IMG/VR virus record: IMGVR_UViG_3300048592_000187
Location: 1-27,651 of that record
Reading direction: 5' to 3' (one strand)
Source of the DNA: a virus
Length of the DNA: 27,651 nt
The notes below the pieces were generated by a model. It searched no databases. It was given only the letters and a program-made list of their open reading frames with translations, and was not told the origin of the DNA. Shown here piece after piece: positions 1 to 27,651 of this stretch. Both the position numbers and the translations under genes were made by a program. Every line of letters begins with the position of its first letter. Positions within the stretch are counted from its first letter, which is position 1.

Positions 1-137
1 GAAGCGGCGGTGGACGCATCGCCGAAGCATCCACCGCCGCAACACGCATCGCCCTGGGCTTGCTCATCCTGGAGCGCATCGTTACTGACGCACGACAAGG
101 CCGCTTCGAGGAGAATCGTTATTTCAAGTATCGCTGA
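1..137 (+). CDS. C-terminal end of an unidentified protein (partial)
   Basis: Reading from base 3, the frame stays open to a TGA at 135-137 and gives 44 residues that end ENRYFKYR. Codon third positions are mostly G or C, as in neighbouring genes, whereas the other frames look less natural. The visible part has an alanine-rich helical stretch (ASTAATRIALGLLILERIV), so it probably ends in a helix. The rest lies outside the window, so no function can be given. Its stop codon falls inside the dyad at 130-144. Confidence 0.6.
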   Translation, partial: SGGGRIAEASTAATRIALGLLILERIVTDARQGRFEENRYFKYR

Positions 138-144
138 TAGCGAT
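130..144. promoter_or_regulatory. Operator-like dyad ATCGCTGATAGCGAT
   Basis: Perfect 6-bp inverted repeat with a 3-base centre, 8 bp upstream of the -35 of the helicase promoter. It matches the dyad found at the promoters near 4756, 9047, 11197 and 22427. It is therefore proposed as a binding site for a shared regulator (inference). Confidence 0.65.
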
Positions 145-151
145 GCGATGC

Positions 152-181
152 TTGACATTTTATCGCTATTTGTGATATGCT
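152..181 (+). promoter_or_regulatory. Early promoter with an operator in its spacer
   Basis: -35 TTGACA (152-157) and -10 TATGCT (176-181), 18 bp apart, with an extended -10 TGA just upstream. The spacer holds a degenerate dyad ATCGCTATTTGTGAT (162-176). Transcription should start near 188, which rules out the ATG at 177 as the helicase start. Bases 177-184 and 196-203 form a perfect 8-bp inverted repeat around the ribosome site AAAGGGGG. Only its right half would be in the transcript. Confidence 0.65.
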
Positions 182-206
182 TGCTCTGAAAGGGGGCAAG
201 CATTTT

Positions 207-1904
207 ATGACTATTACGCTGCGACCATATCAAATTGAGGCGCGCGACGCTACGCTTTCTGCGTGGCAGTCTGGCGATTCCAGCGTCATCGGCGTGGCGG
301 CGACAGGGCTTGGCAAAACTGAGATTCTGCTGTCTGTCCTGGCAGCGGAACGGGCAAGCGGCAATCTGTCACGCGCCGTCATTCTGGCGCACCGCAAGGA
401 GCTGATCGAGCAGCCGCGCGACCGCATTGCGCGCAACTGGGCAGATCAATTGCCCGTGCCCGGCGTTGTCATGGGCGGACAGAATGACGCCAGCGCCGAG
501 ATTGTCTGCGCTACCGTGCAGACGCTTTCCAGGGAGCGACGAATGCGAGATGTGCTGCAACACGGCGCCATCTCGCATTTGATTATCGATGAGGCGCACC
601 ACGCCGCCGCCGATGGGTATGGCGCGGTGGTCGAGGCGCTGCGCTTCGCTAATCCGGCGCTGCGTATCCTCGGCGTGACGGCCACGCCCAACCGCGCCGA
701 CGATGCCGCCCTCGAAATCTTCGACCGCCAGGTCTTCAAGTACACGATCAAAGATGCAATTCACACGTACAAGGCGCTTGTCCCCTTCGTGGCGATGGGC
801 GTCCGTTTGCCGGTGGACATCTCCGGTGTGCGCATCCAGCAGGGTGATTACAGCGCCGGCGAACTGGGTAGCGTCATGGACGTGCGCAACGCCAACGAGG
901 TGATCATCGAGACCTGGAAAGAGCACGCCGCCGACCGCTTGACAATGGCGTTCACGGCGACGGTCGAGCACGCCAAGCATCTTGCAGAAGCCTTCCAGGA
1001 AGCCGGGGTAGCGGCGGAATGGGCGTGCGCGGAGACGCCAAAGGACGAGCGCAACGCCATCATCGAGCGCTTCAAGGCCGGGCGAACTGCGGTGTTGGTC
1101 AATGTCGCCCTGTGGACGGAAGGCCTTGACGTGCCGAATATCTCCTGCGTGATGATGGTGCGCCCGACGCAGTCCAGTACAGTCTACATTCAGGCTGTCG
1201 GGCGCGGGTTGCGCACCTATCCCGGCAAAGAGAATTGCCTGATCTTGGACTTCGTGCCGACTTCCAACAAGACGCTGCTGACCGGCAATGCCTTACTCGA
1301 GGGCAAGCCGAAGGCGCAAAAAGCCGCCGAAGCGAAGGCCATGCAGCAGGGCACCATCCTGGAGGTCATCGGCATCGACGCGCAGGGCAACGGGATCGAT
1401 GCTGACCCGGATACGGTTGTCATGCAGGCGCTCGACCTGCTGTCCGTGCAGCCGATGGCATGGACTTTTGACGGCAAGGTGGCGACGGCGGGCGGCGGCG
1501 CAAACATGACGATGGTTATCGTCGCACCGCAGACCGAACGCATCGCACGCGCCACCGAACTGCGCGCCAATGGCCATTGGCGCGCTGAGTGGAATGGTGA
1601 CTTCGAGCGGGTGTCTCAGTACGCCGTCTACGTGGTCAACGGCGCGGTCAACTACCTGGGCGGCGCGCCGGAATGGGACGGCGCTGTCGTAGTCGCTCAG
1701 GATTACGTCGAAAAGCACGGCGACCCGACGCTGGCGCAACGTGCAAAGAGATGGCGATTCGAGGCGTCAACCGCCGGGCAACGGGGCATGATGCGGCGGC
1801 TTGGCTTGCCCTACAAGCAGGGCATGACCAAAGGCCAGTGCAGTCAGGCGATTGCTCACAAACTCGCAGAGATGGAATTGAAAAAGGTTGGCATCCTGAA
1901 ATGA
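207..1904 (+). CDS. SF2 DEAD/DEAH-box helicase
   Basis: A 565-residue superfamily 2 ATP-dependent helicase, expected to unwind or remodel DNA during phage replication or recombination. Visible motifs in order: PYQIEAR Q-type motif near the N-terminus, Walker A ATGLGKT at about 35, DEAH box in LIIDEAHH at about 130, VTATP motif III at about 158, and motif VI QAVGRGLR at about 330. About 200 residues follow the helicase core and end in a basic helical segment. The start at 207 was chosen over 177 because AAAGGGGG lies 11 bases upstream and 177 overlaps the -10. It overlaps the next gene by ATGA, so the two are probably translationally coupled. The exact subfamily is not determined. Confidence 0.92.
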   Translation: MTITLRPYQIEARDATLSAWQSGDSSVIGVAATGLGKTEILLSVLAAERASGNLSRAVILAHRKELIEQPRDRIARNWADQLPVPGVVMGGQNDASAEIVCATVQTLSRERRMRDVLQHGAISHLIIDEAHHAAADGYGAVVEALRFANPALRILGVTATPNRADDAALEIFDRQVFKYTIKDAIHTYKALVPFVAMGVRLPVDISGVRIQQGDYSAGELGSVMDVRNANEVIIETWKEHAADRLTMAFTATVEHAKHLAEAFQEAGVAAEWACAETPKDERNAIIERFKAGRTAVLVNVALWTEGLDVPNISCVMMVRPTQSSTVYIQAVGRGLRTYPGKENCLILDFVPTSNKTLLTGNALLEGKPKAQKAAEAKAMQQGTILEVIGIDAQGNGIDADPDTVVMQALDLLSVQPMAWTFDGKVATAGGGANMTMVIVAPQTERIARATELRANGHWRAEWNGDFERVSQYAVYVVNGAVNYLGGAPEWDGAVVVAQDYVEKHGDPTLAQRAKRWRFEASTAGQRGMMRRLGLPYKQGMTKGQCSQAIAHKLAEMELKKVGILK

Positions 1905-3085
1905 GTGATAGCACGGCGGAACTTGACAGCCTGTTGGCAGAGGCGACGGATTCGGTCGCGGAGGCGGAACGCGCCAAAGCGTCCGGCAATACCTGGAACG
2001 CTTGGAAGTGGCGCGGCTATGCGGACGCATTCCAGCCGCGCGACCCGCTCTATTACCTGGTTGATGGCCTGCTTGCTGCGCCGTCGCTCAATATCTGGTA
2101 CGGGCCGCCCGGCTCCATGAAATCGATGATTCTTGCAGACCTGGCAGTCTGCGTGACGCTGGGTAAGCCGTTCCTATCCGCCAACCCGAACGGCAAGCCG
2201 GGGCGAACTTTCATCACGCGACAGTCGCACGTCGCTTGGATTGACATGGACAACGGACGCCGGCGCACCGACGTGCGCTTTGACGCCCTGGGCAAGGCGC
2301 ACGGCGCTGACGCCAACAACCGCTACCTGCACTACGTCTCCATCCCCAACCCGACTTTCAACGCCGCCGACGATAGGCTGATGTCCGACTTCGAGCAGGG
2401 TATTCGCAATAACGATGTCAAGCTGTTGATCGTGGACAACCTGGGCTTGTCGATCGGGGAAACCGACGAAAACAAGGCAGAGATGGCAGTCGTGATGCGC
2501 AACTTCAAGACCCTCGCAGAAAACTGCGAGACGTGCATTGTGATCATCCACCATCCGACAAAGGGCGGGGTGCAAGAGGGCGCACGGCTTGGCGACAAGC
2601 TGCGCGGCCACTCAACTATCGAGGCGGCGCTGGACTCTGCGATGTACATCGACCGGCTGGAAGGGCGCGAGGCTATCAGCGTCATTCCAACGAAGGTGCG
2701 CGAGTATCGCATCGAAGCCTTCGGCGCAGACTTTACTTACGAGCATCACGAGGGCACATACGACCTGAAAACGGCGGCGTTCTATTCCAAGCCGCACGAT
2801 TCGCCCGATGAGGTGCGCCGTCGCTTGCTGCAAGACGTGATCCTGACCGTGCTCTTTGAGCAACGCGCGGGAAGTCAGGTGTCACGCAGCGACCTGTATG
2901 AGAAGGTGGCCGGGATTGTCGAGGGTTCCCTGGGCAAAAAGACGCCAAGCCGCAATGAGTACCGGGGACAGTTGACGGTGCTGGCGGAACTGGGATTCGT
3001 CGCCGAGGGGAAGGAAAAAGACTACATGTATTCACTATCGGACAAAGGCTGGATAGAAGCTCAAAACAGAAAGGTGAGAGGCTAA
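1901..3085 (+). CDS. RepA/RecA-like AAA ATPase (replicative helicase or loader type)
   Basis: A 394-residue protein of the RepA/AAA_25 type of RecA-fold ATPases found in phage and plasmid replication modules. Walker A is GPPGSMKS at about residue 68. Walker B is LLIVDNLG at about 180. A conserved VIIHHPTKGG segment at about 220 is typical of these hexameric ATPases. The last 100 residues resemble a winged-helix region (SDLYEKVAGIVEG, LTVLAELGFV). The longer open frame from 1673 is a shadow of the helicase, because ATG 1901 overlaps the helicase stop. With the helicase before it and the primase at 4782, it suggests a self-encoded replisome. Confidence 0.88.
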   Translation: MSDSTAELDSLLAEATDSVAEAERAKASGNTWNAWKWRGYADAFQPRDPLYYLVDGLLAAPSLNIWYGPPGSMKSMILADLAVCVTLGKPFLSANPNGKPGRTFITRQSHVAWIDMDNGRRRTDVRFDALGKAHGADANNRYLHYVSIPNPTFNAADDRLMSDFEQGIRNNDVKLLIVDNLGLSIGETDENKAEMAVVMRNFKTLAENCETCIVIIHHPTKGGVQEGARLGDKLRGHSTIEAALDSAMYIDRLEGREAISVIPTKVREYRIEAFGADFTYEHHEGTYDLKTAAFYSKPHDSPDEVRRRLLQDVILTVLFEQRAGSQVSRSDLYEKVAGIVEGSLGKKTPSRNEYRGQLTVLAELGFVAEGKEKDYMYSLSDKGWIEAQNRKVRG

Positions 3086-3087
3086 CA

Positions 3088-3537
3088 ATGGCTGAGAAGA
3101 TTTTCGACCGTGCAGACCTGCTGAAGTTCTTCGAGGAATCCAACGAAGTCGGGGAGGTGCGCGCCATCTTGCCGCCGCAATCGCTCTACGACGATCAAGA
3201 CGGCAAGCTGGAAGTGTTCCCTGTCGAGGCGGAAACGACGTGCCTGTGGTGCGAGAAATACCGCTTTGCCGTCGTGGTGCGCAAGGTGATCATGCCATCA
3301 CAGGCGCGCAAACTCTTCCCACAGGATCACATCCTGCGCACGCGTCAGCAGGCTGAAGTCTGCTACGGTGCTTCGTCGGCGGAGATGGTGCGCTGGGCGG
3401 TTGACCAGGCGAACACCTGGCAAGACCTTGTGAAGTGGTCAATCCCGTCGCAGACGTTCGACTTGCGCCCCTCGCAGACCGACGACAACCGGCCAACCGG
3501 CGTCACGGTTGATGACATCCTGGCAGGTGACGAATGA
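3088..3537 (+). CDS. Hypothetical phage protein, replication operon
   Basis: 149 residues, not recognised. It starts 2 bases after the ATPase stop, behind a GTGAGAGG ribosome site, and codon use matches its neighbours. A CLWC pair at about residue 51 could bind metal, but no second cysteine pair is seen; one further cysteine lies near residue 92. The C-terminus is acidic and polar (TVDDILAGDE). It overlaps the next small gene by ATGA, so it belongs to the same transcript as the helicase and ATPase and may assist them. Confidence 0.75.
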   Translation: MAEKIFDRADLLKFFEESNEVGEVRAILPPQSLYDDQDGKLEVFPVEAETTCLWCEKYRFAVVVRKVIMPSQARKLFPQDHILRTRQQAEVCYGASSAEMVRWAVDQANTWQDLVKWSIPSQTFDLRPSQTDDNRPTGVTVDDILAGDE

Positions 3538-3650
3538 TCGACTTCATTGCCGGTGTTGGGATAGGTTTGGCGCTCGGCGTCGCCGTCTACATCGTCGGGC
3601 GGTTCCTGGCGCACCGGCGCGCCATGGGGCCGAAGCTGCCGGAACTGTAG
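3534..3650 (+). CDS. 38-residue single-span membrane protein
   Basis: Short frame with ATG overlapping the previous stop (ATGA). It begins MIDFIAGVGIGLALGVAVYI, a glycine-rich hydrophobic helix of about 22 residues, followed by a basic tail (RFLAHRRAMGPK). This fits a small membrane protein with the tail in the cytoplasm. Tight coupling on both sides (the next gene's ribosome site overlaps its stop) supports it being real. Function unknown. Confidence 0.6.
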   Translation: MIDFIAGVGIGLALGVAVYIVGRFLAHRRAMGPKLPEL

Positions 3651-3661
3651 GAGGGGCAACC

Positions 3662-3868
3662 GTGACCGCATGGGACTTGATTGAGCGTTACACAGACAGC
3701 GGATTCGCGCTGCCAGAGCCGGGCATGGAGTATGACGAGATCGACGCGTACGCCCGTGCCCTTCACGTCGATACGCCAGAGCCTGACAGTATCGTCGCCG
3801 TCGTGCAGATGCTGCGCCAGCGCCAGCAAGAGGCGCTCAGGGAAGCCGGACAGATGACGCTGATATAG
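3662..3868 (+). CDS. Hypothetical small acidic protein
   Basis: 68 residues from a GTG start. The ribosome site GGAGGGG ends 5 bases upstream, which decides this start over the longer frame from 3509. The sequence is acidic, with a helical glutamine-rich C-terminal half (VVQMLRQRQQEALREAG). No domain is recognised. It is the last gene of the first operon and is followed at once by a strong hairpin terminator. Confidence 0.65.
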   Translation: MTAWDLIERYTDSGFALPEPGMEYDEIDAYARALHVDTPEPDSIVAVVQMLRQRQQEALREAGQMTLI

Positions 3869-3870
3869 AG

Positions 3871-3897
3871 AAAGCCCGGTCGCTCTGACCGGGCTTT
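3871..3897. terminator. Bidirectional hairpin terminator
   Basis: Perfect 11-bp stem (AAAGCCCGGTC / GACCGGGCTTT) with loop GCTCT, lying between two convergent genes. A- and T-rich flanks on each side would give a short U-tract in both directions. Confidence 0.85.
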
Positions 3898-3901
3898 CCT
3901 G

Positions 3902-4228
3902 TTACGCCAACCCCGTGCGCTTCGCTTCATCCACAATGAGCCAGCGAATCGCGCCAGCCATGCTCAACTGCCAGCGCTTCGCTATCGCCTTGAAGTCGGC
4001 GCGCTCGCTGCTATCCACGTTGACCGAAATGACTTGCGTGCCGGTATACGCCGACTCGCGCCGCCCCTCCTTGACCCCACGCTCAATCGATTCGCGCATC
4101 AACGTGCGTATCGTCGCCGTCCTGGACATCCCACGTTGGGCGGCGATGCCGTCAAGCGTCTTTGCGATCTCGGGCGTCACTGACACGCCGATGCACCCGC
4201 TACGAAAAACACCTCTCACTGCTGGCAT
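3902..4228 (-). CDS. Tandem ribbon-helix-helix DNA-binding regulator
   Basis: 108 residues with two ribbon-helix-helix (CopG/Arc-like) units. The first is at about 12-50: strand IGVSVTP, then helices around EIAKTLDGIAAQRG and SRTATIRTLMRESIER. The second is at about 65-105: strand VISVNVDSS, helices around ADFKAIAKRWQ and SMAGAIRWLIVDEAKR. The family binds DNA with a beta-ribbon and usually works as a dimer; here one chain could supply both units. A good ribosome site (AAAGGGG, 6-base spacing) and its own TTGACA/TACAAT promoter precede it. It is the best candidate regulator in the window, possibly for the shared dyads, though that link is not shown. Confidence 0.82.
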   Translation of the reverse strand: MPAVRGVFRSGCIGVSVTPEIAKTLDGIAAQRGMSRTATIRTLMRESIERGVKEGRRESAYTGTQVISVNVDSSERADFKAIAKRWQLSMAGAIRWLIVDEAKRTGLA

Positions 4229-4271
4229 ACTTTTCCCCTTTCAGAATCGGTAGCAACGAACAATATCTATG

Positions 4272-4300
4272 ATTGTAATCGATTCTATAGCAGTTGTCAA
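4272..4300 (-). promoter_or_regulatory. Promoter of the ribbon-helix-helix gene
   Basis: On the minus strand, TTGACA (4300-4295) and TACAAT (4277-4272) are separated by exactly 17 bp, close to the sigma-70 consensus. The spacer holds the self-complementary AATCGATT. A related AGAATCGGTAGC lies downstream on the opposite strand at 4243-4254, so self-regulation by the encoded protein is possible (inference). Confidence 0.75.
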
Positions 4301-4330
4301 TCTCCAAGAACCTTACGACCGATTTTCGGG

Positions 4331-4453
4331 GCAATCGATGCTCAATTGATGCTCAAATGAAGCTCTAACATGGAAAACGTTATGTATACGTTCCAGAGTA
4401 AAATATCGATACATGTTAGAGCTTCATTTGAGCATCGTTTAGTTATCGATTGC
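4331..4453. repeat. Large interrupted palindrome (25-bp + 9-bp arms)
   Basis: Arms 4348-4372 and 4412-4436 are perfect 25-bp complements. After equal 8-base unpaired stretches, outer arms 4331-4339 and 4445-4453 (GCAATCGAT / ATCGATTGC) pair over 9 bp. The 39-base centre can fold further (GGAA..ACGT / ACGTTCC). The left arm is preceded by a direct copy of GATGCTCAA. No convincing gene lies here. It could be a replication origin, a cruciform protein-binding site or a structured RNA. Confidence 0.85.
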
Positions 4454-4547
4454 GGAACAATAGACCTATTGCTTTTTGGGTGTTGCCTGACAGGAGGTGC
4501 AGAAGGGGCGCTCGTATCTCTGAGACCCTCTTTTTTCCCTGCTAGGA

Positions 4548-4672
4548 TTGGGGTCAACGGCAGCCGGGTTCGCCCTACACTACGCCCCCCTATAATAATA
4601 ATATCTAAAGATATTATTATAGGGGGGCTATGTGTAGGGTGAAAACTCCCATCTTGCCGCCGTTGACCCCAA
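4548..4672. repeat. Second nested palindrome with AT-rich core
   Basis: Outer arms 4548-4561 and 4659-4672 pair over 14 bp (TTGGGGTCAACGGC and its complement). Inner arms 4573-4580 and 4632-4639 pair over 8 bp (CCCTACAC / GTGTAGGG). A core stem of G/C run plus TATAATAAT closes at about 4584-4628, with one extra AAT on the left. A looser AGGATT / AATCCT pair lies outside. The core is very AT-rich for this genome. It lies about 75 bp upstream of the primase promoter. Confidence 0.85.
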
Positions 4673-4746
4673 ATCAAATCCTAAATTCCCGCCGCCGCGC
4701 CCAAACTTGACGTAACATTTTCTCATAATTGCGTATGCTTTGATGC

Positions 4747-4775
4747 TTGACAATTATCGCTCTGTGTGATAATCT
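4747..4775 (+). promoter_or_regulatory. Primase promoter with operator in its spacer
   Basis: -35 TTGACA (4747-4752), 17-bp spacer, extended -10 TGA followed by TAATCT (4770-4775). The dyad ATCGCTCTGTGTGAT (4756-4770) fills the spacer. GATGCTTGACA is shared with the promoter at 147-157. Transcription would start within a few bases of the primase ATG, giving almost no leader. Confidence 0.65.
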
Positions 4776-4781
4776 CATTTC

Positions 4782-6128
4782 ATGGCGATAGGGCAATACC
4801 AAAGCGTGAAGCGTAAATCCTGGCAGGCTGACCGGCGCAGAGACGACGGCAACGGCTATCTCATCGCGCAAGCGAAGGAATCCGACATCGTAGAGGTGGC
4901 GCTGTCCTTTGGCGTCAAGCTCGAATCGGAATCAGGCAACCGGGAATTTTCCGGCGCTTGCCTACGCTGCGGCGGAACAGACTGCCTGCACGTCAGCCGT
5001 GCAACGAACGGCTGGTTCTGCCGCAAGTGCAACGGACTTGAGCGTCACGGCTGGAAGGATGCAATCGAGTTCGTCACCTACTACGGGCGGGTGGACTTCC
5101 GCACCGCCGTTGAACGCCTGACAGGTCGCCAGATGGAAGGAAAATCGCCCGTGCAGAAAAACATCACAGCGCCCGCAAGCGTAGAATCGTCGCTATCGCC
5201 CGTAGAGGGGTCTAAAATCGATGATAGCGATAAATTCGACCCAACATACTGGGTTCCACGCTACGAACGTTCTGTGGCGCTTTTAGCGGATTCTGGCACG
5301 GTCGATCGGTGGGAGGATGGCCGCATAGTCCGAGATGCTGGCAGGGTAGGGATTGGCGGCGAGGATGGCCGGGAATACTTGAAGATGCGCGGCTTCGAGC
5401 GCAAGACCTGGGAGCGGTTCGGCTTCGGCTTTGACCCGGCGGTCGCGGTGCCGGGCACAGACGGCCAGCAGCGCGCGCCGGCCATCGTCATGCCCTGGTT
5501 CGGCGGCGGCCAGCTTCGTGCGCTGCGTTACCGGTTCCTCAGTGCGCAGCAGCGACCGACCGGCAAGACGGTAAAGCAAACCGGGCGCGGCTCACCGAAG
5601 GGGCTGTTCTTCGGCGGGCTGGGGCTGGAAGGCTTCCAGGCATTCCAGACCGACAAGCCGACCGAACGATTGCGCTGCCTGTTTGTCTGCGAGGGCGAGA
5701 TGAACGCGATGAGCATCTGGCAAGCTGCGCACCCGGCGCGCGTCGATGTGGTGAGCATCGGCTCGCAGGATTCCAAGTTGACCGCGCCCATGCTCGACTT
5801 CGTGGCGCGGTACGGCGACGTGATTGCTTGGCTTGACCAGCCTGACTGCTCTGCCAACGTCGTGTCAGCGATTCGGGAGCGTGTACCGCACGTGCTTGGC
5901 ATTGCGTCGCCAAAGGACAACGACGCTAACGACTGGCTCAAGCTGGGCAAGCTGCAATACATCATCGCGTGGTTGCGCCTGGAGAGAGCGGCGGGCGGCG
6001 ACGTGGACGCAATCCAACGCATCATCTACGACTATCTGGACGCGGTAGACGCCGGGGAGATGACGCTGACCGGCGAAACGCTGGAAATCCTGCGCAAGTT
6101 CGGCGCAAAAATCGGTGTAGGCATTTGA
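4782..6128 (+). CDS. Primase-like protein: zinc finger plus TOPRIM
   Basis: 448 residues. A CHC2-like zinc ribbon near residues 60-85 (CLRC ... FCRKC) resembles that of DnaG-type primases. A TOPRIM region at about 305-370 shows LFVCEGEMNAMSIWQ with its catalytic glutamate, then VIAWLDQPD for the metal-binding acidic pair. The family makes RNA primers for DNA synthesis. Between them is a region like the primase core (EYLKMRGF, RFGFGFDPA, GLFFGG). No helicase domain follows; that role may be filled by the ATPase at 1901. No strong ribosome site precedes the ATG and the promoter sits immediately upstream, so translation may be leaderless. Confidence 0.88.
   Translation: MAIGQYQSVKRKSWQADRRRDDGNGYLIAQAKESDIVEVALSFGVKLESESGNREFSGACLRCGGTDCLHVSRATNGWFCRKCNGLERHGWKDAIEFVTYYGRVDFRTAVERLTGRQMEGKSPVQKNITAPASVESSLSPVEGSKIDDSDKFDPTYWVPRYERSVALLADSGTVDRWEDGRIVRDAGRVGIGGEDGREYLKMRGFERKTWERFGFGFDPAVAVPGTDGQQRAPAIVMPWFGGGQLRALRYRFLSAQQRPTGKTVKQTGRGSPKGLFFGGLGLEGFQAFQTDKPTERLRCLFVCEGEMNAMSIWQAAHPARVDVVSIGSQDSKLTAPMLDFVARYGDVIAWLDQPDCSANVVSAIRERVPHVLGIASPKDNDANDWLKLGKLQYIIAWLRLERAAGGDVDAIQRIIYDYLDAVDAGEMTLTGETLEILRKFGAKIGVGI
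5217..5231. promoter_or_regulatory. Operator-like dyad inside the primase gene
   Basis: ATCGATGATAGCGAT matches the shared dyad with one change in the left half. It is followed by AAATT, as in the promoter at 11211. No -35 box is seen at the right distance. It could be a secondary or decoy site, or chance. Confidence 0.3.
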
Positions 6129-6140
6129 GAATGATTCTCA
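6126..6140. promoter_or_regulatory. 7-1-7 palindrome resembling a Fur box
   Basis: TGAGAATGATTCTCA is a perfect 7-1-7 inverted repeat. It overlaps the primase stop codon and lies 23 bp before the next gene. It differs from the textbook Fur core TGATAATNATTATCA at one symmetric pair. Regulation by a host metal repressor is possible but unproven. Confidence 0.4.
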
Positions 6141-6162
6141 TTTGGGGCAGAGGGGATTGACT

Positions 6163-6435
6163 ATGGCAGACAAGACACTTGTCGAAATCGAAACGCACTT
6201 GAACATGAGCGCCGTCAACCGGGACGCCTGGGAGATGGCGACCGATGACGACGTGATGAAGCGGCGCATGGAGCGGATGGGCATTGCACCGACTCGCAAG
6301 CAGGGCGACGTGTGCTTCTACCAGCTGACAAGCGCAAACATCGTAATTCGCAAGGGCAAGCGCGCAATGAGCGAAACCCAACGGCTACAGGCAGCGGAAC
6401 GCATGAGGAATATGCACAGGCAGGGTAAGACCTAA
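6163..6435 (+). CDS. Hypothetical phage protein
   Basis: 90 residues, not recognised. The start at 6163 is set by AGAGGGG about 7 bases upstream; the frame extension to 6142 lacks a site. The protein is rich in charged residues and methionine and ends with a basic helix (ETQRLQAAERMRNMHRQGK), so it may bind nucleic acid. It follows the primase by 34 bp, across the Fur-like palindrome. Confidence 0.65.
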   Translation: MADKTLVEIETHLNMSAVNRDAWEMATDDDVMKRRMERMGIAPTRKQGDVCFYQLTSANIVIRKGKRAMSETQRLQAAERMRNMHRQGKT

Positions 6436-6617
6436 AACGCATTCGACGTGCCAAACTCTAAGCAGGCTATTGATCGGAACGGCAAGAAACGCATTGTAGG
6501 AAAGGGGAAAAGATTTGGAAATCAATCTCTTATCGCTGTCGGGCAGGTTGACGCCTGCGACGGGGTGCAAGTCCCCGACCGATGCGTTGCCGCGAGTCAA
6601 GGCAAGTCGAGGTATGT
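6436..6617 (+). other. Non-coding stretch with two small hairpins
   Basis: No frame here has natural codon use. Hairpins GCAGG/CCTGC (6543-6558) and CGGGG-TGCAAGT-CCCCG (6561-6577) are adjacent. The second resembles a tRNA T-arm, but no matching acceptor strand or anticodon arm is found. It may be part of a structured leader or RNA leading into the repeat array at 6618. Confidence 0.45.
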
Positions 6618-6702
6618 CATGGTTTGGCATGGCAGGCGTGGCGTGGCCAGGCGTGGCAGGGCGTGGCACGGCGCGGCCTGGCTCGGCATGGCAAGGCATG
6701 GG
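6618..6702 (+). repeat. Degenerate 5-bp repeat array (NNGGC), copy 1
   Basis: About 16 units of a pentanucleotide with invariant GGC and two variable bases (TGGCA, TGGCG, AGGCG, CGGCG and similar), with occasional one-base phase slips. A 5-bp period shifts reading frame each unit, so the array is not organised as coding DNA. It ends about 47 bp before the next gene and recurs at 7921. Confidence 0.8.
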
Positions 6703-6748
6703 AAGTATCAACATCAATCTTCAATCAGTGAAAGGGAAAGGTTAGGAC

Positions 6749-7342
6749 ATGGCTACGAAGAAAAGTGCAGATGCGGTTATCGACATCCCAGAGCTTCAGA
6801 TCAAGACGGCGATGATTACGTTGCGCGGAACGAACCCGTTGATCGTGCATCGCTTCTCTGAGAAGGCGCGCAAGGAGATGCTCGACAAGCAGATGGGCGC
6901 GGCCAAACAGAAGAAGGCGTTCAAGAATCCTGAGCAAGACTACTTCGATTCGCTCTACCTGTTGCCCGATGGTACGCCCGGCTTTCCGGCGGTGGCGTTC
7001 AAGGCGGCGGCTGTCAACGCCGCCAACGATGCGGGTATCCAGAAGGTACTGGCGCGGCGTGCATTCCACATCACGGGCGGGGAGCTTGTGCCGATTCGTG
7101 GGGAGCATCGAATGCGCGAGGACATGGTGCGCATTGCGATGGGCACGGCGGACGTTCGCCATCGTGCGGAGTTCCCGGAATGGGAAGTCACCGTCCCCGT
7201 GACGTACAACGCCAGCATCATCAGCCTAGAGCAACTGGTCAACTTGTTCAACATCGCTGGCTTTGGTGTCGGTGTTGGCGAGTGGCGACCTGAGCGCAAT
7301 GGCATCAACGGCACGTGGTTGGTTAAGGAGGTGATTGGATGA
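6749..7342 (+). CDS. Conserved-looking phage protein of unknown function
   Basis: 197 residues. The N-terminal part (residues 19-45) reads IKTAMITLRGTNPLIVHRFS and runs into a lysine-rich helix (SEKARKEMLDKQMGAAKQKK). Later come PDGTPGFPAVAFKAAAVNAAN and a C-terminal GFGVGVGEWRPERNG. I recall this arrangement from uncharacterised proteins beside phage recombination genes, but cannot name a family, and any role in single-strand DNA handling is a guess. GAAAGGTTAGG precedes the start. It overlaps the next gene by ATGA behind AAGGAGG, so the two are coupled and likely act together. Confidence 0.8.
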   Translation: MATKKSADAVIDIPELQIKTAMITLRGTNPLIVHRFSEKARKEMLDKQMGAAKQKKAFKNPEQDYFDSLYLLPDGTPGFPAVAFKAAAVNAANDAGIQKVLARRAFHITGGELVPIRGEHRMREDMVRIAMGTADVRHRAEFPEWEVTVPVTYNASIISLEQLVNLFNIAGFGVGVGEWRPERNGINGTWLVKEVIG

Positions 7343-7920
7343 TCAAGTTATCAGGTAGAACGTCTAGCTACGCTTGGCGTTTCGGAATGTCGGTCAAGGC
7401 GGATGTGGCTGGGATGGAACTGGAAAAGCTGCAAGAGGAGCACGGTAAGTTGACGCCGGCGATTGTGGTCAACGCGGCGAGGACTGAGGACAACCCGCTA
7501 CACCCGCTTTTTGACTGGCAGGACAAGACAGCGGCGGAAGCATACCGCCATCAGCAGGCGGCGTACATCTTGCGCAATCTGCAAATCAACTACATCCGCA
7601 AAGACAGCGAAACCGACGAACCGCAGATGCGGCGGATGCGCGTCTACCTGAACGTCAAGGAGAAGTCGGTTGATGGCGGCGACGATGACGGCGACGAACT
7701 CGAAGACGGCGACGAATTGCCAGCGCCGAAGCGGGTCTACCTGTCGTCGGTGTCGGTGTTTCAAGACCCGCACTATCGCGCATCGATGCTCGGCCAAGCC
7801 AAGCGTGAACTGGAAACGTGGCGCAACCGCTATGCCGCATTTCAGGAGTTCGACAGCGTGATCCGTGAGATTGACGCTGTGATGAAGACGCTTGTCACCG
7901 AAGTCAAGGCGGCGGCGTAA
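7339..7920 (+). CDS. Conserved-looking phage protein, partner of the 6749 gene
   Basis: 193 residues. GKLTPAIVVNAAR and then NPLHPLFDWQDKTAAEAYRHQQAAYILRNL (about 37-84) form a pattern I associate with uncharacterised phage proteins. An acidic linker (about 112-126, GGDDDGDELEDGDE) separates this from a helical C-terminal half (LGQAKRELETWRNRY). The linker suggests two folded units and possibly mimicry of nucleic acid charge. Start behind AAGGAGG. The gene ends directly at the second pentanucleotide array. Function unknown. Confidence 0.8.
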   Translation: MIKLSGRTSSYAWRFGMSVKADVAGMELEKLQEEHGKLTPAIVVNAARTEDNPLHPLFDWQDKTAAEAYRHQQAAYILRNLQINYIRKDSETDEPQMRRMRVYLNVKEKSVDGGDDDGDELEDGDELPAPKRVYLSSVSVFQDPHYRASMLGQAKRELETWRNRYAAFQEFDSVIREIDAVMKTLVTEVKAAA

Positions 7921-8116
7921 CACGGCAGGCATGGCGAGGCGCGGCATGGCCGGGCGCGGCATGGCGCGGCCTGGTGAGGCAAGGCATGGCAGGCGAGGTT
8001 TGGCAAGGCGTGGCAGGGCAAGGCGTGGCAGGGCCGGGCGAGTCGGGGCATGGCAGGCAAGGCATGGCAAGGCTCGGCGGGGCGCGGCTCGGCAAGGCAA
8101 GGCAAGGCAAGGCAAG
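7921..8116 (+). repeat. Degenerate 5-bp repeat array (NNGGC), copy 2
   Basis: About 37 units with core GGC every 5 bp (ATGGC, GAGGC, GCGGC, AAGGC and similar), with a few 4-base slips. It closes in a run of nearly perfect GGCAA units (8092-8116). It begins right at the stop of the preceding gene and ends about 60 bp before the zinc-finger gene. The long open frames over it on both strands (alternating Met-Ala-Arg-His-Gly or Pro-Cys-Leu-Ala) are by-products of the repeat. Confidence 0.88.
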
Positions 8117-8174
8117 GTGTAACCGACGGGCAGGGGGTGAAGGCTCTCTGCCCAACTCTTTAGGAGGGGAGCGC

Positions 8175-8999
8175 ATGAAAGTCTGCAAGAACTGCGGGGA
8201 AGCGAAACACAAGGGGCACGGACTGTGTGGCAAGTGCTACGAGTATCAGCGCAAGCACGGCAAGCCGCGCCCGTTGGAAACGAAGCGGGGCGGGAAGCGG
8301 CGCGGCGACTATACCGGCGACACGTGCAAGAATTGCGGAGAGAGCGGCAGGTTGCGCCTGGGCTTGTGCGACAACTGCTATCACTATGCGCGCCGGAACG
8401 ATGGCGCCATGCGACCGCTTGACCGTGCGGTTCTGGCCACGCGACGCAAGCATACGCAATGTAAGAACTGCGGATCGCCAAAACACAAGGGGCACGGCCT
8501 GTGCGGTGCGTGTCTCGATTATTTGCGAGACCACGGAGTGATGCGACCGCCGGAGGGTGTGCGCAATTCACCGCACACGCCGCCGCGCGTCTGTGCGCGG
8601 TGCAAACAGAACATGACTCAGTACGGCAAACTGTGCGACGCATGTAGCAACTACCTGTACCGGACAGGTAAGCCGCGCCCGCGTCAACTGTGGGCGGAAC
8701 ACTGCACGAACTGCGATGTCCCGCTCGGAGACTTTCGCCCGCGCAGCGGCTTGTGCATCCAGTGCAGGCGTTATCAGTATCGATATGGCAAGCCGCGCCC
8801 GGCTCACCTGTGGGGCAAAGGTGCGCACGGTTGGTGCGACTGCGGCCAGCCGGCAGATCACACCATCGAAGTGCGGATTCACAACCACGTTGACACGATC
8901 CCCGTCTGTGAATCCTGCTACGCTGAGGAAATGCGACAACGGGCGTGGTACGGCGACAATGCCGTGCGGAAAAACGCTGCATTGCAGTGCAAACGATGA
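8175..8999 (+). CDS. Tandem four-cysteine zinc-finger repeat protein
   Basis: 274 residues made of at least five repeats of CxNCG...GLCxxCYxYxRxxGKPRP. Cysteine quartets start near residues 4, 51, 96, 140 and 177, and a sixth divergent unit is near 220-247 (WCDCG ... VCESC). The spacing fits a zinc ribbon or treble-clef knuckle like those attached to phage HNH endonucleases, but no HNH catalytic residues are visible. Arginine- and lysine-rich arms point to nucleic-acid binding. The strong AGGAGGGG site 5 bases upstream decides this start; the longer frame from 7974 is repeat DNA. A role as a DNA- or RNA-binding regulator is inference. Confidence 0.8.
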   Translation: MKVCKNCGEAKHKGHGLCGKCYEYQRKHGKPRPLETKRGGKRRGDYTGDTCKNCGESGRLRLGLCDNCYHYARRNDGAMRPLDRAVLATRRKHTQCKNCGSPKHKGHGLCGACLDYLRDHGVMRPPEGVRNSPHTPPRVCARCKQNMTQYGKLCDACSNYLYRTGKPRPRQLWAEHCTNCDVPLGDFRPRSGLCIQCRRYQYRYGKPRPAHLWGKGAHGWCDCGQPADHTIEVRIHNHVDTIPVCESCYAEEMRQRAWYGDNAVRKNAALQCKR

Positions 9000-9000
9000 T

Positions 9001-9114
9001 TTGCATCGCCATTTGCAATGAATTTGCATGACACCTATTGCAAAATATCGCTGATAGTGATACCCTTTGCATCATAAGCGCGGGGTTTATGGTGCAAAGG
9101 GGCTGCAAATGCAA
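9001..9114 (+). repeat. Cluster of TTGCA / TGCAA repeats
   Basis: TTGCA occurs at 9001, 9013, 9024 and 9038, spaced 12, 11 and 14 bp, then at 9067. The inverted TGCAA occurs at 9093, 9104 and 9110. The near-helical spacing around a promoter suggests repeated protein-binding sites (iteron-like). The motif continues more loosely in the adjoining coding ends. Confidence 0.45.
9038..9066 (+). promoter_or_regulatory. Promoter with operator in its spacer
   Basis: -35 TTGCAA (9038-9043), 17-bp spacer, extended -10 TGA then TACCCT (9061-9066). Dyad ATCGCTGATAGTGAT (9047-9061) fills the spacer, the same arrangement as at 152, 4747 and 11189. The -10 is weak, so an activator may be needed. Confidence 0.5.
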
Positions 9115-9549
9115 GAGGCTATCGTTGCAATTGAAAATGCGTTGATGCGAATCGACCTTCTGTCGTGGTTTGACCTGCTGCGTGGCGTTGCAAGGCACGG
9201 TCGTTTGCATCGCTTCGAGACGATTGACACGCCGATGCTGCATGGCGAGTCTGCAATGCGGCGCTACGGCATTCACTGCTACGGGCGCGGCGTGGAAGTG
9301 ACGCTGCGTGAAGACGAAGACGGACGCAAGCGGCGCTCCTACCGGCGCTGGTTTTACATCAACGCCAAACAAGCAAACTTCGCAGAGTACATCCTCGTTC
9401 GGCACGGCGTGCAGCCGGCTAACCCGTTGAACGCGAACAACTGGAAGGCGGCGGGGCGTGGCCGGTTCCGCGCCTGGGACGCAAAGCGGTCGCTGCGCCC
9501 AACCACCATCAACGAAGTGATCTCGAATCTCTTTGGGGGCGGGCGGTGA
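9109..9549 (+). CDS. Hypothetical phage protein
   Basis: 146 residues. AAAGGGG 6 bases upstream selects ATG 9109 rather than the TTG at 9067. It begins with an acidic helix (MQEAIVAIENALMRIDLL) and continues with a basic, aromatic-rich body (YRRWFYINAKQANFAEYILV) ending in KRSLRPTTINEVISNLFGGGR. No family is recognised. Its stop overlaps the GTG start of the FtsK-like gene (GTGA), so the two should be co-translated. Confidence 0.7.
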   Translation: MQEAIVAIENALMRIDLLSWFDLLRGVARHGRLHRFETIDTPMLHGESAMRRYGIHCYGRGVEVTLREDEDGRKRRSYRRWFYINAKQANFAEYILVRHGVQPANPLNANNWKAAGRGRFRAWDAKRSLRPTTINEVISNLFGGGR

Positions 9550-11192
9550 AATGGTTTAGCCTGTCCCTCTTCGGCTTCCTCTCCCTGCTGATTGTCGGCT
9601 TTGCGTACACGCGCCCGGAGCGGGTCAACGCTGTCGCAGACAACACTGGCGCTTTCTTCGATGCGCTGGGCGCTACGCTCATCCTGTTGATGCAAATCGG
9701 CGTCGGCGTCGGCGTGGTCATGGCCGTCATCGGCGCAACGTGGTTGGGCGCACGTGCGTTCAACTCCTGGCAGGATGGCAAAGACCGGCGGCGTCGCATG
9801 GTTGACGGCGCTTTCCCGATGGTAGAGTACCGGCTGCCCGGCGGTGCGAAGGGCTTTTGGAATCCCAACGCTTCGCTTGATGAGTTCGCCGTGATGGGCA
9901 AGCAGGGGTTCATGTCCTTCTCGAATCCTGAGTTCGGCCCGGATCGGCGTCTGACTGCGAAGCTGGCGCACGAACAGGTCAACGCGTTCCGCGCCGTGTT
10001 CCCTGGCGACAATGCCCGCACGGACGAATACGGCTACATGTCGCAGATGCCCAAAGGTGGCGGGTCTGGCCGGCTCAAGCAGTTGATGGACAAGCAGCGC
10101 CCCGTCATCGCAGAGACGCCAGACGGCGTCATTCTGGAAGGTGAGTTGAATCCGCGCTTGACGACGGGCGAGGCGGCGCTGCACATGTCGCGTCCTGACA
10201 AGTGGATTTTGGGGCAAGAGCCTGTCACCAACGGGCACGCCGTCTTTCGCCCTGTCACCGACGTACACGCCGCTGTCGTCGGCGCGACCGGCTCCGGCAA
10301 GACCAAGAGCGTAGGCTACCTGATGGCGCTGAACGCCGTGCGTAGCGGTGGGCGGTTGGTTATCTTGGACGCCGACAACGGCGTAGACTGGCGACGCTTT
10401 GCCAGTCATGCGGAGTGGCACGAAACCGACGCCGGGGTCTTTGAGGATCAGCTGTCGGCGGTCATGGCGGACAAGCTGGAACGCGACCGGGTGTTGCAGG
10501 CGCACAACCTGGACGAGATCGGCGCTGACCCGGCAGTGCTCAGGGACTACCCGCGCACCTTCGTCTTTATCGAGGAATACGGCTCCCTGCTCGCGTCGCT
10601 GCGTGGCAGTGGGGCGGCGCGTGCGCACCGCGTGGACAACATGCTCGATGAACTGATGCGCAAGGCGCGCAAGTGCGGTATCCACGTTGTGCTCTTTGAC
10701 CAGTATCCCGACAAATGGACGGATCAGACGCTGGTCAACGCCAAGACCAAGTACGTCTTCCAGATTGACGGCGGCAAGGGCGCGAAGGTCAGTGCTCACA
10801 ATGCCGGACTGCTTGACCTGGGCGAGTTCATCCTGCGCGGCACGAAGTATAACTCATTCGACATGGGCAAGGAGTACGCCGCCCTGCTGACCGCCATTCC
10901 AGCGACGGCGCACCCGGCGTTGATTGACGGCGCGCCAAAACCTGCTGCGCAACCCGTGCCCACCGTTGTCGAGGATGGCGTCCCGGAGTGGGAAGCATCC
11001 TACACAGGCGCAATGCCTGACCCCAAAGACGCGCCCAAGCGTGACGTGATCTACGCATGGCGCGACCGCAACCCCACAGGCTCACAGGCAGACTTCCGGC
11101 AATGGCTATCCTCACAGCATGGCATGGAGTATGCGCGCGGCTACGTGTCCGACTGCTTCAAGGAGTGGGATGCTCTGCAACAGGGGGATTGA
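9546..11192 (+). CDS. Membrane-anchored FtsK/SpoIIIE-like ATPase
   Basis: 548 residues from a GTG overlapping the previous stop. Two hydrophobic spans near residues 3-20 and 42-65 anchor it in the membrane. A linker follows, then a motor domain with Walker A GATGSGKTKS at about 248 and Walker B TFVFIEEYG at about 342. DADNGVDWRR and VLFDQYPDKWTDQTLVNAKTKYVFQID resemble FtsK/HerA-type DNA translocases. The C-terminus has a DNA-binding-like tail (AWRDRNPTGSQADFRQWL). The family pumps double-stranded DNA using ATP. In a phage it might act in plasmid-like maintenance or in chromosome or concatemer movement; which is not clear. Confidence 0.85.
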   Translation: MKWFSLSLFGFLSLLIVGFAYTRPERVNAVADNTGAFFDALGATLILLMQIGVGVGVVMAVIGATWLGARAFNSWQDGKDRRRRMVDGAFPMVEYRLPGGAKGFWNPNASLDEFAVMGKQGFMSFSNPEFGPDRRLTAKLAHEQVNAFRAVFPGDNARTDEYGYMSQMPKGGGSGRLKQLMDKQRPVIAETPDGVILEGELNPRLTTGEAALHMSRPDKWILGQEPVTNGHAVFRPVTDVHAAVVGATGSGKTKSVGYLMALNAVRSGGRLVILDADNGVDWRRFASHAEWHETDAGVFEDQLSAVMADKLERDRVLQAHNLDEIGADPAVLRDYPRTFVFIEEYGSLLASLRGSGAARAHRVDNMLDELMRKARKCGIHVVLFDQYPDKWTDQTLVNAKTKYVFQIDGGKGAKVSAHNAGLLDLGEFILRGTKYNSFDMGKEYAALLTAIPATAHPALIDGAPKPAAQPVPTVVEDGVPEWEASYTGAMPDPKDAPKRDVIYAWRDRNPTGSQADFRQWLSSQHGMEYARGYVSDCFKEWDALQQGD

Positions 11193-11216
11193 CATTATTG
11201 TTAAGAGTGATAAATT
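11189..11216 (+). promoter_or_regulatory. Lysis/packaging promoter with operator-like spacer
   Basis: -35 TTGACA (11189-11194), 16-bp spacer, extended -10 TGA followed by TAAATT (11211-11216). The spacer dyad ATTGTTAAGAGTGAT (11197-11211) keeps the right half but has a degraded left half. The -35 overlaps the stop of the FtsK-like gene. It is well placed to drive the holin, terminase and head genes. Confidence 0.65.
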
Positions 11217-11261
11217 GTATTTATGGGCATTTCCAACTATCAGTAAGGGAGATATTGAGCA

Positions 11262-11594
11262 ATGGCTATCGACTGGTCGCAGTTTTCGCAGATTCTGATT
11301 ACGCTGGCCATCATCGTCGTGACGATGGCGGCTGTCTGGTACGTGCGCTCGGAGAAAATGGACAAGGCGACGCGCCAGCGCTTCGAGACGGCGCGCCAGT
11401 TCGTCTTCGATGCCGTGCTTGCTGCTGAGAAGCAATACGGCGACGGCACGGGCACGATCAAGCGCGCTTGGGTTGCGGACATGGTAGCGAAGTTCGGATT
11501 CACCGACGTGATCGACGAAGACCTGTTGACCATTTGGATCAACACGATGCTGGAACGCTACGAAGCCGAACGCCTGGCGGCGGGGGTGGACTGA
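11262..11594 (+). CDS. LLH-type phage holin
   Basis: 110 residues. One transmembrane helix at about 10-28 (ILITLAIIVVTMAAVWYV) is followed by a soluble helical domain with FVFDAVLAAEKQYGDGTG and a C-terminal DLLTIWINTMLERYEAE. This order matches the holin superfamily 6 (phage LL-H) pattern of an N-terminal span and an AEQ-like helix. Holins permeabilise the inner membrane at lysis. No endolysin is seen nearby, so lysis genes may be split. AAGGGAGA lies upstream and the gene overlaps the next by one base (TGATG). Confidence 0.72.
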   Translation: MAIDWSQFSQILITLAIIVVTMAAVWYVRSEKMDKATRQRFETARQFVFDAVLAAEKQYGDGTGTIKRAWVADMVAKFGFTDVIDEDLLTIWINTMLERYEAERLAAGVD

Positions 11595-11932
11595 TGGCCT
11601 ACGATTGCCAGATTGTGGACGGGCACCTGCGCGTGCAGGCGGTCAATCAGAAGCCCTGCCAGTCGGTTGACGATGCGCTGGCGTGGCTCGATTCCGGGCG
11701 CATTGCCACCGTTGCGGACGGCGACATGGCGGAACTGAGACGGCGCCTCGACGTGCGGGCAATGCTCAGTGATGCAGAGTACGCCGCGCCGGGTGAGCTT
11801 GACCGGGTTGTCGAGGCGTGGCCGGAGAAGTGCGACCGGCGCGTCGTCAGCCTGGAGAGGCGCATGGCGTTTTTGGAAGCGACGGTACACCGGCTGATAA
11901 ACGCAGGGAGTGTGCAGGATGCAATGGGTTGA
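11594..11932 (+). CDS. Hypothetical protein between holin and terminase
   Basis: 112 residues, not recognised. The start overlaps the holin stop (TGATG), which fixes it. The C-terminal third looks like a coiled-coil (VVSLERRMAFLEATVHRLINAG). Residues 27-60 (SVDDALAWLDSGRIATVADGDMAELRRRLD) look helical. Its position between lysis and terminase genes suggests a minor packaging or lysis-associated role, but this is only positional. Confidence 0.65.
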   Translation: MAYDCQIVDGHLRVQAVNQKPCQSVDDALAWLDSGRIATVADGDMAELRRRLDVRAMLSDAEYAAPGELDRVVEAWPEKCDRRVVSLERRMAFLEATVHRLINAGSVQDAMG

Positions 11933-12146
11933 AGCTGCGCGCATAGGGCGGCGGCGTGACGGCAAGCTCTACTGCGAGGAAGTCTTCATGCAGTACGGCA
12001 AGCCGCTCAGCGCCGCCGAAGCGATTGACCGGCTGGCGCATGGGCGCATGGCGTTCGTGAATCGGGCGGATGCGAAGGCGGTGTTTGCGAAGGCGCTGGA
12101 AATGGAAGAGGGGAAGAATGAGCGACTGGACAATACAGGCAACTAA
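11919..12146 (+). CDS. Hypothetical small protein before terminase
   Basis: 75 residues from ATG 11919 behind GGGAG; a GTG at 11910 is an alternative. It overlaps the previous gene by 14 bases and the small terminase gene by 29. Sequence features are a basic start (ARIGRRRDGK) and a helical second half (SAAEAIDRLAHGRMAF). No domain is recognised. Confidence 0.55.
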   Translation: MQWVEAARIGRRRDGKLYCEEVFMQYGKPLSAAEAIDRLAHGRMAFVNRADAKAVFAKALEMEEGKNERLDNTGN

Positions 12147-12651
12147 GATTCTGTCTCGATTAGACGGTCATCGTTCGGCGCGCAAGATGCGAGATACCAT
12201 CATCGGTATCGTCTCTGCGAAGACCGAGGGTAAAACCGTCGTGCAGTACTTCGCCAGCGGAAACCCGGTTGTCAGCAAGCAGGGCTTTGAGAAGTGGATG
12301 CTCATTCCAGAATTCAAGGCCGTCTTCGATGAGGTCGAATCGCTGGCCTACAACACGATGGACAGGGAGGCGCTGAAGTCTTTGCGCACGGCGCGCCGGG
12401 CACTGACGCACGCGGCAGGCATTGCCGTATCAGAGTTGGTGCGCATCGTGCGCAGTTCCGACGACGTGAGGATACGCCTGAGCGCCGCCAACAGCATCCT
12501 GGACAGGGTATCCTTCGAGGCGCTGAAGGATGAGGAGGGCGCTGGCGGCATGGAACGGCGCGCCATCATCAACAGTGACACGATGGCGGCCTTGATTGCG
12601 GCGGCCATGTCGCAGCGCGGGAACCTTGTCGGGGACGATGCAGACGCTTGA
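12118..12651 (+). CDS. terS: Probable small terminase subunit
   Basis: 177 residues, called mainly from size and position directly before the large terminase, which it overlaps by 14 bases. The N-terminal part has a helix-turn-helix-like stretch (DTIIGIVSAKTEGKTVVQYFA), and GNPVVSKQGFEKWMLIPEFKAVFDEVESLA resembles DNA-binding domains of small terminases. The middle is helical (LRTARRALTHAAGIAVSELVRIV), as expected for oligomerisation. The small subunit recognises phage DNA and regulates the large ATPase. ATG 12118 was chosen over 12070 because GAGGGG lies just upstream. Confidence 0.65.
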   Translation: MSDWTIQATKILSRLDGHRSARKMRDTIIGIVSAKTEGKTVVQYFASGNPVVSKQGFEKWMLIPEFKAVFDEVESLAYNTMDREALKSLRTARRALTHAAGIAVSELVRIVRSSDDVRIRLSAANSILDRVSFEALKDEEGAGGMERRAIINSDTMAALIAAAMSQRGNLVGDDADA

Positions 12652-14071
12652 CCAGGCGGCAGAGTGGGCAAAATGCTATGCCGATGTTGCCTACTTCGTG
12701 CATCGCTACTGTTGGGTGTTCAACGCCAACGAAGAGCAGTGGGTGAGATTCACCCTCTGGCCTACGCAGCGTGACGTACTGTACACCTTCGACGACAACC
12801 GCCTTGTCGTTGTGCTCAAAGCGCGCCAGCTTGGATTGACCTGGCTGGCGCTTGGTTTTGCGCTGTGGCTGATGCTCTTCCGCCCGGCTTCGGTCGTCGG
12901 GATCTTCTCCCGCATCGAAACAGACGCCAAAGAGTTGCTAGACTTTCGTCTCAAGGAGATGTACCGGCGCTTGCCGCTTTGGATGCAGGCTGCCAGCATT
13001 ATCGAGGACAACAAGAGCCGGTGGCGCTTGTCCAACGGGTCAACGGTGATGGCGTTTGCCACAACAGGCGGAAGGTCTTACACCTTCTCGCTAGTGTTGG
13101 TAGACGAAGCCGACTTCCAGCCTGACTTGGATGCGCTGATGCGTGCGGCCAAGCCGACAATCGACGGCGGCGGGCGCATGATTATGCTTTCCACGTCGGA
13201 CAAGAGCGCGCCGGCATCGCGTTTCAAGGCGACGTACCGGGCGGCGAAAGCCGGGCTGAATAGCTGGCGCTCTTTGTTCCTGTCGTGGCGCGCCAGACCG
13301 GACAGAACCGATGCGTGGTACGCCGAACAAGAGCGCGACAGCGTTGCCAACACCGGGGCAATCGATGACCTGTACCAAGAGTATCCCGACACTGACACGC
13401 AGGCGCTTGCACCCCGGTCGCTGGACAAGCGCATCCCGTCGGTATGGCTGGAAGCCTGCTATGTCGAAGCGGCGCCGATTGCGCCAGCCGGCGCGCCGAT
13501 GTTGCCCGGCTTGGCGATGTACGTCAAGCCGGAAATGGGCAAGGTGTACGTCATCGGCGCTGACCCGGCAGAGGGCAACCCGACAAGTGATGAATCGTCG
13601 GCGACGATACTGGAATTTGAGACGGGCGAGGAGGTCGCCAGCCTGTCAGGTCGCTACGAAATCGACGTGTTTGCCGGATACGTCGAACAGCTTGCCATCT
13701 ACTACAACTGGGCAGCGGTGCTACCTGAGCGCAACAATCACGGCCATGCGTTCATTCTGTGGTTTCAGCAGAACAGCCGGATTCCGATTCTGGATGGCAG
13801 CGACAAGCCGGTCAAGAGCCGACAGCCAAAGCCGGGTTGGTTGTCGAATCGACTTGGCAAGGCGCTGATGTACAGCCAGATTGCCGAATCGATGCGCGAC
13901 GGCAACATGCGGCTGCACAGTTTCGAGACCTACATGCAACTGGCAAGCATCGAGGGCGCTACGCTTCGAGCGCCAGAGGGACAGCACGACGACAGGGCGG
14001 ATAGCGCAGCGCTTGCGGACTGCGCGCGGGTACAGTTGGTTAAATCCAGGAAAGTGGCAGGTGTGATATGA
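12638..14071 (+). CDS. terL: Large terminase subunit (ATPase and nuclease)
   Basis: 477 residues. The packaging ATPase has a Walker A variant KARQLGLT at about 56-63 and Walker B LVLVDEAD at about 153-160. The C-terminal RNase H-like nuclease shows GADPAEGN at about 308, LPERNNHG at about 364 and HDDRADSAALA at about 450. These supply the acidic metal-binding residues. The enzyme cuts concatemers and drives DNA into proheads through the portal. The start at 12638 overlaps the small subunit gene; the longer frame from 12596 is a shadow. It overlaps the portal gene at ATGA. Confidence 0.93.
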   Translation: MQTLDQAAEWAKCYADVAYFVHRYCWVFNANEEQWVRFTLWPTQRDVLYTFDDNRLVVVLKARQLGLTWLALGFALWLMLFRPASVVGIFSRIETDAKELLDFRLKEMYRRLPLWMQAASIIEDNKSRWRLSNGSTVMAFATTGGRSYTFSLVLVDEADFQPDLDALMRAAKPTIDGGGRMIMLSTSDKSAPASRFKATYRAAKAGLNSWRSLFLSWRARPDRTDAWYAEQERDSVANTGAIDDLYQEYPDTDTQALAPRSLDKRIPSVWLEACYVEAAPIAPAGAPMLPGLAMYVKPEMGKVYVIGADPAEGNPTSDESSATILEFETGEEVASLSGRYEIDVFAGYVEQLAIYYNWAAVLPERNNHGHAFILWFQQNSRIPILDGSDKPVKSRQPKPGWLSNRLGKALMYSQIAESMRDGNMRLHSFETYMQLASIEGATLRAPEGQHDDRADSAALADCARVQLVKSRKVAGVI

Positions 14072-15504
14072 ATTACAGCAACGTGGCGATTTTGTCGGCG
14101 ATCAACAGTCTTTTGTCTGACAGGTACGAGGCTGCCGGCGCGCAGACCTTCGACGGCAAGCGCGACGTGTACGCGTCGGCGGGCTATCCTGAGACAATCG
14201 CGCCAGCGGATTACCGGCGACAGTACGAGCGGCAAGACCTGGCAATGCGCATTGTCGAGATCGTGGCTGACTACACGTGGAAGGGCGACACGTGGCTACA
14301 GGATACGGAGGGCGTTGCCGACAGTCCCTTCGAGGCGGCTTGGCGTGCGCTGGTTGCGCCACGTTTCGCCGCTGATGGCGACACGGTGCCGGGTGTCCTG
14401 CACTACCTGGCGCGTGCGGACATCGTGGCGGGCATGGGGCAATACGCCGTGCTGCTGTTGGGCGTCAACGATGGCAAGGCTTTGTCGGAACCGATGGAGC
14501 CGGGCGCGCTCAAGACGCCGGATGACCTGCTGTACCTGTCCATCTTCGCAGAGGATTCGGCGGGCATTGCCACGTGGGATAAGGACACCGGATCGCGGCG
14601 CTACGGCAAGCCGCTGGCGTACAACCTGACCACGCTGCGCGGTGATGAAAAGAAGGTAGAGCCGGTGCACTGGACGCGCTGCGTGCACATTGCCGACGGG
14701 CTGTTGACCAACGACGTATACGGCAAGCCGCGCCTCCGGGCGGTGTACAACCGGCTACTTGACATCGAGAAGGTCTTGGCGGCGACGGGTGAAGGCGGAT
14801 GGCGCATCATGAACCCGTCGGTCATTTTCTCGACGCGCGAGGGCTACGAGTTGCCAAGACCCGACGCGAGAATGCCCGCCGAGATGCGCCAGAAGCTGGA
14901 AGAGGCGCGCGATGAGCAGCAGTCGCAGATTGACGAACTGGTGCATGGATTGCGCAGGGCGCTGGCGCTGGAAGGGTTGGAACCGCACTGGCAGGACACC
15001 GAGATGCAAGACCCGTCTGGCGCCGTCGAAGTCTACCTCAAGATGATTTCGGCGGGTACGGGCATTCCGCTGCGCATCCTGACAGGCAGTGAGCGGGGTG
15101 AGCTTGCCAGCTCTCAGGATGAAGCGAACTGGGCAAGCGTCATCGAGGCGCGGCGCACCCGCTACGCAGAACCGCTGATTTTGCGCCCGCTGGTCAATCG
15201 GCTGATGTGGGCGGGTGCGCTGCCGCAGCCTATGGGCGGCGTCTACGTCGTGAACTGGTCAAGCGTGCAAGCGCCAGACCCCAACGAGGCGGCGCAGCGT
15301 GCGGACACCTACGCCAGTGCCTTGCAGAAAGTGGGCGTGCAGGTTGACGGCAAGGCGTTCGTTGAGGCGTTCGTGCCGGACTTGCCGGAAAGCGCCGTGA
15401 TCGATGCCGTTGCGCCGGAAACGCCGGACTTGCCGGAAACGCCGGAAGGAGAGGAGGTGCAGGCTAACGCCGACTTTTTTCGGCGCTGGCACGTTTACCC
15501 GTAA
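14068..15504 (+). CDS. Portal protein (DUF1073 / phage_portal type)
   Basis: 478 residues, immediately after the large terminase as usual. DLAMRIVEIVADYTWKGDTW near residue 52 and the central GIPLRILTGSERGELASSQDEANW (about 334-357) are typical of the DUF1073-like portal family, with the latter in the crown/wing region. A VYVVNWSSVQAPDPNEAAQRADTYA segment follows. Portals form a dodecameric ring for DNA entry and exit. A strong Shine-Dalgarno-like GGAGAGGAGG and a T6 run sit inside the last 60 bases, just before the MuF gene. Confidence 0.87.
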   Translation: MNYSNVAILSAINSLLSDRYEAAGAQTFDGKRDVYASAGYPETIAPADYRRQYERQDLAMRIVEIVADYTWKGDTWLQDTEGVADSPFEAAWRALVAPRFAADGDTVPGVLHYLARADIVAGMGQYAVLLLGVNDGKALSEPMEPGALKTPDDLLYLSIFAEDSAGIATWDKDTGSRRYGKPLAYNLTTLRGDEKKVEPVHWTRCVHIADGLLTNDVYGKPRLRAVYNRLLDIEKVLAATGEGGWRIMNPSVIFSTREGYELPRPDARMPAEMRQKLEEARDEQQSQIDELVHGLRRALALEGLEPHWQDTEMQDPSGAVEVYLKMISAGTGIPLRILTGSERGELASSQDEANWASVIEARRTRYAEPLILRPLVNRLMWAGALPQPMGGVYVVNWSSVQAPDPNEAAQRADTYASALQKVGVQVDGKAFVEAFVPDLPESAVIDAVAPETPDLPETPEGEEVQANADFFRRWHVYP

Positions 15505-15508
15505 TGCG

Positions 15509-17032
15509 ATGATTTTGCAGCTTGACCCCGGCAACCCGGACGCCGAAGCGGACGCCATCGCAGCGGTAGCGGGCGAATACGAAAACGACATAGCGGCGGC
15601 GCTGCGCAGGAATTCGCAGTCGGTTGTCGGCGGGCTAGATGAGCGGTCGCTGCGAGACATCGAACGCCTGCTGCCCACCGCCGACGATGATTTGCGAGAG
15701 GCGCTGGAACGTCTGCTATCGGCGTCGGCTGGACGGGGCGCACGGGCGTCAATCGAGAAGATGAAGCAGGTGTACATCGGCGTTGACTGGACTCTGGTCA
15801 ACGAGGATGCGCGGGACTGGGCGCGCCGGTACAGCTACGACTTGGTGAACCTGCTTGACGACAACAGTCGGACGATGCTGCAAGGCGCTGTGAGCCGGTG
15901 GATCGAATCCGGCGAGCCGCTTGACGTGTTGGTTGACGACGTGGCGCGCATCTTCGGCGCTGAGCGGGCGCGTCTGATTGCCGTGACAGAAGCGACGCGC
16001 GCCTATGCGGAGGGTAGCTTTACAGGCTATGAGGCTGCCGGGTTCAACCGTCGCCCGCCTGAGTCTGACAGGCCGCCGGGACATCCCGGCTGTCGGTGTT
16101 GGGTGTCCCTGTCGCAAGCTGAGCCGGGCTTGTGGGAATACGTCTGGCTGACTGCGATGGATGAAAGAGTATGTCCGATCTGCGCACCAAAGCACAGAAT
16201 GTCAATCGGCTTTGCCGGAAGGAGGGATCGGGCGACAGGTCAAGTGCCAGTAAAGGATGTCACGTTACCTGCGTCTGTTTCGGCGGAAGATGCGCGGGCG
16301 CGCCTGCTTGCAATGAGCGACAGCGACGAAGATAGCGCTGTTATCAAACAGATACGGCTGCGCATGGACGCAATAGCAGATAAGGGCATGGATAGGAGTC
16401 TTTCGATTGACGAACGTAGGGCGATTTGGTCAGAATGGGAGGTGTTAAGCAAAGAGATTACAAATATCCAGCGGCTTCGAGATGAGCGGATTCGTTCTGT
16501 GTTGTACGTTGACAATCCCGCATCCGTTCGGTTAGATGTTAGCAAGCGTGTGGCATCAGAAGTGTCAAAGGTTTGGAACAATGGCGCGGAGACGTTTGGC
16601 CGTTTCGTTGATAAGTCCCTCATTCCAGATTCGATGACGGTCAAGGCAAAGTCAATCAAGAGCGCACGTGCGTTCTACTCTCCAGACGTGAAGGCGGTCA
16701 ATCTTTCAGCAAAAAGCGGGCAACGCACTGTTGTGCACGAACTCGGTCATTGGTTGGAAGACATCAACCCAGATGTACATCGAAAGGCTTTGGAGTTTTA
16801 CGATCGTCGTACATCGGGTGAAGAATTGCGTTGGCTTGGCAAGGGCTACGCCAGAAGTGAGGTAACGCGTCGGGACAAGTTCATTAGCCCGTACATGGGC
16901 AAGGATTACAACAGGACTGCAACAGAGATAGTATCGATGGGCATGGAATACTTCTCTGAAAATCCAGTGACATTTGCAAAGGAAGACCCGGACTATTTCG
17001 ATTTCATCTTTAACCTACTGAGGGGGCTGTAA
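15509..17032 (+). CDS. MuF-type head protein with C-terminal zinc metallopeptidase domain
   Basis: 507 residues. Residues 1-230 are a MuF/SPP1 gp7-like minor head protein: ESGEPLDVLVDDVARIFGAERARLIAVTEATRA, then the knuckle HPGCRCW and VCPICAPKH. The C-terminal part carries VVHELGHWLE at about 410, an HExxH zinc peptidase motif. A downstream glutamate lies in the segment TATEIVSMGMEYF. Such C-terminal domains on MuF proteins form a known polymorphic toxin class. GC content and third-position GC fall from about 16,150 onward, so the tail domain looks transferred. No ribosome site precedes ATG 15509; coupling to the portal stop 4 bases upstream is likely. Confidence 0.85.
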   Translation: MILQLDPGNPDAEADAIAAVAGEYENDIAAALRRNSQSVVGGLDERSLRDIERLLPTADDDLREALERLLSASAGRGARASIEKMKQVYIGVDWTLVNEDARDWARRYSYDLVNLLDDNSRTMLQGAVSRWIESGEPLDVLVDDVARIFGAERARLIAVTEATRAYAEGSFTGYEAAGFNRRPPESDRPPGHPGCRCWVSLSQAEPGLWEYVWLTAMDERVCPICAPKHRMSIGFAGRRDRATGQVPVKDVTLPASVSAEDARARLLAMSDSDEDSAVIKQIRLRMDAIADKGMDRSLSIDERRAIWSEWEVLSKEITNIQRLRDERIRSVLYVDNPASVRLDVSKRVASEVSKVWNNGAETFGRFVDKSLIPDSMTVKAKSIKSARAFYSPDVKAVNLSAKSGQRTVVHELGHWLEDINPDVHRKALEFYDRRTSGEELRWLGKGYARSEVTRRDKFISPYMGKDYNRTATEIVSMGMEYFSENPVTFAKEDPDYFDFIFNLLRGL

Positions 17033-17262
17033 TGGTCAAAGTACAGTTTGGCGACGTGTTCGCTGAAATCGAAAATCAGACGTGGCAGTGCGAAGATGAA
17101 ACGCTCTGCACTGCGCTGACTTCGATGCTGCCGGTGTACGGGGTGTCGCCGTCTGACCCGCACCCTGACTTGACTGTAGCTCAGGATGCGGCGCATACTT
17201 TGGGCGGCATGGTAGTAGACGAAGGCGAGCCGCCTGACTATCTTCCAAACGTTGTTTATTAG
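17032..17262 (+). CDS. Small acidic protein after the MuF gene
   Basis: 76 residues, not recognised. It overlaps the MuF stop by one base (TAATG) behind AGGGGG. It is strongly acidic, with few lysines or arginines (CEDETLCTALTS, SDPHPDLTVAQDAAHTLGGMVVDEGEPPDYLP). Being coupled to a MuF protein with a toxin-like metallopeptidase domain, it could be an inhibitor or immunity protein. That is inference from position only. Confidence 0.65.
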   Translation: MVKVQFGDVFAEIENQTWQCEDETLCTALTSMLPVYGVSPSDPHPDLTVAQDAAHTLGGMVVDEGEPPDYLPNVVY

Positions 17263-17282
17263 CCGGAAGGAGATAGCGACGC

Positions 17283-17462
17283 ATGACAGACGGCGTACTG
17301 TTGGGCGCACTGCTCTTCATGTTGGGCGGGGTCTGCGGCGCATTGCTGACGGCTGCGATTACGTGGCGCTATGAGCGTGAACGCACGACCTTGCACCAGA
17401 TCATCGGGCGCTATCAGCAAGCGATGGAACAACAGCGGGGAATTCCAGAGGAAGAACTGTAA
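17283..17462 (+). CDS. 59-residue single-span membrane protein
   Basis: Starts behind AAGGAGAT. One hydrophobic helix (LLGALLFMLGGVCGALLTAAI) follows a short N-terminus. Then comes a charged helical tail (WRYERERTTLHQIIGRYQQAMEQQ). It overlaps the next gene by one base (TAATG). It might be a spanin-like or lysis accessory protein, but no cell-wall motif is seen. Its place in the head-completion cluster does not explain it. Confidence 0.65.
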   Translation: MTDGVLLGALLFMLGGVCGALLTAAITWRYERERTTLHQIIGRYQQAMEQQRGIPEEEL

Positions 17463-17851
17463 TGGAGATTGACATCTCTGCCGAAGTGGGCGAGGCGATT
17501 GCCGAACTGGAACGCATCGGCGGCAACATTCCAGAGGCGCTCGGAGAAGGTCTTGACGAAGCGGCTTTCATCGTAGAGGATGCGATGAAAACCTACCCGA
17601 TGCAGAGACCGACGACCTACGTGCGCACGGGGCGGCTGGGTCGCAGTTGGACAACGCGCCCGATACGTGAGCCGGGCGCAATCGGGCGCAGCATCGGCAA
17701 TGACACGAAGTACGCGCCCTGGGTACAGTCAAGCGAATTGCAGGCTTGGATGCACCGAGGCTGGTGGCAGACCGATGAAGAGGTGTTAGCCGACAACCGG
17801 CGGGCAATCGTCGAAACTGTCACCGATGCGCTTGTCAGGGGGATACGCTGA
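17462..17851 (+). CDS. HK97 gp10-like head-tail connector/closure protein
   Basis: 129 residues. EIDISAEVGEAIAELERIGGNIPEALGEGLDEAAFIVEDAMKTYP and then RTGRLGRSW match the gp10-like minor tail or neck pattern. Also typical are a helical N-terminus, the TGRLGRS loop, and YAPWVQSSELQAWMH near residues 82-97. These proteins join the head to the tail. It is the last plus-strand gene before the minus-strand island and overlaps the end of the convergent gene by 17 bases. Confidence 0.75.
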   Translation: MEIDISAEVGEAIAELERIGGNIPEALGEGLDEAAFIVEDAMKTYPMQRPTTYVRTGRLGRSWTTRPIREPGAIGRSIGNDTKYAPWVQSSELQAWMHRGWWQTDEEVLADNRRAIVETVTDALVRGIR

Positions 17852-18254
17852 CCGGCAACCCGCCGACCGTCGCAGCGTAGCGCGCCGCCTCCGTGCGTGC
17901 GTTCTTGATGGCGCGCTGGCAATCCAGAAGCAGCAGGGCGGCTGTGTCGCCTGTCGCCTCGACAGACAGGCCGAACGCACACGACTGCAAGGCGTAGGCT
18001 ATCTGCGCGTGCGTAGCAAGCATGGCGGGCGGCGGGTCAAGTTCTGCGAGGTTATCACGCAAGCCTTGCAGGTTGGCAAGCGTGTCGTCAGAGTCGGCGC
18101 CATCGTAGGCGGCGGTCATCTCCGCGGATAGGTTGCTCAGGATGGCGTCGGCGGCAATCCAGTAATCGAGCGTCGCTGTAGGCCAGCGCGGAGCGTAGGA
18201 GGTCGTAGCGACAATGCCCGCAACAAGCAGGCTGGCAAGTGCATAGAGTTTCAT
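17835..18254 (-). CDS. Hypothetical exported protein with signal peptide
   Basis: 139 residues. ATG 18254 was chosen over the longer frame to 18380 because it is followed by a clear signal peptide (MKLYALASLLVAGIVATTSYA) and preceded by AAAGGGG. The rest is alanine- and aspartate-rich and helical, with two cysteines (SCAFGLS, DCQRAI) that could pair outside the cell. No family is recognised. Its ribosome site lies in the stem of the hairpin at 18261-18299. It could be a surface or superinfection-exclusion protein (speculation). Confidence 0.65.
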   Translation of the reverse strand: MKLYALASLLVAGIVATTSYAPRWPTATLDYWIAADAILSNLSAEMTAAYDGADSDDTLANLQGLRDNLAELDPPPAMLATHAQIAYALQSCAFGLSVEATGDTAALLLLDCQRAIKNARTEAARYAATVGGLPVSVSP

Positions 18255-18260
18255 GGAGTA

Positions 18261-18299
18261 TGCCCCTTTCTGTCTGTCAGGATAGCACAGAAAGGGGCA
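18261..18299 (-). promoter_or_regulatory. Hairpin enclosing the ribosome site
   Basis: Arms 18299-18287 and 18273-18261 (minus strand TGCCCCTTTCTGT / ACAGAAAGGGGCA) pair perfectly over 13 bp with a 13-base loop. The AAAGGGG ribosome site of the 18254 gene is in the second arm. It could block translation until opened, or act as an attenuator. No U-run follows, so simple termination is less likely. Confidence 0.7.
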
Positions 18300-18304
18300 C
18301 GTTG

Positions 18305-18706
18305 CTAGTGAGGATTGACGGGGGGAGTGTGGAGAACGTAGCGGTTGTGTCCCATCCCCGATGTGGTTACGTTGATCCACTTCGGTTCGTAGTCAGGCGG
18401 TAAGTTTTCCGACTTGCACCACGTGTTGAGCGCGTCATCCTCGGAATCGTAGAGCACGCCGTCCGCGCCTTGATACCTGTTTGGTGTGTCGAGCATCGTC
18501 TTGAACGCGTAGGTTGACGGCATAAGTGTCGCCTTGCCGATTCCGCGAATCGACTTCCACGTCAGGTCATCTGCGGCTTCCAGGTGTTCGATTTCGTCGC
18601 TTAGGTTCCGCACCTGGCGCGCCAGGATTTCGACGCGCCAGTACAGGTAAGCGACGGCGGCGACAAGTAGGACTATGACGAATAATGCTTGATATTCTGT
18701 GCTCAT
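18305..18706 (-). CDS. Single-span membrane protein, unknown function
   Basis: 133 residues with AAGGAG upstream. A transmembrane helix at about 7-24 (ALFVIVLLVAAVAYLYW) is followed by a coiled-coil-like stretch (ILARQVRNLSDEIEHLEAADD) and a soluble C-terminal region (GADGVLYDSEDDALNTW). The order suggests an anchored protein with an exposed domain. It ends 6 bp before the hairpin of the next gene. A role in surface exclusion or lysis control cannot be told apart. Confidence 0.7.
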   Translation of the reverse strand: MSTEYQALFVIVLLVAAVAYLYWRVEILARQVRNLSDEIEHLEAADDLTWKSIRGIGKATLMPSTYAFKTMLDTPNRYQGADGVLYDSEDDALNTWCKSENLPPDYEPKWINVTTSGMGHNRYVLHTPPVNPH

Positions 18707-18747
18707 CTTGTGCTCTCCTTTTCACTTGATAGTATGCCTAATGACAA

Positions 18748-19008
18748 CTATTCTACCACGCCCGAAGCGCGCAACCCCTTCGCGTTGAGCATCCAGCCAA
18801 TGTACCACCACCGCCCGTTTGACCGGGCGCAACTGTACGCATAGCCGCGCCTGCACAGCTTGCGGAAGATTTCCCCGTCGTGTCGAAATTGATAGTCAGG
18901 CGAGTAGATGGGGCTGCGCTGCTCCAGGAAGTCGTATTCAGCGCGTGCTACCAGGCGCAGGATTCTGCGCTGCGCTTTGGTGAGTCGTGCCTGTCGTCTG
19001 TGTGTCAT
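18748..19008 (-). CDS. Hypothetical basic protein, possible winged helix
   Basis: 86 residues. It overlaps the upstream gene by ATGA. The N-terminus is strongly basic (THRRQARLTKAQRRILRLVARA) and the helical pattern LTKAQRRILRLVARAEYDFLEQ is compatible with a winged-helix or marR-like start. FRKLCRRGYAYSCARSNGRWWYIGW looks like a wing. DNA binding is plausible, but no family is recognised. Confidence 0.6.
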   Translation of the reverse strand: MTHRRQARLTKAQRRILRLVARAEYDFLEQRSPIYSPDYQFRHDGEIFRKLCRRGYAYSCARSNGRWWYIGWMLNAKGLRASGVVE

Positions 19009-19391
19009 CGTCGTGTTCCTCTTTTACGCTGTCCTGTGTTGCGCGGCCGCACGCCAAGCAGGTTGGCGGCCAGCCCGCCCAGTCCACTGGCGCCTACCGG
19101 TGCGCCCCACGTGCTGCGTGGCGCAACTGGCTTGGCGCCCGGCCCCTCGATGACGGCATAGCCCGCCCCGCGCAGTAGCGCCACCGCCCACTTTGCTTGA
19201 CGCGGACGCACCATGCAGTAGCGGCGATCTGGCTTGCTCGCCATGTCGTAACCCCAGGTCTTGACGCCATGCTCCATGAGTAGCCGTGCGGCTGGCGCGC
19301 CCGTGCTTGCTATCCATCCGATGCGCACGCCGCCGCCGTTGGTGATGGTGCATAGAATGTCATCGAGGAGGAGGATTGGGTTGAGTCTCAT
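19005..19391 (-). CDS. Hypothetical protein next to the Mom-like gene
   Basis: 128 residues from the ATG that overlaps the Mom-like stop (ATGA). The longer frame to 19466 is a shadow of that gene. ARLLMEHGVKTWGYDMASKPDRRYCMVRPRQAKWAVALLRGAGYAV (about 35-80) looks like an alpha/beta fold. A glycine/alanine-rich basic tail (RPRNTGQRKRGTRR) follows and could touch nucleic acid. The fold is not identified. Coupling suggests a shared role with the modification enzyme. Confidence 0.65.
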   Translation of the reverse strand: MRLNPILLLDDILCTITNGGGVRIGWIASTGAPAARLLMEHGVKTWGYDMASKPDRRYCMVRPRQAKWAVALLRGAGYAVIEGPGAKPVAPRSTWGAPVGASGLGGLAANLLGVRPRNTGQRKRGTRR

Positions 19392-20044
19392 AGCATCCTT
19401 ATCTGTCGTGATCGTATGCCGGTCAGGTTGTCCCACTCCCAGGCCGGCGCGGGCAATCGCCAGCACCAGCCGTATTTGCCTGACGATCCCGGTATCGGAT
19501 TGCCGCTGGCGCCCCGGTACATCGGCGTGGCGTGACTGTGCTTGTAGATCGTGCCACGGTGGTACTGCGGGTCATGGTACGAGATCGCCAACTCGATGTG
19601 GTACGGCTGCTCCAGGTAGACCGGAGGCCACAAGCGCACCCGCTCCGCCTGCACGCGCTGTAGCACCTCACTGATCGCCCAAGTCGGCGTGGTCGGGCGA
19701 AACATGCCGCGGCGGTCGTAGAAGCCTGGTACAACGTCGGGCTTGCACCAGTAGTTGTCATGCTGGATGGCCGGCGCCAGCCAAATGCGACACAAGTCCA
19801 CGACCTGCCATTGCGTCGGCAAGCCGGGATAACCCCACCATCCGGTGTTGCGCGTCGCATGTGGAATGCCAAGCATGACCAGACCAACCGGTATCGTGTG
19901 GTAGTCGAGGACGTACACCATCGGGCGTGCGCGTGGGTCTACGCGCTGATGCAGATAGTGGTCACGCTCGACGGTGCGTTGCGCCCAGTCGAGATCGTCG
20001 CGGTTGCCGAGGCGGATGGTGAGGGAGTGAGTCGGTGTTGTCAC
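19388..20044 (-). CDS. Mom-like DNA-modification protein (GNAT-related)
   Basis: 218 residues, similar in layout to phage Mu Mom and relatives, which add a carbamoyl-type group to adenines and protect phage DNA from restriction. Visible family features: an early HYLHQRVDPRARPMVYVL segment, then IPVGLVMLGIPHAT, then LPTQWQVVDLCRIWLAPA, the most telling match. A C-terminal part follows with YRGASG and GKYGWCW. GTG 20044 is preferred over ATG 20056 because GGAGG lies 5 bases before it; it overlaps the upstream stop (GTGA). Mu mom is tightly regulated; here expression may depend on translational coupling. Confidence 0.75.
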   Translation of the reverse strand: MTTPTHSLTIRLGNRDDLDWAQRTVERDHYLHQRVDPRARPMVYVLDYHTIPVGLVMLGIPHATRNTGWWGYPGLPTQWQVVDLCRIWLAPAIQHDNYWCKPDVVPGFYDRRGMFRPTTPTWAISEVLQRVQAERVRLWPPVYLEQPYHIELAISYHDPQYHRGTIYKHSHATPMYRGASGNPIPGSSGKYGWCWRLPAPAWEWDNLTGIRSRQIRML

Positions 20045-20304
20045 ACTCGCCTCCATGCGCTGGCAGCGCCGGTGTCATTGCGCCAGATGCGCACTTCGTC
20101 GCGGCGGTATTTGGTGCGAATCAATTCGACCAGCGCCGATGCCTGTTGCGCCGGGCACGCAAGCGTGACGGCTTCTTCGTCAAAGCGTTCCTTGCCGATC
20201 CGCACGGACTGTCGCTCTGCGTTGGCGGCCAGCACGATGCCAAGCGCCGGGTCGCGATGGCGCAGCACCATAAAGTCGGTCAACTGGATGGCGTAGTGCG
20301 TCAT
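20041..20304 (-). CDS. Hypothetical protein upstream of the Mom-like gene
   Basis: 87 residues. GGAGG 5 bases before ATG 20304 and an ATGA overlap with the stop of the frame ahead argue for a separate gene, although the frame is also open further upstream. Sequence: HYAIQLTDFMVLRHRDPALG, then a mixed alpha/beta stretch and a basic end (YRRDEVRIWRNDTGAASAWRRV). No family recognised. It ends 1 base inside the Mom-like start. Confidence 0.65.
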   Translation of the reverse strand: MTHYAIQLTDFMVLRHRDPALGIVLAANAERQSVRIGKERFDEEAVTLACPAQQASALVELIRTKYRRDEVRIWRNDTGAASAWRRV

Positions 20305-20496
20305 GCGTCCTCCACCAGCGAAAAAAAGAGCATATCGCCCGGCAAGCCAAAGTCGTATCGCATCGATCTGCACTTGCGCAGATCGATCCACTTCCCGGAC
20401 GTCAAGCACACGCTCTTGGTGGCTCTGGGCTTTGATGGCGATCAGACGTGCGCCCATCGGCGGCACGTCTGGCAACAGGTTGATTTGAGTTGTCAT
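20301..20496 (-). pseudogene. Gene with an apparent +1 frameshift
   Basis: GGAGG precedes ATG 20496, which opens a frame MTTQINLLPDVPPMGARLIA with high third-position GC up to about 20415. After that the GC-rich codon pattern moves to the +1 frame (TSGKWIDLRKCR, then GLPGDMLFFSLVEDA). That frame stops at 20301-20303, overlapping the next ATG. The original frame continues without a stop into the next gene, but with unnatural codons. It may be a mutation, a sequencing error, a programmed shift, or two short genes. A 10-bp inverted repeat lies at 20362-20387, just downstream. Confidence 0.5.
20362..20387 (-). repeat. 10-bp inverted repeat inside the frameshifted gene
   Basis: ATCGATCTGC / GCAGATCGAT with a 6-base loop. 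In RNA it would form a stem about 20-40 bases past the point where the codon pattern changes frame, the usual side for a frameshift-stimulating structure. Confidence 0.6.
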
Positions 20497-20543
20497 GGAT
20501 TGCGCCTCCGCAGGTCGATCATGGCTTGCAATTCGGTGTTCAT
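20493..20543 (-). CDS. 16-codon micro-ORF or leader peptide
   Basis: ATG 20543 follows GAAAGGAAA at good spacing and encodes MNTELQAMIDLRRRNP before a TGA that overlaps the next ATG. The ribosome site of the next gene (GGAGG) lies inside it. It may be a leader peptide that couples translation, or a very small protein. The two hairpins at 20577-20649 lie just upstream. Confidence 0.4.
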   Translation of the reverse strand: MNTELQAMIDLRRRNP

Positions 20544-20679
20544 CTTGATTTCCTTTCGCTTGGTTGCGCAGACCTTCGCACCAGACAGCCGAAAGCTGGT
20601 GCGCCTTTACCGCTTGTCTCCACATTGACGGGTAAGGAGTGAAACCCGTTCGGCTTTGCGGCGGTCTGCCTTGATTGAC
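20544..20679 (-). other. 136-bp gap with two hairpins
   Basis: No gene is supported. Inverted repeats: ACGGGT/ACCCGT at 20628-20649 (10-base loop) and CGCACCAG/CTGGTGCG at 20577-20603 (11-base loop). In the minus-strand direction these precede the micro-ORF and could be an intercistronic terminator or leader structure. No clear promoter is seen. Confidence 0.5.
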
Positions 20680-20808
20680 TTATTTCCGGGTGAGCCGGTC
20701 TAGCGCTTCGGCGTTGCGTTCCGCCTCAGACTGTCTGCCCGATGCGTTCATCGCGGGCATGACGACAAGAAAAAAGACAGCGACGCCGGCAAGGCAGAGA
20801 AGTTCCAT
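20680..20808 (-). CDS. 42-residue membrane protein
   Basis: Starts 8 bases after the previous stop, with a weak GGTGGTGA upstream. An N-terminal hydrophobic helix (LLCLAGVAVFFLVVM) is followed by a charged helical tail (SGRQSEAERNAEALDRLTRK). It is one of four consecutive small membrane proteins in this island. Function unknown. Confidence 0.5.
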   Translation of the reverse strand: MELLCLAGVAVFFLVVMPAMNASGRQSEAERNAEALDRLTRK

Positions 20809-20815
20809 TATGGCA

Positions 20816-21007
20816 TCACCACCCATCCAAAGACTTGTCTACCCAACCCAGGATAAACGCCAGCGCAATCATGCCGATGGGAACTAGAATCAACCCGGCG
20901 TCCATATCGTCAGCATATTCGGCGCCATCCATCGGCGCACCGATGGCGAACAGCAGAATTACGCCAATAGCAATCAACGGATAAGAGAGACAGGAAAAAA
21001 CGTTCAT
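20816..21007 (-). CDS. 63-residue two-span membrane protein
   Basis: Two hydrophobic helices: YPLIAIGVILLFAIGAPM at about 9-26 and LILVPIGMIALAFILGWV at about 39-56. A short acidic loop (DGAEYADDMDAG) lies between them. GGGGGATGTGAG precedes the ATG. The shape resembles small hairpin membrane proteins such as class II holins, but there is no proof. Confidence 0.6.
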   Translation of the reverse strand: MNVFSCLSYPLIAIGVILLFAIGAPMDGAEYADDMDAGLILVPIGMIALAFILGWVDKSLDGW

Positions 21008-21011
21008 GATC

Positions 21012-21122
21012 TCACATCCCCCCGGCAGCGCCAGCCGCCACGATGAAAAAGCCCAACACGCCGATGATACCGATAATCAGCATTACGTAGAACAGTCCTG
21101 AGTAGCCGCCTTCTTCTTCCAT
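21012..21122 (-). CDS. 36-residue single-span membrane protein
   Basis: ATG 21122 opens a frame with an acidic, glycine-rich start (MEEEGGYSG). A 20-residue hydrophobic helix follows (LFYVMLIIGIIGVLGFFIVA) and then a glycine/alanine tail. It lies 6 bases after the previous stop with GTGAG as a weak ribosome site. Function unknown. Confidence 0.5.
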   Translation of the reverse strand: MEEEGGYSGLFYVMLIIGIIGVLGFFIVAAGAAGGM

Positions 21123-21128
21123 CGCTCA

Positions 21129-21218
21129 CTATCCCCGCGCTACTTCGAGCGCAACAAAGACCAGGATCATCGCCCCAACCATCACGACCGCCCAGGCATC
21201 ATGATTCATCCGCAACAT
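21129..21218 (-). CDS. 29-residue single-span membrane protein
   Basis: Short frame starting behind a good ribosome site (GGAGG, 3-4 bases). It is almost entirely one helix (WAVVMVGAMILVFVALEVA) with polar ends. The longer frame to 21644 that covers it is repeat DNA. It is the first of the run of small membrane genes, directly after the leader copy at 21237-21308. Confidence 0.5.
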   Translation of the reverse strand: MLRMNHDAWAVVMVGAMILVFVALEVARG

Positions 21219-21236
21219 AGAGCCTCCGTTGTTGTT

Positions 21237-21308
21237 GTGTACCATGCCAGCGCACCGTTTAGCCAACCCGCTCGTCAGCGCCGCCACGACGTATGCGCCA
21301 GCAGGGTG
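21237..21308 (-). repeat. Leader element, copy B
   Basis: On the minus strand it begins CACCCTGCTGGCGCATACGT and ends ACGGTGCGCTGGCA followed by a GTACAC-like end. The same two blocks occur at 22006-22084. The ends can pair (ACCCTGC with GCATGGT, one mismatch). It precedes the 21218 gene. Confidence 0.6.
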
Positions 21309-21316
21309 AATGTCAA
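21288..21316 (-). promoter_or_regulatory. Possible promoter for the small membrane genes
   Basis: Minus strand TTGACA (21316-21311), 17-bp spacer, TACGTC (21293-21288). The -35 is perfect but the -10 is poor. It sits over the stop codon of the glycine-repeat gene. Confidence 0.35.
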
Positions 21317-21612
21317 CCGTAACTGTAACCGTCACCGTCACCGGCACCTGAACCTGAACCTGAACCGTAACCGTAACCGTCACCGTCACCGTAACCTGAA
21401 CCGTCACCGTCACCGTAACCTGAACCGTCACCGTAACCGTCACCGTCACCGGCACCTGAACCGTAACCGTCACCGTAACCGTCACCGTAACCTGAACCGT
21501 CACCGTCACCGTCACCGTAACCTGAACCGTCACCGTCACCGTAACCTGAACCGTCACCGTAACCGGTACCTGAACCGTAACCGGAACCGCAACCGGAAGA
21601 AATGCTATCCAT
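21313..21612 (-). CDS. Glycine-X dipeptide repeat protein
   Basis: 99 residues. After MDSISSGCGSG almost the whole chain alternates glycine with Tyr, Asp, Ser, Thr or Ala (GYGDGSGYGDGDG), ending GYSYG and a TGA. The start at 21612 overlaps the DUF6948-like gene's end by 8 bases behind GAGGGAAAG, as usual in this region. The repeat unit is 6 bp, so copy changes never break the frame. A start, a stop and frame coherence favour a real protein over plain satellite DNA. Low-complexity Gly/Tyr/Asp chains can be sticky or metal-binding, but the function is unknown. Confidence 0.5.
   Translation of the reverse strand: MDSISSGCGSGYGSGTGYGDGSGYGDGDGSGYGDGDGDGSGYGDGYGDGYGSGAGDGDGYGDGSGYGDGDGSGYGDGDGYGYGSGSGSGAGDGDGYSYG
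21317..21600. repeat. Hexanucleotide minisatellite
   Basis: About 47 units of CCGTAA, CCGTCA, CCTGAA or CCGGCA (plus strand), each two codons on the minus strand. All six frames are open or nearly open as a result. The array is expected to vary in copy number. Confidence 0.9.
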
Positions 21613-21976
21613 TTCGGATGCTTTCCCTCGCTGCATTCGTGCATGGAATAATTTCGATGACGCCGGTCAAGTAAATTTCTGGATTCATTGAATCGATCTT
21701 ACCGCCGATGATCCCGAACTGAGCAACCCCACTCAAGGCAACTCCATCCACTGCTTTCCAACTCCACAAGCGGCGGCTGTCCGTGAGAACCGCCTTGTCG
21801 CCGTCAATTGCAGCAACGATGCCAGCATGAACGCCAGCAGAGTAGCACCGAACGATGGCATACTTCCCAACCATGCCATCGGCAATGTTTGCTGTCGCCG
21901 TCTTGCCGAACAACGCCGGAAACGTTGCAGCAATCTCTCGAATCTGTCCGATAGTCAACTCATTGATGTCGATCAC
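21605..21976 (-). CDS. DUF6948-like phage protein
   Basis: 123 residues from a GTG start behind AAGGAGAATG. After a helical N-terminus (TIGQIREIAATFPALFG) comes the telling segment MVGKYAIVRCYSAGVHAGIVAAIDGDKAVLTDSRRLWSW (about 35-73), then VALSGVAQFGI and LTGVIEIIPCTNAARESIRN. I recognise this as the widespread DUF6948 pattern, a small beta-rich phage accessory protein of unknown role. It follows leader copy A. Confidence 0.72.
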   Translation of the reverse strand: MIDINELTIGQIREIAATFPALFGKTATANIADGMVGKYAIVRCYSAGVHAGIVAAIDGDKAVLTDSRRLWSWKAVDGVALSGVAQFGIIGGKIDSMNPEIYLTGVIEIIPCTNAARESIRNG

Positions 21977-22005
21977 TTCATTCTCCTTATCGTTGATTGT
22001 TGTTT

Positions 22006-22084
22006 GTGTACCCCTGCCAGCGCACCGTCACGTCAAGATGTCGATCATCTATTGCGACTCTGCCACGTATGCGCCAGCAGGGTG
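22006..22084 (-). repeat. Leader element, copy A
   Basis: Minus strand begins CACCCTGCTGGCGCATACGT and ends ACGGTGCGCTGGCAGGGGTACAC, matching copy B at both ends with a different middle. The ends can form a 6-bp stem (CCCTGC/GCAGGG). It lies between the 22089 gene and the DUF6948-like gene, about 30 bp before its start. Confidence 0.65.
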
Positions 22085-22088
22085 TATC

Positions 22089-22349
22089 TCACGACAGTGA
22101 CAGCGTAACCGGCTTCTGGAAGCCGGCGTGCGACACATAGACAGCCTCGACAATCTGACCGACCTCGTTCATCGCCAGCTTGTAGCGATGGAAGGTCAGC
22201 ATCTGCCCTTCTGGGTTTTTGAGCGTCAAGCGTTCGTCTGGCACCTTTGCCAAGAATCCGGCGTCCCGCAGACTGCCAAGCATCAAGCCCCTCTCGACTT
22301 CCGCCGTGATGCGGCGCGGCGTTCCTACGACCTTGTACGTGCGTTGCAT
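22089..22349 (-). CDS. Hypothetical protein, first gene of the minus-strand island
   Basis: 86 residues behind AAAGGGA at 7 bases. It has a consensus promoter (22390-22418). The sequence looks like a small beta-rich protein (MQRTYKVVGTPRRITAEVE, TLKNPEGQMLTFHRYKLAM, IVEAVYVSHAGFQKPVTLSLS). Its product is not recognised. As the promoter-proximal gene of the island it may be the most highly expressed. Two shared dyads flank its promoter. Confidence 0.7.
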   Translation of the reverse strand: MQRTYKVVGTPRRITAEVERGLMLGSLRDAGFLAKVPDERLTLKNPEGQMLTFHRYKLAMNEVGQIVEAVYVSHAGFQKPVTLSLS

Positions 22350-22373
22350 AGATTATCCCTTTCACAAATGAAT

Positions 22374-22388
22374 ATCGCTTACAGCAAT
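22374..22388. promoter_or_regulatory. Operator-like dyad at the minus-strand start site
   Basis: ATCGCTTACAGCAAT fits ATCRCTNNNAGYGAT with one mismatch. It covers the expected start point (about 22383) of the minus-strand promoter, a position suited to repression. Confidence 0.5.
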
Positions 22389-22389
22389 G

Positions 22390-22418
22390 AGTATATTCCA
22401 TTCAAGCCAGAATGTCAA
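22390..22418 (-). promoter_or_regulatory. Strong promoter of the minus-strand island
   Basis: Minus strand TTGACA (22418-22413), 17-bp spacer, TATACT (22395-22390), near consensus. It is preceded by ATGC, giving ATGCTTGACA as at the helicase and primase promoters. Confidence 0.8.
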
Positions 22419-22426
22419 GCATTTAT

Positions 22427-22441
22427 ATCACTCAAAGTGAT
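22427..22441. promoter_or_regulatory. Perfect operator-like dyad between divergent promoters
   Basis: ATCACTCAAAGTGAT is a perfect 6-3-6 inverted repeat. It lies 8 bp from the minus-strand -35 and 3 bp from the plus-strand -35, so one bound protein could affect both. It overlaps no -10 element, which shows the motif exists independently of promoter sequence. Confidence 0.7.
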
Positions 22442-22444
22442 GTA

Positions 22445-22472
22445 TTGACATTTCTGGCGATTGTGGTATTTA
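22445..22472 (+). promoter_or_regulatory. Promoter of the capsid operon
   Basis: -35 TTGACA (22445-22450), 16-bp spacer, extended -10 TGG then TATTTA (22467-22472). Transcription would begin about 7 bases later, on or next to the ATG at 22480, giving a leaderless or nearly leaderless message. Confidence 0.55.
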
Positions 22473-22479
22473 CAAGAGT

Positions 22480-23478
22480 ATGGGTGTTGACAATTCCGTT
22501 ATTGAACTGATTACGCTTCGGTCATCGATCGCCACGAATACGCTGCGCGAGGAGCGCATCGGGCGGCGCGCCTACCTGGTTGCGCCTGTGGTCGCGGTGG
22601 TTGCTGGCGTCTTGAACGGTGCGCTACTGCCTGTCGATGAAATCGACAAGCTGCCCGACGCATGGAACGGCAGACCGCTGGTCAACGACCATCCGCACAA
22701 CGAAGACGGCTACATGTCCGCCAACGCTCCCGGCGTGCTGGAAGGTGCGTGGCTTGGGCAGGTGTTCGGCGCTTACGTCGAAGACGACCGGCTGAAGGGT
22801 GAGGCGTGGTTTGACCTGGAGATGGCGGAAAGCGTTCCCGGCGGCAGGGACATCCTGCACAGGTTGCGCCGGGGCGAGATCGTGGAGACCTCGACGGCCT
22901 ACTGGTGCAGGATTGAGCCGACTGAGGGCGAGTTCAACGGCAAGCCGTACAGCGGGATTCAACGCGACATCGTGCCCGATCATTTGGCAATCCTGCCGAA
23001 CGCGGTCGGTGCATGTTCGATCAAGGATGGGTGCGGCGTCGGTCGCATCAACTCACTTCAATGCCAGGAGGAACAAATGGCAGAAACAGTAGAAGTCACG
23101 GCGCAATGCGACTGTGACGATGAGGCGACCGTGACAATCGAAGCGCCAGAGACGCCAGAAGCGCCGGTAGCTCAGGCGACGGTTGACGGGTTCGCACAGT
23201 TTGCGGAGCGGTTCGGCGGCGTCGATGCGCTGGCGACTCTGCTCAAAACCTTGCAGGCGAACGTTGCGCAGGAACGGGACGCCCTGACCGCCAAAGTGCT
23301 GGCGAACAAGGCGCTCGGTCTGACCGCTGATGACCTGCAAGGCATGAATGAGGCGGCGCTGCGCAAGCTGGCAGCCGTCGCGCCTACGCCTATCGCCAAC
23401 TATGCCGGCGCGGGCGGTTCGCAGCCGGAACAGCGCAAGGTCGCTGGCATCAAGCCCTACGTGGCGCCAAAGGAGTAA
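22480..23478 (+). CDS. Capsid maturation protease (DUF2213-like) fused to scaffold
   Basis: 332 residues. The first ~190 form a DUF2213-like phage prohead protease domain: NTLREERIGRRAYLVAPVVAV, WNGRPLVNDHPHN, ETSTAYWCRIEP, DIVPDHLAILPNAVGACSIKDGCG. The family processes the capsid after assembly. From about 200 the chain is acidic and then helical (ALATLLKTLQANVAQERDALTA), typical of a scaffold. It ends in a proline/glycine-rich tail. No good ribosome site precedes ATG 22480. A nested start lies at 23077. Confidence 0.8.
   Translation: MGVDNSVIELITLRSSIATNTLREERIGRRAYLVAPVVAVVAGVLNGALLPVDEIDKLPDAWNGRPLVNDHPHNEDGYMSANAPGVLEGAWLGQVFGAYVEDDRLKGEAWFDLEMAESVPGGRDILHRLRRGEIVETSTAYWCRIEPTEGEFNGKPYSGIQRDIVPDHLAILPNAVGACSIKDGCGVGRINSLQCQEEQMAETVEVTAQCDCDDEATVTIEAPETPEAPVAQATVDGFAQFAERFGGVDALATLLKTLQANVAQERDALTAKVLANKALGLTADDLQGMNEAALRKLAAVAPTPIANYAGAGGSQPEQRKVAGIKPYVAPKE
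23077..23478 (+). CDS. Nested in-frame start: probable scaffolding protein
   Basis: ATG 23077 is in frame with the protease and lies 5 bases after a perfect AGGAGG (23066-23071). It would make a 133-residue protein starting MAETVEVTAQ that equals the protease's C-terminal scaffold part. Overlapping protease and scaffold genes with a shared C-terminus are well known (lambda C and Nu3). The site is stronger than that of the full gene, so more scaffold than protease should be made. Confidence 0.65.
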   Translation: MAETVEVTAQCDCDDEATVTIEAPETPEAPVAQATVDGFAQFAERFGGVDALATLLKTLQANVAQERDALTAKVLANKALGLTADDLQGMNEAALRKLAAVAPTPIANYAGAGGSQPEQRKVAGIKPYVAPKE

Positions 23479-23484
23479 CCAACC

Positions 23485-23943
23485 ATGTCACGCACTCGCA
23501 GTAACACGAAGATCATCCTCCAAGAGAACGGGGCGTATGACCGCCCGACGTTCGAGCGCCTGAGCGCCGACGCCAACATCTATCCCGGCTTGCTGCTTGT
23601 CCTCGATTCGGCGGGCAAGGTGGACGGCGCTGGCGATGCGCACGACGGGCCCTGGATCGTGGCGCTGGAAAACAAGTATGTCGCCGGCGACCTGTCGTCA
23701 GGCGCTGCGCTTTCGACCGCCTACGCAGCCGGTGTCGGCGTGGAGCACAAGTACCTGATTCCAGGCGACCTTGTGCAGCTTGTCGCAGCAGCTTCGCAGA
23801 ACCTGGCAGTTGGCGACGAGGTGGAAGTGGACACGGGCGGCTACGTCGTTGAACTGAGCGCCGGTACGCGTGTCGGCGTTGTTGAAGTGGCAACCACAAC
23901 CGGCGCGGGTGCAACCGCCGCCGTGACTGTGCGCATCGGGTAA
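23485..23943 (+). CDS. Capsid decoration/cement protein
   Basis: 152 residues between scaffold and major capsid, the usual place for a decoration protein. ILQENGAYDRPTFERLSADANIYPGLLLVLDSAGKV, then YVAGDLSSGAALSTAYAAGVGVEHKYLIPGDLVQLVAA and a valine/threonine-rich beta C-terminus resemble the trimeric decoration family (DUF2190-like). AAGGAG precedes the ATG. Such proteins bind the outer capsid and stabilise it. Confidence 0.7.
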   Translation: MSRTRSNTKIILQENGAYDRPTFERLSADANIYPGLLLVLDSAGKVDGAGDAHDGPWIVALENKYVAGDLSSGAALSTAYAAGVGVEHKYLIPGDLVQLVAAASQNLAVGDEVEVDTGGYVVELSAGTRVGVVEVATTTGAGATAAVTVRIG

Positions 23944-23958
23944 AGGAGCATCCGAACA

Positions 23959-25032
23959 ATGAAAGCGAATCTTCTGCAAGGCCGTGACGCTGTCGCGGCA
24001 GTGACCAACAGCTACCGGCCTCTGGGCACTGACCCAGAAGGCTTCGTAGTCCTGTCGGGCTATCAGGAAAAGGACGGCGCGTTCGTGCCCAACGGTCGCC
24101 CCGTCGTCAACTCTGTCCTGTTTGAGGATGAATGGGAAGCGATCGACCGGGCAGTCTTGCCAGCCGCGCGCTATCCGCTGGGCGGCATCGCTGACCTGCG
24201 TGCAGCAGGGCTGGTTGAGCAGATCGGCAGCATCGGCACGTTGCTGGCGACGTGGTACATGTCCAGCGAAATCACGGCGGCGTCGCGCAACATGAGCGGG
24301 CGCGCACGCGGCGACCGTGACTTGCCCGACATGACCCAGGCGGCTGTCCCGTTGCCCGTGACCTACAAAGAATTTGCGGTTGACCTGCGCTTCCTGGAGG
24401 CGTCCCGGCTGCTGGGCAACGGCATCGACACGACGACCGCAATCGAGGCTGCGCGCGTGGTTGCCGAGTCGCTGGAATACATGCTGTTCAACGGTGACAG
24501 CGGCGTGAACTTCCAGGGTTCCACCATCTACGGGTACACCACGCACCCGAGTCGCAACACCGACACGGCGACGAACTACGGCGGCGGCGACTGGGGCACG
24601 GTGACGAACATCATTCCCACCGTCGCCGGGATGCTGCGCGCTGCGTCCAACACGTCGCGCCACTACGGGCCGTATGTCCTGTACGTCTCGGAGACGCAGT
24701 ACGACCAGGCGGCGCAGTCGTTCTTCACGGACGGCACGGCGGAAACCGCCCTGATGCGCTTGAACCGTTCGTTCGGTATGAGCGCAGACGGCACGAAGCA
24801 GATTTCCGCTGTGAAGAAGATTCCTTCGCCGGTTTTGGCCGACGGCTCCGTGCTGCTTGTCCAGATGACGCCGGATGTTGTGACCTGGGCGGAAACGATG
24901 GCGCCGATGACGCGCGAGTGGCGCACGGGTGACGGCATGGAAGTCAACTGGCGCGTGATGACCATCGCTGCGCCGAAAATCAAGGCGCGGCTGGATGGCA
25001 AGAGCGGCATTGTTCATGCGACCTCGGCGTGA
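23959..25032 (+). CDS. Major capsid protein, encapsulin-like HK97 fold
   Basis: 357 residues. The sequence resembles the encapsulin/linocin-like branch of HK97-fold shells: ARYPLGGIADLRAAGL, the segment around DLPDMTQAAVPLPVTYKEFAVDLRFLEASRLLGNGIDTTTAIEAARVVAESLEYMLFNGD (about 115-180), and GSTIYGYTTHPSRNTDT. The long N-terminal helix and P-loop-like E-loop part are suggested by these, but no cargo system is near. AAAGGAG lies upstream. The neighbours (protease, scaffold, decoration) identify it as the phage capsid rather than a cellular nanocompartment. Confidence 0.85.
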   Translation: MKANLLQGRDAVAAVTNSYRPLGTDPEGFVVLSGYQEKDGAFVPNGRPVVNSVLFEDEWEAIDRAVLPAARYPLGGIADLRAAGLVEQIGSIGTLLATWYMSSEITAASRNMSGRARGDRDLPDMTQAAVPLPVTYKEFAVDLRFLEASRLLGNGIDTTTAIEAARVVAESLEYMLFNGDSGVNFQGSTIYGYTTHPSRNTDTATNYGGGDWGTVTNIIPTVAGMLRAASNTSRHYGPYVLYVSETQYDQAAQSFFTDGTAETALMRLNRSFGMSADGTKQISAVKKIPSPVLADGSVLLVQMTPDVVTWAETMAPMTREWRTGDGMEVNWRVMTIAAPKIKARLDGKSGIVHATSA

Positions 25033-25041
25033 GGTGACAAC

Positions 25042-25557
25042 ATGCGCAACATTCGCTATTCCATTCTGACGGGTTTCGTTGCCCTGTCGCTGCTGATGTC
25101 GGGTGTGGCGTTGTTGAGCGTCGCACCGATGGTCACGGCTGCGCCAGCAGAGCAAGGTAGTACGCCGCGCACAGTAACGCTGATTGAGCCGACTGTCACC
25201 ACGACCGGCACAACGTACAGTGACGCCCCGCTGCTTGTACAGGGTCAAGACGCTGCGATGACCACGAATTACGGCAGCGTCGCCATGTTCGTGACCACCG
25301 GCGCAAACAGTACCGGCACGATGACGGCGACATTGCAGGTGAGTCCAGACCGGGAAATCTGGGCGGACTCTACCGAGATCGTCTACTCCTTCAACAGCAC
25401 GGGCACGTTGGCGACAAACACGGTAACGCACCGCGTCACGTTGTCGGGTGCGTCGCAGACCGGCATTGTGCGCACGGCGCTGGCAGGTGCGTACATGCGC
25501 GTCAAACTGGACGTTGCGGGCACGCTGACGCCAACGGTCAAGGCGACGTTGCGATGA
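25042..25557 (+). CDS. Exported threonine-rich beta protein
   Basis: 171 residues. A clear signal peptide (about 1-34: basic RNIRY, hydrophobic SILTGFVALSLLMSGVALLS, then APMVTAAPA) predicts export, unusual in a capsid operon. The rest is rich in Thr, Ser and Val with beta character (TTTGTTYSDAPLLVQG, TMTATLQVSPDREIWADSTEIVYSF). It could be a surface protein, or an exported adhesin that coats the host. GAGGTGA lies 5 bases before the start. It overlaps the next gene by ATGA. Confidence 0.72.
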   Translation: MRNIRYSILTGFVALSLLMSGVALLSVAPMVTAAPAEQGSTPRTVTLIEPTVTTTGTTYSDAPLLVQGQDAAMTTNYGSVAMFVTTGANSTGTMTATLQVSPDREIWADSTEIVYSFNSTGTLATNTVTHRVTLSGASQTGIVRTALAGAYMRVKLDVAGTLTPTVKATLR

Positions 25558-25766
25558 GCGAAGTCGCATTGTTCAGGGTGCGCCCTGGAATGCGCTACGG
25601 CGCACAGAATCAGTTCGCCGAGGGCGATGTTGTCGAATTGCCGGTAGATGTGCTACCGGCATTCGCCGACAAGCTGGAACTGGTTGAGCCGGAAGCCGTG
25701 CAGGTTGAGCCGGAGCCGGAAGTCACGAAACCGACGCGGACACGTAAAAGCGGTGCGCAAAAGTAG
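25554..25766 (+). CDS. Hypothetical small structural protein
   Basis: 70 residues overlapping the exported-protein gene by ATGA. The first half is beta-like (ALFRVRPGMRYGAQNQFAEGDVVELP). The second is acidic (VEPEAVQVEPEPEV) and ends with a basic TRTRKSGAQK. A small protein of this shape near the capsid is often a head-completion factor, but the family is not identified. A hairpin follows at once. Confidence 0.6.
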   Translation: MSEVALFRVRPGMRYGAQNQFAEGDVVELPVDVLPAFADKLELVEPEAVQVEPEPEVTKPTRTRKSGAQK

Positions 25767-25815
25767 CCCGCCATGCTGACACATGGCGGGCGGTAGGCGG
25801 CAGGGAGTCGCCTAC
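25766..25815 (+). terminator. Two consecutive hairpins
   Basis: GCCCGCCATG / CATGGCGGGC (25766-25791) pairs over 10 bp with a 6-base loop. GTAGGCG / CGCCTAC (25793-25815) follows. No U-run is seen after either, so they may be a weak terminator, a processing site or an attenuator before the 25845 gene. Confidence 0.6.
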
Positions 25816-25844
25816 TTATGTAATCGCAGGGAGAATTGAAAATC

Positions 25845-26963
25845 ATGCAGCATCAAGTAAAAGTCGCATCTATCCTCGCTATCTTGTTTGTGATTGCCAT
25901 CGTGGGAACGGTGGCGGCGCAGACCATCGTCACGACGCTCCGGCTAAACGGTGGCGAATCGGCAATGGTTGAGTGCACCAGTGGGCGCAATCTTGCGGTC
26001 GAACGCAGCCCCGACCGCAAGGCGGCATTGCTCACTTGTCGTGGACAGAATCAGCCGGAGCCGACAGCGACGCCTGTCGCTCCAGAACCAACGGCGCAAC
26101 CGACAGCAACTGTACAGCCTCCGATAAATGAAGTCGATCTGTTCTGGCACGCTCCGGGCATTGCGCATGGTGACAGGCCAGCGCATGAGCACGGCGACCC
26201 TGCGCCGCAATGGCTGACAGATGCTGGTATTCGACCGTCCTTCATGCATCCGGCGATGACGCCGGGAGAGAATCTACCATATTGGAAGCACGTAGCCTTC
26301 AAGGGTTGGCAAGGACAATTCAACGGGCAGGATTGGTACGGGATTTTTCATCTCGATTTCCAGCCAGGCGGCAGGGTGTCCCGTTTCCACGGCTACCAAC
26401 TCTGGGTACGTGATGCGAGCGGCGCAATCTCAGCCATCTCCGGTTGGCTAGATTTTGGCACTGGCAATAGCACCGGCCCGCAAGTCGTGCCGATCTGCGC
26501 CAATGACACCGGCACGCGGCCAGTCATGACGCCATCACAGGTGGGTTGTGAAGTGCGTTTCGAGTCGTGGTATGCGCGGGCAGGCGGTTCTGGAGACTGG
26601 GCGCCAGATTTCGGATTCAACATCAATCCGAACTATTTTCACGGCGGCGATCCTCTGAATCCGGCGACCTGGACGCCAACCGGCGGGATTCGCAATCTTG
26701 CGCGACGCATCGAATTTGCATGGTATCTTGGCGGGTCTGGCATCCGCCCTGCGCCGCGTGGTGAGTTCTGGGCTACGCAGTGGGGCGAGATTGTGAGCGG
26801 TGCGTCCGATCCGGTCTGTGGCACGCAGCGCACTTATGGTGAGCGCACCTATACCGTAGCCTGTATTCGCCAGTACGTTGCGCCAACCGTGCAATCGATG
26901 ACATTCCCTGGCAACGCCGTGCAGCGGGATTTTCCCGGCGATGGCGTAGTGTTGCCCAACTGA
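25845..26963 (+). CDS. Secreted protein with PTATP linker
   Basis: 372 residues. Signal peptide at 1-29 (VASILAILFVIAIVGTVAAQ). A short domain with two cysteines follows (MVECTSGRNLAVERS, LLTCRG), then a proline/threonine linker (about 70-91, EPTATPVAPEPTAQPTATVQ). A large domain from about 95 begins DLFWHAPGIAHGDRPAHEHGD, is rich in His, Trp and Gly, and ends with cysteines (PVCGTQRTYGERTYTVACIRQ). The linker style is common in Chloroflexota surface proteins. Start 25845 has AGGGAGA 10 bases upstream. It may be host-derived cargo that alters the cell surface. Confidence 0.78.
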   Translation: MQHQVKVASILAILFVIAIVGTVAAQTIVTTLRLNGGESAMVECTSGRNLAVERSPDRKAALLTCRGQNQPEPTATPVAPEPTAQPTATVQPPINEVDLFWHAPGIAHGDRPAHEHGDPAPQWLTDAGIRPSFMHPAMTPGENLPYWKHVAFKGWQGQFNGQDWYGIFHLDFQPGGRVSRFHGYQLWVRDASGAISAISGWLDFGTGNSTGPQVVPICANDTGTRPVMTPSQVGCEVRFESWYARAGGSGDWAPDFGFNINPNYFHGGDPLNPATWTPTGGIRNLARRIEFAWYLGGSGIRPAPRGEFWATQWGEIVSGASDPVCGTQRTYGERTYTVACIRQYVAPTVQSMTFPGNAVQRDFPGDGVVLPN

Positions 26964-26978
26964 CACAGGAGGAGTGCT

Positions 26979-27233
26979 ATGGTTCTAACCGAGCATCAGC
27001 GGGGCGAAATCTGGCAGCAATTTATGGCGTGGCTATCTTCGACCGGTACGGATGTTGCGCTGCTCAAGAGTGACATCCGGCAGGCCGTCGCTGACATCGA
27101 CGACGGTGTGGACGCCAATCTCGCAATGGTGGATGCGTTTCTGGATGAGGAGACGGCCGCCGGGCTAAATACGGCGGCCAAGAATTACCTATTCAGCCTG
27201 GTTGTAGCACGCCGGCTCCAGGAGAACATCTAA
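26979..27233 (+). CDS. Hypothetical small acidic helical protein
   Basis: 84 residues behind AGGAGGAG. It looks fully helical and acidic (REIWQQFMAWLSSTGTDVALLK-like helices with DIDDGVDANLAMVDAFLDEETAAGLNTAAKNYLF). It is coupled by TAATG to the next gene. In a head-tail operon this could be a head-completion or tail chaperone protein, but no family is recognised. Confidence 0.65.
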   Translation: MVLTEHQRGEIWQQFMAWLSSTGTDVALLKSDIRQAVADIDDGVDANLAMVDAFLDEETAAGLNTAAKNYLFSLVVARRLQENI

Positions 27234-27651
27234 TGGCGACGCGTTTTGTCGGCACACCGCTGAGCGCAGAGTTTCCGGCTTCGAATTTTCCGCAACTCAC
27301 GCTAAGCAACCGCCGCCCGGTATTGGCGTTCGATGCCACGACTAGCGAGACGGCTTACTGGACGTTTGTCGCGCCACAGGGGTTGACCGGCACGATCACG
27401 GCGGTCATCTCCTACGCGATGGCGTCAGCCACATCGGGCGGCGTGGCGTTCGATGTGGCGCTGGAAGCGATCACGTCCGGCGACGCGCTCGACACGGATG
27501 CAGCGACCGGGTTCGACACGGTGAACGCGGGCAATGACGGCACGGTGCCGGGCACGGCGGGCTACATGGAGCAGCTCACGATTACGCTCACGAATGCCGA
27601 TAGTATGGCGGCGGCTGACCTGGTGCGTGTATCGGTTGCGCGTGATGTGGC
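27233..27651 (+). CDS. Beta-rich structural protein (partial, runs off the end)
   Basis: The ATG overlaps the previous stop (TAATG) and the frame is open to the end of the window (139 codons). The sequence is rich in Thr, Ala, Val and Gly with a beta-sandwich look (WTFVAPQGLTGTITAVISYA, GGVAFDVALEAITSGDALDT, YMEQLTITLTNADSM). It looks like a tail-fibre or receptor-binding component or a head-fibre domain. The family cannot be fixed from this part. Confidence 0.65.
   Translation, partial: MATRFVGTPLSAEFPASNFPQLTLSNRRPVLAFDATTSETAYWTFVAPQGLTGTITAVISYAMASATSGGVAFDVALEAITSGDALDTDAATGFDTVNAGNDGTVPGTAGYMEQLTITLTNADSMAAADLVRVSVARDV

Follow-up and report, generated by a model that had tools for sequence, protein, structure and literature searches.

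Few phage origins are known outside the model systems, and only a handful of cases support stem-loop origins of the pRN1 type. The small transcriptional repressor of the pRN1 module is of the CopG type, and the oriV of RSF1010 combines iterons with two primase-binding hairpins, ssiA and ssiB. Replication of pRN1 needs a 100-nt stem-loop whose structure is conserved although its sequence is not, and a mutation in the stem is repaired by restoring symmetry, which brings function back (PMC4234260). The module that holds this stem-loop also encodes a repressor and a primase-helicase, and Bordetella phage BIP-1 has a pRN1-like stem-loop structure (PMC4234260). The F relaxosome holds three TraY molecules, each a ribbon-helix-helix (RHH) dimer in one chain, and TraY copies bind as a train in direct and inverted orientation (PMC12117103). 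AvtR of Acidianus filamentous virus 6, an archaeal virus, occupies about 100 nt of the DNA that separates two divergent viral promoters and acts as a repressor of its own gene (PMC5569661).

The DNA analyzed here (the window) is the 27,651-nt virus record IMGVR_UViG_3300048592_000187, positions 1 to 27,651, probably a fragment of a larger genome; judged by its encoded proteins, the phage is tailed. From the left end the genes encode an SF2 helicase, a RecA-like AAA_25 helicase, two small proteins and a leftward CopG-like regulator. A 553-bp gap, which contains both stem-loops described below, separates the regulator gene from that of a TOPRIM primase, and genes for an FtsK/HerA-like translocase, terminase, portal, head morphogenesis protein, protease and capsid follow to the right (Table 1). 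The helicase-primase set flanking the gap is the only such set seen in the window. The AAA_25 domain match of the RecA-like helicase is strong; its sole PDB match, to RSF1010 RepA, is weak (E 0.0086). An earlier note had placed a regulator on one side of a gene-free region and a primase on the other, and this picture holds: the window ORFs that fall in the gap, 90 and 111 aa long, have no counterpart in the relative described below, where the longest ORF wholly within the gap is 30 aa, and a gene in the gap was rejected on these grounds. The GC-rich hairpin between convergent genes, outside the paired element, is a probable ordinary bidirectional terminator.

By analogy, the pRN1 origin is the nearest well-tested parallel to stem-loop 1. 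Both systems have a stem-loop of about 100 nt in which structure is kept over sequence, an adjoining primase/helicase gene and a small repressor in the module. The phage has two structures, with stem 1 built of 11-bp iterons, whereas pRN1 has one, and the phage stem-loops lie upstream of a separate TOPRIM primase, whereas that of pRN1 lies downstream of a fused prim-pol/SF3 helicase. The archaeo-eukaryotic primase and SF3 helicase of the pRN1 type are thus replaced here by a TOPRIM primase and a separate AAA_25 helicase. RSF1010 is a second parallel to the gap, again by analogy, with iterons and two hairpins near genes for a RecA-fold helicase (hexameric in RSF1010) and a primase. The phage hairpins are far longer, however, with the iterons within the stem, and the primase is TOPRIM/phage DnaG-like rather than RepB'-like; no relative of RSF1010 RepC was found in the phage. 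Because the primase type differs from both, membership in neither the pRN1 nor the RSF1010 family can be claimed, and we therefore say that the gap may work like a stem-loop origin.

Table 1. Positions of the gap features and neighboring genes in the window.
Feature	Position	Strand	Basis or detail
SF2 DNA helicase	177-1904	+	Family/domain match
RecA-like replicative helicase (AAA_25), weakly like RSF1010 RepA	1898-3085	+	
12-bp GC-rich hairpin between convergent genes	3870-3898		Conserved in the relative
Tandem ribbon-helix-helix protein, 108 aa, CopG-like, TraY-like predicted fold	3902-4228	-	Pfam RHH_1; PHROG CopG-like repressor
Promoter-like site of RHH gene, TTGACA-17-TACAAT	4272-4300	-	11/12 consensus positions
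Stem-loop 1 (nested palindrome)	4331-4453		Inverted-repeat analysis, folding, conserved in the relative (3011-3133)
Three 11-bp iterons, left arm: AATCGATGCTC, AATTGATGCTC, AAATGAAGCTC	4333-4365	+	Lag-11 identity
Loop of stem-loop 1	4373-4411		Conserved core TTATGTnTACnTnCCAGAGTAAAA at 4380-4403
Three 11-bp iterons, right arm, inverted: AAATGAAGCTC, AAACGATGCTC, AATCGATAACT	4419-4451	-	Lag-11 identity
Stem-loop 2 (nested palindrome)	4548-4672		Inverted-repeat analysis, folding, conserved in the relative
Promoter-like site of primase gene, TTGACA-17-TAATCT	4747-4775	+	TTGACA at 4747-4752
DNA primase, N-terminal Cys/His cluster and TOPRIM	4782-6128	+	Pfam Toprim_2 weak; PHROG DNA primase families

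Two long stem-loops and their counterparts in a relative

Stem-loop 1 has perfect 25-bp arms (4348-4372 and 4412-4436) around a 39-nt loop. Its 9-bp outer arms (4331-4339 and 4445-4453) are set off by an internal loop of matched 8-nt stretches (4340-4347 and 4437-4444), which is largely unpaired, with 2 of the 8 positions able to pair. These coordinates bear out the first of two nested palindromes reported in the earlier note, including its arms of 25 and 9 bp and its matched 8-base gaps. Stem-loop 2 has a 14-bp outer stem (4548-4561/4659-4672), a second stem of 12 positions with one mismatch (4569-4580/4632-4643) and a 17-bp inner stem (4584-4600/4612-4628). Its AT-rich core (4591-4621) can adopt an alternative register of 12 bp (4595-4606/4609-4620) across a 2-nt gap. 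For this second palindrome the 14-bp stem, the core stem and the AT-rich center stand as first described, and the stem given as 8 bp becomes the mismatched one of 12 positions. Single-strand folding energies lie 9.9 sd (stem-loop 1) and 11.3 sd (stem-loop 2) below those of dinucleotide shuffles. Among perfect inverted repeats spaced up to 150 nt apart, these structures hold the window's top three by length, with arms of 25, 17 and 14 bp; the 14-bp arm taken alone is borderline, because the longest arm in 200 Markov versions of the window also reached 14 (mean 11.1).

Three familiar kinds of element were rejected for this region: a known structured RNA (no Rfam match at gathering score), an intrinsic terminator (no terminator-like site, with GC-rich stem and T run, over the palindromes) and a MITE/REP repeat (a single copy without matches beyond the relative, rather than many copies).

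Relatives were sought in viral contigs with the primase (alone and as an alignment), the helicase, the terminase, the RHH protein and two DNA patterns. The sole relative found to cover the gap is IMG/VR 3300009430_000109 (L004/L006; 12.2 kb), with amino acid identities to the window of 88% for the primase, 94% for the terminase and 68% for the RHH repressor. Viral contigs and 84,980 genomes together gave just this relative and a 4-kb terminase fragment (L007), and the absence of more is weak evidence because the alignment-based scans used two short peptide patterns each. Plasmid sequences yielded no relative of the primase. No long palindrome turned up in the stretches fetched around six loci with distant phage relatives of the helicase, primase or terminase genes (longest arms 11-13), which counts against the origin reading proposed below.

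Both stem-loops sit at the orthologous place in the relative, and they fold as strongly there (z -10.8 and -9.9). Although the arms of stem-loop 1 differ by substitution at 32 of 84 sites, 38 of the 42 column pairs defined by stem 1 of the window are Watson-Crick in the relative (36 of 42 in the window itself); independent substitution would be expected to retain 16.7, and the maximum in 20000 trials was 29. Nine pairs have changed on both sides yet are compensated, against 1.7 expected. The relative has perfect arms of 37 bp in this structure. The window's internal loop is paired there, and the outer stem contains two G-T pairs. Identity is 60-64% in the arms compared with 77% in the loop and 84% in the loop core (4380-4404), and TTATGTnTACnTnCCAGAGTAAAA is retained in the loop of the relative. 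In stem-loop 2, the interior is 98% identical, the outer arms hold two compensated pairs, and a one-base deletion in a C-run of one arm is matched in the corresponding G-run of the other. Noncoding DNA of the gap outside the stem-loops is just 54-82% identical.

The relative thus retains both hairpins in place despite the much changed sequence of stem-loop 1, which argues that the paired structures are maintained. The earlier note had looked to relatives for compensating changes and held that relatives lacking the palindromes would speak against it; the relative has both palindromes, and the retained pairs, the compensated pairs and the matched deletion are changes of the kind it anticipated. 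Because one relative only is known, the compensations may trace to few events, and in part they may reflect template-switch correction.

Iterons in stem-loop 1 and the adjacent regulator

Both arms of stem-loop 1 consist of 11-bp iterons with the consensus AAnnGAnnnTC, arrayed in inverted orientation to each other. Lag-11 identity is 83% in the left arm, as high as in none of 5000 Markov sequences, and 65% in the right arm (p 0.0016, or 0.013 over lags 7-16); the arms of the relative give 0.65 and 0.67. Across the four arms of the two genomes, p ranges from <0.0002 to 0.005, and up to 0.02 for any lag from 7 to 16. The ranking by an iteron profile holds partly by construction, because the best window matches are five of the six units used for the profile. 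In the relative, each iteron is the exact partner of the iteron of the same rank in the opposite arm and the iterons within an arm differ; in the window, exact partner identity between arms holds for the innermost iteron alone. The arm-to-arm identity of units in the relative therefore indicates that pairing, or arm-to-arm copying, has been kept beyond the needs of binding sites.

The tandem RHH protein is a candidate binder of the iterons. Its structural model (mean pLDDT 76) reads E11-17 H19-32 H36-50 E65-71 H73-85 H90-105, a predicted succession of two beta-alpha-alpha units in one chain, as in a tandem-RHH fold. The model matches chains of the F relaxosome with Z 12.0 over 93 residues at 11% identity, and single-chain Arc with Z 9.2. 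We read the F chains as TraY on two grounds: the relaxosome is described as holding three TraY molecules, each of them an RHH dimer within one chain, and the matching chains remain in the TraM-less structure (PMC12117103). AvtR matches with Z 7.5 (20% identity in the structural alignment), below the Z of 8 under which many unrelated folds fall in VIA-align; the clear rows are TraY and single-chain Arc alone. With TraY at the F-plasmid oriT the regulator would thus share its tandem RHH fold, but the phage has no relaxase that we found and no known nic site. With AvtR it would share a one-chain tandem RHH and an array between divergent promoters, but at the AvtR sites the inverted repeats are imperfect and long conserved hairpins are lacking (PMC5569661). 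The iterons in the arms and the adjacent TraY-like repressor are new beyond the earlier note.

The promoter-like sites flanking the gap recur in the relative, as TTGACA-17-TACTAT at the same place for the RHH gene and as TTGACA-17-TAAACT, with TG in front, for the primase gene. The impression that the primase has its own promoter is thereby strengthened.

Candidate roles of the gap

We propose, tentatively and by analogy, that the gap may be the replication-initiation region of the phage, with stem-loop 1 acting like the pRN1 stem-loop origin, the best of the readings compared and one we consider quite possible but short of probable. Under negative supercoiling or strand opening, each strand of stem-loop 1 would fold in the cell into a long hairpin that exposes the conserved single-stranded loop. 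At this loop the helicase and primase of the phage, whose genes flank the gap, would load and lay the first primer, and replication would start here. Stem-loop 2 would be a further structure of this kind and may act for the other strand or in the opening step. On duplex DNA, copies of the tandem RHH protein would line up along the iterons of stem-loop 1 and could thereby control hairpin extrusion, its own gene, or both. We infer origin function from structures that are upheld in the relative, the iterons, the predicted RHH fold and the neighboring genes; the stems kept despite substitution, the matched indel of stem-loop 2, the higher conservation of the loop core than of the arms and the replication-gene setting all speak for it, as do the pRN1 precedent and the weak, sole PDB match of the helicase, to RSF1010 RepA. 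The TOPRIM type of the primase, which is not the archaeo-eukaryotic type of pRN1, is a point against the likeness. GC skew, to which the earlier note had looked as a sign of the origin, makes no turn at the palindromes and instead follows the coding strand (+0.06 to +0.11 in rightward genes, -0.05 to -0.21 in leftward genes). The + strand of the window has no DnaA box (TTWTNCACA). A pair of phages with two giant compensated hairpins beside a primase gene offers a compact, testable candidate, and one that ties a TraY-like repressor to the stem.

The main rival is an extended operator, in which binding of the tandem RHH protein at the iterons would extend along the gap and repress both the RHH gene itself and the divergent primase operon without any hairpin, the palindrome being a mere symmetric layout of binding sites. 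The helical-turn period of the iterons, the predicted TraY/AvtR-like fold and the divergent promoter-like sites on both sides of the gap suit such an operator, and AvtR, an autorepressor that protects about 100 nt in the interval separating two viral promoters, sets a precedent (PMC5569661). The lower conservation of the RHH protein than of the primase and terminase is likewise expected if it changes together with its sites, and a purely regulatory role would agree equally well with the RHH gene and the two promoters. Protein binding alone does not need the exact arm-to-arm identity of iterons over 37 bp in the relative, however; stem-loop 2 is conserved though free of iterons, and the array occupies the stretch about 30-150 bp upstream of the RHH -35 box, with the primase -35 box about 300 bp away. 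On balance we judge the extended operator somewhat unlikely, and it is compatible with the origin reading, the two not being mutually exclusive. It is tempting to speculate on a two-state origin, although we regard it as unlikely: the hairpin stem would be an inverted array of 11-bp sites for the TraY-like RHH protein, and the DNA would take one of two states, a duplex coated by the repressor or an extruded hairpin onto which the TOPRIM primase is loaded. If this were true, repressor and stem would change together between related phages with pairing kept, which would allow related replicons to stay apart.

The compensated pairs, the conserved loop and the conserved internal loops would also suit RNA, in which the two G-T pairs in the outer stem of the relative are allowed if the + strand is transcribed. 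One or two long-stem non-coding RNAs, such as RNase III substrates or RNAs that regulate primase expression, nonetheless seem improbable, as both flanking genes have promoters directed away from the structures, no terminator follows them, and the Rfam matches, all below the gathering score, are to generic long-hairpin models, mostly of microRNA precursors. Template switching is reported to homogenize palindrome arms and to mimic compensatory change (PMC8794818, PMC3820800). Were such quasipalindrome correction the main force keeping the arms alike, with pairing itself under little selection, it would predict the perfect arms with unlike iterons within one arm seen in the relative; we think this quite improbable, since both palindromes stand at orthologous places in a gap that is otherwise much diverged, the interior of stem-loop 2 is nearly unchanged and the loop core of stem-loop 1 is kept. 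Long palindromes are also unstable, and without selection these would be lost. A centromere-like partition site in a plasmid-state phage, bound by the RHH protein as parC is by ParR, is very improbable: an RHH protein and arrays of short (11-bp) iterons next to its promoter would suit a ParMRC-type site, but no ParM/ParA/TubZ-type motor gene was seen among the scanned proteins of the window, itself a fragment. The nested terminal-inverted-repeat appearance, above all of stem-loop 2, recalls a palindromic mobile element of MITE or REP-like kind inserted in the gap. We disfavor this and find it scarcely credible, as there is a single copy in the window, the tested pieces and region are unmatched in viral contigs (bar the relative), phages, plasmids and the 84,980 genomes, the relative has the structures at the same place, and no target duplication was seen.

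Other features of the window and its relative

The relative has an extra gene (2050-2532), absent from the window, that separates the RHH gene from the small conserved ORF, and an inverted repeat of 15-19 bp lies in this region at 2054-2120. The FtsK/HerA-like translocase gene, upstream of the terminase genes, occupies 9546-11192 in the window and 6024-7664 in the relative. A protein encoded at 7974-8999 of the window is built of zinc-ribbon modules in repeated copies (CxNCG...GLCxxCYxY...RP; Pfam double zinc ribbon), and a shorter protein with such modules is encoded at 4778-5479 of the relative. Low-complexity arrays at 6614-6701 and 7924-8117, with units ATGGC and GGCATGGC-like, fall in a stretch (6137-8816) that has no DNA-level alignment with the relative, where it measures about 540 bp. 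Farther right, at 21315-21598, a tandem array of about 47 copies of a hexamer (AACCGT and variants) has a GC skew of -0.37 and leaves repetitive ORFs open on both strands.
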